This document shows, one piece after another, positions 1 through 64,000 of a DNA stretch of 64,000 nucleotides; positions within the stretch are counted from its first letter, which is position 1, and the number at the start of each line of letters is the position of its first letter. Where the stretch lies: contig CACLFK010000002.1 of NCBI GenBank assembly GCA_902606105.1, forward strand, positions 43,776 through 107,775, written 5' to 3'. Below the pieces are notes generated by a model, which saw nothing but the letters and a program-made list of their open reading frames with translations, searched no databases and was not told the origin of the DNA. The stretch comes from an uncultured Pelagibacteraceae bacterium (GTDB lineage: Bacteria > Pseudomonadota > Alphaproteobacteria > Pelagibacterales > Pelagibacteraceae). The position numbers and the translations under genes are program-made.

Positions 1-1
1 A

Positions 2-475
2 AAGTTTGATGTACACTTAATGATTTCGCCAGTGCATAAATACATAAAAGCATATGCTGACGCAGGAGCAGATATTATTACAATTCACCCAGAAGCTACT
101 CAAAACTTGGGGGAGTCAATTAAAACGATTAAAGGTTTAAAAAAAAAAGTTGGAGTTTCTCTTAATCCAGAATCAAAAATAGAATTAATTACTGAATTTT
201 TAGATCAAATAGATTTGGTTTTAATCATGAGTGTTAATCCAGGTTTTGGTGGTCAAAAATTTATGCCGGAAGTTCTGTATAAAATTAAACAACTTAAAAA
301 AATTCAAAAAGAAAAAAACTTGACCTTTGATATTGAAATAGATGGTGGAATAAATTTTGAAAATTGCAAGGTTGCTATTGATGCTGGTGCAAATATTCTT
401 GTTTCAGGGACAACTGTATTCAAAAGTAATGATGGAGACATAAAAAAGAATATTAATTTATTGAAACTAAAATAA
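2..475 (+). CDS. rpe: Ribulose-phosphate 3-epimerase, 5' end missing
   Basis: Interconverts ribulose-5-phosphate and xylulose-5-phosphate in the pentose phosphate pathway. The ORF track starts at an internal ATG, but the frame is open to the window edge and the six extra codons read KFDVHL, giving the family motif FDVHLMI. Also visible are the metal/phosphate-site stretches ITIHPEA, MSVNPGFGGQKF and EIDGGIN, and the C-terminal phosphate-binding region ANILVSGTTVF. About 157 residues are present, against a usual length near 220, so roughly 60 N-terminal residues lie outside the window. It probably forms an operon with the next two genes, since the gap to the heparinase-like gene is only 4 bp. 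Identification is secure. Confidence 0.95.
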   Translation, partial: KFDVHLMISPVHKYIKAYADAGADIITIHPEATQNLGESIKTIKGLKKKVGVSLNPESKIELITEFLDQIDLVLIMSVNPGFGGQKFMPEVLYKIKQLKKIQKEKNLTFDIEIDGGINFENCKVAIDAGANILVSGTTVFKSNDGDIKKNINLLKLK

Positions 476-479
476 GTTA

Positions 480-2105
480 ATGAATAATGTAAATTCCTTA
501 GGTTTTTTTAGCCAATTTTATTTTGGTTTAAAGAATAATTTTAAAAAAATTTATCAAAATTCTAATTTTTACGAAAAAAAAATTTCAAAAACTTTTGATA
601 ATAATTTTCAATATAAGCCAAGTCCCCACCTTCTCTCTTCAATTATAAAATATCAAAATAAAAAATACCGAATTGAAGATTTTACTTTCGGATCTATTTG
701 GCAAAGTAAAATGAGTAGAAAAGACTATGAGAGATTAAATAATTTTTTTTGGTTTTTCAGTCTTGACTTAAAATCCTCAAAAGAAAGTGCACAGACAGTC
801 ATTAAAAATTGGGTAAAGAAGAATAGTAAATACAATAAAGATAGTTGGGAATTTGATTTAACCTCTAAAAGGATAATTGCGTGGTTATCCAATCACCAGC
901 TTACCTATCAAGATAGTGATGAAGAATATCGTTTAATGTTTAATCACATGATTCAAAAACAAACTAATCATTTGTTAAGTGAAATTAACTCTTCAAATGC
1001 ATTTGAAAATAAATTAATTGGTTGTTCTGCAATAATTTTAACTGGGTTGGCTTATAAAAGCGAAAAAAACTATCTTGAAAACGGATTGGGTATTTTAAAA
1101 AATATAATTAAATCCTCAATTGACAACCAGGGCTTTACAAAATCGCGAAGCATTAAACAATTAGTCTTTTATCTAAAATATTTTATCATCATAAGAGAAT
1201 GGTTTAAAGAGTCTCAAAATGTAATTCCAGAATATATAGATGAAACAATATTTTATTTAGGATCAAGTTATGCATTTATCTGGAAAAATATTGGTACCGA
1301 TGTTTTCTTTAATGGTAATTACTATTCAGAAAACAAGGAGTTTGATCAATACTTAAAAAGATTTGGTTATACTTTTAAAAATGAAGTGAATGAGCTTGGT
1401 GGATATGCCATTCTGAAAAATAAAAAAATTATTTTAGCAATGGACATAGGCTCAAGCCCAAGCAAAAACTTTTCTATAGATTATCAATACGGTGCCCTAT
1501 CTTTTGAGATTTATTCAAATCAAAAAAGATTAATAACTAATGCAGGGTATTTTTCGAACAAAAATAATAAACTAAATAAACTCTGTAAGAGCACGGCTCT
1601 TCATAGTGCCTTAATCATCGAAGATTTTTCTTCATGCTTGTCCAAAAAAACTAATAACAATATTTTGATTGAAAAAGGACTTAAAGTTTCAAAAAAAAGC
1701 ATTGTATATGAAAAAAATTATTGGAAGATTTCAGGTACCCATGATGGATATTTAGAAAAATTTGGTACAATTCATGAGAGGGAAATTGAATTTTATCCAG
1801 AGCAAAACAAATTTGTTGGATCTGATAAAATATTAAGAAAAAACCCCAATAAGGAGATAAAATTTGATATTAGATTCCATCTTGATCCAAATTCCAAAGT
1901 GATGAAAACCCAAGATAATAAATCTATACTTATTGAATTAGAGGATGAAGGCTGGAGATTCACTTGTGATAAATTAGATATAAATATTGATAATAGCTTG
2001 TATTTCGGTAATAAAAATTCCTACAAAGATAATCAAAATATTTTTATTTCTGGAATGAATAAAGAAAATGAGCAAATTATAAAATGGGAAATAATTAAAT
2101 TATAA
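480..2105 (+). CDS. Heparinase II/III-like protein
   Basis: A 541-residue protein resembling the heparinase II/III-like family that sits between rpe and purH in many alphaproteobacteria. The N-terminal half (about 1-290) looks alpha-helical and Trp/Tyr rich, like the alpha/alpha toroid of polysaccharide lyases. The C-terminal half contains the family's beta region, with LGGYAILKNKKIILAMDIG, YGALSFEIYSNQKRLITNAG and a following STALHSALIIED. I see no signal peptide, so it may be cytoplasmic. The substrate is unknown; a role in envelope or oligosaccharide turnover is only a guess. It overlaps purH by 1 bp (TAATG), which suggests translational coupling. Family call is good, function is not established. 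Confidence 0.8.
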   Translation: MNNVNSLGFFSQFYFGLKNNFKKIYQNSNFYEKKISKTFDNNFQYKPSPHLLSSIIKYQNKKYRIEDFTFGSIWQSKMSRKDYERLNNFFWFFSLDLKSSKESAQTVIKNWVKKNSKYNKDSWEFDLTSKRIIAWLSNHQLTYQDSDEEYRLMFNHMIQKQTNHLLSEINSSNAFENKLIGCSAIILTGLAYKSEKNYLENGLGILKNIIKSSIDNQGFTKSRSIKQLVFYLKYFIIIREWFKESQNVIPEYIDETIFYLGSSYAFIWKNIGTDVFFNGNYYSENKEFDQYLKRFGYTFKNEVNELGGYAILKNKKIILAMDIGSSPSKNFSIDYQYGALSFEIYSNQKRLITNAGYFSNKNNKLNKLCKSTALHSALIIEDFSSCLSKKTNNNILIEKGLKVSKKSIVYEKNYWKISGTHDGYLEKFGTIHEREIEFYPEQNKFVGSDKILRKNPNKEIKFDIRFHLDPNSKVMKTQDNKSILIELEDEGWRFTCDKLDINIDNSLYFGNKNSYKDNQNIFISGMNKENEQIIKWEIIKL

Positions 2106-3637
2106 TGAAAATAAAAACTGCTCTCATTTCCGTTTCAGATAAAAAAAACCTGAAACCTCTTTTAAATGTACTAAAAAAAAATAAAGTAAAAATTATAAGT
2201 TCCGGCGGTACCTACAAAGAAATTAAAAAATTAAAATTTAATTGTATTGAGGTCTCAAAGTTTACTAACTCACCAGAAATTCTGGAAGGAAGAGTTAAAA
2301 CCCTTCACCCTAAAATACATGCTGGAATACTAAACAAAAGAAAAAGCAAATTACACCTAAAAGACTTAAGAGTTAATAATTTTGAAAATATAGATTTGGT
2401 TATCGTAAATTTTTATCCATTCGAAAACACATTAAAAATTACTAACAATCACAACAAAATAGTTGAAAATATTGATGTTGGAGGCCCAGCACTGGTCAGA
2501 TCTGCTGCAAAAAATTACAAGGATGTAACGGTAATTACATCATCAGAACAATATTCTGAATTAATAGATGAACTAAATAAATATAAAGGATCTACATCTT
2601 TAGTCTTTAGGGAAAAACTATCAAGAATTGCTTTTACTGAAACAGCTTGTTACGACTCTATAATTTCAGGTTATTTTAATAAAGTAACCAATACAAGCTT
2701 TCCAAAAAAAAAAGTATTGCATGGAAACTTAATTGAAAAACTCAGGTATGGTGAAAATCCTCACCAAGAAAGTGGAATTTATTCAACAAAATCAGAAATG
2801 GATATCCAGCAAATCCACGGAAAACAACTAAGTTATAATAATTATAATGATATTTTTGCAGCATTAACAATTTCAAAATCACTTCCAACAAATATTGGAA
2901 CAGTAATTGTTAAGCATGCAAATCCTTGTGGAGTTTCGATTAAACAGAACCACCTTGAAAGCTATAAATCTGCTTTTGCATGTGACCCAGTAAGTGCTTT
3001 TGGGGGAATAGTTTCTTGTAATTTTAAAATAACAAAACTTTTAGCTCTTGAATTAAGTAAACTATTTCTGGAAGTAATTGTGGCTAATAACTTTGAGACT
3101 AGTGCTTTAAAAATATTAAAGAAAAAGAAAAATTTAAGATTAATAGACGCTTCAAATTACAAGGTTGATAATAATTTAAAATATGTATCGGTTAGTGACA
3201 AAATATTAATACAATCAGAGGATATAAAAAAATCCACCACAAAAGATTTAAAAATTGTATCAAAACGAAAACCAACCTCAAAAGAAATGAAAAATCTAAT
3301 TTTTGCATTTAATGTGTGCAAGTATGTTAAATCTAATGCAATTGTTCTTGCTGCAAATGAGACAACCGCTGGTATTGGCTCTGGACAACCAAGCAGATTA
3401 GATAGTTGCAAAATAGCAATAGATAAAATGAAAAAATTTACAAATATAAATGAAGATTTGGTTGCAGCTTCGGATGCGTTTTTTCCATTTGTAGATGGTA
3501 TAGAAAAGTTAGTACAATCAGGAGTTCAAGCAGTGATTCAACCATCAGGATCAATAAGGGATAAAGAGATAATTAAATTTGCGAATGAAACTGATACGGT
3601 TTTAGTTTTTTCAAAAACTAGACACTTTAAGCATTAG
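2105..3637 (+). CDS. purH: Bifunctional AICAR transformylase / IMP cyclohydrolase PurH
   Basis: Catalyses the last two steps of de novo IMP synthesis: formylation of AICAR and ring closure. The N-terminal cyclohydrolase (MGS-like) domain shows ALISVSDKKNL, ISSGGTYK and GRVKTLHPKIHAGIL. The C-terminal transformylase domain shows RYGENPHQ, the KHANPCGV motif with its catalytic Lys-His, DPVSAFGGIVS and GIGSGQPSRLDS. Its 510 residues match the usual length of 510-530. It starts within the stop codon of the heparinase-like gene. Its last 11 bp overlap the 3' end of the convergent dehydratase gene, leaving no room for a separate terminator. Confidence 0.97.
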   Translation: MKIKTALISVSDKKNLKPLLNVLKKNKVKIISSGGTYKEIKKLKFNCIEVSKFTNSPEILEGRVKTLHPKIHAGILNKRKSKLHLKDLRVNNFENIDLVIVNFYPFENTLKITNNHNKIVENIDVGGPALVRSAAKNYKDVTVITSSEQYSELIDELNKYKGSTSLVFREKLSRIAFTETACYDSIISGYFNKVTNTSFPKKKVLHGNLIEKLRYGENPHQESGIYSTKSEMDIQQIHGKQLSYNNYNDIFAALTISKSLPTNIGTVIVKHANPCGVSIKQNHLESYKSAFACDPVSAFGGIVSCNFKITKLLALELSKLFLEVIVANNFETSALKILKKKKNLRLIDASNYKVDNNLKYVSVSDKILIQSEDIKKSTTKDLKIVSKRKPTSKEMKNLIFAFNVCKYVKSNAIVLAANETTAGIGSGQPSRLDSCKIAIDKMKKFTNINEDLVAASDAFFPFVDGIEKLVQSGVQAVIQPSGSIRDKEIIKFANETDTVLVFSKTRHFKH

Positions 3638-3971
3638 TTATCTTATCTATTTTTGCAGCTAAAATAAAATCATTTTCAGAAAGACCTTTTATGGCATGAG
3701 TGGTAACTTTAATTTCAGCATAACCCCAACCAAAAGAGATATCGGGATGATGTCCTTCATTCTCAGATATTTGACCAACTTTATTTACAAAATCTTGACT
3801 TTTCAAAAAATTTTCAAATTTAAATTTTTTTGATAAAAAAAATATTTCATCTTCACCTTTTGTAATATCCCATCCATCCACTTTTTTTTGGTATTTATGA
3901 ATTTCAGATACATCAAAAGGCAAAACTCCACCTTCACATGGCATACATTTTTTATTTAATAAATCACTCAT
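3627..3971 (-). CDS. Pterin-4-alpha-carbinolamine dehydratase
   Basis: A 114-residue single-domain protein. The signature EGHHPDISFGWGYAEIKVTTHAIKGLSENDF carries the catalytic His residues and the C-terminal motif of the PCD/DCoH family. The family dehydrates 4a-hydroxytetrahydropterin, recycling the cofactor of aromatic amino acid hydroxylases. No hydroxylase is visible in this window, so the in vivo substrate is open; in some bacteria the family is linked to molybdopterin or folate metabolism. A Cys pair near the N terminus (KKCMPCEGG) is common in the bacterial subgroup. It overlaps the 3' end of purH by 11 bp and starts just downstream of tRNA-Gly on the same strand. Confidence 0.93.
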   Translation of the reverse strand: MSDLLNKKCMPCEGGVLPFDVSEIHKYQKKVDGWDITKGEDEIFFLSKKFKFENFLKSQDFVNKVGQISENEGHHPDISFGWGYAEIKVTTHAIKGLSENDFILAAKIDKITNA

Positions 3972-3981
3972 AATTCAATTC

Positions 3982-4056
3982 TGGAGCGGGCAAAGGGGGT
4001 CGAACCCTCGACCTTCTCGTTGGCAACGAGACGCTCTACCACTGAGCTATACCCGC
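3982..4056 (-). tRNA. tRNA-Gly (anticodon GCC)
   Basis: Read on the minus strand it begins GCGGGTATAGCTCAGTGGTA and ends TTGCCCGCTCCA. A 7-bp acceptor stem forms (with one G-T pair), the D-arm is standard, the anticodon arm CTCGT-TGCCA-ACGAG places GCC in the loop, and the T-arm carries GGTTCGAACCC. The CCA end is encoded in the DNA. Length is 75 nt. This is the only tRNA I found in the window. Confidence 0.96.
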
Positions 4057-4121
4057 TTAAATTATTTTTAAAATTAAACTTTTTTTCGTATTCTATCAAT
4101 ACAAAATTAAAATAGATATGT

Positions 4122-4127
4122 TATAAT
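4122..4127 (+). promoter_or_regulatory. Candidate -10 box for the LON-domain gene
   Basis: A perfect TATAAT lies 10 nt before the ATG at 4138. No convincing -35 hexamer is present at the expected spacing. If used, transcription would start about 4 nt before the start codon. In such AT-rich DNA a chance match is possible. Confidence 0.4.
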
Positions 4128-4137
4128 TTTGTATAAA

Positions 4138-4782
4138 ATGAAAAAAGATAATCTTCCTGCACAGATACCTGTCTTTCCACTAAGTAACTTTATAATTTTT
4201 CCAAAAGCTACAGTGCCATTAAATATTTTTGAACCTCGTTATATTGAAATGGTTAATGATAGTATGAAATCAAATAAAATTATTGGCATGATACAACCAA
4301 AAAACTCAGCAGGTGGAAATAACAGTCCAGAATTACACGAGGTTGGCTGTTTAGGAAAAATAACAAGTTTTAAAGAAACAGAAGATGGACGTTATTTGAT
4401 TGAATTAAAAGGCTTAATAAGATTTGAAAATATTAAGGAATTGACCACTGGAAAAAAATACAGAGTCTTAAATGTCAACTATGAAAATTTTTATGAAGAT
4501 TTAAAAGATGAAAAAGAGAATCTTAATTTTTCTGATCTTGAACTAATTTTCAAAGATTTAAAATCCTTATTTGAAAAAAGAGGCTTTATAATTAATTGGA
4601 AAGCATTAGAAAAACAAAGCCTTGATGAAACTGTAAACGCATTAGCAATGGCTTCTCCTTTTTCGCTTGAGGAAAAACAAGTATTATTAGAAGCTAAAAA
4701 TTTAAATATGAGAAAAAATAAGATTGCTGAAATCTTAAGTACATACACTTATGATATATATGATAACACTACTATACAGTAA
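4138..4782 (+). CDS. LON substrate-binding domain protein
   Basis: A 214-residue stand-alone version of the N-terminal (substrate-recognition) domain of Lon protease, with no ATPase or protease domain. The typical N terminus is present: IPVFPLSNFIIFPKATVPLNIFEPRYIEMV, followed by GCLGKITSFKETEDGRYLIELKG. The C-terminal part is helical (SLDETVNALAMASPFSLEEKQVLLE). Proteins like this are widespread in alphaproteobacteria, usually near a thioredoxin-like gene; their role is not well defined, and an adaptor for proteolysis is a guess. The track start at 4129 is a TTG; I prefer the ATG at 4138, which starts MKKDNLPAQIPVFPL. It converges on the UbiH-like gene with a 1-bp gap. Confidence 0.88.
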   Translation: MKKDNLPAQIPVFPLSNFIIFPKATVPLNIFEPRYIEMVNDSMKSNKIIGMIQPKNSAGGNNSPELHEVGCLGKITSFKETEDGRYLIELKGLIRFENIKELTTGKKYRVLNVNYENFYEDLKDEKENLNFSDLELIFKDLKSLFEKRGFIINWKALEKQSLDETVNALAMASPFSLEEKQVLLEAKNLNMRKNKIAEILSTYTYDIYDNTTIQ

Positions 4783-4783
4783 A

Positions 4784-5851
4784 CTAAATTAAAGTTCCCC
4801 TGTCAGCAATTTTTGTAAATAGCTTATTAATTTTAGAGTTTTTGTTTAACAATTGAACTGATTTACTCAAAAGACTGGTATTCATTTTTCTCTCAAAGTT
4901 AAAAAATTCATGAATAAAATCAATTCCATTAGAAAATATAAAGTTTTTATGTTTTAATTTTTTTTCAAACTCATAATTAACAGAACTATCTACTTTTAAG
5001 CCTAAACTGTATTTACTTATAATAATTTCTAAAAGAACTTTGATATCTCGGATAGTCATATTAAAACCTTGGCCAGCAAGTGGATGAATTTTATGTATCA
5101 AATCGCCAAAAGCTAATATGTGATTATGGTAGTATGATCTCAAGCTCAAGGATTTTAACTCGAAAGAATTAATTTTATCTATTTTTTGAATTTTATATTT
5201 AAAATTATACTTTTCAATCAAACTATTAATATTTTCATTTTTTTTATTATAAACAGAATAAACTACTGACGTTTCTTTTTTAGAAATAGGTAAAAAGGCT
5301 ATAGGTCCTAATTTAGTAAAAATTTGCACTGCAACGTCATTATCAATTTTCTCGTGTTGTATAATTGTCGTGTATGCGAAACTATTGTATTTTTTTAAAA
5401 TTTTTCGACTGAAGTACTTCTTTGTAATTGGGCTAGTAGAATCAGTATTAATAACAAGATTGTAATTTTCTAAAAAGTCAAAATTTTTTACAAGATTAAT
5501 TTTTTTAAAATACTTTTCTGTAGAAAGACTTTTTTCTAAACATTCGAAAAGCTTTTGATTTTTAATTATAGAAAAAAGCTGGTTTTCATTATTTTCGAAA
5601 TTAATTAATTTTTCTTCTCTCAAATTATCTGAAAAAATTTCTATTTTTTTTAATTTCCAAGAAATTTTATCTATATTCATTATTGAATTATTAAAAAATT
5701 CAATATTACTCTTTGAAATACCAATAGTTCTTGATTTATCTTGTGAATCTATTTTTTTTTGTGAAAAAAGATCTACATATATACTCTGATTAACTAAAGC
5801 TTTTGCTAAAGTTAAACTAGATAAGCCAGAACCTAATATACAAACTCTCAT
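4784..5851 (-). CDS. FAD-dependent ubiquinone-biosynthesis hydroxylase, UbiH/UbiF/Coq6 type
   Basis: A 355-residue flavoprotein monooxygenase. Shown by the N-terminal dinucleotide-binding motif CILGSGLSSLTLAKAL and by the family signature GDLIHKIHPLAGQGFNMTIRD, which binds FAD in the UbiH/Coq6 group. The expected reaction is ring hydroxylation in ubiquinone biosynthesis at the membrane; which ring position cannot be told from the sequence. The track start (5890) adds 13 residues of no family character. I choose the ATG at 5851 because the Rossmann motif then starts at residue 3, and because a good promoter (TTGTAT-17-TAAAAT) lies between the two candidate starts. It is divergent from ftsK. 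Confidence 0.88.
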   Translation of the reverse strand: MRVCILGSGLSSLTLAKALVNQSIYVDLFSQKKIDSQDKSRTIGISKSNIEFFNNSIMNIDKISWKLKKIEIFSDNLREEKLINFENNENQLFSIIKNQKLFECLEKSLSTEKYFKKINLVKNFDFLENYNLVINTDSTSPITKKYFSRKILKKYNSFAYTTIIQHEKIDNDVAVQIFTKLGPIAFLPISKKETSVVYSVYNKKNENINSLIEKYNFKYKIQKIDKINSFELKSLSLRSYYHNHILAFGDLIHKIHPLAGQGFNMTIRDIKVLLEIIISKYSLGLKVDSSVNYEFEKKLKHKNFIFSNGIDFIHEFFNFERKMNTSLLSKSVQLLNKNSKINKLFTKIADRGTLI

Positions 5852-5861
5852 ATTATTTTTA

Positions 5862-5890
5862 ATTTTAACAACAAAAATTAGATGATACAA
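5862..5890 (-). promoter_or_regulatory. Sigma-70-type promoter of the UbiH-like gene
   Basis: On the minus strand: TTGTAT, 17-bp spacer, TAAAAT, then 10 nt to the ATG at 5851. The predicted leader is about 4 nt. It decides the start codon, because the upstream candidate ATG at 5890 would overlap the -35 box and would not be transcribed from this promoter. Confidence 0.6.
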
Positions 5891-5911
5891 AGTGATTAAA
5901 TCGATTCATAT

Positions 5912-7996
5912 ATGGATATTAAAAAAACAGCCAATTTGTTGCTTAATTTTGCTATAAAGCGGTTAGCAGAAATTTTTGGTATATTTATTTTTGTATCAGG
6001 TGCATTGCTATTAGTGGCTTTAATAACTTACTCACCCGATGATCCTAACTTTATTTTTCCTGATAATACAGACATTAAAAATTTATTAGGTTTTCAGGGC
6101 AGTTTTATTTCTGATTTATTCTTCCAGTCAGTAGGCTTGATTTCTTATTTAATATCTTTCACTTTTATTTTAACAGGTATTAACATAATTAGATTTAAAG
6201 AATTTTTTCTGGCGATTGAGAATATTTTTTTTACAACAACTTATTGTATATTTGGAACACTTTTTTTTAGCTATTTCTATCCTGATGCCTTTACACTTTA
6301 TATAAACGGAAATGGTGGTTTTGTTGGGAATTATTTTAATAAAACTTTTTTTAATTCATTAGTTCAAATCCATGAAACAACTTCATTTTATTTTTTAATT
6401 TTTTTAACATTTTTCTTATTTTTGATTAGTGTCAATTTTAACCCATCTAAATTTTATGAGTTAATTTTTAAAATTTATAATTTCTTTTTTAAAAAAGAAG
6501 AAAAAAATTACACTAACAAGAATGAAGTTATAAGTGAATACATTCCTGAAGATGAAATAAAAAATCTTATTCAAGAAGATCTTCCTTTTATAAAAGCTGA
6601 AAATAAAATTAATGAAAAAATTAAGTTTAAACTTCCAAGTTTTGATTTATTAAAAGTTCCAACTAATAAAGAAAGAGAAAGTTCTAGTCGAAATGAATCG
6701 CACAGCTTAGAATTTTTAGAAAAAATTCTATTAGATTTCGGTGTTAATGGGAATATTAAAAAGGTAAGTCATGGCCCAGTAGTAACTCTTAATGAGTTTG
6801 AACCAGCAGCAGGTGTAAAGGTTTCTAAAATAATAAATTTATCAGATGACATTGCTAGGAATACAAGTTCAGAATCTGCCAGAATTGCAACCATACCAGG
6901 TAGTAACACCATTGGTATAGAGCTACCAAACATCACTAGAGAAAATGTTTATTTAAGTGAGATATTAAACACAACAGATTTTAAAAAAAGAGAAGTAAAA
7001 TTGCCAATAGCACTTGGTAAAAGTATATCGGGCAAACCTATTGTTGGAGATTTATTTTCAATGCCCCACCTACTGATTGCAGGGACTACTGGATCGGGAA
7101 AATCAGTTTGTATCAATACAATTATTTTGTCTCTTCTTTATCGACATACACCCGATAAGTGTAAGTTAATTCTAATTGATCCAAAAATGCTTGAATTGTC
7201 AACCTATGAGGGCATACCACACTTATTGTGCCCTGTTATAACAGAGGCAAAAAAAGCTGCCTCTGTACTTGGCTGGGTAGTTAAAGAAATGGAGAGTAGG
7301 TACAAGCTGATGACCAAAGAAGGCGTTCGAAATATAGATGGCTATAACGCTAAACATAAGTTGCCGATGCCTTATATCGTTGTGGTGGTGGATGAAATGT
7401 CTGACCTTATGTTGGTTGCTGGTAAAGAGATTGAAAATTATATACAAAAACTTTCACAAATGGCTCGTGCAGCTGGTATTCATATTATAATGGCAACCCA
7501 GAGACCAAGTGTTGATGTAATTACTGGAACTATTAAAGCAAATTTCCCAACAAGAATATCTTTTCAAGTTACCTCAAAGATTGATAGTAGAACAATCCTG
7601 GGTGAACAAGGAGCAGAACAATTATTGGGCAAAGGGGATATGCTCTATATGTCATCAGCTAACCGAATAGTCAGAATTCATGCACCTTTTGTGTCAGATG
7701 ATGAAATAGAAAAAATTAACCATTTTTTAAGATTACAAGCTGAACCAGATTACGTAGACGAAATATTAAACTTTGCAGATGAAAAAGAAATTGGGGATAA
7801 CATAAATCAGAGTGATAAAGACGAGCTCTATCAGCAAGCTTTGGAGATAATTAGGTCAGAAGGTAAAGCTTCAACCTCCTTCTTGCAGAGAAAACTCCAA
7901 ATAGGTTACAACAGAGCTGCAAGGATTATAGATATGATGGAAACCAATGGTGTAGTAAGTAAAGCTAATCATGTTGGTAAAAGAGATGTTCTTTAA
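5912..7996 (+). CDS. ftsK: DNA translocase FtsK
   Basis: Septum-anchored, ATP-driven DNA pump that helps resolve and segregate chromosome ends at division. The N terminus has about four membrane segments (starting at residues ~17, 68, 103 and 150). A short charged linker (~195-235) replaces the long linker of E. coli FtsK. The alpha/beta motor carries Walker A AGTTGSGKSV near residue 393 and Walker B VVVVDEMSDLM. The C-terminal winged-helix gamma domain (~630-694, DELYQQALEIIRSEGKASTSFLQRKLQIGYNRAARIID) normally reads KOPS sequences. At 694 residues it is a compact alphaproteobacterial form. lolA begins within its stop codon (1-bp overlap). Confidence 0.97.
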   Translation: MDIKKTANLLLNFAIKRLAEIFGIFIFVSGALLLVALITYSPDDPNFIFPDNTDIKNLLGFQGSFISDLFFQSVGLISYLISFTFILTGINIIRFKEFFLAIENIFFTTTYCIFGTLFFSYFYPDAFTLYINGNGGFVGNYFNKTFFNSLVQIHETTSFYFLIFLTFFLFLISVNFNPSKFYELIFKIYNFFFKKEEKNYTNKNEVISEYIPEDEIKNLIQEDLPFIKAENKINEKIKFKLPSFDLLKVPTNKERESSSRNESHSLEFLEKILLDFGVNGNIKKVSHGPVVTLNEFEPAAGVKVSKIINLSDDIARNTSSESARIATIPGSNTIGIELPNITRENVYLSEILNTTDFKKREVKLPIALGKSISGKPIVGDLFSMPHLLIAGTTGSGKSVCINTIILSLLYRHTPDKCKLILIDPKMLELSTYEGIPHLLCPVITEAKKAASVLGWVVKEMESRYKLMTKEGVRNIDGYNAKHKLPMPYIVVVVDEMSDLMLVAGKEIENYIQKLSQMARAAGIHIIMATQRPSVDVITGTIKANFPTRISFQVTSKIDSRTILGEQGAEQLLGKGDMLYMSSANRIVRIHAPFVSDDEIEKINHFLRLQAEPDYVDEILNFADEKEIGDNINQSDKDELYQQALEIIRSEGKASTSFLQRKLQIGYNRAARIIDMMETNGVVSKANHVGKRDVL

Positions 7997-8544
7997 TGTT
8001 AAAATATACTGTTATCTTATTTTTATGGTTTTTTATTACAAGTAGTAACGCAAGTAATAAAGAAAAAATTATTCACAATTTAAAAAATACTAAAAATCTA
8101 AATTTTAATTTTGAACAAAATATTGATGGAAAAATTGTAGATGGACATTGCACTATTGAATATCCAAAAAAAATATTTTGCGAGTATAAAACAAGTAAAA
8201 ATAAAATTTTGGTTTCAAATGGAAAGTCCTTAGTTATTAAAACTAAAACTAGTTATTATCGATATCCATTAGACAAAACTCCACTGAATTTTATTTTAGA
8301 TAAAGATTTCTTAATTGAAAAAATTAATGTCTTACAAGAAAGAATTATTGATGAAACTTTGATCAATTATACAATTGTAGGCAAAGATAATGAAATAAAT
8401 ATTTTTTTTGACCGAGAAACTTTTGACTTAATTGGATGGCAAAATACAGATGTATATCAAAATTTTAATATTACTTTTTTATCTTCAATTCGAAAAAATG
8501 GAATTATTTCAAAAGATATATTCAAACTACCAGAACAAGATTAA
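7996..8544 (+). CDS. lolA: Outer-membrane lipoprotein carrier protein LolA-like
   Basis: A 182-residue periplasmic protein expected to shuttle lipoproteins from LolCDE to the outer membrane. An N-terminal hydrophobic signal peptide ends near SSNAS, at about residue 20. The mature part follows the LolA pattern: NLNFNFEQNIDGKIVDGHCTIEYPKKIFCEY, then KILVSNGKSLVIKTKTSYYRYPLDKTPL and the DLIGWQNTDVYQN stretch. Position directly after ftsK is the usual alphaproteobacterial arrangement and supports the call. The last 4 bp overlap the convergent GNAT gene. Sequence identity to model LolA is expected to be low, so the symbol rests partly on context. Confidence 0.88.
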   Translation: MLKYTVILFLWFFITSSNASNKEKIIHNLKNTKNLNFNFEQNIDGKIVDGHCTIEYPKKIFCEYKTSKNKILVSNGKSLVIKTKTSYYRYPLDKTPLNFILDKDFLIEKINVLQERIIDETLINYTIVGKDNEINIFFDRETFDLIGWQNTDVYQNFNITFLSSIRKNGIISKDIFKLPEQD

Positions 8545-9044
8545 ATATTTATAATTTCAGTTTTAAATATCTTCATGCCCCTAGTGATATAATTTTTTAA
8601 TGCATTCTTATGATCTAAGGAACAGGTATGAACCCAAGTACGATTAATTTTAAATTTAAAAGACTCTCTTATAGCTTCGGATAGTAAATATGATCCTAGT
8701 TGCCTATTTTGAAATTCCTCTAGAATACCTAAATAAGCTATTTCAACTTCTTTTTTCTCTTGATGATGAATTAACTCAAAAAAACCTACCAAATCATCTT
8801 TGTATTTTAATATAAATGTTTTAACATTTTTACTTGAAACATATTCTATCCACTGCTCTTCAGTCCAAATTAATCTGTCCACCCACTTGTGTTTACTACC
8901 AATGGTTTTATAAAGAAATTTATTTAGTTGAAAATTAATTGGGTCTAGTAAATTTAAAGAGTAGTCATCAGAAGGACTAGATCCTTGATTTAAATCTTCA
9001 AGGGAATTTATTTCTAAATAATTTCTTTTTACTTCTTGTGTCAC
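8541..9044 (-). CDS. GNAT-family N-acetyltransferase
   Basis: A 167-residue protein with the acetyl-CoA-binding core of the GNAT fold: VEIAYLGILEEFQNRQLGSYLLSEAI (motif A, although the usual Q/RxxGxG/A is represented by QNRQLGS), followed by NRTWVHTCSLDHKNALKNYITRGMKIF (motif B, typical of family members acting on small molecules or protein N termini). The substrate cannot be inferred. It overlaps the upstream HIT gene by 4 bp and is probably the last gene of the his-containing minus-strand operon. Confidence 0.85.
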   Translation of the reverse strand: MTQEVKRNYLEINSLEDLNQGSSPSDDYSLNLLDPINFQLNKFLYKTIGSKHKWVDRLIWTEEQWIEYVSSKNVKTFILKYKDDLVGFFELIHHQEKKEVEIAYLGILEEFQNRQLGSYLLSEAIRESFKFKINRTWVHTCSLDHKNALKNYITRGMKIFKTEIINI

Positions 9045-9406
9045 ACAACCATTTTTCCAACTGTTTCACCCCCAAAAAGATGGAAATGTAAGTGGGGAAC
9101 CTCTTGGCCACCATGATCACTGATATTAGCTAAGGCTCTATAGCCCTTGCCTACTTCTGTTGAAATACCCAACTTTTTTGCAACAATATTTATTCCTTTT
9201 AACAATCCCACTATCTCCTCAGATGAAGCATTTAAACTAAAATCATCTAAGTCAATATATTTTCCTTTAGGGATCACTAATACATGAATTTTCTTTTGTG
9301 GATTTATGTCATGAAATGATAAAACAAACTCATCTTCATAAATTTTATTACAAGGTATCTCTCCTCTTAAAATTTTAGCAAAGATGTTATTGTCGTTATA
9401 TGCCAT
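9041..9406 (-). CDS. HIT-family nucleotide-binding protein (HinT-like)
   Basis: A 121-residue histidine-triad protein. The catalytic triad motif is clear in GGQEVPHLHFHLFGG near residues 100-115, and the N terminus NIFAKILRGEIPCNKIYEDEFVLSFHDINPQ is typical of the HinT branch. Members hydrolyse adenosine 5'-phosphoramidates and AMP-lysine-type substrates; the physiological role is often unknown. Its placement next to hisE is common in alphaproteobacteria. It overlaps the GNAT gene by 4 bp and follows hisE after a 3-bp gap, so it is cotranscribed. Confidence 0.94.
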   Translation of the reverse strand: MAYNDNNIFAKILRGEIPCNKIYEDEFVLSFHDINPQKKIHVLVIPKGKYIDLDDFSLNASSEEIVGLLKGINIVAKKLGISTEVGKGYRALANISDHGGQEVPHLHFHLFGGETVGKMVV

Positions 9407-9409
9407 TTT

Positions 9410-9682
9410 TTATTTCTTTCTGTTATTCAATTCTTTCATCACTTCTTCAATCTTAATTTCACTTTTTTCAAGATACATAATCATGTGGTAAAGAACATCT
9501 GCAGCTTCATGAATTTTATTTGTGTCTTTTTCCACAGCTTCAATCAATTCATTAATTTCTTCTAAAACCTTTTCTTTTGCTAAGGATTTATCTTCTAAAA
9601 GCTTATTAGTATATGAGCCTACTACTGGATTGCTTTTTCTTTCTCTTGCAAGGGTTACTAAATCTTCTAATATTTTTAACAT
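9410..9682 (-). CDS. hisE: Phosphoribosyl-ATP pyrophosphatase HisE
   Basis: Hydrolyses phosphoribosyl-ATP to phosphoribosyl-AMP, step 2 of histidine synthesis. The all-alpha MazG-like fold is shown by EKVLEEINELIEAV and the metal-binding EAADVLYHMIMYL. The ORF track begins at 9751 inside hisF; I use the ATG at 9682 (MLKILEDLVTLARERK), which gives the normal length of 90 residues and places the start one base after the hisF stop (TAATATG). No HisI domain is fused, so HisI must be encoded elsewhere. Confidence 0.95.
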   Translation of the reverse strand: MLKILEDLVTLARERKSNPVVGSYTNKLLEDKSLAKEKVLEEINELIEAVEKDTNKIHEAADVLYHMIMYLEKSEIKIEEVMKELNNRKK

Positions 9683-9683
9683 A

Positions 9684-10436
9684 TTAAATCCTAACAGGTA
9701 TATGTTTTGAAGCCAAATATTGCTTAGCTTCATGAACTGAATAAGTACCATAGTGAAATATAGATGCCGCTAAAACAGCGCTAGCACCTGATTTTATTCC
9801 ATCTACCAAGTGATCTAGGGTTCCAACTCCTCCAGATGCAATCACTGGAATATTTACACTGGATGATATTTTTTTCATTAGATCGATATCATATCCTGAT
9901 TGAGTTCCATCTTTATCCATAGAAGTAACTAATAGCTCCCCAGCCCCACACTTCTCCATTTTAGATGAAAATTCTAAAGCATTAATTCCTGTAGGATTTC
10001 TTCCTCCATGAGTAAAAATTTCCCAACTACCATTATTTCTCTTTGCATCAATTGCCACCACAATACATTGCGAACCAAACTTTCTTGAACTATCCTCAAC
10101 CACTTTTGCATTTTGAACCGCAGCAGTATTAATTGACACTTTATCTGCTCCACAATTAAGTAGTTTGTTAATATCCTCAACACTTCTTACACCACCTCCA
10201 ACAGTTAATGGCACAAAACATTTCTTAGAAGTTTTATCTACAACATCATAAATGGTATCTCTATTTTCGTTTGAAGCAGTTATATCTAAAAAACAAATTT
10301 CATCTGCACCACCATCAGAATAAACTTTAGCTTGCTCAACGGGATCACCTGCATCTTTTAAATCTACAAAATTAATACCTTTCACAACACGACCGTTTTT
10401 AACATCCAAACAAGGTATTATTCTATTTTTAAGCAT
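9684..10436 (-). CDS. hisF: Imidazole glycerol phosphate synthase subunit HisF
   Basis: The cyclase half of IGP synthase, a (beta/alpha)8 barrel that uses ammonia from HisH to turn PRFAR into IGP and AICAR. Catalytic Asp residues are seen in [16 protein letters not shown] (first strand) and VVAIDAKR (fifth strand); phosphate sites are TVGGGVRS and [12 protein letters not shown]. It has 250 residues, normal for the family. It overlaps hisA by 8 bp, and its partner hisH is two genes upstream in the same operon. Confidence 0.98.
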
Positions 10437-11154
10437 CCAATTCCTTAACTAATTCATCTAAGTTAATATCGCCATCATATATAGCTTTACCAACTATAAT
10501 TCCCTCAATATTTTTGTTATTTAATTCTTTGGCCTTTTTAATGTCATCTATTGAGGAAACACCACCAGATATAATTACTGGACAATTAGAAGTATCAGCA
10601 ACTTTTTCGGTCTCCTCAAAATTAGGACTTTGTTTCATCCCATCTCTGTTGATATCAGTGTAAATTAATCTACTAGCGCCAAAATCATTTACCTCTTTTA
10701 AATAATTTAAAGTTAATTGATTAGAATTTTCTTTCCAGCCAGATACAGATAGATATCCATCTTTAGCATCTAAACCTAAAGCAATTTTATTTGGAAATTT
10801 TTCACATGCTCTTTTTAAAAAATTTTTATCTTTTATAGCGGCACTTCCTAAGATTACTTTTTCAACCCCAACATCAGTATATTTTTGAATACTATCAAGA
10901 CTTCTAACTCCACCTCCTATTTCAATTTGTAGCTCAAATTTTTTTACAATTTCCTGGATAATATCTAAATTTACTGTCTCTCCAATTAAAGCCCCGTCTA
11001 AATCAACTATATGTAAATTTTTAAATCCATGATCTAGATATTTCCCAGCTTGATCAATGGGAGACATCTTATATTCAGTTTTGTTATTAAAATCCCCTTT
11101 AACTAACCTTACACACTTTTTATCTTTAATGTCTATGGCTGGGAATATTTTCAT
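10429..11154 (-). CDS. hisA: Phosphoribosyl-formimino-AICAR ribotide isomerase HisA
   Basis: Isomerises ProFAR to PRFAR in histidine synthesis. It is a barrel homologous to HisF, with the catalytic Asp pair in [19 protein letters not shown] and [11 protein letters not shown], and phosphate-binding IGGGVRSLD and [12 protein letters not shown]. At 241 residues it is full length. Its start codon overlaps the stop of a short lipoprotein gene (ATGA), so translation of the two is probably coupled. hisF follows with an 8-bp overlap. Confidence 0.98.
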
Positions 11155-11294
11155 TTTTTTATTTTGATACTTGGTTTGGTATTAACTTTCATTTTGATAT
11201 TTTGATCTTTTTTATTTTTTTTTATATCCTTAGGTAAATTTACACTTTCACAGGCATATAATAAGAATAACATTGCACATAAAAAATGTTTCAT
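11151..11294 (-). CDS. Small predicted lipoprotein inside the his operon (47 aa)
   Basis: Not in the ORF track because it is short. On the minus strand an ATG immediately follows the hisH stop (TAA-ATG), and the frame ends in a TGA that overlaps the hisA start (ATGA), so it fits the operon exactly. The 47 residues start MKHFLCAMLFLLYACESVN: a hydrophobic stretch, then a lipobox LYAC with the lipidated Cys at residue 15. The remainder is a Lys-rich tail (DIKKNKKDQNIKM). Glu at +2 would favour export to the outer membrane under the Lol rule. I recognise no family. A chance ORF in AT-rich DNA is the alternative, but the perfect fit at both ends and the lipobox argue against it. Confidence 0.65.
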   Translation of the reverse strand: MKHFLCAMLFLLYACESVNLPKDIKKNKKDQNIKMKVNTKPSIKIKK

Positions 11295-11921
11295 TTATAA
11301 ATTAATAAAATTTTCGATTATTTTTAGACCAATTTTGTCACTTTTTTCAGGATGAAACTGGGTTCCAAATATATTTTCTTTTTCTACCGAGCAAACAATG
11401 TCTGTTGAATAATCTGTTGTTGACGACACAACACTTTTATCATTTGGAACAAGCTCGTAACTGTGCACAAAATACATATGAGAATTGTTATCAATATCTT
11501 TAAAAATCTTGCTATCTTTAAGAATATTTATTTGATTCCAACCAATGTGGGGAAGTTTATATTTCCCATTTTGATTATCTATTTTTGATACCTTGCCTGA
11601 TATCCATCCTAAACCCTTAGTTTCTATTTCTTCATAACCAACATCTGCGAACATTTGTAAACCAACACAAATTCCAAGAAGTGGCTTTTTATTTATTAAG
11701 ACGAAATCATTCAGAGTCTGAACTAATCCACTGATATTGTTTAAAGCATCAACACAACTCTTAAATGAACCTTGCCCTGGTAACACAACTTTATCGCTTG
11801 ATTTAATCTTGTTTAAATCTGAGGTTATTGCGATATGCACCTTGCCTTTGGCGACTTCTTTAAAAGAATTTATTACAGAGCTTATATTCCCTGAATTATA
11901 ATCAACAATTGTGACATTCAT
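11295..11921 (-). CDS. hisH: Imidazole glycerol phosphate synthase glutaminase subunit HisH
   Basis: The class I glutamine amidotransferase that supplies ammonia to HisF. The nucleophile is Cys85 in PLLGICVGLQMF, the oxyanion region is PGQGSF, and the catalytic His-Glu pair is in FGTQFHPEKS near the C terminus. At 208 residues it has the usual length. Its stop codon abuts the start of the small lipoprotein gene. The stop of hisB lies upstream with a 5-bp gap. Confidence 0.97.
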   Translation of the reverse strand: MNVTIVDYNSGNISSVINSFKEVAKGKVHIAITSDLNKIKSSDKVVLPGQGSFKSCVDALNNISGLVQTLNDFVLINKKPLLGICVGLQMFADVGYEEIETKGLGWISGKVSKIDNQNGKYKLPHIGWNQINILKDSKIFKDIDNNSHMYFVHSYELVPNDKSVVSSTTDYSTDIVCSVEKENIFGTQFHPEKSDKIGLKIIENFINL

Positions 11922-11926
11922 TAAAC

Positions 11927-12517
11927 TTATAGTGAGCCTTTAGTTGATGGAATGCTTTTTTTATTTCTAGGATCCATCTCTAAAGCATCTCTTAAAGATC
12001 TCGCCAAACCTTTATAACAGGACTCAATAATATGGTGACTATTATCCCCATAAATATTTTCAACGTGCAAAGTGATACCAGCAGATTGTGAAAAAGCTTG
12101 GAACCATTCTTTAAATAATTCTGTATCCATCTCGCCAAGTTTTTCTACTTTTAACTTTACTTTCCAAATCAAATAAGGTCTGTTTGAAACATCGATTGCA
12201 ACTCTAGTCAAAGTTTCATCCATAGGAATAACTCTGTGAGCATAACGTTTGATACCAACGAATTTTTTTGCAGCTTTTTTCAAAGCTTCACCAATTGCAA
12301 TACCAGTGTCTTCAGTGGTGTGGTGAAGATCAATATGTGTATCTCCTATGGCTTTAACTTTTAAATCAATAAGAGAATGTTTTGATAATTGCTCTAACAT
12401 ATGATCTAGAAAACCAATTCCTGTATCGATTTTATATTGACCCTTGCCATCAATATTTACTTCAACACTGATGCTAGTTTCTTTCGTTTTTCTGGTTACT
12501 TTTCCTTTTCTAGCCAT
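11927..12517 (-). CDS. hisB: Imidazoleglycerol-phosphate dehydratase HisB
   Basis: Dehydrates IGP to imidazole acetol phosphate. This is the monofunctional dehydratase, without the HAD phosphatase domain of E. coli HisB. The manganese-binding motifs are both present: [12 protein letters not shown] with [18 protein letters not shown], and [22 protein letters not shown]. The length of 196 is normal. It is the first gene of the his operon; a promoter (TTGATA-17-TATACC) lies just upstream, 10 nt from the ATG. Confidence 0.98.
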
Positions 12518-12527
12518 ATATTTTAAA

Positions 12528-12556
12528 GGTATACATACATAATCTTACTATATCAA
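12528..12556 (-). promoter_or_regulatory. Sigma-70-type promoter of the his operon
   Basis: On the minus strand: TTGATA (5/6 to consensus), 17-bp spacer, TATACC (4/6), then 10 nt to the hisB ATG. The predicted leader is about 4 nt, which leaves no room for a his leader peptide or attenuator. Confidence 0.55.
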
Positions 12557-12570
12557 TATCCGTGTAAGTA

Positions 12571-12600
12571 CTTGAAGTATCAAAATTAGTTACCATTTAT
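12571..12600 (+). promoter_or_regulatory. RpoH (sigma-32)-like promoter of hslVU
   Basis: CTTGAA, 14-bp spacer, TACCATTT resembles the heat-shock consensus CTTGAA-N13-17-CCCCATNT (all of the -35, 6/8 in the -10). The -10 ends 5 nt before the hslV ATG at 12606. hslVU is a classical heat-shock operon, which supports the reading. An overlapping TATTAT at 12598 is an alternative -10. Confidence 0.5.
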
Positions 12601-12605
12601 TATTT

Positions 12606-13121
12606 ATGACAACAATTGTGCTAGTTAGAAAAGATAACGAAGTAGTAGTCGCCGGAGATGGACAAGTCAGTATGGGCAATACTGTTGTAAAAAGTACTGC
12701 TTCAAAAGTAAGAAAAATCGAAAAAAGAGATGTGGTTGCTGGATTTGCAGGATCAACAGCAGATGCATTAACTTTATTTGAAAGATTAGAAGGTAAGCTT
12801 GAAAAACATGCGGGTAATTTATCAAGAGCTGCTGTTGAGTTAGCTAAAGATTGGCGAACAGATAAATACTTAAGAAGATTAGAGGCGCTAATGGCTGTAG
12901 GTGATAAAAGTAATAGCTATATTATTTCTGGAACAGGTGATGTTTTAGAACCTGAAGGAGATGTAATTGGAATTGGCTCAGGGGGAAACTATGCATTAGC
13001 TGCAGGAAAAGTTTTAATAGAAGGTGAAATGTCAGCAGAAGAAGTTGCTAAAAAATCTATAAAAGTTGCCGCTGATATATGCGTTTTTACAAACAATAAT
13101 GTTAAAATTGAAAAAATATAA
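12606..13121 (+). CDS. hslV: ATP-dependent protease proteolytic subunit HslV
   Basis: Proteasome-like threonine protease that degrades proteins unfolded by HslU. The catalytic Thr is residue 2, directly after the initiator Met ([20 protein letters not shown]), as in E. coli Hsl[16 protein letters not shown] carries the conserved catalytic Lys region, and [11 protein letters not shown] is the conserved C-terminal stretch. Its 171 residues fit the family. It overlaps hslU by 1 bp (TAATG). A heat-shock-type promoter sits immediately upstream and would give an almost leaderless mRNA. Confidence 0.98.
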
Positions 13122-14491
13122 TGGATAATTCTAATGTTACACCTTTACACCCAAAGGAACAAAATAAGAAAGAGGAAGCTTCTTTAGTTAGTTCTCTTTC
13201 TCCAAGAGAGATAGTTTCTGAATTAGATAGATTTGTGGTTGGACAAAACAAAGCAAAAAAAGCAGTTGCTGTTGCTTTAAGAAATAGATGGCGAAGACAG
13301 GCACTTAAAGGTGAAATGAAAAATGAAGTCTTGCCAAAAAATATTTTAATGATTGGACCAACGGGAGTTGGGAAAACTGAAATATCAAGAAGACTTTCAA
13401 AATTAGCTGAGGCCCCTTTTGTCAAAGTTGAGGCAACTAGATTTACTGAAGTTGGTTACGTTGGAAGAGATGTAGAGCAGATTGTTAGGGATTTAATTGA
13501 AATTGCAATAGCAATGGAGAAAGTAAAAAAACGAAAAGAAGTTTTTGCTCAAGCTCAAAAAGCAGCAGAAGAAAAGGTATTGGATGCATTAGTAGGTAAA
13601 AAAGCAAGTTTAGCAACAAGAGAAAGTTTTAGAAAAAGATTAAGAAATGGTGATTTGGATGATAACGAAATAGAAATTTTTGTGAGTGATAGTGGATCAG
13701 GAGCTTCATTTGAAATTCCAGGTATGCCAGGTGCTAATGTTGGTATGATCAATATTGGTGAAATGATTGGTAAATCAATGGGTAATAAAGAAAAGAAAAA
13801 GAAAATGTCAGTAAAAGAATCCCATGAAATTTTGATAAATGACGAATCTGACAAGCTAATCGAACAAGATAAAATTATTAAAGCTGCAAAATTATCCACT
13901 GAAAATAACGGAATTGTTTTCTTAGATGAAATAGATAAAATTTCAGCAAGAACAGATAGAGTTGGTGGCGATGTATCTCGTGAAGGTGTTCAAAGAGATT
14001 TACTGCCTTTAATTGAAGGAACAACAGTAAATACTAAACATGGGCCAATCAAAACAGATCATATTTTATTTATCGCATCAGGAGCTTTTCAATTAGCTAA
14101 ACCATCTGATCTTCTTCCTGAACTCCAAGGAAGATTACCTATTAGAGTAGAGTTAGAAGCATTAACTAGTGAAGATTTTAAAAGAATTTTAAGAGAACCA
14201 GATTTTAGTTTAATAAAACAGTATGTAGCTTTGTTAAAAACTGAAAATGTTGATCTTGAGTTTTCAGATGATGGGATTGATGCTATTGCAAACATCGCGT
14301 CAGAAGTAAATACAACTGTAGAAAATATTGGTGCAAGAAGGTTGCACACAATAATAGAAAAAATTTTAGATGAAATTAGTTTTACAGCAACTGATCGTGC
14401 TGGTGAAAAGATTGTTATAAATAAAGAATATATTAATAAAAATTTAGATAATTTGGTTAAAGATACTGATCTGTCTAAATTTATTTTATAG
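13121..14491 (+). CDS. hslU: HslU, ATPase subunit of HslUV
   Basis: AAA+ unfoldase that feeds HslV. An N-terminal stretch with [33 protein letters not shown] is followed by Walker [15 protein letters not shown] and the pore motif [10 protein letters not shown]. The I-domain is inserted (~125-240), then Walker [12 protein letters not shown], and the C-terminal sensor-2 helix [20 protein letters not shown]. It ends in LSKFIL, the tail that docks into HslV. At 456 residues it is full length. It ends in an 11-bp overlap with the convergent Smr gene. Confidence 0.98.
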
Positions 14492-14903
14492 ATTTATTTT
14501 TTTTTAAAAAAATATAAAAAGCACCGCTTCCACCATCTTCAATACTTGCGTCTTTTATCTCATTAATAATCTTCATTAAATTCTTATTATTTTCAATAAA
14601 TTCAGGCACTGAATATTTCAATATGCTCAAATCTCTAGACACATAGGGATCTTTTTCATTTTGTGAGTGGAGGCCTTTACCTGTAACCACAATCAGCTTA
14701 TTTACATTTTCTTTAAAGGATTGATATATAAATTCTTCAATAGTTTTATTTGCTTCCTCAAGAGTATAACCGTGGAGGTCTAATGATTTTACTTTGATAA
14801 AATTTTTTTTTGAAAAGTTAATATCTTTATTTGGAAGCTTTTCGTTATTAGAAATAAAATTTTCCCAGTCCTGTTTATCTTTTTGTGAAATATCGTTACT
14901 CAA
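14481..14903 (-). CDS. Smr-domain protein
   Basis: A 140-residue protein with a C-terminal Smr (small MutS-related) domain: [20 protein letters not shown] is the LDLHG motif, and [13 protein letters not shown] is the TGKG motif. [13 protein letters not shown] ends the domain. Smr domains are nucleases or nucleic-acid-binding modules; stand-alone versions have been linked to ribosome quality control and recombination in different bacteria, so the role here is undefined. No MutS part is present. It lies 3' of the Tim44-like gene with no gap and probably shares its promoter. Confidence 0.9.
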
Positions 14904-15500
14904 TTAAGTTAAAGTATTCACCAACTGCCAATTAGGATTAACTGAAGTTGTATCTCTTGAAAATACCCATGTATCATAAATTTTTTTAATTTTTTCTGGG
15001 TGTCCAGAAACAATTTTTTTTTCTTTGTCTCTGATACAAGTTACTACCTCGGCAATAAAATCAACAGTAACATTTAAAATGTTACCAATTTTTTTATGTT
15101 CTTTAATTTCTGCTGAGTTAATCCCTATAAAAGTAATCTCAGCAAAATGACCTCTTGAACTTCTTTCCTTAAGAGCTTCATTAAATTGCGAATAAATCTG
15201 GCCATTTAACAATGGTCTACTTGTTGTAATTTTGTTATCGTTGTCACTGAAATCTGTGATTATAGTTTCGTATGCAATTTTTGCACCTTTCAAAAATTCT
15301 TCTTGAGCTGCTGTATCGAAAATATCATTCGATTTTCTAGGTTGTTCTACTTTAATATTTTTTAAAACCTCTTTGAATTGAGCAGGAGTTTTTCCGTCAA
15401 AACCAGTTCTTTTACCTAAAATTCCTCTTAATCTTAAGAAAATAAATCCTGCAATCATGGCTAATAAGATTATGTCAATGTACTCGAAACTGTAACTCAT
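14904..15500 (-). CDS. Tim44-like domain protein
   Basis: A 198-residue protein with one N-terminal membrane segment (IDIILLAMIAGFIFLRLRGILG), the RTGFDGKTP-like linker typical of alphaproteobacterial Tim44-like proteins, and a C-terminal Tim44/NTF2-like domain (about 65-198) ending with KIKKIYDTWVFSRDTTSVNPNWQLV. Bacterial members are proposed inner-membrane adaptors related to mitochondrial Tim44; the function is not settled. The track start at 15542 adds 14 residues; I use the ATG at 15500 because a strong promoter (TTGAAA-17-TACAAT) lies between the two. It is divergent from fxsA-secB, the usual neighbours. Confidence 0.88.
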   Translation of the reverse strand: MSYSFEYIDIILLAMIAGFIFLRLRGILGKRTGFDGKTPAQFKEVLKNIKVEQPRKSNDIFDTAAQEEFLKGAKIAYETIITDFSDNDNKITTSRPLLNGQIYSQFNEALKERSSRGHFAEITFIGINSAEIKEHKKIGNILNVTVDFIAEVVTCIRDKEKKIVSGHPEKIKKIYDTWVFSRDTTSVNPNWQLVNTLT

Positions 15501-15506
15501 AAATTT

Positions 15507-15535
15507 ATTGTAATTACTATGTTGATTAATTTCAA
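15507..15535 (-). promoter_or_regulatory. Sigma-70-type promoter of the Tim44-like gene
   Basis: On the minus strand: TTGAAA, 17-bp spacer, TACAAT (5/6), then 6 nt to the ATG at 15500. Transcription should start at or next to the A of the ATG, so the mRNA would be leaderless. This is one of the better promoter matches in the window and fixes the start codon. Confidence 0.65.
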
Positions 15536-15558
15536 CCAGCAATTTAGATTAAGGACAA

Positions 15559-15984
15559 ATGAACCCGATATTATTAACAATTATTTTAGCCCCAGTAATT
15601 GAAATCTATCTTTTAATAAAAATAGGATCACAAATAGGCGCAATTACAACTATTTTATTGATTTTTACCACTGCGATTATTGGAATTTATTATGCAAAAT
15701 ATGAGGGTCTTAATACATTAAAGTCTGGTTTTGCTCAACTGAGTAAGAACGAAACACCTGCATATGAAGTTATTTCGGGAGCAGCTATTGCTTTTGCAGC
15801 TTTGCTATTGATCATACCTGGATTTGCAACAGATTTATTTGGTTTTCTACTTATATTTCCACTAAGTAGAAAAATAATTTTAAGTAAGTTTTCTAATAAA
15901 TTTAAAACCAAAAAAAATAAAAAAAATAATTTTATCGAAGGAGACTTTGAGGATATAGAAGATGACAATGACAAAAAAATTTAA
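15559..15984 (+). CDS. fxsA: FxsA-family membrane protein
   Basis: A 141-residue inner-membrane protein. Shown by the characteristic start PILLTIILAPVIEIYLLIKIGSQIGAITTILLIFTTAIIGIYYAKYEGL, a third hydrophobic segment with GAAIAFAALLLIIPGFATDLFGFLLIFP, and a charged cytoplasmic tail. FxsA was named for suppressing exclusion of phage T7 in E. coli when overexpressed; its normal function is unknown. A good SD (AAGGA) precedes the ATG. The last 23 bp overlap secB. Confidence 0.93.
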   Translation: MNPILLTIILAPVIEIYLLIKIGSQIGAITTILLIFTTAIIGIYYAKYEGLNTLKSGFAQLSKNETPAYEVISGAAIAFAALLLIIPGFATDLFGFLLIFPLSRKIILSKFSNKFKTKKNKKNNFIEGDFEDIEDDNDKKI

Positions 15985-16390
15985 AGTGCTAAGCAAATTT
16001 GTCAAAGATCTATCAAGTGAAACCCCAGACATTGAGACTTACATATTTGTAAAAGACCATATTTCAAGATATCAATTAGGAATTGATATAACTTCAAGAG
16101 CATTAAAAAATAAAATGATTGAAGTTAACACTAAATTTAAGTTTGAGGACAAAGAAGATAGTAAAAAAAAATCATATTTTGAAATAATACATTTGACTGT
16201 AATCAAGGTGAATGAAGAGGTAAAGGATAAAGAAGAACTAGAAAAAATTATACTTTGTGATGTTCAAGTTGAAATTTATCCAGGTTTAGAAAAAGCATTG
16301 CTAGATCTTTTACATAACTCTGGTTACCCTGGAGTAAAATTCGAGAAAAAGGTAGACTTTGAAAATTTATTTAAACAAAGATTTAATTAA
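15962..16390 (+). CDS. secB: Protein-export chaperone SecB
   Basis: Tetrameric chaperone that keeps exported preproteins unfolded and hands them to SecA. The 142 residues follow the SecB pattern: KFVKDLSSETPD at the N terminus, then alternating beta segments (YQLGIDITSRAL, YFEIIHLTVIKVNEE) and a C-terminal helical part containing LLDLLHNSGYPGVKF. The region is diverged and acidic. Placement between fxsA and dnaQ matches alphaproteobacterial gene order. It overlaps fxsA by 23 bp; the next in-frame ATG (15968) is an alternative start. Its 3' end overlaps dnaQ by 8 bp. Confidence 0.9.
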   Translation: MTMTKKFKVLSKFVKDLSSETPDIETYIFVKDHISRYQLGIDITSRALKNKMIEVNTKFKFEDKEDSKKKSYFEIIHLTVIKVNEEVKDKEELEKIILCDVQVEIYPGLEKALLDLLHNSGYPGVKFEKKVDFENLFKQRFN

Positions 16391-17048
16391 AATAATTTTT
16401 TTTTAAGTGTGTTTTTAGATAATCCTTATGACTTTTAATTTCTTCTAATGTAGGTTTAATAATTTTTTTATAATACTGAATACCTTTAGTTGTTGTATTT
16501 TCTTGATCTTGAATGGCATTTTGGAAATTAAGTGTTGGTTCTTTTTGATCAATAAGGTTTATGTAAACTTTTGCCAATAAGTCACAATCAATTAAAGCTG
16601 TGTGTTGAGTTCTTTTGGAATTATCGATCCTAAAACGTTTACAGAGAGCATCTAAACTTACAGGTGAACCGGGGAATTTATCCCTTGCAAGAATGAGTGT
16701 ATCTACTATTTCATTTTCAATTTTTCTTTTTCCAAATAAATTTAATTCATTGTTTAAGTGACCAATATCAAATTCAGCATTATGTATTATAAGCTTTTTA
16801 TCTTTTATAAATTTTAAAAATTCTTCCCCAATTTCATCGAATTTTTTTTGTTTGGATAAAAATTCATCATTATATCCATGCACTGCTAATGCTTTTTCAG
16901 AAACTTTTCTTTCAGGATTTAAATAACAATGGAATTTGTTTTTTGTGGGGATTAAATTTTCTAATTCTATACATCCGATCTCAACAATTCTGTGACCATC
17001 TTTAACTAATATACCAGTTGTTTCAGTATCAAGAACAATTTCTTTCAT
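16383..17048 (-). CDS. dnaQ: DNA polymerase III epsilon subunit (proofreading exonuclease)
   Basis: A 3'-5' exonuclease of the DEDDh family that proofreads for the replicative polymerase. ExoI is IVLDTETTGI, ExoII is LIIHNAEFDIGHLNNEL, and ExoIII is RTQHTALIDCDLLAKVY with the catalytic His and Asp. The 221 residues include a C-terminal tail that would bind the polymerase alpha subunit. It is the last gene of the run ppsR-maf-aroE-coaE-dnaQ pointing away from the candidate origin, and overlaps coaE by 20 bp. Confidence 0.96.
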   Translation of the reverse strand: MKEIVLDTETTGILVKDGHRIVEIGCIELENLIPTKNKFHCYLNPERKVSEKALAVHGYNDEFLSKQKKFDEIGEEFLKFIKDKKLIIHNAEFDIGHLNNELNLFGKRKIENEIVDTLILARDKFPGSPVSLDALCKRFRIDNSKRTQHTALIDCDLLAKVYINLIDQKEPTLNFQNAIQDQENTTTKGIQYYKKIIKPTLEEIKSHKDYLKTHLKKNYFN

Positions 17049-17616
17049 TTTTAATCTTTTTTAAAATTTTTTTAATCTCATCTTTAACAGATTTTTTGGT
17101 AAATTTATTTTTAATAATGAACCTAGAACATTTTTTTTTGTAGGCAAGTGAGAGTTGAATTTTCTTAAACTTGTTTAATATTTTTGGATTGAAGTTTTTT
17201 CTTTTTTTTAAAATTCTTATTATGTCAGCTTTGTTAGACTCAACATAAATCAAAATGTCCTTTTTTTTATTTATTTTGTTTTCTAGTAACAAAGGGATAT
17301 CCAAAATAATAAAATTCTTATTCTTATTTTTATTTATAAAAGACTGCATTTTAATCCTTATTTCTTTGTGAACTATTTTGATTATCTTTTGTAGGTTTGA
17401 ATTATTTTTTAAGATTGCTCTGGAAAGTTCTATTTTATCTATCGGAAATGTGTGAATATATTTAGGTAATATCTTTTTTAATTTTTTATATACTTTCCTA
17501 TTTTTTTTGTACAATTTTGAAACCTCATAATCAGCATTAAAAACTGGGTATCCGAAGTTTTTAGCAACATAACTTTTACCTGATCCTATGGCACCCAAAA
17601 TCCCAATTCGTATCAT
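17029..17616 (-). CDS. coaE: Dephospho-CoA kinase
   Basis: Phosphorylates the 3'-OH of dephospho-CoA in the last step of CoA synthesis. The P-loop is GILGAIGSGKSYVAKNFG at the N terminus. The CoA-binding region FNADYEVSKLYKK and the lid/strand IILDIPLLLENKINKK are both visible. It has 195 residues, unusually Lys/Ile rich, reflecting the AT bias. It overlaps aroE by 4 bp and dnaQ by 20 bp. Confidence 0.96.
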   Translation of the reverse strand: MIRIGILGAIGSGKSYVAKNFGYPVFNADYEVSKLYKKNRKVYKKLKKILPKYIHTFPIDKIELSRAILKNNSNLQKIIKIVHKEIRIKMQSFINKNKNKNFIILDIPLLLENKINKKKDILIYVESNKADIIRILKKRKNFNPKILNKFKKIQLSLAYKKKCSRFIIKNKFTKKSVKDEIKKILKKIKNERNCS

Positions 17617-18407
17617 TGATCTAAGAGTCTAATTGTTTCATTATTAATAATTGGCTCTATATTGTGCCACAACTTAAATGCTGAAAAAGCTTGATAAACA
17701 AACATTAATTTACCATTTTCATATTTATTTCCTGATTTTTTTCCAGCGTTTAAAAAATATGTTTCACTTGGATTATAAATTACATCATAAAACAATTTAT
17801 TTTTTCCTATGTTAGTAAAATCTAAATTAATTTTATCCTCCTGATTCAATCCCAAACTTGTTGCATTTATTATCACATCAAAATTTGGAACTTTGCCCCA
17901 GTCGATCAATTTAATATTATCAAAAATATTTTTTATTTTCTTTACTTTTTCTTTTGTTCTGTTGCTAACAATAATTTCGGAAGAACCCATTTTCATTGAA
18001 GCGTAAATAATAGAGGGCACAACACCACCTGCACCTAAAATAAAAACTGTTTTATTTTTAAAATCGAAATCTATTTTTTTAATTGCGTATTCAAAACCCT
18101 CTATATCGGTATTATGTCCAAATACTTTTTTATCTTTCAAAAATATTGTGTTTACCGCCTGAGTTTTTTTTGCTTCATCACTTAAATCATCCAAATAAGG
18201 AATCACAGCATTTTTAAAAGGAACTGTAACATTAACACCATTTATGTTACCTTGTTTAACGTCTGAAATTAAACTCTTTAAGTCATTATCATTTAGTTTT
18301 TTTTTATCATATATTGCGTTAAGTCCATTTTGTTTAATCCAATAATTATGCAATTCAGGAGACAAAGAGTGACTTATCGGATTTCCTATTACTACATATT
18401 TTTTCAT
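17613..18407 (-). CDS. aroE: Shikimate dehydrogenase
   Basis: NADPH-dependent reduction of 3-dehydroshikimate to shikimate in aromatic amino acid synthesis. Substrate-binding IGNPISHSLSPELHNYW starts the protein; the catalytic Lys is in NVTVPFKNAV and the Asp in GHNTDIEGF. The NADP Rossmann motif is VFILGAGGVVPSI with NRTKEK; a C-terminal YQAFSAFKLW is also typical. Its 264 residues are normal. It overlaps both neighbours by 4 bp. Confidence 0.97.
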   Translation of the reverse strand: MKKYVVIGNPISHSLSPELHNYWIKQNGLNAIYDKKKLNDNDLKSLISDVKQGNINGVNVTVPFKNAVIPYLDDLSDEAKKTQAVNTIFLKDKKVFGHNTDIEGFEYAIKKIDFDFKNKTVFILGAGGVVPSIIYASMKMGSSEIIVSNRTKEKVKKIKNIFDNIKLIDWGKVPNFDVIINATSLGLNQEDKINLDFTNIGKNKLFYDVIYNPSETYFLNAGKKSGNKYENGKLMFVYQAFSAFKLWHNIEPIINNETIRLLDQ

Positions 18408-18991
18408 CTAATTTCCTTTAAGTATTCTTTGATTTTTTGAATAGGAAGTCCCATTATAGTGTTTTCATCTCCCGTAATTTCTGAAAATAATTTTCTTCCC
18501 TCGCCTTCTATTTGATAAACATTATAAGCATAAAGTGTGTTGTCAGAAATTTTTGCTAAATACATTATTAGTTCTTGTTCAGTAAAATTTTTCATTTTTA
18601 GCTTTGCTTTATCTGTATGATTCCAGATCATTGATCCATTCTTTGATATACAAACGGAGCTAATCAGACAATGTTCTTTACCATTAAGTTTCTTTAGTAT
18701 TAACAATGCCTCTTTTCTATTTTCTGGCTTTGAAATTAATTCTCCCTCCAAATCAATTACACTGTCAGCGCCCAACACAAATTGGTCATGATTTTTTAAA
18801 CTTACTTTGTTGGCTTTCAATTCAGCCAAATTTTTTGAGATAATTTCAGGTGTAGCCTTTTCATTTAAGAGACTTTGTTTCACCATGTCCTCATCCACAT
18901 TTGAAGGTATGACATCACAAAATATTTCGTTTTTGTCTAAAATATTTTTTCTAACCTTGCTCTTAGATGCTAAAATTATATTATTTAACAT
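18404..18991 (-). CDS. maf: Maf-family nucleoside triphosphate pyrophosphatase
   Basis: House-cleaning enzyme that hydrolyses non-canonical or modified NTPs; overexpression of family members blocks septation. The N-terminal motif ILASKSKVRKNIL is a diverged form of the usual ASxSPRR pattern, having KV where PR is common. The conserved VLGADSVIDLEGELISKPENRKEALLILKKLNGKEH and a C-terminal MGLPIQKIKEYL are clear. It has 195 residues. Which Maf subtype (dTTP/UTP or m7GTP) cannot be decided by eye. Confidence 0.93.
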   Translation of the reverse strand: MLNNIILASKSKVRKNILDKNEIFCDVIPSNVDEDMVKQSLLNEKATPEIISKNLAELKANKVSLKNHDQFVLGADSVIDLEGELISKPENRKEALLILKKLNGKEHCLISSVCISKNGSMIWNHTDKAKLKMKNFTEQELIMYLAKISDNTLYAYNVYQIEGEGRKLFSEITGDENTIMGLPIQKIKEYLKEIR

Positions 18992-19808
18992 TATTTGAAT
19001 ATATTTCGTGTATTTTGATGATAGATGCAGCTGTTTCTTCTACTGATTTTCTAGTAACGTCAATAACAGGCCAATTATATTTTTTAAAAGTTTTTTTCGC
19101 TTTTACAACCTCGTCTCTGATATCATCAAGATTGGTATAATTTGTATTATCATTCTCTTTAAGAGAATTCATTCTGTTTTTTCTTAAATCGACCAATCTT
19201 TCTGGCTCTGTGCTTAAACCGACAACGCATGTAAATTGTGGATTTTGTTTTAATTTTTCAGGCAACGAATTTTCATTGACTAGGGGTATATTTGATGTTT
19301 TAAAACCTTTGTTTGCAAGATAGATAGAAGTTGGAGTTTTGCTAGTTCTACTAACCCCTACTAATATGATGTCTGACTTATCAATCTCATTGACTAAATT
19401 TCCATCATCATGATTCATTGTAAATTGTATAGCCTCTATTCTATCATAATATTCTTCATTTAAGATATGTTGACCGCTAGGCTCGTGGGAAGCCTTTTGA
19501 TTTAAAATTTTTGAGAAATTTAAAATAAGGTTTCCCAGAACTCCAAAACAAGGAATTTTTTTATCGTTACTTATATTAGCTAAATATTTAGCAAGATTAT
19601 TATCCACAATTGTATATAAGATTATTGAATTTTTTTTGCTTTGTGCGTCTTCTAAAATTTTTAAAATTTGATTTTCTGTTCTAGTAAAAGAATATGAGTG
19701 AATTTTATATTCAATATTTTTAAATTGTGCTTTAAGTGCTAAAAAAATTCTCTCTAGAGTTTCACCAGTTGAATCTGATATTAAATATATCTGATATGTA
19801 TTAATCAT
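18981..19808 (-). CDS. ppsR: Pyruvate phosphate dikinase / PEP synthase regulatory protein (DUF299)
   Basis: A bifunctional kinase/pyrophosphorylase that switches PEP synthase or PPDK by phosphorylating a Thr next to the catalytic His. The 275 residues show the family start YLISDSTGETLERI, the P-loop-like GVSRTSKTPTSIYLANKG, and a C-terminal PVIDVTRKSVEETAASII. The target enzyme is not in this window. It is the first gene of a minus-strand run starting at the candidate origin, and overlaps maf by 11 bp. Confidence 0.93.
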   Translation of the reverse strand: MINTYQIYLISDSTGETLERIFLALKAQFKNIEYKIHSYSFTRTENQILKILEDAQSKKNSIILYTIVDNNLAKYLANISNDKKIPCFGVLGNLILNFSKILNQKASHEPSGQHILNEEYYDRIEAIQFTMNHDDGNLVNEIDKSDIILVGVSRTSKTPTSIYLANKGFKTSNIPLVNENSLPEKLKQNPQFTCVVGLSTEPERLVDLRKNRMNSLKENDNTNYTNLDDIRDEVVKAKKTFKKYNWPVIDVTRKSVEETAASIIKIHEIYSNNVK

Positions 19809-19856
19809 GAAAAAATTGTAAATAAATATGTATTATTCTAATAAAATTGCTCAATT

Positions 19857-19982
19857 TAAGTTTTATGTAATTACACTTGTAAAATGAAAGTTTTATTAAC
19901 AATAATAATAAATTCAATTAAACAATACATGAATGTTAATAAAGGTCAAAAAAGCCTCATTTTTATAAGTTTTATTTAATTA
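19857..19982. repeat. Direct and inverted repeats within the candidate origin
   Basis: TAAGTTTTATGTAATTA (19857-19873) recurs as TAAGTTTTATTTAATTA (19966-19982), 16 of 17 positions identical and 109 bp apart. Between them, TTTATTAACA (19892-19901) and TGTTAATAAA (19934-19943) form a perfect 10-bp inverted pair. The nested arrangement resembles an origin or a regulatory region, although low complexity makes some matching likely by chance. Confidence 0.55.
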
Positions 19983-20068
19983 AAGATGTGGTTAAAAAGT
20001 GAATATAATGTTTAAAATTAATAATCATCATAATCCACAGGACATAAAACTAATACAATAATTATATA

Positions 20069-20074
20069 TATAAT
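20069..20074 (+). promoter_or_regulatory. Candidate -10 box for hemE
   Basis: TATAAT ends 6 nt before the hemE ATG, so a transcript from it would start at the start codon. No good -35 was found, and the site lies in an AT-only run, so support is weak. Confidence 0.35.
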
Positions 20075-20080
20075 TTTTAT

Positions 20081-21082
20081 ATGACCCCATTACACGAAGT
20101 AATTATAAATAATAAAACAAGTATAAAACCTGTGTGGATAATGAGGCAAGCTGGTAGATATTTACCAGAATTTAGAGAGATAAGAAAAAATAACCCAAAT
20201 TTTATTGAATTGTGCTTAAATGATAAATTATCTTCAAAAATTACACTTCAGCCAATAAGAAGATTTAGTTTAGATGCTGCAATAATATTTTCTGATATTT
20301 TAATGTTACCTTACGGATTAAATCAAAAAGTCGAGTTTAAAAAAAATTTTGGTCCAGTGCTTGGTAATTTAGATATTACTGCAATGTCAAAGATAGATGA
20401 TATAGATTTTGTAGAGAAAATTTATCCGGTATATAAGGCTATAAAATTTGTAAGTTCAGAAATGAATTTAACAAATAAAAATACAATTGGTTTTGTAGGT
20501 GCACCTTGGACATTACTTGTTTATATGATCAACCAACAATCACCCAAAAAAAGTGTAAAAAAAAATTTTTTTGATGATGAATATTTAATAAATAGAATAT
20601 TATTAATCATAGAAAAATTTTTAAAAGTTCACATTAGAAATCAAGTTGAAAATGGCGCTAATGTGATACAAATATTTGATAGTTGGGCTGGATTGTTAGA
20701 GGAAAGAGATTATCCAAATTACATTTATACACCTACTTTAAATTTAGTAAATTTTGTAAAGTCATTAAATGTTCCGGTAATTTGTTTTCCAAGGGAAATC
20801 AAAAATTATAAAGAATTTTGTGAAATAGTTAAACCTGATGCAATTAGTATTGATTACAATGTTGATCCTTTATTCATCAGAAAAAATATAAAGATACCTG
20901 TTCAAGGTGGATTGGATCCAAAAATTTTGTTAACCGATCAAGAAAATCTAAAAAAACAGACCAAGAAATATTTGGATATATTTAAAGATCATCCATATAT
21001 TTTTAATCTTGGCCACGGTATTTTGCCTGAGACCAATATAGAAATGGTCGAATGTTTAATAAAGACCATACAGGATTTTTAA
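20081..21082 (+). CDS. hemE: Uroporphyrinogen decarboxylase
   Basis: Converts uroporphyrinogen III to coproporphyrinogen III in heme synthesis. The signature PVWIMRQAGRYLPEFREIR is at residues ~18-36. The catalytic Asp region is AAIIFSDILMLPYGL, and FVGAPWTLLVYMI, QIFDSWAGLL and FNLGHGILPET are all conserved. It has 333 residues. It begins a heme operon hemE-hemH-hemJ. The codons of the PVWIM motif contain an exact DnaA box (20133-20141). Confidence 0.98.
   Translation: MTPLHEVIINNKTSIKPVWIMRQAGRYLPEFREIRKNNPNFIELCLNDKLSSKITLQPIRRFSLDAAIIFSDILMLPYGLNQKVEFKKNFGPVLGNLDITAMSKIDDIDFVEKIYPVYKAIKFVSSEMNLTNKNTIGFVGAPWTLLVYMINQQSPKKSVKKNFFDDEYLINRILLIIEKFLKVHIRNQVENGANVIQIFDSWAGLLEERDYPNYIYTPTLNLVNFVKSLNVPVICFPREIKNYKEFCEIVKPDAISIDYNVDPLFIRKNIKIPVQGGLDPKILLTDQENLKKQTKKYLDIFKDHPYIFNLGHGILPETNIEMVECLIKTIQDF
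20133..20141 (-). promoter_or_regulatory. Exact DnaA-box match inside hemE
   Basis: TGTGGATAA on the plus strand is the reverse complement of TTATCCACA. It lies 52 bp inside hemE, in codons for the conserved V-W-I, so protein constraint explains part of it. Its closeness to the candidate origin makes a binding role possible. Confidence 0.45.
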
Positions 21083-22081
21083 ATGAAAACCGACAGTAAT
21101 CATCCGCTTATAAAATTTGGGAAAACTGGTGTTCTTATTATTAATCTAGGGACTCCTGACTCTACAAGTTGGTTTGATATTCGAAAATATTTAAAAGAAT
21201 TTTTATCAGACAAGAGAGTTATAGAAGTTAATCCTATAATTTGGAAAATAGTTTTAAATCTATTTATTTTAACTTTTAGACCATCTAAAACAGCAAAAGC
21301 TTATAAAGAAATTTGGATGCGAAATGAAAACATGTCCCCTCTTTTATACTATACAAAAAAGCAAAACGAAAAAATCTCTAAGCTTATAACAAAAGAAAAT
21401 TTAATAATGGATTTTGCTATGAGGTATGGAAATCCAAGCATTAAAAATAAAATTTATAAACTTCAGGAGCAAGGTTGCGAAAATTTAGTCATATTACCTC
21501 TCTATCCACAATATGCAGCAGCAACAACTGCAACAGTGTGTGATGAAGTTTATAGAACCTTGATGAAAATGAGGTGGCAACCTTCTTTAAAAATAATTTC
21601 TCATTATGAGTCAGATCCGCTTTATATCGATGCACTAGTTAATTCTATTAATAAGAAGATTAGTGAAATAAATTGGAAGCCAGATTTAATAATCGCCTCG
21701 TATCACGGAATACCTAAAAAATATTTTGATAAGGGTGATCCTTATCATTGTTATTGTCATAAAACGACCAGGCTTATTTCTGAAAAATTTAACTCTATTG
21801 AAATAAAAACTACATTCCAGTCTAGATTTGGACCTCAAGAGTGGTTACAACCTTACACAGACAAGACCTTAGATAGTTTACCAGGAGAGGGAAAGAAGAA
21901 TATCCTTGTAATCTGCCCTGGATTTTCTTCTGACTGTGTAGAAACCTTAGAGGAAATTTTAATTCAAGGTAAAGAGAGCTTTTTAAATTCTGGAGGTGAA
22001 AATTTTGACATGGTCCCATGCCTAAATGATAACGATGATCATATAGTTTTATTAAAATCTTTAATTGAAAAAAATATTTAA
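21083..22081 (+). CDS. hemH: Ferrochelatase
   Basis: Inserts Fe(II) into protoporphyrin IX, the last step of heme synthesis, at the inner membrane. GVLIINLGTPDS near the N terminus, the metal-site ASYHGIPKKYFDKGDPYHCYC, FQSRFGPQEWLQPYTD and the C-terminal LVICPGFSSDCVETLEEI are all family motifs. Its 332 residues are typical. It starts directly after the hemE stop (TAA-ATG), so the two are cotranscribed. Confidence 0.97.
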   Translation: MKTDSNHPLIKFGKTGVLIINLGTPDSTSWFDIRKYLKEFLSDKRVIEVNPIIWKIVLNLFILTFRPSKTAKAYKEIWMRNENMSPLLYYTKKQNEKISKLITKENLIMDFAMRYGNPSIKNKIYKLQEQGCENLVILPLYPQYAAATTATVCDEVYRTLMKMRWQPSLKIISHYESDPLYIDALVNSINKKISEINWKPDLIIASYHGIPKKYFDKGDPYHCYCHKTTRLISEKFNSIEIKTTFQSRFGPQEWLQPYTDKTLDSLPGEGKKNILVICPGFSSDCVETLEEILIQGKESFLNSGGENFDMVPCLNDNDDHIVLLKSLIEKNI

Positions 22082-22084
22082 AAG

Positions 22085-22519
22085 ATGAACACTTATTTAT
22101 TATTCAAATCTTTGCATTTGATAGCAGTTATTTCATGGCTGGCTGGCCTTCTATATTTACCAAGAATTTTTGTTTATCATGCAGAAAGTAATTCTGATAC
22201 AAATATTTCTGAAATCTTTAAAACGATGGAAAGAAAACTTTACTTTTACATAATGACTCCAGCTATGACTTTATCGTGGTTGTTTGGACTTTTGCTTATT
22301 CATAGCATCGGTTTCCAACAGCTTAGTCAAACTTGGATGCTATTAAAGTTGCTATTTGTAATTATTCTTACTTTGTACCACTTTTATTTGGGTAAGTTAC
22401 TTGGTCAGTTCAAGACAGACAGTAACAGACATTCTCACAAGTTTTATCGTTATATAAACGAAATACCCACAATATTGCTGATTTTGATCATTTTTGTTGT
22501 TATTTTTAAACCAATCTAG
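22085..22519 (+). CDS. hemJ: Protoporphyrinogen oxidase HemJ
   Basis: A 144-residue membrane protein with about four transmembrane helices. The first helix pair contains HLIAVISWLAGLLYLPRIFVYH, with the conserved His and Arg that bind heme in the HemJ (UPF0093) family, and the second carries YFYIMTPAMTLSWLFGLLLI. HemJ oxidises protoporphyrinogen IX. Position right after hemH, 3 bp away, means three consecutive late heme steps are encoded together. No other protoporphyrinogen oxidase is visible here. Confidence 0.92.
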   Translation: MNTYLLFKSLHLIAVISWLAGLLYLPRIFVYHAESNSDTNISEIFKTMERKLYFYIMTPAMTLSWLFGLLLIHSIGFQQLSQTWMLLKLLFVIILTLYHFYLGKLLGQFKTDSNRHSHKFYRYINEIPTILLILIIFVVIFKPI

Positions 22520-22521
22520 GG

Positions 22522-22551
22522 TTGAAAAAAAACAAAGAGAATATATATTAT
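22522..22551 (+). promoter_or_regulatory. Sigma-70-type promoter of rho
   Basis: TTGAAA, 18-bp spacer, TATTAT (5/6). The predicted transcription start is near 22558, about 28 nt before the rho ATG, immediately beside a 16-bp palindrome (22559-22574). Confidence 0.55.
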
Positions 22552-22558
22552 TTATACC

Positions 22559-22574
22559 TGATAAGTCCTTATCA
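22559..22574. promoter_or_regulatory. Palindrome at the rho transcription start
   Basis: TGATAAG-TC-CTTATCA has 7-bp perfect arms and a 2-nt centre. It begins at the predicted transcription start of rho, a position suited to an operator. As RNA the 2-nt loop is too tight for all pairs. No regulator is known to me for this sequence. Confidence 0.45.
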
Positions 22575-22585
22575 AAAATTAAATC

Positions 22586-23854
22586 ATGAACATTCAAGAA
22601 TTAAAATTAAAATCATCTGAACAGCTTATTACTCAGGCAGAAGAGCTTGGTATTGAAAATGCAAGTACTTTAAGAAAACAAGAGATTCTTTTTGCTATCT
22701 TGAAGAAAGTTGCTGAGAAAGAAGAAATTACTGGAGTAGGAGTTTTACAATTATTACAGGATGGATTTGGTTTTTTAAGAGCAATGGAATCAAATTATTT
22801 ACCTGGTCCAGATGATATATACGTTAGCCCAAGTCAGATTAGAAAATTTGGATTAAGAACAGGTGATACAGTGGAAGGACCTGTTAGAGCACCAAAAGAA
22901 GGTGAAAGATATTTTGCATTGCTTCAAGTCAGTAAAATTAATTTTGAAGAGCCAGAAAAAGCAAGACACAAAATTGCATTTGATAACCTTACACCACTTT
23001 ATCCTGATAAGCAGTTAGTTATGGAAGTTGAAACCACTAAAGTTGAGAAGAAACCAGACTTAACACCAAGACTGATTGATTTGGTTAGTCCGATTGGTAA
23101 AGGACAAAGATCTATAATAATTTCACCTCCTAAAGCTGGTAAAACTATGATTTTACAGAGTATTGCTAACTCTATAGCGAAAAATTATCCAGAGTGTTAT
23201 TTAATTGTATTGCTAATTGATGAACGTCCAGAAGAAGTAACAGACATGCAAAGAACAGTAAAAGGTGAAGTAATTAGCTCAACTTTTGATGAACCTGCTC
23301 AAAGACATGTTGCTGTAGCTGAGATGGTTATCGAAAAGGCAAAAAGATTAACTGAACACAAAAAAGATGTAGTTATACTTTTAGACTCAATAACAAGATT
23401 GGGAAGAGCTTACAACGCTGTCATACCAAGTTCAGGAAAAGTTCTAACAGGTGGTGTTGACGCTAATGCACTCCAAAGACCAAAAAGATTTTTTGGTGCA
23501 GCCAGAAATATTGAAGAAGGAGGTTCTTTAACAATTATCTCAACTGCTTTGATTGATACTGGAAGTAGAATGGACGAAGTAATTTTTGAGGAATTTAAAG
23601 GAACTGGTAATAGCGAAACAGTTCTTGATAGAAAAATTGCGGATAAAAGAATTTACCCAGCAATTGATATAACAAAATCAGGCACAAGAAGAGAAGAATT
23701 ATTATTTGACAAAAATGATCTTCAAAAAATGAATGTCTTAAGAAGAATTATAGCACCTATGGGAACTATGGATGCTATAGAGTTTATCAATTCAAAATTA
23801 AAAGACACAAAAAATAATTCAGAGTTTTTTAACTCCATGAATAAACCTGCCTAA
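22586..23854 (+). CDS. rho: Transcription termination factor Rho
   Basis: Hexameric RNA helicase that terminates transcription. An N-terminal helical and cold-shock RNA-binding domain (~1-125: [47 protein letters not shown]) precedes the ATPase core. The core has Walker [16 protein letters not shown], Walker [18 protein letters not shown], and the R-loop/Q-loop region [19 protein letters not shown]. Its 422 residues are close to E. coli Rho, with no insertion. It has its own promoter between hemJ and itself. Confidence 0.98.
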
Positions 23855-23875
23855 CAAATTAAATTTAATTTAAGT

Positions 23876-23905
23876 TTTACAGCAGCATAAATTTGAAGTT
23901 ATAAT
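23876..23905 (+). promoter_or_regulatory. Sigma-70-type promoter of mnmE
   Basis: TTTACA (5/6), 18-bp spacer, TATAAT (6/6). The -10 ends 6 nt before the ATG at 23912, so transcription should start at the A of the start codon and give a leaderless mRNA. Confidence 0.6.
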
Positions 23906-23913
23906 CTTCAAAT
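23891..23913. repeat. Inverted repeat enclosing the mnmE -10 box
   Basis: ATTTGAAG-ttataat-CTTCAAAT has perfect 8-bp arms. The TATAAT lies inside the centre and the right arm runs into the start codon, so a protein bound here would block polymerase. Chance is possible but the arms contain G-C pairs. Confidence 0.5.
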
Positions 23914-25243
23914 GACAATTTATGCTTTATCCAGTGGACCAGGAATATCAGGTATAGCCGTTGTAAGAATTTCAGGCGAAGATACTTCCAAAGCGATAGA
24001 GCTAATGACCGGTAAGGGTTTACCCAGGCCAAGAGTGGCAACACTCAGAAAAATCAACAAAATCAACACTTCTGAGCTTATAGATGAAGGTCTAATATTA
24101 TGGTTTCCTGGCCCTGAGAGCTACACAGGTGAGGATATGGCCGAAATACAAGTGCATGGCAGTAAAGCTGTAATAGATGCCTTACATACCAACATATCGA
24201 AAATTAAAAATTGTCGTCTAGCTGAGCCTGGAGAATTCACAAAGCTTGCATTTCAAAATGGCAAAATAAATTTACTAAAAGCAGAGAGTGTTGCTGATTT
24301 AATTTCATCGGAAACTGAAATTCAAAGACAGCAAGCAATTAAAATAATGAATGGTCGATCAGCAGACCAATTTAATTTTTTAAGAGAAAAATTATTAAAA
24401 ATTTTATCCCATGTTGAAGCCAAAATAGATTTTCCTGATGAAGATTTGCCAAAGGATATTTTAAATGAAATTAAAAAAAGTTCAGATGAAGTTTTAAAAA
24501 AAATAGAAAAAATTTTGGACGATCAAAAAGTTGGAGAGATAATTAGGGAAGGATTTAAAATTGCTATTCTTGGACCTACTAATGCAGGCAAGTCTAGCTT
24601 GCTCAATCATTTGTCGAACAGAGATGTTGCAATTGTATCTGAAATTGCAGGAACGACTAGAGATGTAATTGAAACTCATCTTAATATTGACGGTTACCCA
24701 GTTATAGTTTCGGATACCGCTGGTATAAGAGAATCTAAAGACGAAATTGAAAAAAAAGGTATAAAATTATCACTTCGTAGAGCAGAAGAAGCAGACCTTA
24801 AGCTAGTAGTTGTAGATGCTAAAAACCTTGAATTTACTGATGTTTTGAGGAGATTATTAGATAAAAATGCCATTTTAGTGATTAATAAATCAGATCTTTT
24901 AGAAGAAGACATTGATCCTGAAATAAAAAAAATTAATCATGTTCTAATTTCAATCAAGGATAATTCAAATATTGATGAATTAATTTTGAATATAAAAAAT
25001 AATTTAAAAAATAAATTTATAACAAGTGATGATATTCTAATTACTAGAGAGCGGCACAGACAACATCTTCAACAATGTTTAGATCATTTAAAAAACTTTA
25101 ATCAAAAAAAAGAAATTGAAGATTTTGATAAAGCGGCTGAGGATTTAAGATTAGCTACGAGGCATCTCGGAATGATTGTTGGAAAAGTTGATGTAGATGA
25201 GATATTAGGCAGTATTTTCAACGATTTTTGTATAGGTAAATAA
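23912..25243 (+). CDS. mnmE: tRNA modification GTPase MnmE
   Basis: With MnmG it builds the 5-(carboxymethyl)aminomethyl group on wobble uridines of tRNAs. N-terminal folate-binding domain (~1-115; SSGPGISGIAVVRISG, VHGSKAVID), helical domain, then an inserted Ras-like G domain with G1 GPTNAGKSSLLN, G2 GTTRDV, G3 DTAGIRES and G4 NKSD. It ends in the required C-terminal CIGK motif with the catalytic Cys. Its 443 residues are normal. mnmG follows after 117 bp. Confidence 0.98.
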   Translation: MTIYALSSGPGISGIAVVRISGEDTSKAIELMTGKGLPRPRVATLRKINKINTSELIDEGLILWFPGPESYTGEDMAEIQVHGSKAVIDALHTNISKIKNCRLAEPGEFTKLAFQNGKINLLKAESVADLISSETEIQRQQAIKIMNGRSADQFNFLREKLLKILSHVEAKIDFPDEDLPKDILNEIKKSSDEVLKKIEKILDDQKVGEIIREGFKIAILGPTNAGKSSLLNHLSNRDVAIVSEIAGTTRDVIETHLNIDGYPVIVSDTAGIRESKDEIEKKGIKLSLRRAEEADLKLVVVDAKNLEFTDVLRRLLDKNAILVINKSDLLEEDIDPEIKKINHVLISIKDNSNIDELILNIKNNLKNKFITSDDILITRERHRQHLQQCLDHLKNFNQKKEIEDFDKAAEDLRLATRHLGMIVGKVDVDEILGSIFNDFCIGK

Positions 25244-25360
25244 TAATGAATTTATCTGTATTTTTTGCTGTTTTTGACCATAAATCGTTAGTATTCAACA
25301 CTTATTTGCTAAAAGTAAGAGGTATCTTGTAAATAAAATAATCAGTTATAAGTTTAGCTG

Positions 25361-27232
25361 ATGAAAAATGATTTATCATTTGATGTAGTAGTAATAGGCG
25401 GTGGACATGCAGGTTGTGAAGCGGCAACAGCTTCTGCACGTTTAGGAGTTAACACTGCTTTATTTACTCATAAGATTGAAACGATTGGTGAGATGTCGTG
25501 TAATCCAGCTATAGGAGGATTAGGTAAAGGTCATTTAGTTAGAGAAATAGATGCTCTTGATGGTGTTATGGGTGAGATTGCTGATAAGTCGGGAATACAG
25601 TTTAGGTTGTTAAATAGAAGTAGAGGTCCTGCTGTTCGTGGACCAAGAACTCAGTCAGACAGATCTTTATATCGAAAGTATATGCAAGAAAAACTTGCAA
25701 ATTACTGTAATTTAAGCATTTTTTCAGATCCTGTAATTAAGTTTATTTTTAATAAAAACACCATAAGTGGGTTTCAAACAAAGAAAGGTAAAAAAGTTAC
25801 ATGTAGCAAGTTAATACTAACAACAGGCACTTTTCTAAATGGTTTGATACACATAGGTGATGAAAAAACACCGGCAGGAAGATATGATGAAAAACCTTCC
25901 ACAGGTTTAAGTGAACAATTACAAAAATATGATTTCAAAATTGGAAGATTAAAAACTGGAACCCCTCCTCGATTAGATTCAAGAACTATAAATTATAAAA
26001 ATTTAGAAGAACAGTTTGCAGACGATGATCCTTATTTTTTTTCTTTTCTAACTAAAAAAAATATAAACGAACAAGTGACATGTAGGATGACATACACCAA
26101 TCACAAGGTACATAAGATTATAGAAAAGAATTTGTCCAAAAGTGCGATGTACTCAGGTAGTATAAAAGGTATTGGACCAAGATACTGTCCGTCTATAGAA
26201 GATAAAATAGTAAAATTCTCGGATAAAGGACGACATCAGATATTTTTGGAGCCAGAGGGACTAAATGACCACACAATTTATCCAAATGGCATCTCCACAT
26301 CACTACCTAGCGAAGTACAGTATGAAATATGCAATAATATCAATGGTTTAGAGAATGTAAAAATTATTAGACCCGGATATGCTATAGAATATGACTATGT
26401 CGACCCTAGGGAGCTCTTTCTTACCCTTGAGACAAAAAAAATTAATAATCTTTATCTAGCTGGCCAAATCAATGGAACCACTGGTTATGAGGAAGCAGCA
26501 TCGCAAGGTCTTATTGCTGGAATAAATGCTGCATTATCTATCAAGGGACAAGAGCCATTTATATTAGATAGATCTGATGCATACATAGGAGTAATGATTG
26601 ATGACTTAGTAACCAAAGGTGTTGCTGAACCCTATAGAATGTTTACTTCTCGAGCAGAATACAGATTAAGCTTGAGAGCAGATAATGCTGATCAAAGATT
26701 GACTGATAAAGGAATTGAAATTGGATTAATTGGATATCAAAGAAAGGAGATATATTTAGACAAATCTCAAAAATTAAAAAATATTTGTAATAAAATGCTT
26801 AAATCTCATATTTCTCCAAATAAAGCTGAAAGCTATGGTATAAAGATAGCTAAAGATGGAATTCTAAGGTCTTCGAATCAAATTTTAACTCAAAAAGGTG
26901 TTGATATGCCTAAAATAAGAGAAATTTGGAGTGATATACCCTATTATGATAATGAAATTGATGAGCAGATAGAAATAAATGCTCATTATATAGGTTATTT
27001 AAAAAAGCAAAAAGCTGACATTCTTGCATTTAAAAGAGATGAAAACCTAATGATTCCTGAAAAAATTGATTATAATAAACTTTCAGGTCTATCAAATGAG
27101 GTAAAGGCAAAATTTAGCCAAATTAAGCCCAAAACTATGGGTCAGGCCTTAAGAATTGATGGAATTACTCCTGCAGCTGTATATATTTTGTTGTCACATG
27201 TAAAAAGAAAGTCTATTAAGCATATAGCTTAA
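25361..27232 (+). CDS. mnmG: tRNA uridine-5-carboxymethylaminomethyl modification enzyme MnmG (GidA)
   Basis: FAD-dependent partner of MnmE. N-terminal Rossmann motif [21 protein letters not shown], followed by [25 protein letters not shown] with its conserved Cys, then [11 protein letters not shown], the second family signature [24 protein letters not shown], and the C-terminal helical domain that contacts MnmE ([19 protein letters not shown]). It has 623 residues. It overlaps rsmG by 1 bp (TAATG). The 117-bp spacer upstream shows no clear gene. Confidence 0.98.
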
Positions 27233-27885
27233 TGGATCAAGAAATTATAAATTCTTATTCAAAACTTTCAGGGTTAAATGTTTCACGTGAAACATTTTCA
27301 GACTTCGAAAGCTATATATCAATGATCCTAGAAAAAAATGAAAAAATCAATTTAATTAGCGATAAATTTAGTGAAAAAAATGATATAATTGAGCGTCATA
27401 TTATTGATTCTGCTCAAATAATTGATATTGTTGACTTTAATAGCAATACAACTACAGATATAGGTTCAGGAAGTGGAATGCCGGGCATAATCATAGCAAT
27501 TTTACTTAAAAGCCTTAAAAAAGATATAAAGGTCAAGCTTTATGAAAAAAGCTACCATAAAAGCCATTTTCTTAGAGATGTTTCTACAAAATTAAATTTA
27601 AAAACAGAAATAATACAAAAAAATATTTTTGAAGAAAAAAAATTAGAAACAGGAACAATAATGTCTAGAGCATTTAAACCGATGCCAGTAGTGTTAGATT
27701 TAGTAAATGAAAATTTTTCTAATTTTTCAAATATAATTTTTTTTATGGGCAAGAGTGGAAGAGAAATTTTTCAAAATACTTTAAAGGATTGGGATTTAGA
27801 TTATTCCGAAAAAAAAAGTTTAACCAGCGAAGAATCTTTTTTAGTAAATGTGAAAAAAATTAAAAAAAAAATTAAAAAAAACTAA
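27232..27885 (+). CDS. rsmG: 16S rRNA m7G527 methyltransferase RsmG (GidB)
   Basis: SAM-dependent enzyme that methylates G527 of 16S rRNA. The N-terminal LNVSRETF contains the codons that carry parS; the SAM site is TTDIGSGSGMPGIIIAILL, and MSRAFKPM is also conserved. Its 217 residues end in a Lys-rich tail (KKIKKKIKKN). It begins within the mnmG stop and abuts parA (TAA-ATG). Confidence 0.96.
   Translation: MDQEIINSYSKLSGLNVSRETFSDFESYISMILEKNEKINLISDKFSEKNDIIERHIIDSAQIIDIVDFNSNTTTDIGSGSGMPGIIIAILLKSLKKDIKVKLYEKSYHKSHFLRDVSTKLNLKTEIIQKNIFEEKKLETGTIMSRAFKPMPVVLDLVNENFSNFSNIIFFMGKSGREIFQNTLKDWDLDYSEKKSLTSEESFLVNVKKIKKKIKKN
27279..27294. promoter_or_regulatory. parS centromere site
   Basis: TGTTTCACGTGAAACA is a perfect 16-bp palindrome identical to the widely conserved chromosomal parS bound by ParB. 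It lies inside rsmG, about 590 bp before parA, and encodes V-S-R-E-T. It is the only exact copy I noticed in the window. Confidence 0.95.
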
Positions 27886-28680
27886 ATGCAAATTATTTCG
27901 GTTATAAACCAAAAGGGTGGGGTTGGTAAAACAACTTCTGCAATCAACCTGGCAGCAGGATTATCTCAACAGAACAAGAAAATTCTAGTAGTAGATTTAG
28001 ATCCACAAGGAAATGCAACTACCGGCCTTGGATTATCCAACATGGAAAATTCTTCAGAGACAATTTACGGGGTCCTTAATGGAACTAAAGAAATAAGCGA
28101 TGTGATTAAAAAAACACAGTTTGAAAATCTCGATATAATAACCTCCAATGTAGACTTATCTGGTCTTGAGGTGGAGACGGCTGATGATAGCAATAGAGCT
28201 TTTTTGTTAAAAGTAAAATTAACCGCATATTTAAACAATTCTGGATGCACATATGATTATATATTAATAGATTGTCCACCATCTCTAAGCTTACTGACTG
28301 TAATGGCGCTGGTAAGCTCAACCTCACTTTTAGTCCCACTCCAAACAGAATTTTTTGCTTTAGAAGGTTTAACTCAGTTAATTAAAACAATTGAGAGAAT
28401 AAAAGTAAGTCTTAACCCTGACTTGAGCATTAGAGGAATACTATTAACGATGTATGATAAACGAAATAAGCTGTCCTCTCAAGTTGAGAAAGAGGCTAGA
28501 GATTATTTTAATGAAAAAGTTTATTCAACAGTAATTCCTAGGAACGTTAGATTGTCAGAAGCACCTTCTCACGGGATGCCAGTTCTAATGTACGATAAGA
28601 CTTGTCTAGGTAGTAAAGCATATTTTAGTTTTACAGATGAATTTTTAAATCAAGAAACAACAATGGGGAGTGCTGCTTAA
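27886..28680 (+). CDS. parA: Chromosome-partitioning ATPase ParA (Soj)
   Basis: Walker-type ATPase that moves ParB-parS complexes toward the cell pole. The deviant Walker A with the signature Lys is VINQKGGVGKTTSAINLAAG; switch I/A' is DLDPQGNATTGLG and Walker B is YDYILIDCPPSLSLLTV. The 264 residues match the short chromosomal type without an N-terminal DNA-binding domain. It follows rsmG with no gap and overlaps parB by 1 bp. Confidence 0.98.
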   Translation: MQIISVINQKGGVGKTTSAINLAAGLSQQNKKILVVDLDPQGNATTGLGLSNMENSSETIYGVLNGTKEISDVIKKTQFENLDIITSNVDLSGLEVETADDSNRAFLLKVKLTAYLNNSGCTYDYILIDCPPSLSLLTVMALVSSTSLLVPLQTEFFALEGLTQLIKTIERIKVSLNPDLSIRGILLTMYDKRNKLSSQVEKEARDYFNEKVYSTVIPRNVRLSEAPSHGMPVLMYDKTCLGSKAYFSFTDEFLNQETTMGSAA

Positions 28681-29528
28681 TGGATTCTAATAAAATAAAA
28701 AGAGGTCTTGGAAGAGGCTTATCATCTCTTATAGGTGAAACTAAAGTTGAGGCCCAAAAAAATATGCTTGGCGTTAGTGATCTTGTACCTAATAAATATC
28801 AACCAAGAAAAATATTTGATGAGGACAATTTAAACGAACTTGCAAATTCAATTAAAGAAAGAGGAATTTTACAACCAATCATTGTTCGAAAATCCAATGA
28901 TGATCAATCAAAGTTTGAGATAATAGCTGGAGAGAGAAGGTGGCTTGCCGCTCAAAAAATTGGTCTTCATGATGTGCCTGTAGTGATAACAGAGGCAGAC
29001 AATTTAAAATCTTTGGAATTTGCAATTATCGAAAATGTTCAAAGACATGATTTGAATCCACTAGAGGAAGCGCAAGGATATAAAAAATTAATAGATGAAT
29101 TTTCATATGATCAAGAAAAAGTTTCAAGATTTATAGGTAAAAGTCGAAGTTATATTGCCAACGCACTAAGACTTTTGTCTCTACCAGATGAGGTGGTTAA
29201 GCTGATAGAAAACCAAAAATTATCTAGCGGTCATGCAAAAATTTTAGTTGGGTTAGAAAATGTTACTTTTGTAGCTAATAAAATAGTTGAGAAAAAACTC
29301 TCAGTTAGACAAGCTGAAAACTTTGTAAAATTATTTAAAAATAAAAGGCAAAAAAAAAATAATTCAAAAGATGCAAATATAATGCATTTAGAAATGGCTA
29401 TAGTAAATAAACTTGGTTTAAATGTTGAAATTAAAAACAAAAAAAACAACAAGGGTAAAATTATATTTGAATATAAAAGCCTTGATCAGTTAAATAAAAT
29501 TGTAGAGATAATTAAAGCTAATTATTAG
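28680..29528 (+). CDS. parB: Chromosome-partitioning protein ParB (Spo0J)
   Basis: CTP-dependent clamp that loads at parS. It starts with RGLGRGLSSLIGE, the ParA-contacting end. The CTP-binding domain has the GERRWLAAQK and ENVQRHDLNPLEEAQGYKKLIDEF boxes, and the helix-turn-helix for parS follows (VSRFIGKSRSYIANALRLLSLP). A dimerisation domain ends the 282 residues. It begins inside the parA stop (TAATG). Its last 11 bp overlap the convergent holA. Confidence 0.98.
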   Translation: MDSNKIKRGLGRGLSSLIGETKVEAQKNMLGVSDLVPNKYQPRKIFDEDNLNELANSIKERGILQPIIVRKSNDDQSKFEIIAGERRWLAAQKIGLHDVPVVITEADNLKSLEFAIIENVQRHDLNPLEEAQGYKKLIDEFSYDQEKVSRFIGKSRSYIANALRLLSLPDEVVKLIENQKLSSGHAKILVGLENVTFVANKIVEKKLSVRQAENFVKLFKNKRQKKNNSKDANIMHLEMAIVNKLGLNVEIKNKKNNKGKIIFEYKSLDQLNKIVEIIKANY

Positions 29529-30507
29529 TTTTCGATGAAGCTTGCCAAATTATAAAATCATAAATTAAATTAATTGAATTATTTATATTCTTTTTTACTA
29601 ATAACTCTAACTCATTAATTTTATAAATTAATTTTTTAATTTTGTTTGGGGACCACTCTAAAATTTGTTTTCTAATTATATCTTTATCTTTCCAAAATAT
29701 TGGTGGTTTTGCTGAAGCTATTGTTAAATCAACATTATTATTTTTTTGATAAACTTCTGAAAGTATTAAAATTTTTTTTGCTTTATTCATAAAAGTTCTT
29801 GCAATTATTATACAATCATCGTTAGAAAAATTATTCTCATTTAAAATACTATGTATTTTTTTTTTATTTTTAATAAGGCAATTATCTATAAGTTCAGCTA
29901 TACTGTAATTTTCAACTAGGTTAGTTAATTTATAAATAACTTCAGTAGTTAACTTTTTTCCGTTTTTAGAATACTCCTCAATTTTTTTGAGCTCTCTAAA
30001 TAAATATTCTCTATCTCCATTACATTTCATCACAACACTATTAATATTAGATGATGATAATGAAATACCCGTCTTTTTAAGAAAATTGTGAGCTAATTTC
30101 GAGAGTGTTTGTTCATTATCTGGATAGAAGGCTATACAAATAACTTTCTTTTCTTTTTCAAAGAACGATCTTAGTTTAGATCTTTTTTCCAAATTATCAG
30201 TAATAATAATAATTTTTATATCAGGATAATTCCAATTAAACACTTCCTCAATTACTTTAAAAATTTTATCTGATACTCTTTTAATTACTATTATTTTATT
30301 TTCATCAAAAAGAGATTTAGTTTTAATACTTTCAATAAAATTTAACTCATTACTTAAAATTTCACTTTCATCATAATCTAAGGTTTTGTTATTTTTAACG
30401 ATTTTTTTTCTTATCTCGTTTTTTAATCCTTCATTTTTACCATAAAGCAAAAAAAAATTATTTTGATCTAAAAAATTGTTATCAAAATTATAGTGTTTTA
30501 AGATCAT
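29518..30507 (-). CDS. holA: DNA polymerase III delta subunit
   Basis: Clamp-loader subunit that opens the beta clamp. The 329 residues are highly diverged and Lys/Ile/Asn rich but follow the delta pattern: NNFFLLYGKNEGLKNEIRKKI at the N terminus, KTKSLFDENKIIVIKRV, and the middle domain VVMKCNGDREYLFRELKKIEEY. Its place between lptE and parB is the usual alphaproteobacterial one and strengthens the call. It overlaps lptE by 4 bp and parB by 11 bp. Confidence 0.9.
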   Translation of the reverse strand: MILKHYNFDNNFLDQNNFFLLYGKNEGLKNEIRKKIVKNNKTLDYDESEILSNELNFIESIKTKSLFDENKIIVIKRVSDKIFKVIEEVFNWNYPDIKIIIITDNLEKRSKLRSFFEKEKKVICIAFYPDNEQTLSKLAHNFLKKTGISLSSSNINSVVMKCNGDREYLFRELKKIEEYSKNGKKLTTEVIYKLTNLVENYSIAELIDNCLIKNKKKIHSILNENNFSNDDCIIIARTFMNKAKKILILSEVYQKNNNVDLTIASAKPPIFWKDKDIIRKQILEWSPNKIKKLIYKINELELLVKKNINNSINLIYDFIIWQASSKTNN

Positions 30508-30959
30508 CGAATCGTCAACAGCTGTGAGGTAAATTTTTGTATTATCAAATCTATCATATCTTTTCTAATTGTCTTTTCGTAATTACTTTGTTCGAAAAGT
30601 GTACCACTTTCTTTTATATCAAACTTCTCAATGTAGCTTATTGTCTTATCAATCCCATTAATTTTAACTATAAAATCTACATTTAAAATCAATCTAAAAT
30701 TTGTTGTATTTCCGGCTTCATCTTTTGTTAAGTTTTCTTTTTCATACTCAGATATTATTTTTATATCGAATGTTTTTTCGCTATTTTCATCTTTGTTTCT
30801 TTTTAATTTATTAGCAATGTAAATATTTAAATCTTTTTCACCCTCTAAACTTACGATATTAATATTTAAACCAGTATTATTTTGGTTCGAGTATATTGGG
30901 GTATATCCACAACTTGATAAAAGTAAAAGCATTATTCCGACTTTTAAAATTCTTAACAT
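30504..30959 (-). CDS. lptE: LPS-assembly lipoprotein LptE-like
   Basis: A 151-residue lipoprotein. The signal peptide KVGIMLLLLSSCGYTPIYS has a lipobox LSSC with the lipidated Cys at residue 17, and the following GYTPIY is characteristic of alphaproteobacterial LptE-type proteins. LptE plugs LptD in the outer membrane during LPS insertion. The rest is a small alpha/beta domain with little sequence conservation. Gene order leuS-lptE-holA supports the name. It lies 7 bp after leuS. Confidence 0.87.
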   Translation of the reverse strand: MLRILKVGIMLLLLSSCGYTPIYSNQNNTGLNINIVSLEGEKDLNIYIANKLKRNKDENSEKTFDIKIISEYEKENLTKDEAGNTTNFRLILNVDFIVKINGIDKTISYIEKFDIKESGTLFEQSNYEKTIRKDMIDLIIQKFTSQLLTIR

Positions 30960-30966
30960 ATTAAAT

Positions 30967-33510
30967 TTATAATATAAAATTAATTAGTTTACCTTTTACA
31001 AAAATTTTTCTTTTTATTTTTTGATTTTCAAAATATTTATTTAAAGTATTATCTTTTTGAACTAATTCTATAAGATTTTCTTCATGTACGTCTTTAGAAG
31101 CCGCAATTAAACCTCTTTTTTTTCCATTAATTTGAACAACAAAATTAATGTTTTCTTCAATTAACATTTTCTCATCATATCTGGGCCAAATTTCATCTAT
31201 TTTTATATTATTTTTTCTAATACATTCATATGCAAAATGAGGGATTATGGGCATCATAGTGATTAATATTTTACTATAATTTTCAACAATAGTTTTTTTT
31301 GTATAAATTTTTTTAATTTCTTGATTTAAAAATGAATACATCTCATGAAGATTGGCAATTAACTTATTGTAGCTAAAAGATATTAAGTTTTCAGTCATTC
31401 TTTTTAAAAATTTATTTGTGTATTTTGTTATTTTATCATCTACATTTTTTTTGTGATCTTTTATAATTTCCTCAGAAATTTTTTGATCTAGTTGCCAAAG
31501 TTTTTGAATAAATTTATAAGATGATGATATTCCCTCGTCAGACCACTGCACATCTTTCTCAGGTGGGCTATCAGAAAGAATAAATAATCTTGCTGAGTCA
31601 GCTCCAAAGTTATTAATAATATACTCAGGATCAATTATATTTTTTTTTGATTTTGACATAGACTCCGATGGCCCAACAATAACTTTTTTAGACTTGTTAT
31701 CTTTTTCAAATTTTTGACCTTCGAGTGTTATAATCTCATCAGGACTCAACCACTGATTATTTTCATTTTTATAAGTTTCATGACAAACCATTCCTTGTGT
31801 AAATAGACCTTTGAATGGTTCTTTAATGTTCATATTTTTATTTTCATAAGATAGGGCAAGCATGAAAAATCTTGAGTATAGTAGATGCAAAATTGCGTGT
31901 TCTACACCTCCAATGTATTGATCGACCGGCATCCAATATTTAATATCTTCCTCATTGAAACCATATTTGCTTTCTTTTGGAGAACAAAACCTCAAAAAAT
32001 ACCAAGAGGAGTCAACAAATGTATCTAGGGTGTCGGTTTCTCTAGTATATTCATTTCCATCAATTTGAATTAATTTCCAATTATTTAACTGGTCTAAAGG
32101 ATTTCCGGTTGACGATAATTTTTCCACATCAGGAAGTTCTACAGGAAGCAGTTCTTTGGGGACTTTTTTGGGGTTACCTTTTTTATCGTATATAATTGGT
32201 ATAGGACACCCCCAATATCTTTGACGTGATACACCCCAATCTTTTAATCTAAAATTAATTTTCTTTTTCCCTAGATTGTTTTTTTCCAAATATTCAATAG
32301 ATTTTATAATGGAGTCTTCTGGAGATTTTAAACCATTTAAAAATGATGAATTAATAATATTTCCAGGACCAGTAAAGGCTTCTTTGGTAACCTTAAAATC
32401 ATCGTTTTCATTATGTGGTTTCACGACGGTTTTAATTTTTAAACTATATTTTAATGCAAAATCTAAATCTCTTTGGTCGTGTCCTGGACACCCAAAAACT
32501 GCACCAAATCCATAATCCATTAAGACAAAGTTTGCAAAATAGACTGGAACTTTAATTTTTTCATCTAAGGGATTTACTGCTTCTAGATTTGTCTTAAAGC
32601 CTAGTTTTTCAGCACTTGCAATAGCTTCTTCCGTTGTTCCCGTGGTTGAGCATTGTTTTTTAAATTTTATAAAATCTTTATCATTCTCGTATACCTTTGA
32701 AATAGGATGATCGACAGATAAAGCTAAAAATGACATACCGAATAAAGTATCTGGTCGAGTTGTAAAGCACTTTATTTCCTTTATATCTTCTGAGTTGTCT
32801 ATTTTAAAATTTACTTCACATCCAAATGACTTTCCTATCCAATTTTTCTGCATTACCTTGACTTTATTTGGCCACTCATCCAAAGTGTCTAAGTTTTCTA
32901 ATAACTCTTTTGAAAATTTTGTAATATTAAAAAACCATTGATTAAGTTTTTTTCTTTCAACTGGTGCTCCAGATCTCCAACCTTTTCCATCTATTACTTG
33001 TTCATTAGCCAAAACGGTTTGATCAACAGGATCCCAATTAACGTATTTATCTTTTCTATAAACTAGTCCTTTATCATAAAGCTCTAAAAAGAATTCTTGT
33101 TGGTGCTTATAATATTCAGGATTGCAGGTAGATATTTCTCTATCCCAATCTATAGATAGTCCTAATTTTTTTAGTTGAGATTTCATGTTTGAAATATTCT
33201 TTTCAGTCCATGTTTTAGGATCTAAATTATTCTGTCTAGCTGCATTTTCAGCAGGCATACCAAATGAATCCCAACCCATTGGGTGAAGAACATTGTACCC
33301 CTGAAGTCTTTTAAACCTAGCAAGTACATCTCCTATAGTGTAGTTTCTTACATGTCCCATATGAATTTTACCAGAAGGGTAAGGGAACATTTCTAGACAA
33401 TAAAATTTTTTTTTATTTTTATCTACTCTCACGGTAAATAATTTTTTATCTTCCCAAATTTTTTGCCATTTTTCTTCAATAATTTTAAAATTGTATCTTT
33501 CTTTATTCAC
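30967..33510 (-). CDS. leuS: Leucyl-tRNA synthetase
   Basis: Class Ia aminoacyl-tRNA synthetase charging tRNA-Leu. The HIGH motif is in [18 protein letters not shown] (residues ~44-60), the editing (CP1) domain contains [16 protein letters not shown], and the KMSKS loop is ESMSKSKKN near residue 618. [22 protein letters not shown] is the conserved stretch after it. Its 847 residues are full length. It sits downstream of the DUF3576-type lipoprotein gene with a 20-bp gap. Confidence 0.98.
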
Positions 33511-33530
33511 TTCAATTCGATATTTTATAA

Positions 33531-34091
33531 TTATTGTTTAGTGTTTTTTGGATCAGTATATGGTTCAAAATTTTCTTTATCTCTTTGTTCTTTATAAATT
33601 GTAGCTTTTTTTAAAATTGATTTTGTCAATTCTTTTTTTAAAACTCCATCTGACTTTGTAATTTTACAATCTAGAGCGGTTTCACATTTTTTATAAAATA
33701 TCTTTATATTTAATGCATCTGATCTAACTTCATTTGTTAAAAAACGTATCGCAATCTTTATTGACTCACCAATTTTTTGATTTTCTGTGTACCAATCTGT
33801 TACAATAATACCCCCACTATAGTTAGCAGTAGCAATAGGCATAAAATCTATTGTATCTAAAGAAGCTCTCCACAATTCATTCGAAGTTGCAAATTCATAA
33901 TTAGTGCCAGAAGATTTTTTTCGCACATCATTGAGTCTGAAACCTCTACCTTCCTCAAGGTTTTTTTTAACTCGTTGCTTGGGATCGGGAGAAACTTTCC
34001 TTGCGTCCGCACCCCATTTGCCCCCACATGAATATGTTGGTAATATTAATAAAATAATTAGTATAAATTTAATATTGATTATTTTAGTCAT
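33531..34091 (-). CDS. DUF3576-type lipoprotein
   Basis: A 186-residue predicted lipoprotein. It begins with [24 protein letters not shown], a signal peptide with the lipidated Cys in TYSC. The mature part contains the family-like [30 protein letters not shown]. Its position before leuS is standard in alphaproteobacteria. The function of the family is unknown; an outer-membrane location next to lptE is plausible but unproven. The track start at 34151 adds 20 residues before the signal peptide; I use the ATG at 34091, which puts the signal at the N terminus. Confidence 0.85.
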
Positions 34092-34202
34092 TTTACTAAG
34101 ATTTAAGCAACCTTTACACGAGTTTTTATTATTTTGAACAAAATTAAGCATTGCCTCATTAATTGTGTTGTAAATATATCACAGTTAGTCAATTTTTTTT
34201 AT

Positions 34203-34228
34203 GTAATCTCCAATTTAAAAGAGATTAC
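34203..34228. repeat. Inverted repeat upstream of the porin gene
   Basis: GTAATCTC-caatttaaaa-GAGATTAC has perfect 8-bp arms and a 10-nt centre, about 65 bp before the porin start. A possible -10 (TGTAAT, 34202-34207) overlaps the left arm, which suits an operator. It could instead form a hairpin in the mRNA leader. Confidence 0.5.
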
Positions 34229-34249
34229 TCTAAAAAATGGTAAAAGCAC

Positions 34250-34274
34250 AATGTTTATTATTAATAATAACATT
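34250..34274 (+). other. Potential AT-rich hairpin in the porin leader
   Basis: AATGTTtATTATT pairs with AATAATAACATT, giving a 12-bp stem with one bulged T, immediately before the Shine-Dalgarno AGGAG (34281-34285). Mostly A-U pairs, so stability is modest. Confidence 0.4.
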
Positions 34275-34293
34275 TAATAAAGGAGTAATTAAT

Positions 34294-35247
34294 ATGAACA
34301 ATTTTAAAAAAATTGGTCTTTCAGCTTTAGCAGGCTCTTTAGTTGCATTCTCAGCGAATGCAGGTGATATGACTGTTTCTGGGGGAGCGAACTTATACAT
34401 GACTGCAACCAACGAGTTGAGTAAAACGACTTGGTCAAATGATGATCATGTAACATTTTCTGGTTCAGGTGAACTAGACAATGGTATGACTGTAACTTAC
34501 AGCCTACAATTAGATGGTGATGAAGCTGATGATGGTGTAGTTGATAACCACTCAGTTAAAATCGACACTAATGGTTCTGGTGTAATTACATATTCTGGTC
34601 ACGGTGGTGATTCAGTAATGTCAGGTATGGATGATAAAACTCCAAATGCTTACGAAGAAGCATTTGATGGTTTAACTACATCTGGATCTAACCAAGTAAT
34701 TAACGGTATTTCTGGTAATGATTTAATCAGATATGACTCACCAAGCTTTAGTGGTGCAACTGTTCATGCTGCTATTATGCCGTCAAATACTACAATGGCA
34801 TACAACGGTGTATATGCTGACTTTGGTGTAACTTTTAAACCTGAAATGGTTGATGGTTTAGAAATCGGTTACGCTTTTGGTGAAACAGAAGCTACAGCTG
34901 GTACTGTAATTGATGACCAAACATACTACGTTAAGTATTCATACGGTCCAATTACTATTGGTTATCAAGAGTCAGAGTCTGATGCTGCAACAGCTGCAAA
35001 CTCAGATGAGTCAGAAACAATGGGTATTTCATACCAAATTACTGATGATTTCTCAGTCTCATACAACAAGCATGATTACAATGATGGTTCTTACACAACT
35101 GATGAAGAATTCACAGGTGTTTCTGCTTCATACACAATGGGTGGTGTAACTATTGCCGGTCATGCGAATGAACTTTCAAACGCAGGTGGTGATTCTACAG
35201 CAGCTGATGTTGAAGGATATGAAATTAACTTAGGATTTGCATTCTAA
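34294..35247 (+). CDS. Outer-membrane porin
   Basis: A 317-residue general-diffusion-type porin. The signal peptide MNNFKKIGLSALAGSLVAFSANA is cleaved before GDMTVSGGA. The mature chain alternates short amphipathic beta strands with acidic, Gly/Ser/Thr-rich loops, and ends in LGFAF with the C-terminal Phe needed for outer-membrane assembly. Few Lys residues and many Asp/Glu give an acidic protein, unlike its neighbours. Codons look less AT-biased (GGT, GCT, AAC), consistent with high expression. I use the ATG at 34294, preceded by a strong AGGAG; the track start 57 bp upstream adds residues before the signal peptide. A strong terminator follows. Confidence 0.9.
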   Translation: MNNFKKIGLSALAGSLVAFSANAGDMTVSGGANLYMTATNELSKTTWSNDDHVTFSGSGELDNGMTVTYSLQLDGDEADDGVVDNHSVKIDTNGSGVITYSGHGGDSVMSGMDDKTPNAYEEAFDGLTTSGSNQVINGISGNDLIRYDSPSFSGATVHAAIMPSNTTMAYNGVYADFGVTFKPEMVDGLEIGYAFGETEATAGTVIDDQTYYVKYSYGPITIGYQESESDAATAANSDESETMGISYQITDDFSVSYNKHDYNDGSYTTDEEFTGVSASYTMGGVTIAGHANELSNAGGDSTAADVEGYEINLGFAF

Positions 35248-35270
35248 TTTGATTTTATAATTATAATTTT

Positions 35271-35301
35271 AAAAGGCCCCTTTTTAGGGGCCTTTTTTTT
35301 T
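35271..35301 (+). terminator. Rho-independent terminator of the porin gene
   Basis: AAAAGGCCCCT-tttt-AGGGGCC followed by nine T residues: an 11-bp stem with six G-C pairs. It is the strongest hairpin I found. On the minus strand the same stem is followed by only four T residues, so it would be a weaker terminator for the convergent ThiE-like gene, whose stop codon lies in the loop. Confidence 0.93.
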
Positions 35302-35817
35302 GAAATAAGAAATCCCTGCAAATCCAATAATATTTGCTAATTTAATTTTTTTTAGGTTATTATCAGTTATTCCTCCAAGTGCTATAAATCTATTGTCAAA
35401 AGTATTTACATAGTTTTTAAATTTATTGAGACCTAAATAATTTTTATTTTTTTTAAAAATAGATGAAAGAAATATAGTTTTAACCTTCTGTTTATTTTTA
35501 ATTATTATTTCCTTATAATTGTGCGCAGAACCCAATAAAATGAAATTTTTCTTTAAAGAATAAGATAAATGATTATATTTTTGATTAAACGAGGGCAAAT
35601 AGGCTCCGTCTAGTCCTAATTTAAGGGCTAATCTAACGTTATTTGCCAAGATTAATTTATAGCAATTTTTTCTACAAAAATTCTTTAAATTTATTAACTC
35701 TTTTATATCATCAACTTCTTCATAATTTCGATAGATAATTATTGTATTTTTGTCTTGGCATTTAATTAAATTTGGTTCAAAGTTGTTAACAAAAAAATAT
35801 TTTTCTAAAAATAACAT
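35284..35817 (-). CDS. ThiE/TenI-like protein, probably degenerate
   Basis: A 177-residue protein resembling thiamine-phosphate synthase: LGLDGAYLPSF takes the place of the DGVHLGQ segment, ILLGSAHNYKEI the place of the G-S-H segment, FIALGGITDNNLKKI is the IGGI phosphate motif, and IIGFAGISYF ends the barrel. Length is short for ThiE (usually ~210) and the substrate-binding QxRxK segment is replaced by IIIYRNYEE, so activity is doubtful. The last residues KKKGP are encoded by the porin terminator stem. It starts back to back with yggS (CATATG), leaving no space between the two start codons. Confidence 0.7.
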   Translation of the reverse strand: MLFLEKYFFVNNFEPNLIKCQDKNTIIIYRNYEEVDDIKELINLKNFCRKNCYKLILANNVRLALKLGLDGAYLPSFNQKYNHLSYSLKKNFILLGSAHNYKEIIIKNKQKVKTIFLSSIFKKNKNYLGLNKFKNYVNTFDNRFIALGGITDNNLKKIKLANIIGFAGISYFKKKGP

Positions 35818-36477
35818 ATGAATAATTCAGTTGAGAACCTAAATAATATTAAAAATATAATTAAATTAAAACTAAATAATTTAAAAAAAGATAAACCCCC
35901 AAGAATTATTGCAGTATCGAAGACTTTCCGAATAGAAAAAATTTTACCATTAATAGAGTATGGTCATAATGATTTTGGGGAAAATAAAGTACAAGAGACT
36001 CTAGACAAATGGACAGAAATTAAATTAAAAAAAAATAATATTAAGCTTCATTTGATAGGAAAACTTCAGACTAACAAAGTCAAATTTGCTGTAAAAATTT
36101 TTGATTATATTCATTCAGTGGATAGTGAAAAATTAGCAAGAAAAATTGCAGATGAAATAAAAAAAAATCAAAAAAAAATTGACATTTTTATTCAAGTAAA
36201 TATTGGAAGAGAAGATCAAAAATCTGGTATAGATGTAAATCATTTAGATAATTTTTATAATTATTGTAAAGATTTAAATCTTAATGTTATTGGATTAATG
36301 TGTATCCCTCCAATAGATCGAAATTCTGAAGAATACTTTTTAGAAATGCAGTCTTTAAACAAAAGGTTAAAACTAACAGAATTAAGCATGGGTATGTCGT
36401 CTGACTACCTTAAAGCCATAGAATATTCATCTACTTTCGTGAGAATAGGTTCACATATTTTTGGGAAAAGAGGTTAA
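35818..36477 (+). CDS. YggS-family pyridoxal-phosphate homeostasis protein
   Basis: A 219-residue PLP-binding barrel protein of the YggS/PROSC family. The PLP Lys lies in RIIAVSKTF; FGENKVQETLDKW, LHLIGKLQTNKVK, VNIGREDQKSGID, GLMCIPP and the C-terminal ELSMGMSSDYLKAIEYSSTFVRIGSHIFGKR are all family signatures. Members buffer free PLP rather than catalysing a reaction. Its start codon directly abuts that of the divergent ThiE-like gene. The last 4 bp overlap the convergent YkuD gene. Confidence 0.95.
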   Translation: MNNSVENLNNIKNIIKLKLNNLKKDKPPRIIAVSKTFRIEKILPLIEYGHNDFGENKVQETLDKWTEIKLKKNNIKLHLIGKLQTNKVKFAVKIFDYIHSVDSEKLARKIADEIKKNQKKIDIFIQVNIGREDQKSGIDVNHLDNFYNYCKDLNLNVIGLMCIPPIDRNSEEYFLEMQSLNKRLKLTELSMGMSSDYLKAIEYSSTFVRIGSHIFGKRG

Positions 36478-36968
36478 GAAATAAGTATTTTTGTATTGGT
36501 GTTAATCATTTTAAGTAATACTAAAAAATCATTTTTTTTTATAGCAATGCACCCGGCTGTTGGCATATAATTTTTTGTTAGATGTAAAAAAATACAACTA
36601 CCATAAGGAACTTTAGATTTAGGATAGTTGTATTTAATTAATATAAACAGATCGTATTTATGATCTGACCTAAAAAGTTTCTCATGTTTAATCTCATTAT
36701 TTGATTTAATCAACTTGTTATAAAATTTTGGTTTATTCAAATCATCACACCATCCCATATTTTTTTTTATTTTTTTAACTTTAAGTTTTGTAATTGGTTT
36801 TGCTAGCCGATCTGATCGATAATACAATCTACCCAATTTAAATATACCTTTAGGTGTCTTTTTATCACCCTCTTTTTTTTTTGATGAAATACCATTTTTA
36901 CCAATGCTACATTTAAACTTAAAGTCTTTTATTTGAAGAGTTTGTTTATTTTTTAGTAAAATTATCAT
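36474..36968 (-). CDS. L,D-transpeptidase (YkuD) domain protein
   Basis: A 164-residue protein with the catalytic YkuD motif near the C terminus, FLHLTKNYMPTAGCIAIKKNDF, with His and Cys in the HxnGCxA arrangement. The N terminus also fits: GKNGISSKKKEGDKKTPKGIFKLG. The family cross-links peptidoglycan or attaches lipoproteins, but this short alphaproteobacterial version shows no signal peptide, so export is unclear. The track start at 36992 would run 12 bp into the divergent gene; I use the ATG at 36968, giving MIILLKNKQTLQIKDF. Confidence 0.85.
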   Translation of the reverse strand: MIILLKNKQTLQIKDFKFKCSIGKNGISSKKKEGDKKTPKGIFKLGRLYYRSDRLAKPITKLKVKKIKKNMGWCDDLNKPKFYNKLIKSNNEIKHEKLFRSDHKYDLFILIKYNYPKSKVPYGSCIFLHLTKNYMPTAGCIAIKKNDFLVLLKMINTNTKILIS

Positions 36969-36980
36969 AATCTTATTTTC

Positions 36981-37553
36981 ATGATTAAACAAAATTTAGC
37001 AATCTATTCAATTCCAATATTACATGAAATATTAAAAGAATTAGAGAATGACCTTAATTTTAACATAACTTATATTTCTGATAAAAAAAAACTAGAAAAT
37101 AAAATTTTTTCAAATTTTCTAGTAATTACTGAAAAAAAAAACTCAAAATTCAAAAATCATTTACAAATTATTTTTCCTATGAAAATTTCTAAATTAATAG
37201 AAAAAATAAATATTCAATTTATTAAATCTAAAAGTAAGGAGAACTCGAGAATTAGTATTGGGAAATATACGTTAAATGTAAACTCCAGAGAGCTAATGAT
37301 GAATTCAAACTCTCTTAACTTAACTGAGAAAGAAGTTAACTTAATTTTATGTTTACAAAATTCAGTTAAACCTATTAATATTAAAAATCTCCAACTTAAA
37401 GTGTGGGGTTATAGAAATTCTTTGGAAACTCATACTGTGGAAACTCATGTTCATAGATTAAGGAAAAAAATTTTATCTACCTTTAATTTTAATGATTTTA
37501 TTAAAAGTGACAAAGACGGATATTATTTGAATAAATTATCTAAGAATGTCTAA
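36981..37553 (+). CDS. OmpR/PhoB-type winged-helix protein with degenerate receiver
   Basis: A 190-residue protein. The C-terminal half (~95-186) is a clear OmpR/PhoB DNA-binding domain: LNLTEKEVNLILCL is helix 1, and LQLKVWGYRNSLETHTVETHVHRLRKKI is the recognition region. The N-terminal half is short and lacks the acidic pocket, phospho-Asp and switch residues of a receiver, so classic phosphorylation is unlikely. No histidine kinase gene is nearby. It may act as a phosphorylation-independent regulator. It overlaps the convergent oxygenase gene by 18 bp. Confidence 0.8.
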   Translation: MIKQNLAIYSIPILHEILKELENDLNFNITYISDKKKLENKIFSNFLVITEKKNSKFKNHLQIIFPMKISKLIEKINIQFIKSKSKENSRISIGKYTLNVNSRELMMNSNSLNLTEKEVNLILCLQNSVKPINIKNLQLKVWGYRNSLETHTVETHVHRLRKKILSTFNFNDFIKSDKDGYYLNKLSKNV

Positions 37554-38144
37554 ATTAAAACTTACTATCACTCTATCTTCATTAGATCTATTTTCTTCAA
37601 CTGAATGTGGAAGATATGCAGGAAAAATAATTAAATCTCCCTCTTTTATTTCAATACTCGCAGTGTTAGAGTTTAATTCAGTGCTTTGAATTGATTTTGG
37701 ATAAATATTTCTTGATATAATATTTGGATTAGAAGCTTTAAACTTACCACAGTTTTGGGGTGCTTTAACATAATATGCAGCACTGAGATAGTTGTTAGAA
37801 TGAGTATGCTCGATATTAAAATTTCCTTTTTTATTAATAATCGACCAAATTGAGGTACATTTAATTTTAGAAGTATCAAAAACCCAACCATAATTTTTAA
37901 AAACATCTTTAATATGATCATTGATGTGATTTAAAAATCTGTTAGGAATATTATCTTTATCTGTTAGATCGAAAGATTTTGAATGCCATCCATTAATATT
38001 TGACTTTTTAACACCCATATTATCTTTTTCATAAATTCCATATATGTATTTTAAAAATTCACTGTTTATTTTCTCATAATTTTCAACTTGATATTTAAAA
38101 ACTGGTTGTGGAAAGAGTTTAAGAATCTGAGTTTTTGAAGACAT
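37536..38144 (-). CDS. Putative 2-oxoglutarate/Fe(II) oxygenase
   Basis: A 202-residue protein of the putative 2OG-Fe(II) oxygenase type found in marine bacteria and phages. Candidate iron ligands are in FNIEHTHSNNYLSAAYYV and in IIFPAYLPHSVEENRSNEDRVIVSFNL, where the His and the downstream Arg would bind metal and 2-oxoglutarate. DLIIFPAYLPH is a typical double-stranded beta-helix strand. The substrate is unknown. It lies 11 bp after the PfkB kinase gene and may be cotranscribed with it. Confidence 0.75.
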   Translation of the reverse strand: MSSKTQILKLFPQPVFKYQVENYEKINSEFLKYIYGIYEKDNMGVKKSNINGWHSKSFDLTDKDNIPNRFLNHINDHIKDVFKNYGWVFDTSKIKCTSIWSIINKKGNFNIEHTHSNNYLSAAYYVKAPQNCGKFKASNPNIISRNIYPKSIQSTELNSNTASIEIKEGDLIIFPAYLPHSVEENRSNEDRVIVSFNLDILR

Positions 38145-38155
38145 ATAAAATTTTT

Positions 38156-39091
38156 TTAGTTATTTTTTATTCTTGCACCCATTTGTTGAATTATTTTTGA
38201 TGACAAATTAGTTCCATAATCTAATGATTGCTCTAAAGATAAATTATTTATAATTCCATGTAAATATCCAGATGCAAATAAATCTCCAGCACCAGTTAAA
38301 TCAACTAGATTTAAATTATTTTTGGCTTCACATTTAAAAACTTTATTATCTTTGACTGCAATTGCACCTTCCGCTCCTCTAGTAATTATCACATTCTTAT
38401 TAATTTCTTTTGAGAAGTTTATTGCATCTTTAATGGATGAGCCGTCTATTAATGATAAAATTTCCTGTTCGTTAGCAAATACTATGTCTAATCTATTTTT
38501 AACAAGCTCCAGAAATTCTTTTTTATGCCTTTCAACACAAAATAAATCTGATAATGACATGGCTACCTTATTTGAATAATTAATGGCCTTTACAAATGCA
38601 TTTTTAGCATCGACCTCATCCCACAAATAGCCCTCCAAAAAAGTTATTTCACTTTGTTTTACCATTTCTTCATTTACATCTTTTTCACTAATTTTACCTG
38701 CAATTCCAAGGAAAGTGCACATTGTTCTTTCTGAGTCAGGTGTAATTAATATTAAACATGTTCCTGTTGGAGTAATTTCTTTTTTTTTTGTATACATATA
38801 ATTTACTTTTTCTTTTCTTAATCCATGCTCATATTTTTCTCCCAAATCATCTTTGTTAACTTTTCCAATAAACCCAACTTCATTACCTAATTGAGACAAA
38901 CCGACTATAGAGTTTGCGACAGAACCACCCGAGATAGTTTCTTGAATAACAAGTTTCTGAATTAAGTTTCTAAACTCTTTTTCATCTAAAAGTTTCATTG
39001 TACTTTTTACTAGATTATTTTTTAATAAAAACTTATCATCTACTTTACAAAGAACGTCCACTATGGCATTACCTATTCCTAAAATTTTCAT
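38156..39091 (-). CDS. PfkB-family carbohydrate kinase, adenosine-kinase-like
   Basis: A 311-residue ribokinase-family sugar kinase. GNAIVDVLCKVDD starts the protein, GGSVANSIVGLSQLGNEVGFIGKV is the first PfkB signature, and DLTGAGDLFASGYLHGI is the second, with the catalytic Asp and anion hole. The alphaproteobacterial orthologue group is commonly annotated as adenosine kinase, but substrate specificity cannot be read directly. It sits 2 bp after nth. Confidence 0.88.
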   Translation of the reverse strand: MKILGIGNAIVDVLCKVDDKFLLKNNLVKSTMKLLDEKEFRNLIQKLVIQETISGGSVANSIVGLSQLGNEVGFIGKVNKDDLGEKYEHGLRKEKVNYMYTKKKEITPTGTCLILITPDSERTMCTFLGIAGKISEKDVNEEMVKQSEITFLEGYLWDEVDAKNAFVKAINYSNKVAMSLSDLFCVERHKKEFLELVKNRLDIVFANEQEILSLIDGSSIKDAINFSKEINKNVIITRGAEGAIAVKDNKVFKCEAKNNLNLVDLTGAGDLFASGYLHGIINNLSLEQSLDYGTNLSSKIIQQMGARIKNN

Positions 39092-39093
39092 TA

Positions 39094-39747
39094 CTAAGCT
39101 TTTTTTGTTAATATGGCCGATTTTCTTTTAGGATAGCAAGTGGTGCATATTTTACAAGTTAATCCATAACATTCTCTTGCCTTACAATATTCTCTCCCAT
39201 AAAAAATTATCTGCAGATGAAGTTTTGACCAGGTTTTTTTAGGAAAAATCCTCTTTAAATCATTTTCTGTTTGAACCACATTTTTTCCATTTGTAAGACC
39301 CCATCTTTGTGCAAGTCTGTGTATATGAGTATCTACAGCAAATGCTGGATATCCAAAGCCTTGAGACATCACAACACTAGCTGTTTTGTGACCTACCCCC
39401 GGAAGTTTTTCTAGCTCCTCAAAGGTTTTTGGAACTTTTCCGTTATGTTTTTCTAAAATCTGTTTAGACATTAAATAAATACTTTTTGCTTTAATTCTAA
39501 AAATTCCAATACTTTTTATTAATTTTTCAATTTTTCTTCTTCCCAATTTTACAAAGTGTTCAGGTTTATTATATTTGGGATATATATCTTTTGTTACATT
39601 GTTCACATTAACATCTGTACACTGCGCCGATAAAAGAACTGATACCAAAAGTGTAAAAGTATTTTTATGTTTTAAAGGGACAGGGGCTTTAGGATAAATT
39701 TTATTTAAAATTTTTATTATTTTTTTTGCTTTTTCTTTTTCATTCAT
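39094..39747 (-). CDS. nth: Endonuclease III (DNA glycosylase/AP lyase)
   Basis: Removes oxidised pyrimidines and cleaves abasic sites. The helix-hairpin-helix with the catalytic Lys is LEKLPGVGHKTASVVM, and the catalytic Asp is in AVDTHIHRLAQRW. The C-terminal cluster loop reads CKARECYGLTCKICTTC: five Cys at positions 1, 6, 11, 14 and 17, whereas the usual spacing C-x6-C-x2-C-x5-C expects 1, 8, 11 and 17. The second canonical position is Gly, so cluster binding may use another Cys. It has 217 residues and overlaps dapB by 1 bp. Confidence 0.95.
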   Translation of the reverse strand: MNEKEKAKKIIKILNKIYPKAPVPLKHKNTFTLLVSVLLSAQCTDVNVNNVTKDIYPKYNKPEHFVKLGRRKIEKLIKSIGIFRIKAKSIYLMSKQILEKHNGKVPKTFEELEKLPGVGHKTASVVMSQGFGYPAFAVDTHIHRLAQRWGLTNGKNVVQTENDLKRIFPKKTWSKLHLQIIFYGREYCKARECYGLTCKICTTCYPKRKSAILTKKA

Positions 39748-40523
39748 TATGAAAAATTAAGCAAATCCCTCATTGAATACAAACCTGGTTTTTTTTTCAT
39801 AAGCCATTTTGCAGCCGTCAAGGCTCCATCAGAGTATAGTGCTCTATCAAAAGCCTCATGGTTTAAAGTAATAATCTCTTTACCATTTGAAAATTTAACT
39901 TCATGTTCACCTATAATTTCACCTTTTCTTAACGAGCTAAAATTAATTTTATTTCCATAAGGAAATGATTTTTTATTTAAATACTTTTTACCCATGAAGC
40001 TATAAAGATCTTTACCTTTACCGTCTGCAATTCCTTTACCTAACATCAATGCTGTTCCTGAAGGATAATCTTTTTTATGTCTGTGATGCACTTCAAATAT
40101 TTTACTTAAATAATCTTCATTTAGAGATTTTGATGCTATTTCAGTTAAATACATCAATAAATTAACACCTAAGCTCATATTACCAGCTTTCAAAATTGAT
40201 ATTTTTTTTGAGTATTTTTTTATTTGGCTTTCTTGAGATTTGCTAAATCCAGTTGTTCCAATCACAACTTTTTTTTTTAGTTTTGATGCTATTCTAAGTA
40301 TCTCAAGTGTACAATTAGGAATTGTAAAATCTATTATTATGTCTGTTTTTTTAAATGCAGTTTCTGTATTAAATTCTGGTTTAATTCCGTTTATTTTTTT
40401 ATTTATGGATCTATTTTCTGTAAGAACTTTTAAATTAAAGTTTTTGTTTTTTTTTGATGATTTAACGAGTTGTTGTCCCATTCTCCCCATACATCCTGTA
40501 ATACCTAAATTAATTTTTTTCAT
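39747..40523 (-). CDS. dapB: 4-hydroxy-tetrahydrodipicolinate reductase
   Basis: NAD(P)H-dependent reductase of the diaminopimelate/lysine pathway. The nucleotide motif is NLGITGCMGRMGQQLVKS, IIDFTIPNCTLEIL and VIGTTGFSKSQ follow, and the catalytic signature is EVHHRHKKDYPSGTALMLG. ALYSDGALTAAKWLMKKKPGLYSMRDLLNF ends the 258 residues as expected. It follows dnaJ after 36 bp and leads into nth. Confidence 0.97.
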   Translation of the reverse strand: MKKINLGITGCMGRMGQQLVKSSKKNKNFNLKVLTENRSINKKINGIKPEFNTETAFKKTDIIIDFTIPNCTLEILRIASKLKKKVVIGTTGFSKSQESQIKKYSKKISILKAGNMSLGVNLLMYLTEIASKSLNEDYLSKIFEVHHRHKKDYPSGTALMLGKGIADGKGKDLYSFMGKKYLNKKSFPYGNKINFSSLRKGEIIGEHEVKFSNGKEIITLNHEAFDRALYSDGALTAAKWLMKKKPGLYSMRDLLNFS

Positions 40524-40559
40524 GATTAAAATACTAACTCTTTTTAATTAATTAGTCTT

Positions 40560-41687
40560 TTAATTTTTCCAGAAATCCTTTGCTTTTTGAAAGAATTTTT
40601 TAATACTAGGATTTGATTTTTCGTTTTCAATCTGCTTGAATTGTTCTAACAATTCTTTTTGCTTTTTATTTAAATAAACAGGCACTTCTGTCTTAACCTG
40701 AACATACAAATCTCCATAATCACCTCTTCTCATAAAAGGCATTCCTTTGCCCTTTAATCTAAATTGTTTACCATTTTGAGTCCCATCAGGTATTTTTATT
40801 TTCGCTTTGCCACCATCTATAGTTGGAATTTCAATTGTTGTTCCAAGTGCAGCGTCAGCAAGTGATATAGGGAACTCAAAAAATAAGTTTTCATCCGATC
40901 TTTTAAATAAGTTGTGGGAATTGACATTAACAAATAAATACAAGTCACCAGCTGATCCTCCTCTACTTCCTGCTTCACCTTTGCCAGCTAATCTAATTCT
41001 TGTACCATCATCAACACCTCTTGGAATTGTTACAGCAATCTTTTTCGAGGCTTGTGTTTTTCCTTGACCATTACACTCACCACAAGGGTTTGTAATTTCT
41101 TCTCCATTACCATTACATTGAGGGCACGTTTGTTGGACTGTAAAAAAACCTTGATTAGACCTTATTCTTCCATTACCTCCACAATATGAGCATGTATCTG
41201 GTGAAGATCCCGGTCTTGAACCATTTCCTTTACATGTTCCACATTTTTCAGTTGTTGAAAATTTAATATCTTGTTTTTTACCATGATAGGCTTCCTCAAG
41301 AGAAATTGACAAATCATACCTTAAGTCTGATCCTCTATTATTAGTTCTCCTACTCCTTGATCCTCCACCTCCACCAAAATCTCCAAAAAAGTCTTCAAAA
41401 ATATCCGAAAAATCTGCACTACTAAATCCTCCAAACCCACCACCAGATCTTCCACCTCCATTTTCAAAAGCAGCATGACCAAAGTTATCATAATTTTGTT
41501 TTTTTTCTTTGTCTGAAAGTATTCCGTAAGCCTCACTAGCTTCTTTAAATTTATCTTCAGCTTTAGTGTCGCCTGGATTTTTATCTGGATGATATTTAAC
41601 TGCTAATTTTCTGTAGGCTGATTTTAGATCTTCGGGACTTGCGTTCTTACTAACGCCCAGGACATCATAATAGTCTCTTTTAGCCAT
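40560..41687 (-). CDS. dnaJ: Chaperone DnaJ
   Basis: Hsp40 co-chaperone of DnaK. The J domain (1-70) has YHPDKNPGD; a Gly/Phe-rich region follows (~75-115). The zinc domain carries four CxxCxGxG repeats: [24 protein letters not shown] and CGECNGQG. The C-terminal substrate-binding domain includes [13 protein letters not shown] and [20 protein letters not shown]. At 375 residues it is a complete type I DnaJ. It lies 28 bp after dnaK. Confidence 0.98.
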
Positions 41688-41715
41688 TTAATTACCCCAG
41701 ACATTTAATGTCAGT

Positions 41716-43641
41716 TTATGCGCTTTTTTCTTTATTCTCGTCTTTTACTTCTTCGAAATCAGCATCAACAACATTTTCGTCTTTTTTACCAGCATCATCA
41801 TTACCATCATCTTTACCAGACTCTGGTTTAGCACTCTGTTGTGATTTATAGATTGCTTCTCCAAGTTTCATAGAAGCTTGAACTAAAGCTTCAGTTTTTT
41901 TCTTGATATCTTCAATATCCTCACCTTTTAAAGCTTCCTTCACAGCTGATGACGCATCTTCAATTGCTTTCTTTTCTGCATCGGAAACCTTTGTTCCATG
42001 CTCTTTTAGGTTTTTTTCAGTAGAGTGGATTAAAGTATCTGCTTGATTTCTAACATCAACCGATTCTCTTTTTTTCTTGTCAGCGTCTTTGTTAGCTTCA
42101 GCGTCTTTAACCATTTTTTCAATCTCTTCATCACTTAACCCACCTGATGCTTGAATTTGAATTTTTTGCTCTTTACCTGTTCCTTTGTCTTTTGCAGAAA
42201 CATTTACAATACCATTTGCATCAATATCAAAAGTTACTTCAATTTGAGGAACGCCCCTAGGTGCAGGAGCAATACCAACTAATTCAAAATTACCTAGAGC
42301 TTTGTTGTCACTAGCCATCTCTCTTTCACCTTGTAGTACTCTTATAGACACAGCTGGCTGATTATCTTCAGCAGTTGAAAATACTTGGCTTTTTTTGGTA
42401 GGAATAGTTGTGTTTTTATCAATTAGTTTTGTTGAAACACCACCAAGTGTTTCAATACCAAGTGATAAAGGAGTAACATCCAATAAAAGCACATCTTTAA
42501 CATCACCTTGTAATACACCTGCTTGAATTGCAGCACCCATAGCAACTACTTCATCTGGGTTAACACTTTTATTTGGGTCTTTTCCAAAAAAGTTTTTAAC
42601 TTCTTCTAGAACTTTAGGCATTCTAGTCATACCACCAACCATTACTACCTCGTCAATTTCACTAGCATTAACACCTGCATCCTTTAAGGCCGTTTTACAT
42701 GGTGGAATTGTTTTAGAAATTAAATCTTCCACTAACGCTTCAAGTTTAGCTCTAGTCATTTTTAAATTAATATGTTTTGGACCTGTTTTATCTGCAGTAA
42801 TAAATGGCAAATTAATATCTGTTTGTTCTGCTGATGATAATTCAATCTTTGCTTTTTCTGCAGCTTCCTTTAGTCTTTGTAAGGCAAGTTTGTCTGATTT
42901 AAGATCAATTCCATTGTCTTTTTTAAATTCAGAAATTAAATAATCAACAACTGCATTATCAAAATCTTCTCCACCTAAAAAGGTATCACCGTTAGTAGAT
43001 TTAACTTCAAAGACACCGTCACCTAATTCTAAAATAGAAACATCAAATGTTCCTCCACCTAAATCGTAAACAGCAATTTTTTTATTTTGTTTTTTGTCTA
43101 AACCATAAGCAAGAGATGCAGCAGTTGGTTCATTTATAATTCTTAAAACTTCTAATCCAGCAATTTTTCCTGCATCTTTAGTTGCTTGTCTTTGCGCATC
43201 ATTAAAATAAGCTGGGACAGTTATTACAGCTTTGGTTACAGCTTGGCCAAGATATTTTTCCGCAGTTTCCTTCATTTTTTGTAAAATAAAGGCAGATATT
43301 TGAGAAGGTGAATACTTTTCTCCTCTAGCTTCAATCCAAGCATCACCTTTTTCCGAATTTACTATTTTAAAAGGGGCTGCTTCCACATCTTTTTTAACAG
43401 TTGGGTCTTCAAAGTTTCTTCCAATTAGTCTTTTGACTGCAAAGATAGTATTTTCTGGATTTGTTACAGCTTGTCTCTTAGCTGGTTGACCAATTAATTT
43501 TTCTTTCTCATCAGTAAAAGCTACAACTGAAGGAGTTGTTCTTGCACCTTCAGCATTTTCTAATACCTTCGCTTGTGTACCCTCCATTATTGCAACGCAT
43601 GAATTTGTTGTACCTAAATCTATTCCAATAATTTTACTCAT
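41716..43641 (-). CDS. dnaK: Chaperone DnaK (Hsp70)
   Basis: ATP-driven Hsp70. The nucleotide-binding domain has [34 protein letters not shown] and [15 protein letters not shown]; the linker [16 protein letters not shown] precedes the substrate-binding domain, and an acidic C-terminal tail ends [16 protein letters not shown]. It has 641 residues. It lies between grpE and dnaJ on the same strand. An RpoH-type promoter in the 61-bp grpE-dnaK gap suggests separate heat-shock control. Confidence 0.99.
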
Positions 43642-43662
43642 AATTTTTATATCCTATTCGTC

Positions 43663-43690
43663 ATATAAGGTTTAAATTCTGATCTACAAG
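43663..43690 (-). promoter_or_regulatory. RpoH (sigma-32)-type promoter of dnaK
   Basis: On the minus strand: CTTG, 17-nt spacer, CTTATAT. This fits the alphaproteobacterial heat-shock consensus CTTG-N16-18-CYTATNTNNG except for the final G. The predicted leader is about 15 nt and contains AGGA before the ATG. No CIRCE element was seen. Confidence 0.7.
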
Positions 43691-43702
43691 TTGATCTTAG
43701 AA

Positions 43703-44353
43703 TTATTTATCCTCTTTATTTTCTTTATTTTCCTCAGTTTTTTCCTCTTTTTTTAAAATTTTTTTAGACACACCAACTAATGAAGGTCTAAGTAACCTGT
43801 CTTTAATAGTAAATCCTTTTTGAATTTCCTGAATAATTGTTCCAGGTTCTTTTGCGTCATCCTCTATTTCCATCATTGCCTGATGAAAGTTGGGGTCTAA
43901 TTTTTTATTTAAACTTTCTATTGGCTTAATATTGTTTTTCTCAAAAATTGAAATAGTATCCTTCTGAATAATATCTAAATGTTCTAGAGATTTTTTAAGA
44001 GCTTCGGTATCTTTTAATTTCTCATCAGTTTCTAAAATCTGTTTTGATCTTTCTAAGTTATCAATTAAATTTAATGCTTCTTTAGCAAAACTATAACCCC
44101 CATACTCAAATGCTTCCTCTTTTTCTTTTTCAAATCTTCTTCTTTGATTTTCCATCTCAGCAAAAGTTCTTACTATTTTGTCCTCAAGCTCAATAATTTT
44201 TTCTTCTGGAGTAGGCTCTTTAATTTCTTCCTTAGCCTCTTGAGCTGTTTCTTGTTTATTTTCAATATTTAAATTTTCCTCAGGTTTAGCTGTTTCTTTT
44301 TCTGGCTCCTGATGATTTTGAGCAGCAGTATTTTGGTTTTCTTCTTTTTCCAT
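43703..44353 (-). CDS. grpE: Nucleotide exchange factor GrpE
   Basis: Releases ADP from DnaK. A Glu/Lys/Gln-rich disordered N terminus (~1-55) is followed by the long coiled coil (ENQRRRFEKEKEEAFEYGGYSFAKEALNLIDNLERSK) and the C-terminal beta wing with NFHQAMMEIEDDAKEPGTIIQEIQKGFTIKDRLLRPSLVGVSK. The 216 residues are typical. It is divergent from rdgB. I do not see hrcA next to it, in line with RpoH rather than HrcA control. Confidence 0.97.
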   Translation of the reverse strand: MEKEENQNTAAQNHQEPEKETAKPEENLNIENKQETAQEAKEEIKEPTPEEKIIELEDKIVRTFAEMENQRRRFEKEKEEAFEYGGYSFAKEALNLIDNLERSKQILETDEKLKDTEALKKSLEHLDIIQKDTISIFEKNNIKPIESLNKKLDPNFHQAMMEIEDDAKEPGTIIQEIQKGFTIKDRLLRPSLVGVSKKILKKEEKTEENKENKEDK

Positions 44354-44389
44354 TAAGCCTTATATGGTAAGGATTTTGATAATTTCTAG

Positions 44390-44992
44390 ATGCCTACACA
44401 AAAAATAAACAAATTACTTATTGGAACAAACAACATTGGTAAACTACGTGAAATCAAGAGTTTACTGCCAAAAAACATTGAAATTCACTCCACATCTGAA
44501 TTTAATCTTAAGAGCCCAATAGAAAGTGGAAAAACATTTAAAGAAAACTCTCGAATAAAATCTCAATATTTTTCAAAAAAAACAGGCCTTATTTGTTTAG
44601 CAGATGACTCTGGTTTAGAAATAGACCTTTTAGAAAAAAATCCTGGCATTTACTCAGCAAGATGGGGCGGAAGGCACGGAGATTTTAATAAGGCTATTAA
44701 AAGAGTACATAAGGAGTTAAGTAAAAAAGACAAAAATTGGAAAAATAAAAAAATTAGAGCAAGATTTGTATGTGCTTTATCTATATCGTATTTAGACAAA
44801 AAAATTGCCTGTGTTCAAAGTAAAATTGAGGGTTCTATTTCAGTTGAACCCAAGGGGACAAATGGATTTGGCTATGATCCCATCTTTATTCCTAAAGGTA
44901 AAAGACAAACATTTGGAGAAATGGAGCCTGCAAAAAAATATAAAATGGATCATAGATATTTCGCTTTTAAAAAACTTAGAAAATTTTTGTGA
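44390..44992 (+). CDS. rdgB: Non-canonical purine NTP pyrophosphatase (RdgB/HAM1)
   Basis: Hydrolyses dITP, XTP and ITP so that deaminated purines are not incorporated. LLIGTNNIGKLREIKSLL is the nucleotide-binding start, CLADDSGLEIDLLEKNPGIYSARWGG contains the metal/catalytic Asp pair, and GTNGFGYDPIFIPKG is the base-recognition motif. Its 200 residues are complete. The last 17 bp overlap the convergent LpoA-like gene. Confidence 0.97.
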   Translation: MPTQKINKLLIGTNNIGKLREIKSLLPKNIEIHSTSEFNLKSPIESGKTFKENSRIKSQYFSKKTGLICLADDSGLEIDLLEKNPGIYSARWGGRHGDFNKAIKRVHKELSKKDKNWKNKKIRARFVCALSISYLDKKIACVQSKIEGSISVEPKGTNGFGYDPIFIPKGKRQTFGEMEPAKKYKMDHRYFAFKKLRKFL

Positions 44993-46130
44993 GTTCTTTA
45001 TTTTCAATTTTATAAAAGTTTAATCTATGATTAATTTTATTATTTTTTACATCAAATATTCCTATTTTACCTTTAAATGAGTTTTGCTTTTTAAATAACC
45101 TACTTAAATTGGTAAAATCTGACTTGAATGATAAATAATAAATTAGTCCTACTAAATCGTAACTTAATAGTGACAAATGTGAGGGATCTTCATTAAAGGC
45201 ATTAAAATATTTGATTTTATAATCGTCAAAATTTTCTTTATTAATGGAAGGGTAATATATTGGTTGAACATCTGTTTCTTTTAATAAACTTTCATCAAAC
45301 CATTGATTTAAAGTTATAAAATATTTATTTTTAGGTTGAACATCTGTATATAAAAGAGATGTAGTAACACTTTTTAGACTTTCATCAAAATCAGAGATAA
45401 CAACTGCATCAAAGTTTAAATTTCCAATAGTATATCTTTTTTCTAATCTTTTTATTATCTTTTCTTTGTTAGGCTCGTTTGAATTTTTAATTCTTGTAAT
45501 TTCATCTTCTAGATTTTGTTTTCTTATTTTATATTTTGTGATTTCTTCTATTTGTTGGGTAAGTTTTGTTGGATCAGTGCTATAATCATACTCTTTATAG
45601 GTTTTTATTTTTGACTCTTTTATTCCTTTTTTTATTTCAAATTCATATTTTTGAATTGGTGTTAAAAAAATAGTTCTTTCAACATAATTTTTTTCTAAAA
45701 ATTTTTTAATAGTATTGAATTGAGATGTAGAATTTATACCTGCTGAAATAACATTTTTTGGAAGATCTAAGGTTTTGTTTGTTAAAGATAAAAACGTTAA
45801 ATCTTTCATTTCATCTAGGTAAGTTAAACTTTCATAAAAGACTGGACCTATAACTACCTTTATACCCATTTGTTTTAGTTCAAATGCTGATTTCAAAGTT
45901 TGATTAGGTCTTGAAGCTGTATCTTTAGGGTAAATCTCAATTAAACTATTATCAATATCTTTTACAGCTAAACTTACAGCTTTAATAATTGACTTACCAA
46001 TCTCTTTATTCGATCCAGTCATTGGTATTAACAAACCAATTTTAATTTTTTCACTAGCGCTGACTGTTTGAAAAAATAATAAAAATACTCCACATTTCAG
46101 GATAAAAAAAATTTTAATTAATTTAATCAT
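44976..46130 (-). CDS. Periplasmic-binding-fold protein, LpoA/LppC-like (penicillin-binding protein activator)
   Basis: A 384-residue exported protein. A signal peptide (IFFILKCGVFLLFFQTVSA) precedes a type I periplasmic-binding fold: KIKIGLLIPMTGSNKEIGKSIIKAVSLAV, then VVIGPVFYESL and FNFDAVVISDF-like segments. Position divergent from rsmI and near a BON lipoprotein matches the yraM(lpoA)-yraL-yraP arrangement, which suggests a role as activator of a penicillin-binding protein. No lipobox is seen, unlike E. coli LpoA. I use the ATG at 46130, directly before the signal peptide; the track start adds 14 residues. Confidence 0.78.
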   Translation of the reverse strand: MIKLIKIFFILKCGVFLLFFQTVSASEKIKIGLLIPMTGSNKEIGKSIIKAVSLAVKDIDNSLIEIYPKDTASRPNQTLKSAFELKQMGIKVVIGPVFYESLTYLDEMKDLTFLSLTNKTLDLPKNVISAGINSTSQFNTIKKFLEKNYVERTIFLTPIQKYEFEIKKGIKESKIKTYKEYDYSTDPTKLTQQIEEITKYKIRKQNLEDEITRIKNSNEPNKEKIIKRLEKRYTIGNLNFDAVVISDFDESLKSVTTSLLYTDVQPKNKYFITLNQWFDESLLKETDVQPIYYPSINKENFDDYKIKYFNAFNEDPSHLSLLSYDLVGLIYYLSFKSDFTNLSRLFKKQNSFKGKIGIFDVKNNKINHRLNFYKIENKELTKIF

Positions 46131-46164
46131 TTTGATGTTAGTATAATATTTTTTTAGCTTAATT

Positions 46165-47028
46165 ATGATCATTAAACCACAATCTAAAATAAAAGATAAT
46201 GAAAATGGTCTTTATATAGTTTCAACGCCAATAGGAAATTTGAAAGATATTACTATAAGAGCAGTAGACATATTAAAACAATCAGATTTTATTTTATGCG
46301 AAGACACGCGTATTTCAAAAAATTTATTAAATAAATATGAAATCAAATCAAAATTGATATCAAATCATAAATTTAATGAAAAAAAAAACACTTTAAAAAT
46401 AATTGAATACTTGAAATCTGGAAAATTAATATCTTTAATTTCTGATGCTGGGACCCCCGCTATTTCTGATCCAGGCTCAGTTTTAATTAATGAGTGTGTT
46501 AAAAATAATATTAGGATCGTACCAATACCAGGTCCATCAGCAGTGGCAACTGCTATATCTATTAGTGGATTTTCTGATCAATTTTTCTTTTACGGTTTCT
46601 TACCAGATAAAAAACAGCAAATAACAAATGAGCTTAAAAAAATATCAGAATTTAACTCAACTTTAGTTTTTTTTATATCTCCTAAAAAAATCAATAAAAT
46701 TATACCCGAAATTAAAAAAAACTTTAGTAAGAGAAAAATTGTAATTTGCAGAGAGATTACCAAGTTATACGAAGAGTTTGTAAGAGCAAGTGTAGATGAA
46801 TTGGAAGAATTTAAAAAGGAACCAAAAGGGGAGTTAACAGTTGTTATTTCAGAAATAAAGGCTGATGAAAATAACTCTAAAAATTTGAATGAATCTGATA
46901 TTAATATAATTAATAAAATGATTAATAAATTTACAATAAAAGAAATTACCGACTTAATTTGTCAAAAAAGTAAAGTTTCGAAAAAGCTAGTATATAATTA
47001 TTGTTTAAAGTTAAAAAATGAAAATTAA
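46165..47028 (+). CDS. rsmI: 16S rRNA 2'-O-ribose C1402 methyltransferase RsmI
   Basis: Methylates the 2'-OH of C1402 of 16S rRNA. The tetrapyrrole-methylase fold is shown by GLYIVSTPIGNLKDITIRAVDILKQSDFILCEDTR at the N terminus, ISLISDAGTPAISDPGSVLINEC, and VPIPGPSAVATAISISGF. Its 287 residues are normal. A TATAAT at 46142 may be its -10. It overlaps the BON lipoprotein gene by 11 bp; yraN, often found between them, is missing here. Confidence 0.97.
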   Translation: MIIKPQSKIKDNENGLYIVSTPIGNLKDITIRAVDILKQSDFILCEDTRISKNLLNKYEIKSKLISNHKFNEKKNTLKIIEYLKSGKLISLISDAGTPAISDPGSVLINECVKNNIRIVPIPGPSAVATAISISGFSDQFFFYGFLPDKKQQITNELKKISEFNSTLVFFISPKKINKIIPEIKKNFSKRKIVICREITKLYEEFVRASVDELEEFKKEPKGELTVVISEIKADENNSKNLNESDINIINKMINKFTIKEITDLICQKSKVSKKLVYNYCLKLKNEN

Positions 47029-47611
47029 ACTCCTATTATTAATATTTGTTGGATTTATTTTTTTAGGATGTGTAGGTGTAAGTTCCAAAGGAGTATTTGG
47101 GACAGGTGTTTCAGTTGCATTAGATCCAAGAACATTAGGAACACAGATAGATGACTCCATTATGCAAAAAAGTTTAACCGCTAGAATTTTAGCTAAAGAT
47201 AAAAAGTACTTTCTATCAGTAAAATCAAAAGTAATTGATGGAAGAATTTTTTTAACAGGAAAAGTTGAAAGACCTGAGGAGAAATTACAAATAACAAAAA
47301 TTGCCTGGGAGACAAAAGGTACTAGATCAGTTCGGAACGATATTAAAATAAAAGAAGAATTCAATTTTAAACAATCTGCTAAAGATATTTTAATTACAAC
47401 ACAGCTAAGGACTGCTTTAATAGTAAATAAAAATATCAAAGCTACAAATTATCAAATAGATACATACAAAAAAAAAATATATGTATATGGAATTGCTAAA
47501 ACTTCTGAGGAAAAAGATTTAGTAATTAGTGAGGCTAAAGAAATCTTAGATGTTGAGAATGTAATTGCAAGTATAATACTTGTTGAGGATCTAAGAATTC
47601 AAAAAGATTAA
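47018..47611 (+). CDS. BON-domain lipoprotein (YraP/DolP-like)
   Basis: A 197-residue lipoprotein with signal peptide LLLLIFVGFIFLGCVGVSS, lipidated at the Cys of LGC. Two BON domains follow: the first around RILAKDKKYFLSVKSKVIDGRIFLTGKVERPEEK, the second around IKATNYQIDTYKKKIYVYGIAKTSEEKDLVISEAKEI. The layout matches E. coli YraP/DolP, an outer-membrane protein that supports envelope integrity, and the rsmI neighbour is also the same. Its stop codon abuts the 3' end of the convergent maeB. Confidence 0.9.
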   Translation: MKIKLLLLIFVGFIFLGCVGVSSKGVFGTGVSVALDPRTLGTQIDDSIMQKSLTARILAKDKKYFLSVKSKVIDGRIFLTGKVERPEEKLQITKIAWETKGTRSVRNDIKIKEEFNFKQSAKDILITTQLRTALIVNKNIKATNYQIDTYKKKIYVYGIAKTSEEKDLVISEAKEILDVENVIASIILVEDLRIQKD

Positions 47612-49897
47612 TTATTTTTTGTAATCTATAACTTCTGAGGAGTAGGCAGCTATAGATGCTAAATTAATTATTTCTGAAGTCGAAGATCTTAAGGGTGCAA
47701 TCTCAATTGGAAGGCCAAGCCCAATAAGCAAAGGTCCAATGACTTTTGTGTCTCCAAATGTTTTCATTAGCTTGTATGATATGGCTGCACTGTGCTGACC
47801 AGGCATAATAAGAATATTTGCTTTACCAACAATTTTTGCGAAAGGATATAATTCCTCGTATTCAGAGTTTAGGGCAACATCAGGCTGCATATCCCCATCA
47901 AATTCAAAATCAACTTTTTTTTCTTTTAAAATTTCGACTGCATCTCTTATATGCTTCGTTCTACTTGTTAAAGGCTGGCCGAAAGTTGAATGAGAGACAA
48001 ATGCAACTTTTGGGTCAAATCCAAATAGTCGAACCACTCTTGCTGTTGACATTGCAATTTCTGCCATTTGTTCTGATGTTGGGTATTCGTGGACACTAGT
48101 ATCTCCTATAAATATTGTTTTTCCTTTGTGGACCACCATATTTAGTCCAAACATTATCTCACCTTTTCGAACATCTACAACTTGCTTAATCTTTTCCAAA
48201 GAGGCACCAAAACGCCTTGTATTCCCAGTTACAGCACCGTCAGCGTCTCCACATGCGACCATGCTTGTAGCCCATATAACTCTGTCATTCCTTACTAATC
48301 TGTCACAATCTCTTTCGAGTAAACCTTGTTCTCTTTGTAATTTTTTAAATAAATGTTTGACGTATTTGTTTCTTTTTTCCTCGTCCTTTGAATTTATTAT
48401 TTCGATATCAAAGTTCTCACTGTATCCAATATTTTTGATTTGTTCCTTAATTTTACTTTCTTTCCCAACCAAAACAGGAATTCCTAACTTTGAATTTTTA
48501 AATGCAATTGCTGCTTTTAAAGTATTTTCATCCTCTCCATCAGCAAAAACTATTTTTTTTTGATTGTTTTTTATAAATGAGTTTATACCTTGCATTATAG
48601 TCACAGTTGGGTCTAATCTTTGCTTAAGTTGTTCTTTATAAGTTTCAAAATCTTCAATATTTTTTCTAGCTACTCCACTTTTCATTGCAGCTTTTGCTAC
48701 AGCAGCTGGAATAACACTTATTAACCTTGGATCAAATGTTGATGGAATAATATAATCTTTTCCATAATGTGGTCTTTCACCTCCCATTGCAGCTACTACT
48801 TCATCAGGAACATCTTCTCTTGCAAGTTTGGCAATTGCTTGTGATGCAGCAACTTTCATTTCTTCATTAATTGTTTTAGACCTAACATCTAAAGCTCCTC
48901 TAAAAATGTAAGGGAAACCAATTAAATTGTTAACCTGATTAGGATAATCAGATCTTCCAGTTGCTACAATTGCATCATCTCTTACTTCATTTATTTCTTC
49001 TGGCAAAACTTCAGGATCTGGATTGGCACAAGCAAAAATAATTGGATTTTTTGCCATACTTTTAACCATCTCTTTTTTAAGAACTCCTTTTGCTGATAAT
49101 CCTAAAAAGACATCGGCGCCCTTAATTGAGTCTTCAAGAGTTCTTAGTTTAGTCTCAACTGCATATTTTGATTTCCACTGGTCTATACCTTCGGTTCTTC
49201 CTTTATAAATTACGCCTTTTCTATCAAGCATAATTACATTTTCAGATGGTACTCCTGAATTTTTAAATAATTCAGTACAAGCTTGGGCAGATGCTCCAGC
49301 ACCATTAACTACAACTTTAATTTCTTTTATTGATTTACCACTTATATCTAGAGCGTTTATTAGTGCAGCCGTTGTAATTATTGCAGTGCCATGTTGATCA
49401 TCGTGAAAAACTGGAATATCTAAAATTTCCTTTAATTTTTGTTCAATAATAAAGCAATCTGGAGCTGCTATATCTTCTAAATTAATTCCACCAAAACTTG
49501 GTGCAAAATTTTTAATAGAGTTAATAATTTCTTCAGTATCTTTAGAGTCTATTTCAAGATCTATTGAATCAATATCCGCAAATCTTTTGAACAATACAGC
49601 TTTACCTTCCATCACTGGCTTTGAAGCTAGTGCCCCTAGATTTCCCATTCCTAAAATAGCCGATCCATTACTAATAACAGCTACTAAATTCCCTTTACTA
49701 GTATAATCATAAGCCGCTTCTGGATTTTCACTTATCTCTTTCACTGGTGCAGCAACTCCAGGAGAATATGCAAGAGCAAGATCTCTTTTAGTTATCATAT
49801 TCTTTGATGAAATGATCTCAATCTTGCCAGGTTTTTTATCTTTATGAAAATCTAAAGCTTCTTTGTCAGTGTAATGATCATTTTTTGTTTTTTTCAT
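47612..49897 (-). CDS. maeB: NADP-dependent malic enzyme with phosphotransacetylase-like domain
   Basis: Oxidatively decarboxylates malate to pyruvate. The malic enzyme part (~1-425) has LALAYSPGVAAPVKEI, VFHDDQHGTAIITTAALINAL and the nucleotide-binding VVVNGAGASAQACTELF. The C-terminal part (~430-761) is a phosphate-acetyltransferase-like domain (KIVFADGEDENTLKAA, NILIMPGQHSAAISYKL), probably regulatory. Its 761 residues are normal for this fused form, common in proteobacteria. It is divergent from murJ. Two long antisense ORFs inside it are shadows. Confidence 0.96.
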   Translation of the reverse strand: MKKTKNDHYTDKEALDFHKDKKPGKIEIISSKNMITKRDLALAYSPGVAAPVKEISENPEAAYDYTSKGNLVAVISNGSAILGMGNLGALASKPVMEGKAVLFKRFADIDSIDLEIDSKDTEEIINSIKNFAPSFGGINLEDIAAPDCFIIEQKLKEILDIPVFHDDQHGTAIITTAALINALDISGKSIKEIKVVVNGAGASAQACTELFKNSGVPSENVIMLDRKGVIYKGRTEGIDQWKSKYAVETKLRTLEDSIKGADVFLGLSAKGVLKKEMVKSMAKNPIIFACANPDPEVLPEEINEVRDDAIVATGRSDYPNQVNNLIGFPYIFRGALDVRSKTINEEMKVAASQAIAKLAREDVPDEVVAAMGGERPHYGKDYIIPSTFDPRLISVIPAAVAKAAMKSGVARKNIEDFETYKEQLKQRLDPTVTIMQGINSFIKNNQKKIVFADGEDENTLKAAIAFKNSKLGIPVLVGKESKIKEQIKNIGYSENFDIEIINSKDEEKRNKYVKHLFKKLQREQGLLERDCDRLVRNDRVIWATSMVACGDADGAVTGNTRRFGASLEKIKQVVDVRKGEIMFGLNMVVHKGKTIFIGDTSVHEYPTSEQMAEIAMSTARVVRLFGFDPKVAFVSHSTFGQPLTSRTKHIRDAVEILKEKKVDFEFDGDMQPDVALNSEYEELYPFAKIVGKANILIMPGQHSAAISYKLMKTFGDTKVIGPLLIGLGLPIEIAPLRSSTSEIINLASIAAYSSEVIDYKK

Positions 49898-49945
49898 TTT
49901 AATAATAAATGTTCAATTAGGGTAAATTTCCGACTAATATGATTT

Positions 49946-51475
49946 ATGAACTTACTTAAGTCAACAGGCACATTTGGTTTTTATACGATCATAAGCAGAT
50001 TACTTGGATATTTAAGAGATATTTTAATTGCAATATTTTTAGGAACAGGTTTGTTAGCAGATGCTTTTTTTGTAGCATTTAGAATTCCAAACACTTTTAG
50101 AAGATTATTTTCAGAGGGAACTTTTAATGCTGCTTTTGTCCCAAGCTATGCATCAGAAATGGTTAAGGGTAAAAAGCAATCCAATAAATTCGCAAATGAC
50201 ATCTTTAGTCTTTTGTTTTTAAGTTTGTTAATAATTACATTGGTTGTTCAATTATTTATGCCTGTTTTTGTATCCCTTATCGCCCCAGGTTTTGTAGGCG
50301 ATATTGATAAAATGGAAATAGCAATAACTTTGACACGTATTACTTTTCCATTCTTATTGTTTATTTGTTTAGCATCTTTTTTTGCAGCAATTTTAAATTC
50401 ACATAATAAATTTGCAGCCGCATCAGGGGCACCAATTATATTAAATATTATATTAATTTTAGTTCTATTATTCTCAAACTCCTTAGGTGACAAACTTGTA
50501 TATTATTTATCTTATGGTGTTTCATTAGCAGGATTATTACAATTATTGTTTTTGTATAAATTTGTGAAAAAACATTACTCACTTAAAATTAATTTCAAAA
50601 TTAAAATATCTGAAAAAGTTAAGATTTTTTTTAAAAAATTATTACCAAGTATTTTTTCTTCAGGTGTTACCCAAATAAATATATTAGTTGGAACTATTAT
50701 CGCTTCATTTCAGTCAAGTGCGGTTTCATACCTATATTATGCTGATAGAATATATCAAATTAATTTAGCAATAGCTGGAATTGCAATTGGAGTCGTGGTT
50801 CTACCCCAATTATCAAAATACGTTAGATCTAAAAAAAAAGACAAGATTTTATTAATTCAAAACAAAGCGTTGGAGCTAAGTTTATTTCTGAGCCTGCCAG
50901 CATCTATCGCATTAATTCTTGGTTCTGAAGAAATAATTTCAGCACTTTTTGGTTATGGATCATTTGATCAAACCTCTGTTATAAACTCCAGTCTAGCTTT
51001 ATATTATTTCGCTTTAGGTTTACCTGCATTTGCTTTAATCAAAGTGTTTTCAAGTTTCTTTTTTGCAAATCAAAATACCAAAACACCTTTTTATATTTCT
51101 TTGATTTCTGTAATTTTAAATATTCTCATAAGTGTTTATTATTTTAATAAAATAGGATTTATAATAATCCCTATTGCAACAACAATATCGTCCTGGTTCA
51201 ATGGTATATTATTGTTCATTTTTTTGAAAAATGGAAATTTTTTCTCATTTAATCAAATATTTTTTATAAAATTTTTTAAAATTGTCATTGCCTCAATACT
51301 TATGGGTTTTATTTTTCAATTTCTATTAAACCTATTTCAAGATGAACTTGCATTTCAGCAAACATATAAATCTTTTTACTTAATATTTTCAGCATTATTG
51401 GGCCTAGTGTCTTACCTTATTATTTCTTATTTTATCAAAGCTTTTAAAATAAGTGATATTCAACTAAAGTATTAA
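49946..51475 (+). CDS. murJ: Lipid II flippase MurJ
   Basis: Flips the peptidoglycan precursor lipid II across the inner membrane. The 509 residues form about 14 transmembrane helices of the MATE/MOP fold. Family motifs: [59 protein letters not shown] at the N terminus, and [31 protein letters not shown] in the middle. trpS follows 4 bp later, so they are probably one transcript. Confidence 0.97.
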
Positions 51476-51479
51476 TTTA

Positions 51480-52481
51480 ATGGGCAAAAAAATTTTTTCT
51501 GGTGTGCAACCTTCGGGCAATCTTCATCTAGGTAATTATTTAGGAGCAATAAAAAATTTTGTTGAACTAAACAATGACAATGCAAACGAATGTATTTTTT
51601 GTGTGGTAGATTTACACGCCATAACAGTCAAACAAGATCCAAAAGAATTAAAAAAAAATATTAGAGAAACTGTAGCAACATTTATTGCAAGCGGGATAAA
51701 TCCAAAGAAAAGTATAATATTTAATCAGTCAGGTGTTGCAGCCCATCCCGAAGCTGCTTGGATTTTAAGTTGTGTAGCTCGTATGGGATGGTTAAATAGA
51801 ATGACACAATTTAAAGAAAAAGCCGGAAAGGATAAAGAAAAAGCCAGTATTGGATTATATTCTTATCCTGTTCTGATGGCAGCTGATATTTTGTTATATG
51901 ATACTTCTCACGTTCCTGTAGGGGATGATCAAAAGCAACACCTAGAGTTATGCAGAGATATTGCTCAAAAATTCAACAATGATTTTGGTGTAGAGGATTT
52001 TTTAAAAGTTCCTGAGCCTTTAATTCAAAAAGAGTTTTCTAGAATTATGAGTTTAAAGGACGGATCAAAAAAAATGAGTAAATCTGAGTTGTCAGATTTA
52101 AGTAGAATAAACTTAACAGACGATAAAGATCAAATAATTAATAAAATTAAAAAAGCTAAAACGGATCCTTTATCAATGCCAAAAGATATTAAAGACCTTA
52201 AGGGAAGGCTAGAGGTACAAAATCTTTTAGGAATTTTTACTAGCTTAAGTAATTCAACTTTTGAGTCTTCTTTAGAAAAATTTGCTGGCAAGAATTTTTC
52301 AGACTTTAAACAAGAGCTATCTGAATTATTAGTAAATAAAATTATTCCAATATCTGAGGAGATTAAAAAATTACTTCAAGACCAATCATATCTTGATTCT
52401 ATCCTTCTAGACGGAGTTGAAAAAGCTAACAAAATCTCATCAAAAAAGATCAAAATTATTAAAGAAATTGTAGGTTTTTAA
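51480..52481 (+). CDS. trpS: Tryptophanyl-tRNA synthetase
   Basis: Class Ic aminoacyl-tRNA synthetase. [18 protein letters not shown] contains the HIGH-type motif, [18 protein letters not shown] binds tryptophan, and the KMSKS motif is KKMSKSE near residue 200. It has 333 residues. The pairing with murJ upstream is common in alphaproteobacteria. The nfuA start lies 52 bp downstream. Confidence 0.98.
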
Positions 52482-52533
52482 CAAAAATTTAATATCAAGT
52501 TTTAATTTCCAAAATATAAACTATATATAATTT

Positions 52534-53073
52534 ATGTTTGTACAGACTGAAGTAACACCAAATCCAAATTCATTGAAATTTCTTCCTGGGAAAAATGTTT
52601 CTAACAGTGGTCCTTATGAAATTACTACTAAAGATCAAATTAATAATGAATTAGTCAGAAATATTTTATCTGTTAATGGAGTTGATGGTGTTTTTTTAGG
52701 AAAAGACTTTATATCAGTTAATAAAAGTGACCAAATTAAATGGGATGAAATAAAACACATTGTGATTTCATTTATTAATGACTTTTATTCTAATGGAAAA
52801 GAATTTGTTATAGATGAAAATATAAAAGAAGAAGATTCTGACCTAGATGAAATTGAGAAAAAAATAGTAAAAATTTTAGATCAAAAAATAAGACCGGCTG
52901 TTGCTAGAGATGGTGGAGATATTAAATTTAAAGAGTACAAAGATGGCGTTGTTAAAGTACAGTTACAAGGTAGTTGTTCAGGGTGCCCTAGTTCTACAAT
53001 GACTTTAAAACAGGGAGTTCAAAATCTATTGTGTCATTATCTACCTGAAGTTAAAGAGGTAATTGCTATTTAA
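52534..53073 (+). CDS. Iron-sulfur carrier of the NfuA/NifU-like family
   Basis: A 179-residue protein with an N-terminal Nfu_N domain (~1-85: VQTEVTPNPNSLKFLPGKNV) and a C-terminal NifU domain (~105-175) with the cluster-binding motif CSGCPSSTMTLKQGVQNLL. It carries and delivers Fe-S clusters to apo-proteins. Mitochondrial NFU1 has the same architecture. An AT-only TATATATAAT run ends 2 nt before the ATG; TATATA at 52522-52527 could be a -10 for a leaderless transcript. The next gene follows after 3 bp. Confidence 0.95.
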   Translation: MFVQTEVTPNPNSLKFLPGKNVSNSGPYEITTKDQINNELVRNILSVNGVDGVFLGKDFISVNKSDQIKWDEIKHIVISFINDFYSNGKEFVIDENIKEEDSDLDEIEKKIVKILDQKIRPAVARDGGDIKFKEYKDGVVKVQLQGSCSGCPSSTMTLKQGVQNLLCHYLPEVKEVIAI

Positions 53074-53076
53074 ATT

Positions 53077-54150
53077 ATGAATACGAAGATAAAAATTAGG
53101 CATAAAAGAGTAAAAAATAAAATATTAAATTCCTTTACAAGATTTTCTTTAAGTGCTTTGGTTGTTATGTCTTTTTTTTATATTGCACCAACTATTATAA
53201 ATTTTGCAGATAAAAACTTTAGAAATAAAGAATTTACAAATAACTCTAAAAATATTTTAAATAAAACTTTAAATAAGGATAAAATATTTGAAGAGGATGA
53301 TACATGGGTGCAAAATAATGAGATAGATCTTCTTTATGATATTTTAGAAGAAAATAACTCAGAAATAAATCTTGTAAGATATACCACTTCAGAGATCAAC
53401 GCACTATTTAAGGAGGTAAAATATGACCTTGAAGAAGTAAGAGATACAAAGTTAGTAAAACCTATTGATATTGGTTTGCTTCCTAATGAAATAAAAAACA
53501 TAGACAGTACAAAAAAAAGAAAAGAAATGTTTATCAAAATTGTTTTACCTTTAGTTGTTAAAGAAAATAATAAAATTAGAATTGACAGAAAAAGACTTTT
53601 TACGATTCTAAACAAAAATAGCAACACAGATATTGAAAAGAAATGGTTACAAAAAAAATATAAACAATATGGCGTAAGACAACATGATCTTTCAACTTTA
53701 AAAATCAGAATGGATGAGATTCCAGTTTCATTAGCAATAGCTCAGGCAGCGAAAGAAACAGGATGGGGAACATCTAGATTTGCCTTAAAAGGTAATGCTT
53801 TGTTTGGACAATGGACATGGTCTGGTGAAGGATTGAAGCCTAAAAATGCTAAAAAGGGTGAGGATCACAAAGTTATGAAATTTCATAGTTTACAGCTTTC
53901 AGTTAGGGCTTATATAAGAAATCTAAATACTCACTCCTCTTATAAAAATTTAAGAAAAGCAAGAACAGAGTTCAGAAATAAAAATAAACCATTAGATAGT
54001 ATAGTATTATCAAATTATCTTGATAAGTATGCGGAGACAGGAACTGAGTATATAGATGTACTTCATAAAATAATAACACAGAATAAGTTAAAAGATTTTG
54101 ATGAAGCCCGGTTATTACCTTTTAGCAAAGATTTAGAAAGTTTAATTTAA
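53077..54150 (+). CDS. Bax-like glucosaminidase-domain protein
   Basis: A 357-residue predicted inner-membrane or periplasmic enzyme. One N-terminal membrane segment (FSLSALVVMSFFYIAPTII) precedes a linker, and the catalytic domain lies at ~225-340: IPVSLAIAQAAKETGWGTSRFALKGNALFGQWTW, with the catalytic Glu in AKETGWG, and FHSLQLSVRAYIRNLNTH. The family (GH73, Bax-like) cleaves the glycan backbone of peptidoglycan. The substrate is inferred from the family only. Its last 4 bp overlap the convergent deacetylase gene. Confidence 0.88.
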   Translation: MNTKIKIRHKRVKNKILNSFTRFSLSALVVMSFFYIAPTIINFADKNFRNKEFTNNSKNILNKTLNKDKIFEEDDTWVQNNEIDLLYDILEENNSEINLVRYTTSEINALFKEVKYDLEEVRDTKLVKPIDIGLLPNEIKNIDSTKKRKEMFIKIVLPLVVKENNKIRIDRKRLFTILNKNSNTDIEKKWLQKKYKQYGVRQHDLSTLKIRMDEIPVSLAIAQAAKETGWGTSRFALKGNALFGQWTWSGEGLKPKNAKKGEDHKVMKFHSLQLSVRAYIRNLNTHSSYKNLRKARTEFRNKNKPLDSIVLSNYLDKYAETGTEYIDVLHKIITQNKLKDFDEARLLPFSKDLESLI

Positions 54151-55208
54151 TTTACTTTAATTGGAAATTGAACTCCAAACCATCTCCACTTACCGTTATC
54201 ATTAAGAGAACAATTTACCCTTCCTCTTCTAGGCTCAAATGGTGCTCTAAATTCAATTGATAGCAAAGTACCCGAAAGTATAGTGTTTGATTTTTCCCAT
54301 TGGTTTGCCTCATTTGAATAACAATTAATATTATTTAAATTTTTTTGCTCTTCAAAAAACTCAACCATGAACTTTGGAGGATTTGTGGATTTTGTTAATT
54401 GTTTTTCTAGAGGTAATAATTTTTTATATTCCAATGGAAAATAATTTACGATTGAACTAAATCTTTTTAATTCACCATATTTTTCATTAATTGGAAATCG
54501 AGGTAATTCAAATTTATCCTTATTCACATCAATAACCCCAGAGTGTTGACCAAAAGCAAATTCAAAATTTTTAGAAATATAATCTCTCATCAATTTAGAA
54601 TATTCACCAAATGGATAAGAAAATAAATTTGGAACATAGCCTAGTTCTCTTAAAAAAATCTTATTTGCCTTTTCAATGTCTAATATAAATTTATCATTAG
54701 TTTCATCAATGAGATATTCATGACTATGTGAGTGGTGTCCAATTAAAGCAAAATGCTCTTTTTCTATTTCTCTAATTTGATCCCAGGTCATATATCCATT
54801 TTTACCCACTGGCTCAGTTGAAACAAATAAGATAAAAGGAATTTTATTTTTTTTAAGGTATGGCCAAGCTTCAGAATAAAAGGACTCAAATCCATCATCA
54901 ATAGTAATTAGTATCTCTTTTTTTAACTTTACGTTGCTAAATTGCTCTTTAAATTTATTAGGATTATGAAAGTTAAAGTTTGATTTTTTAATTATCTGAA
55001 TATGTTCTTTGAAAATATCCATTTGAATATTCGTTGATGGATATTCAGATTCATTAAAGCGATGATACATAATTGACAGAATTCCTTCATCTTTAGAATA
55101 GTATTTGATATTATTTTCATCTGCTTTAGAACCAATAATAGAAAACAGAATAATTATGAATAAGCTGGTAATAGACGTTACAAATGAAAAAATATTTTTA
55201 ATGATCAT
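54147..55208 (-). CDS. Polysaccharide deacetylase (NodB-fold), exported
   Basis: A 353-residue exported protein with signal peptide FVTSITSLFIIILFSIIGSKA. The NodB domain (~40-225) has the metal Asp in ILITIDDGFES, the His pair in IGHHSHSHEYL, and FSYPFGEYS with the Arg/Tyr region following. The C-terminal ~130 residues are outside the usual NodB domain and I do not recognise them. A target such as peptidoglycan or an exopolysaccharide is a guess, supported by the neighbouring glucosaminidase. Its first 53 bp overlap the start of tsaB on the opposite strand, and no other start would remove the overlap. Confidence 0.85.
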   Translation of the reverse strand: MIIKNIFSFVTSITSLFIIILFSIIGSKADENNIKYYSKDEGILSIMYHRFNESEYPSTNIQMDIFKEHIQIIKKSNFNFHNPNKFKEQFSNVKLKKEILITIDDGFESFYSEAWPYLKKNKIPFILFVSTEPVGKNGYMTWDQIREIEKEHFALIGHHSHSHEYLIDETNDKFILDIEKANKIFLRELGYVPNLFSYPFGEYSKLMRDYISKNFEFAFGQHSGVIDVNKDKFELPRFPINEKYGELKRFSSIVNYFPLEYKKLLPLEKQLTKSTNPPKFMVEFFEEQKNLNNINCYSNEANQWEKSNTILSGTLLSIEFRAPFEPRRGRVNCSLNDNGKWRWFGVQFPIKVN

Positions 55209-55542
55209 AACTAAAGATGATATTTATAATATTACTAAAGAGAATACTAAAATTAATTACGAGAAATTAACTTTAATTCTTAAAGATTTTTTAAATTCGA
55301 ATAATCTGAAATTAGAAGATATTAAAAAAATTTATGTTAACAGAGGGCCAGGAAGCTTTGCAGGCATAAGAAACTCATTATCAATAGTAAAAGCAATTAA
55401 TGTTGCAAGAAAAATTGATTATTATTGCTATAGTCTTAAAGATTTCAATGACCAAAAAGATATAAAATATGAGGATATACCTAATTTATGTGACAAATTT
55501 AAAATTAAAAAAAATTTGATTAAACCTATTTATTTAAGTTAG
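55156..55542 (+). CDS. tsaB: TsaB-like protein, short form
   Basis: A TsaB-family subunit of the complex that makes t6A37 in tRNA. The N-terminal ASKHA lobe is recognisable: NKLVIDVTNEKIFLMII and IYVNRGPGSFAGIRNSLSIVKAINV. The protein has only 128 residues, whereas TsaB usually has 200-230, so the C-terminal lobe is missing. I start at the ATG at 55156; the track start lies upstream inside the divergent gene. rimI, often the next gene in alphaproteobacteria, is absent and fur follows after 9 bp. No frameshifted remainder of tsaB is visible. It may be reduced but functional, since the dimer interface is in the N-terminal lobe. Confidence 0.8.
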   Translation: MNKLVIDVTNEKIFLMIITKDDIYNITKENTKINYEKLTLILKDFLNSNNLKLEDIKKIYVNRGPGSFAGIRNSLSIVKAINVARKIDYYCYSLKDFNDQKDIKYEDIPNLCDKFKIKKNLIKPIYLS

Positions 55543-55551
55543 AATTGGACT

Positions 55552-55962
55552 ATGTCAGAAACAATTGAGCAAAAATGTTTATCTAAAGGAGTTAAACTAA
55601 CCGATCAAAGAAGAATAATTGCTCAAGTGATGTCTGAGTCTTCAGATCATCCAGATGTTGATGAATTATATAATCGAGTTTCTAAAATAGACTCAAAAAT
55701 TAGCATCGCCACTGTTTATAGAACAGTGAAATTATTTGAGGAGTCTGGAATTTTAACAAAGCACGAGTTTAAAGGTGGAAAAGCCAGATATGAAGAATTA
55801 AACGAAGGACATCACGATCATTTAATCGATGTAAAATCTGGAGAGATTATAGAGTTTGTGGATGAGGAAATTGAGAAACTTCAAAAAAAAGTTGCAGAAA
55901 AATATGGATATACCTTAGTAGACCATAAATTAGAACTTTATGGGATAAAGAAGAAATCCTAG
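55552..55962 (+). CDS. fur: Fur-family transcriptional regulator
   Basis: A 136-residue Fur-family repressor. The winged helix (~1-80) contains SKGVKLTDQRRIIAQVM and the recognition helix KISIATVYRTVKLFEESGIL. The dimerisation and metal domain has GGKARYEELNEGHHDHLIDVKSGEIIEFVDEEIE. The HHDH metal motif is present, but the CxxC pair of zinc-containing Fur is replaced by DVKS, as in many alphaproteobacterial Fur/Mur proteins. Whether it senses iron or manganese cannot be told by eye. Confidence 0.9.
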   Translation: MSETIEQKCLSKGVKLTDQRRIIAQVMSESSDHPDVDELYNRVSKIDSKISIATVYRTVKLFEESGILTKHEFKGGKARYEELNEGHHDHLIDVKSGEIIEFVDEEIEKLQKKVAEKYGYTLVDHKLELYGIKKKS

Positions 55963-55966
55963 TAAA

Positions 55967-57295
55967 ATGTCACAAAAAATATTTATTAAAACATTTGGGT
56001 GTCAAATGAATGAGTACGATTCTAATAGAATATTTGACTCAGTTAAAAAAATTGGTTTCGAAAAAACAGATAATTATGCGGATGCAAATTGTTATCTTCT
56101 TAACACTTGTCACATAAGAGATAAAGCTAAAGAAAAAGTTTACCATGAAATAGGTAGAGTTAAAAAAATTTTCCGATCAAAACAAAAACCATTAGTAATT
56201 ATAGCAGGATGTGTTGCACAAGCTGAAAATCAAGAAATGTTAAAACGTGAGCCTTATATTGATTTAGTAATTGGCCCTCAATCTTATCACAAAATTAATG
56301 ATACCATATTAAGTTACATTCAAAAAAAGAAAAAAATTGAAGAAACAGAATTCGATGCTATTTCTAAATTTAAATATTTTAGTAAAATAAAAAATGAGGC
56401 TGGAAAAGTATCTTCATTCTTAACTATTCAAGAAGGCTGCGATAAATTTTGTCATTTCTGTGTAGTGCCTTACACAAGAGGACCTGAGTATTCAAGACCT
56501 TTTCAACAAATTATAGATGAGGCCAAATACTTATCTGAAAAAGGGACTAAAGAGGTAGTGCTCCTTGGTCAAAATGTTAATGCATATAATGACGGTAAAA
56601 ATAGATTGTCCAACTTGATTATGGAAATAGAAAAAATAGAAGATATTAAAAGAATTAGATATACCACCTCTCATCCAAAAGATATGACTGAAGATTTGAT
56701 AGATGTTTATAAAAATTCTCAAAAATTAATGCCACTTGTTCATCTTCCAGTACAAAGTGGATCTGATAAAATTTTAGAGCTTATGAATAGAAAGCACACT
56801 ATTAAAGACTATCTGCACATTTTTGAAAAATTAAAAAACATTAATAGTAAAATAGAATTTTCAAGTGATTTCATCATTGGTTATCCAGGAGAAAAAGAGG
56901 AAGATTTTGAAAATACTTTAAGTTTAATTGAAACAGTTAATTTTATTAATTCATATTCTTTTATTTTTAGTTCCAGACCAGGAACAGTTGCTTTTGATTT
57001 AGAACCTACTGACAAAAAAACTTCAATACAAAGATTAGAAACGATCCAGAATAAATTGTATGAAAATCAAATGAATAGAAATAAACTATTTAAAAACAAA
57101 ATAATCAACGTTTTGGTTGAAAATTTAACTGATGACAAAACCAAAACTTTTGGTAGATCTGAGTATATGACATCAGTAGTATTCAATGGTAATAAAAAAC
57201 ATATTGGAAAAATTGTTCCAGTAAAAATTAATAAATTTAATAGAACCACCTTATTTGGTGAAATTATTGAGGATTTGGATAAAAAGGTAGCATAA
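55967..57295 (+). CDS. miaB: tRNA-2-methylthio-N6-dimethylallyladenosine synthase MiaB
   Basis: Radical-SAM methylthiotransferase that modifies A37 of tRNAs. The N-terminal cluster Cys are in TFGCQMNEYDSNR, LNTCHIRDKA and AGCVAQAE; the radical-SAM CxxxCxxC is EGCDKFCHFCVVPYTRG. The C-terminal TRAM domain (~375-440) follows. Its 442 residues are normal. It starts 4 bp after fur; phoH follows after 3 bp. Confidence 0.98.
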   Translation: MSQKIFIKTFGCQMNEYDSNRIFDSVKKIGFEKTDNYADANCYLLNTCHIRDKAKEKVYHEIGRVKKIFRSKQKPLVIIAGCVAQAENQEMLKREPYIDLVIGPQSYHKINDTILSYIQKKKKIEETEFDAISKFKYFSKIKNEAGKVSSFLTIQEGCDKFCHFCVVPYTRGPEYSRPFQQIIDEAKYLSEKGTKEVVLLGQNVNAYNDGKNRLSNLIMEIEKIEDIKRIRYTTSHPKDMTEDLIDVYKNSQKLMPLVHLPVQSGSDKILELMNRKHTIKDYLHIFEKLKNINSKIEFSSDFIIGYPGEKEEDFENTLSLIETVNFINSYSFIFSSRPGTVAFDLEPTDKKTSIQRLETIQNKLYENQMNRNKLFKNKIINVLVENLTDDKTKTFGRSEYMTSVVFNGNKKHIGKIVPVKINKFNRTTLFGEIIEDLDKKVA

Positions 57296-57298
57296 TAA

Positions 57299-58294
57299 TT
57301 GAGCAGCATAACAAATAAAAATATAGATCCATCTTTGAAGTTTGTTTACTCAGACAACAATTCTTTAAGTGTTATATTTCATGATAATGATTTGTTGATG
57401 GGTGTTGTGGGTGAATTTAATAAAAATTTACGAGAGTTAGAGAAAGTAACAAACTGTAGTTTGTACTCCAGAGGAAACTCCATACTAATTAAATCAAATC
57501 CAGAAAAGAATGAATTATTAAAAAATGCTATTCAGTTTTTAGCTAATCAGTTCATTAATAATGGAAGCATCGAGAGCAAAGATATAGTTTCTTCAGTAGA
57601 TAAATTTATGATTAATGAAAAAGTTAAAAACAACAATGTAACTGATATAATTAAAACTCCAAAAAAATCTATAATTCCAAGATCTGAAAAACAAAAGGAT
57701 TATGTAAGAGCACTAAGACAAAGTGATATTGTAATTTCAGCTGGCCCTGCAGGGACAGGAAAAACATTTTTAGCAGTTGCTGTAGGATTGACAATGTTAT
57801 TAGAAAAAAAAATTGAGAGAATTATTTTATCAAGACCAGCAGTTGAAGCAGGCGAGCGTTTAGGATTTTTACCTGGAGATATGAAAGAGAAAGTAGATCC
57901 ATATTTAAGGCCCTTATACGATTCACTTTATGATCTTTTTGATTTTGAAAAAATTCAAAGGATGATTGAAATAGGAGATATAGAAATTGCTCCATTGGCT
58001 TTTATGAGAGGACGAACACTTAAAAATTCATTTGCGATTTTGGATGAAGCCCAGAATGCTACTGATACACAAATCAAAATGTTTTTAACACGTATTGGAG
58101 AAAATTCTAAAATTGTAGTTAATGGTGATCCTACACAAATAGATTTGCCGAACAAAGGTATGTCAGGATTAGTGCGTTCAAAACAATTATTAGGCCACTT
58201 AAATGAGATATCCGTTGTTGATTTTGATCACTCTGATGTTGTAAGGCATCCACTGGTTTCTAAAATTGTAAAAGCCTACTCAAAGAATGATTAA
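57299..58294 (+). CDS. PhoH-family ATPase
   Basis: A 331-residue protein with a PhoH P-loop domain: Walker A AGPAGTGKTFLAVAVGLTM near residue 145, and Walker B FAILDEAQNATDTQIKMFLTRIG. The N-terminal ~100 residues resemble a KH-like RNA-binding segment. PhoH partners are often RNA-related; with ybeY next to it, a role in rRNA maturation or RNA turnover is likely (the E. coli orthologue YbeZ binds YbeY). The only reasonable start is a TTG three bases after the miaB stop. It overlaps ybeY by 8 bp. Confidence 0.93.
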   Translation: MSSITNKNIDPSLKFVYSDNNSLSVIFHDNDLLMGVVGEFNKNLRELEKVTNCSLYSRGNSILIKSNPEKNELLKNAIQFLANQFINNGSIESKDIVSSVDKFMINEKVKNNNVTDIIKTPKKSIIPRSEKQKDYVRALRQSDIVISAGPAGTGKTFLAVAVGLTMLLEKKIERIILSRPAVEAGERLGFLPGDMKEKVDPYLRPLYDSLYDLFDFEKIQRMIEIGDIEIAPLAFMRGRTLKNSFAILDEAQNATDTQIKMFLTRIGENSKIVVNGDPTQIDLPNKGMSGLVRSKQLLGHLNEISVVDFDHSDVVRHPLVSKIVKAYSKND

Positions 58295-58748
58295 TATAAA
58301 TGTCTTCTCAGAAGAGAAGGCTTGGTCAAAAAGGCTTAGAAATAAAGATCTTTTTTTTCAAAAAATCTGTAACGCTTTCCCAAAAAAATATAAGTTTTTA
58401 AATAAAAAAGTAAGTTTTACTTTACTGCTCTCTAATAATAAGAATATTCAAAAGTTAAATAAACTTTTTAGAAAAAAAAATAAGCCTACAGATATCTTGT
58501 CATTTCCATTAACTAAAAAATTTAGAGTTTCTAAACAAACTTATTTAGGAGATATAATAATTAGTTATAACTTTATAAACAAACCTAAATCATTAAATAC
58601 GAAACTTTTTAAGGAGAAAGTGATCAAAATATTTATTCATGGCTTCCTTCATCTATTAGGTTTTGATCATAAAAAAAATAAAGACTATATAAAAATGTTA
58701 AAAGAAGAGGGGCAAATATACAAGTCCGTAATTTCTAAAACAAAATAA
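58287..58748 (+). CDS. ybeY: Endoribonuclease YbeY
   Basis: Single-strand RNA endonuclease required for 16S rRNA 3' maturation and ribosome quality control. The zinc site is FIHGFLHLLGFDHKKN, with three His as expected. Upstream, KLNKLFRKKNKPTDILSFPL and GDIIISY are conserved. Its 153 residues are normal, with a very high Lys content. It overlaps phoH by 8 bp; lnt begins 1 bp downstream. No corC/tlyC-type gene lies between ybeY and lnt. Confidence 0.95.
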   Translation: MININVFSEEKAWSKRLRNKDLFFQKICNAFPKKYKFLNKKVSFTLLLSNNKNIQKLNKLFRKKNKPTDILSFPLTKKFRVSKQTYLGDIIISYNFINKPKSLNTKLFKEKVIKIFIHGFLHLLGFDHKKNKDYIKMLKEEGQIYKSVISKTK

Positions 58749-58749
58749 A

Positions 58750-60294
58750 TTGACTAAAAAATCTTATCTTGAATTTATATTTTTAATATTTTTAGGGGCC
58801 GCAACATCCCTAAGCCTACCACCTTTTAACTATGTAATTATTAACTTTATTACCTTGAGTTTATTATTTGCTTTTTTAATAAAGAGGTCAAAAGAAATCA
58901 AAAACAAAAAAATATTCTTCTTTTATGGATGGCTTTTTGGTTTTGGTTATTTCATTACAAATCTTTATTGGATATCAATTTCTTTAACTTTCGATGAGAG
59001 TTTTAAGTTTTTGATCCCAGTAACATTAATTTTTATTCCAGCTTTTTTAGCCTTATTTTACGGACTTATTTCTTTTTTATTTTTTATTTTTAAAACTAAA
59101 AAAGTAATTTCATCTTTCTTTCTGTTTTCTTTAATTTTTGGTTTAACAGAGTATGTTAGAGGTTCTATCTTGACAGGATTTCCATGGAATTTAATTGCCT
59201 ATAGTTTTTCAAGTCATTTAGAAATTTTAAATATCACCTCTATTATAGGTACCTATGGATTCAATTTATTTTGCATTTCACTATTTATAAGTCCAGCAGT
59301 ATTTATTTTAAGAGATACAAGAGCTGACATATGGGTCTGCATATTTTTTCTTTTAATCACAATTATTTTTTATCTTTATGGATCACAGTCCAAAAAGGTT
59401 TTTACCGAAGCTGAAATAAATTCTATTGATCATAAGGTTAGAGTTATTGGTTCCAACATTAAATTAGATAGATTTTATTCTAATATTAATCCAATAACAG
59501 CTATTGAGGATTTAATCGAACTCAGTGAACCTGATAAAAATGAAAAAATTATTTTTGTGTGGCCAGAGGGAATACTGCCAGGCATATCTCAAGAAAAAAT
59601 AGTTGATTACAAATGGTTATTTGAAAATCATTTTAATGAAAATCATTTATTAGTCCTTGGTATAAATAGTAAATCTGTTCAAAAAGGCACCGTTAAATAT
59701 TTTAATTCTCTCTCTGTATATGATCACAGTTTAAATTTAATAAATTCATATGATAAAAATAATCTTGTACCATTTGGAGAATTTTTACCACTTGAAAACA
59801 TACTTAAAAATATTGGCTTAAAAACTTTAACTAATAATTATCAGTCTTATTCAAAAGGAAGCGAGAGAAATATAATTAAAATTAACAAAAGCAATACATC
59901 TTTAAAATTTTTACCCCTAATCTGTTATGAAATAATTTATTCTGGAAGAATTTTTAATAATCCAGATTTTGATTTTATAATAAATATTTCAGAGGACGGG
60001 TGGTTTGGTCAATCTATTGGACCCAAACAACATTTTATTCACAGTATATATAGAGCCATTGAGAGTGGCAAATACGTTTTGCGTTCTTCTAATAATGGAA
60101 TATCAGCTATAATAAATCCAATTGGTGATATTGAACAGGAAGTTAGCTTTAATGAAACAGGCTATATTGACTTTAGTCAACTTAAAAAAATTCAACCAAC
60201 AGTATTTTCTAAATATGGAAATAAAATTTTTGGTTTAATAATTTTATTGTATATTTTTTTATTTTTTTCATTTAATAGAATTAACAATGAGTAA
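58750..60294 (+). CDS. lnt: Apolipoprotein N-acyltransferase
   Basis: Adds the third acyl chain to lipoproteins at the inner membrane, the last step of lipoprotein maturation. About six N-terminal membrane helices precede a nitrilase-like catalytic domain (~225-490) with all three catalytic residues: Glu in VWPEGILPG, Lys in [14 protein letters not shown], and Cys in [14 protein letters not shown] final membrane helix follows. The start is a TTG one base after the ybeY stop; 514 residues. It overlaps metK by 8 bp. Confidence 0.96.
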
Positions 60295-61456
60295 TTTAAA
60301 AAATTTTCTTTTCACTAGTGAGTCAGTTTCAGAAGGACACCCAGATAAAGTTTCAGATAGAATTTCTGATATGGTGGTTGATAGTTATCTTTCAGGAGAT
60401 CCTTTTTCAAGAGTAGCTTGTGAAACACTTACAACAACAAATAAAGTGGTTTTAGCTGGTGAAGTAAGAGGTCCAGAAATTAAAGAAACTGATTTGATTG
60501 AAAAAGTAAGACACTGCATAAAAGATATTGGTTATGATCAAGACGGTTTCACTTGGAAAGAAGCTACAAAGATAGAAAGCCATCTTCATTCCCAATCATC
60601 TGATATAGCAATGGGTGTAGATTCTTCAGGCAATAAAGACGAAGGAGCTGGAGATCAAGGAATAATGTTTGGTTATGCATGCAATGAAACAGAAGAGTTA
60701 ATGCCAGCACCCATTCATTACTCACACAAAATTTTAAGACTAATGGCTGAGGATAGAAAGTCTGGTAAACTCAAAAATATTGAACCAGACTCTAAAAGTC
60801 AAGTTACCTTCGAGTATGTTGATGGAAAACCAACAAAAATTAAATCTGTAGTTATTTCATCACAACATTCTGCAGATGTAAATCAAACACAGGTTAGAGA
60901 TTTATTAAGACCTTATATGATAAACTCTATTCCAAAAAATTTTTTAGACGGTTTTAATGAAGAGGAGTTTTATGTAAATCCAACAGGTAATTTTGTTATC
61001 GGAGGGCCTGATGGTGATTGTGGTCTAACAGGAAGAAAAATTATAGTTGACACTTATGGAGGTGCTGCACCTCATGGTGGGGGAGCATTTTCAGGAAAGG
61101 ATCCAACTAAAGTTGATAGATCAGCGGCTTATGCAGCTAGGTATATTGCAAAAAATATAGTTGCTTCAAAAATCGCTAACAAATGTTTAATTCAATTAGC
61201 TTATGCAATAGGTGTATCTAAACCATTATCAATTTATGTTGATTTATTTGATAACGATGTTGAAAAAAATAAATTCGTTGTAGAAAAAATTAATGATAAT
61301 TTTAACTTAAGCCCTAGAGGAATTAGGGAAATGTTAAATCTAAATAAACCTATATACGAAAAAACAGCTGCTTATGGTCATTTTGGAAGAAGCCCTGAAG
61401 AAAATGGCTCTTTTTCCTGGGAAAAAACAGATAAAATAAAAGCCTTTTTAAAATAG
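60287..61456 (+). CDS. metK: S-adenosylmethionine synthetase
   Basis: Makes SAM from methionine and ATP. Signature segments: [83 protein letters not shown]. Its 389 residues are full length. It overlaps the end of lnt by 8 bp, so it is cotranscribed, and no SAM riboswitch precedes it. A promoter and hairpin lie between it and nusA. Confidence 0.99.
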
Positions 61457-61462
61457 TTTCTG

Positions 61463-61490
61463 TTGAATTAAAAAAAAACTTTATTATATT
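61463..61490 (+). promoter_or_regulatory. Candidate promoter of nusA-infB
   Basis: TTGAAT (4/6), 16-bp spacer, TATATT (5/6). The predicted start near 61497 would give a leader of about 58 nt that contains the terminator-like hairpin at 61513-61539. Confidence 0.45.
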
Positions 61491-61512
61491 GCCCTTACAT
61501 TATTGAAGTTAC

Positions 61513-61539
61513 AAAATGGGCTTTAGCCCATTTTTTTTT
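61513..61539 (+). terminator. Intrinsic terminator or attenuator hairpin before nusA
   Basis: AAAATGGGC-ttta-GCCCATTTT followed by further T residues (nine T in all after the A). It is a canonical intrinsic terminator shape, 15 nt before the nusA ATG. It could end metK transcription, but because a promoter-like sequence lies before it, it may act as an attenuator of nusA-infB. Confidence 0.75.
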
Positions 61540-61554
61540 GGAATTAATAAATAA

Positions 61555-63108
61555 ATGTTAAATAAAAGAGCAGATAAACTAGAATTACTAAGAATAGCAG
61601 AAGCTGTAGCCTTAGAGAAATCAATTGATAAAGAGTTAATTATTAGTTCGATGGAAACAGGTATCGCAAAAGCGGCTAAATCTAAATTTGGTCAAGAAAA
61701 TGAGATTAAAGTTTCAATCAATAGAGACAGCGGAGATATTGAGCTTTTTAGAAAATTAATAATTGCTGAAAATCCAGAAAATACAAATACAGAAATAAAA
61801 TTAGAGGATGCAATTAATTTAAATGAAATTAATAAAGACAAGACGATTGGTGATGAAGTTCTTCAGCCTTTACCATCTTTTGATTTTGGAAGAATAGCTG
61901 CGCAGACTGCAAAACAAGTTATTAGCTTCAATGTTAGAGAGGCCGAAAGAGAAAGACAATTTAACGATTTTATAGATAAAAAAGACTCAATTTTAAGTGG
62001 AATTGTAAAACGATTAGAATTTGGAAATGTAATTGCTGATTTAGGGAGAACTGAAGCAATCATTCAAAAAAATGAATTAATTCCAAGAGAGAATATTAAG
62101 GCTGGAGATCGTATTAAGGCTTATTGTTATGATGTAAGAAGAGAACCAAGAGGCCAACAAATTTTTTTATCAAGAGCTCACCCTAAATTTATGGAAAAAC
62201 TTTTTGTCCAAGAAGTGCCTGAAATTTATGATGGGTTAATAGAAATTAAATCTTCTTCAAGAGATCCTGGAAGTAGAGCAAAAATATGCGTAAAAGCTGT
62301 TGATACTTCACTAGATCCAGTTGGAGCCTGTGTAGGTATGAGAGGATCAAGAGTTCAGGCAGTGGTAAATGAATTGCAGGGTGAAAAAATTGATATTGTT
62401 AATTGGTCAGAGGATCCAGCAATTTTAGTATCAAATGCTTTATCTCCAGCAGAAGTTCAAAGAGTAAATGTTGACGCAGAAAGAAAAAAACTTGATGTAA
62501 TACTTACAGAGGAAAATTTAAGTAAAGCCATTGGTAGAAGAGGTCAAAATGTAAGACTTGCAACAAAGTTGTTAAATTATGAAATTAATATAATGACGGA
62601 TGCAGAAGACTCTGAGAGAAGACAGTTAGAATTTAAAGAAAAAACTGATAACTTTGTAAAAAATTTAGAATTAGACGAGACGCTCGGTCAGTTATTGGTA
62701 GCAGAAGGCTTTTCAACAATTGATGACATCAAAGATAGTTCAGCAGAAAATTTAATGAAGATAGAAGGCATCGAAGAGGATACCGCAAAAGCGCTTATAG
62801 AAAGAGCTCAAGAATTTCATCAAAAGGATCAAGAAGATATATCGACAAGAATTAAAGAATTGGGTCTTGAGGATGCTTTAATTAATTTAAAAGGACTTAC
62901 ACCAGGAATGTTAGTTACTCTGGGAGAGCAAAAAATTTTAACATTAGAAGATTTCGCAGATCTAGCATCTGATGAATTAACTGGTGGTTTCGACGTGGTA
63001 AAAGGTGAGAGAGTAAAAATTCAAGGATACTTGGAAGATTTTGCTTTATCAAAAGAAGAGGCAGATGAACTAATTATGTCTGCTAGAAACATTGTTTATA
63101 AAGATTGA
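61555..63108 (+). CDS. nusA: Transcription elongation/termination factor NusA
   Basis: Binds RNA polymerase and affects pausing, termination and antitermination. The N-terminal polymerase-binding domain (~1-130) includes EAVALEKSIDKELIISSMETGIAKAAKSKFG. The S1 domain (~135-205) and two KH domains (~205-350: VGACVGMRGSRVQAVVNELQGEKIDIV, AIGRRGQNVRLATKLLNYEINI) follow. A C-terminal acidic repeat region (~365-517) contains LLVAEGFSTIDDIKDSSAENL and a second related copy. It has 517 residues. rimP, usually just upstream, is absent here. Confidence 0.98.
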   Translation: MLNKRADKLELLRIAEAVALEKSIDKELIISSMETGIAKAAKSKFGQENEIKVSINRDSGDIELFRKLIIAENPENTNTEIKLEDAINLNEINKDKTIGDEVLQPLPSFDFGRIAAQTAKQVISFNVREAERERQFNDFIDKKDSILSGIVKRLEFGNVIADLGRTEAIIQKNELIPRENIKAGDRIKAYCYDVRREPRGQQIFLSRAHPKFMEKLFVQEVPEIYDGLIEIKSSSRDPGSRAKICVKAVDTSLDPVGACVGMRGSRVQAVVNELQGEKIDIVNWSEDPAILVSNALSPAEVQRVNVDAERKKLDVILTEENLSKAIGRRGQNVRLATKLLNYEINIMTDAEDSERRQLEFKEKTDNFVKNLELDETLGQLLVAEGFSTIDDIKDSSAENLMKIEGIEEDTAKALIERAQEFHQKDQEDISTRIKELGLEDALINLKGLTPGMLVTLGEQKILTLEDFADLASDELTGGFDVVKGERVKIQGYLEDFALSKEEADELIMSARNIVYKD

Positions 63109-63118
63109 GTGATGAGCT

Positions 63119-64000
63119 ATGGAAAAAAAAACAAAATTAACAATATCTGGCTCTGCCAAAAAATCGATCAAAAATATCGAGATTGCTAAAACTCAAAGCA
63201 AAAACGCAGTTGTCATAGAAAAGCAAACTGGAAAATTTCCAAATAGAGGAGGATCTTTTAGACCTAACCAAGGTAAACCAAAACCAACCTCTTCTTTTAG
63301 TAGGGGTACTGGAATTAAACCATCTTTTGCACCAAAATCACCCCCTATATCAAATGATTTTGAAAGACGTAAGCTTGCAGAGCAAAGAGCCACAAAGAGA
63401 CTTAAGGGTGATGGTGATGGTAAAGATAAAAAAACTTTAAAGTCTGGAACAAAAAAAAGAGAATTAAAATTAACAGTTTCAAGAGCTCTAAGTGACGAAA
63501 TAGAGGCAAGAGAAAGAAGTTTAGCTTCAGTAAAAAGAGCAAGACTAAAAGAGAATAAAAATTTATCTAAAGATCAAAATCAAGAAAGTCTCAAACCAGT
63601 TAAAAGAGATATCAATATTCCAGAAGCTATCACTGTTAGAGAGTTAGCCAATAGAATGGCTGAGCAATCCAGCAATGTAATTAAATATTTATTTGGAATG
63701 GGAGTGACAGTTACAATCAACCAAACTCTTGCAGCAGATACAGCTGAGTTTTTAGTTAAAGAGTTTGGACACAATCCTATTAGAGAAGAAAAAGCAGAGG
63801 AAATAATTCAGAAAATAAAAGCAACAAGAGTAGAAAATTTAAAAAATAGACCCCCAATTGTTACGGTGATGGGACACGTTGATCATGGTAAAACATCAGT
63901 TCTTGATGTTTTGAGAAGTGCAAATGTTGTATCAGCAGAATTTGGTGGAATAACTCAACACATCGGGGCCTATCAAATTGAAAGCCAAGATAACAAACTA
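63119..64000 (+). CDS. infB: Translation initiation factor IF-2, 3' end missing
   Basis: Not in the ORF track because it runs off the window. The ATG at 63119 is 10 bp after the nusA stop and the frame stays open for 294 codons. The N-terminal ~150 residues are a Lys/Ser-rich low-complexity region. Then comes the IF2_N helix-bundle [28 protein letters not shown], and the start of the G domain with G1 [16 protein letters not shown], followed by [12 protein letters not shown]. ylxR, often between nusA and infB, is absent. Confidence 0.97.

Follow-up and report, generated by a model that had tools for sequence, protein, structure and literature searches.

A candidate SAR11 chromosome origin between ppsR and hemE with A/T-shifted DnaA-box-like sites

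The replication origins of Caulobacter crescentus (Cori) and Rickettsia prowazekii both lie between hemE and a gene of COG1806, the ppsR family (PMC1914354). We analysed a 64-kb stretch of DNA (the window; positions 43776–107775 of contig C2 in a 1.03-Mb draft genome of 49 contigs) in which the same pair of genes encloses a 272-bp gap. Among named organisms, the nearest relatives of this genome belong to the Pelagibacteraceae, the SAR11 group. Like the Caulobacter and Rickettsia origins, this gap is non-coding, is A/T-richer than the genome and holds weak DnaA boxes (PMC1914354, PMC4285127), for which Caulobacter provides a precedent (PMC4285127). Unlike those origins, which measure about 384–404 bp, the SAR11 gap is shorter; SAR11 gaps are not enriched in CtrA, IHF or GANTC sites, and their boxes are spelled TTATTMACA, whereas the other two origins carry TGATCCACA and W-boxes.

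The oriC of P. ubique HTCC1062 is stated to have been identified manually (PMC4033161), and we found no description of the SAR11 box pattern or trio track in the open-access papers that we searched. The location of the gap is of a known kind and ordinary for the class; the box pattern and the trio track are the informative part. We consider it very likely that positions 19809–20080 are the chromosome origin, oriC, with a DnaA-box array and a trio track, a predicted replication role that draws on sequence evidence from position, skew, conservation, box enrichment, triplet periodicity and an intact box-reading domain of DnaA.

Position and persistence of the gap

Gene names were assigned from Pfam families and gene order, which gave the following features around the gap.

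19809–20080, no strand: proposed oriC, the non-coding gap between ppsR and hemE (272 bp, longest gap, conserved length, skew minimum in relatives)
18981–19808, minus strand: ppsR (COG1806, kinase-pyrophosphorylase), left boundary gene (Pfam PF03618, 1.1e-90)
20081–21082, plus strand: hemE (uroporphyrinogen decarboxylase), right boundary gene (Pfam PF01208, 1e-84)
27279–27294, no strand: parS, a perfect palindrome TGTTTCACGTGAAACA inside gidB (from sequence and its counterpart in the related genome G012)
27886–29528, plus strand: parA and parB, chromosome segregation (Pfam AAA_31, ParB_N, HTH_ParB, ParB_C)

An earlier note on this DNA had described the gap as the longest non-coding stretch in the window, and we recovered exactly its borders and its length; the next longest stretches, of 226 and 186 bp, lie at the right end of the window and are followed by one of 157 bp. 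The flanking genes diverge, as that note also stated: dnaQ-coaE-aroE-maf-ppsR run leftwards from 19808 to 16383, and hemE-hemH-hemJ-rho-mnmE-gidA-gidB-parA-parB run rightwards from 20081 to 29528. The parS site that it placed about 7.2 kb from the gap is present at that distance, and its counterpart in G012 (at 1,254,719; 15 of 16 positions matching) lies about as far from the gap there. We counted this single good parS at 7 kb in favour of the oriC reading. The gaps average 83.3% A+T (n = 113), compared with 71.5% for the G012 genome. No Rfam family or terminator-like site was detected in the gap. At the right end of the window, positions 63109–64000 contain only short open reading frames besides the 186- and 226-bp stretches, an unusual arrangement for a compact genome, and gave no Rfam match.

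A check set beforehand was whether the cumulative GC-skew minimum falls at or near the gap, and, as the host genome is a 49-contig draft, it was made in three related single-contig genomes: G012 (complete; 1,343,202 bp), G081 (56% sampled) and G109 (another genus; 34% sampled). In G012, the gap, at 1.262 Mb, lies inside a broad trough at about 1.23–1.31 Mb, with the peak at 0.616 Mb. The minimum spans 0.878–0.938 Mb in G081, where the gap is at 0.910 Mb, and 1.073–1.078 Mb in G109, where the gap is at 1.090 Mb and the skew maximum (0.508–0.513 Mb) coincides with the antipode of the gap (0.510 Mb). The gap therefore falls in, or no more than about 20 kb from, the minimum in all three genomes, although the troughs are tens of kilobases wide, which places the region rather than the base and cannot single out the gap. 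A search for a dif site as terminus marker yielded no convincing candidate, which agrees with a published account in which P. ubique lacks dif/Xer (PMC2731167).

The breadth of the trough bears on the idea that replication starts at another place near the gap, such as the region upstream of dnaA that many bacteria use, leaving the gap a bystander. The distance between dnaA and the gap is about 62 kb in G012 and 61 kb in G081. However, the 347-bp gap upstream of dnaA (G012 1199794–1200140) contains neither TTWTNCACA nor TTATNNACA and lies outside the lowest part of the G012 trough, and the only triple TTATTMACA cluster of that genome is in the hemE gap. We consider a start elsewhere nearby very improbable.

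The gap is kept among close relatives, which was the second check: its length is 261–285 bp at 130 of 131 loci of the genus (counting the window and its own genome copy), and it is 258–283 bp in 14 genomes of four other genera. The one exception, L100, carries three inserted genes between ppsR and the gap, which still adjoins hemE and measures 274 bp. This insert (L100:6397–9726) encodes a methyltransferase, an uncharacterised protein and a PQQ-type beta-propeller dehydrogenase; it comes from a single-cell genome and may be a real insertion or an assembly error. In the sister family f2 (L264, L265, L266 and L267), ppsR was not found in the genomes listed for the family, and a gap of 271–280 bp lies between hemE and maf. 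In genus g2, the locus has lost hemE, hemH and hemJ, and a 353-bp gap separates ppsR from rho (L262:5330–5682, L263:5650–6002); a g2 genome has only a distant URO-D homologue (30% identity) elsewhere.

This survival of the gap after the loss of either boundary gene, or after a one-sided insertion, argues against a gap that merely supplies promoters to ppsR and hemE, in opposite directions, and has no role in replication. Divergent flanking genes do need promoters, and promoter-like hexamers are present (7 found, 5.5 expected). Nevertheless, the gap persists where maf replaces ppsR, where rho replaces hemE and where three genes are inserted opposite hemE; its dominant conserved words are DnaA-type boxes, for which it also tops the genome. 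A promoter-only role is thus, in our judgement, highly unlikely. The oriC reading, at which the earlier note had also arrived for a SAR11-type genome, gains support from the skew minimum of the relatives and the conservation of the gap. With the alphaproteobacterial origins between hemE and COG1806, the gap shares the interval, the skew minimum (in relatives), A/T-richness and a box cluster unmatched elsewhere.

A/T-shifted DnaA-box-like sites

We found six sites in the gap within one mismatch of the R-box consensus TTWTNCACA, and two perfect TTATCCACA outside it; conservation was scored in 112 aligned sequences.

19817–19825, minus strand: DnaA-box-like site 1, TTATTTACA in the window and TTATTAACA in most relatives (TTATNMACA exact in 67%, within one mismatch in 90%)
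19893–19901, plus strand: site 2, TTATTAACA, the most conserved (TTATNMACA exact in 94%, within one mismatch in 100%)
19934–19942, minus strand: site 3, TTATTAACA, lineage-specific (exact in 12% of the aligned relatives)
19987–19995, minus strand: site 4, TTAACCACA in the window, TTATTAACA commonest in relatives (TTATNMACA exact in 30%, within one mismatch in 88%)
20009–20017, minus strand: site 5, TTTTAAACA in the window, TTATAAACA commonest in relatives (TTATNMACA exact in 40%, within one mismatch in 77%)
20031–20039, plus strand: site 6, adjoining and pointing to the putative unwinding track, TAATCCACA in the window and TTATTCACA in 77 of 112 (TTWTNCACA exact in 69%, within one mismatch in 96%)
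19600–19608, plus strand: perfect TTATCCACA in ppsR, not conserved (TTWTNCACA exact in 4% of aligned sequences)
20133–20141, minus strand: perfect TTATCCACA in hemE, not conserved (exact in 1% of aligned sequences)

Only sites 4 and 6 lie within one mismatch of TTATCCACA, so the four one-mismatch boxes counted in the earlier note are reduced to two. The density of TTWTNCACA-like sites in the gap was matched by 0.13% of equal-size windows across the 64 kb. Site 2 is the most conserved, followed by sites 6 and 1; sites 4 and 5 are looser and site 3 is specific to the lineage. The two perfect TTATCCACA, which the earlier note had missed, are the only ones in the 64 kb; we rejected them as a flanking pair because neither is conserved in relatives. 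In 113 distinct gaps, TTATCCACA does not occur at all.

By contrast with first-order shuffles, which gave expectations of 8.0 and 0.77, TTATTAACA occurs at 196 sites in 107 of the 113 gaps and TTATTCACA at 89 sites in 81 of them; these counts come from related sequences, not independent events, and rank within a genome is the cleaner evidence. In the complete G012, the gap is the sole place with three TTATTMACA within 261 bp, and among G012 gaps of at least 180 bp, only the hemE gap has two TTWTNCACA sites. The gap also takes first place for TTATNMACA, both in the window and in what was sampled of G081 and G109. The suspicion that SAR11 origins have no clear row of consensus boxes was borne out in that the row is present but spelled TTATTMACA. 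Sites 1 to 6 form a candidate DnaA-binding array, shifted towards A/T and missed by the standard consensus. Domain IV of the DnaA encoded by the host genome is intact and aligns with the E. coli DnaA–box complex 1J1V over RPRQ, SLPEIG and RDHTT, which suggests that an ordinary DnaA would read the A/T-shifted sites.

The spelling has a parallel in Epsilonproteobacteria (Helicobacter, Wolinella), whose boxes as a rule have T at position 5; TTATTCACA matches TTWTTCACN and resembles TCATTCACN, and the box adjoining the unwinding element likewise has a conserved orientation (PMC5043019). Unlike the epsilonproteobacterial boxes, those of SAR11 also have A at position 6 (TTATTAACA), and the SAR11 origin does not flank dnaA.

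Another interpretation is that the gap is oriC but TTATTAACA serves a different regulator, CtrA for instance, which would leave the TTATTCACA-type site as the only DnaA box. TTATTAACA contains TTAAC, which we take to resemble a CtrA half-site. On the other hand, the full CtrA site TTAAN7TTAA stays at the level of the shuffles (38 vs 31 in the 113 gaps), aligned site 2 can hold either TTATTAACA or TTATTCACA, and the trio-side box of other genera is itself replaced by TTATTAACA (L253) or a different word with AACA at its end. CtrA does control the Caulobacter origin (PMC4285127), and we regard this division of labour as unlikely, though worth keeping in view; we favour DnaA as the reader of all six sites.

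No full CtrA, IHF or GANTC site occurs in the window gap, and the IHF consensus is found in at most 13 of the 113 gaps. In this the gap departs from the Caulobacter-type Cori, which has CtrA and IHF sites in the origin. The window gap and the 113 related gaps hold almost no GANTC, the methylation site of CcrM (2 vs 14 expected from shuffles); a CcrM homologue has been reported in SAR11 (PMC3973325). We also observed a conserved word at 19945–19965 of the window, AAAGCTTCA in many relatives and AAAAAGCCTCA in the window, one of the most enriched 9-mers and not a DnaA box.

A triplet track beside site 6

Two further features lie between site 6 and hemE.

20044–20064, minus strand (trios read 3' to 5'): DnaA-trio-like track of seven triplets, ATA-AAA-CTA-ATA-CAA-TAA-TTA on the plus strand (from A periodicity in 112 sequences)
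20057–20082, no strand: A/T-only run abutting the hemE start, a probable unwinding region that may hold the hemE promoter

Isolated trio counts are uninformative in A/T-rich DNA, so we tested periodicity in their place. Past the box at 20031–20039, A occupies offsets 6, 9, 12, 15 and 18 in 99–100% of the 112 aligned sequences and offset 21 in 91%. Column permutation, which keeps relatedness, gave p ≤ 0.0005 with 62, 15 or 7 representatives, and the track is non-coding. Most genomes of the other genera keep the same triplet phase, and 3 of 14 have A at only three of the five positions or need a shifted register. The sister family continues from its box with GGTA-CAA-CTA-CTA-CTA-CTA (L265) or GGCA-CAA-CTA-CTA-CTA-CTA (L266), and the g2 gap of L262 contains TTATAAACA-TGAC-CTA-ATA-ACA-AAA-CTA.

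Taken together, box and track look like the box-plus-trio unwinding element (BUS) of the Bacillus subtilis type, in which the box is likewise oriented to the triplets. The commonest DnaA-trio is 3'-GAT-5', which is CTA read on the box strand, and the 10 bp from box to first CTA in the window lie inside the published 10–13 bp peak (PMC8287927). With one mismatch and this spacing, TAATCCACA falls within the BUS box rule (at most two mismatches, 0–16 bp before the trios). The SAR11 element differs from the BUS in that conservation within its trios is highest at the outer T (3'-NNT-5') and not at the middle A, the published hallmark, and in that its trio-side box departs from TTATCCACA. At least three 3'-NAN-5' trios in succession are clear in L265 and L266, where CTA is repeated four times, and in those relatives that read ATA-ATA-CTA-ATA. 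The window's own run, taken in the conserved phase, breaks at CAA (given as the third trio), which has no middle A on the minus strand. Both this CAA and the box TAATCCACA are weak by published rules; the window itself is a weak case, and the trio and BUS identification therefore rests on the relatives.

The A/T-only run that had been pointed out beside hemE is present, but it is unremarkable, as the window has 11 A/T-only runs of at least 28 nt. We therefore rejected it as stand-alone evidence for an origin; duplex opening would probably occur there.

Proposed order of events

By analogy with known systems, DnaA, encoded elsewhere in the genome, would bind the short array of A/T-shifted 9-bp boxes (sites 1 to 6, consensus TTATTMACA), the last of which points to the unwinding side. 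From this box, a DnaA oligomer would extend over about seven 3-bp steps (20044–20064), gripping the minus strand as DnaA-trios, and would open the A/T-only stretch before hemE for helicase loading. The new origins would then be segregated by ParAB through the parS site 7 kb away. A broader reading, to which we give roughly even weight, is that the SAR11 origin is almost devoid of consensus high-affinity boxes, that the TTATTAACA array replaces them and is coupled to a seven-step trio track conserved at its outer base, and that this combination may be a lineage-specific variant of the unwinding element that outlives either boundary gene.

SAR11 cells are among the most abundant in the ocean, and metagenomic estimates of their growth depend on the start and end points of replication; a model of the origin at base level, with sites, orientation and trio track, would give coverage methods an anchor. 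The short gap DNA makes DnaA binding and unwinding in SAR11 testable in vitro, and lineages that lost flanking genes but retained the origin element form a natural comparison set.

We also observed a TATAAT-like sequence (window 20066–20081) whose end is 10 bp upstream of the hemE ATG. As no ribosome-binding site is obvious there, hemE may be a leaderless gene that has its promoter within the putative unwinding region.
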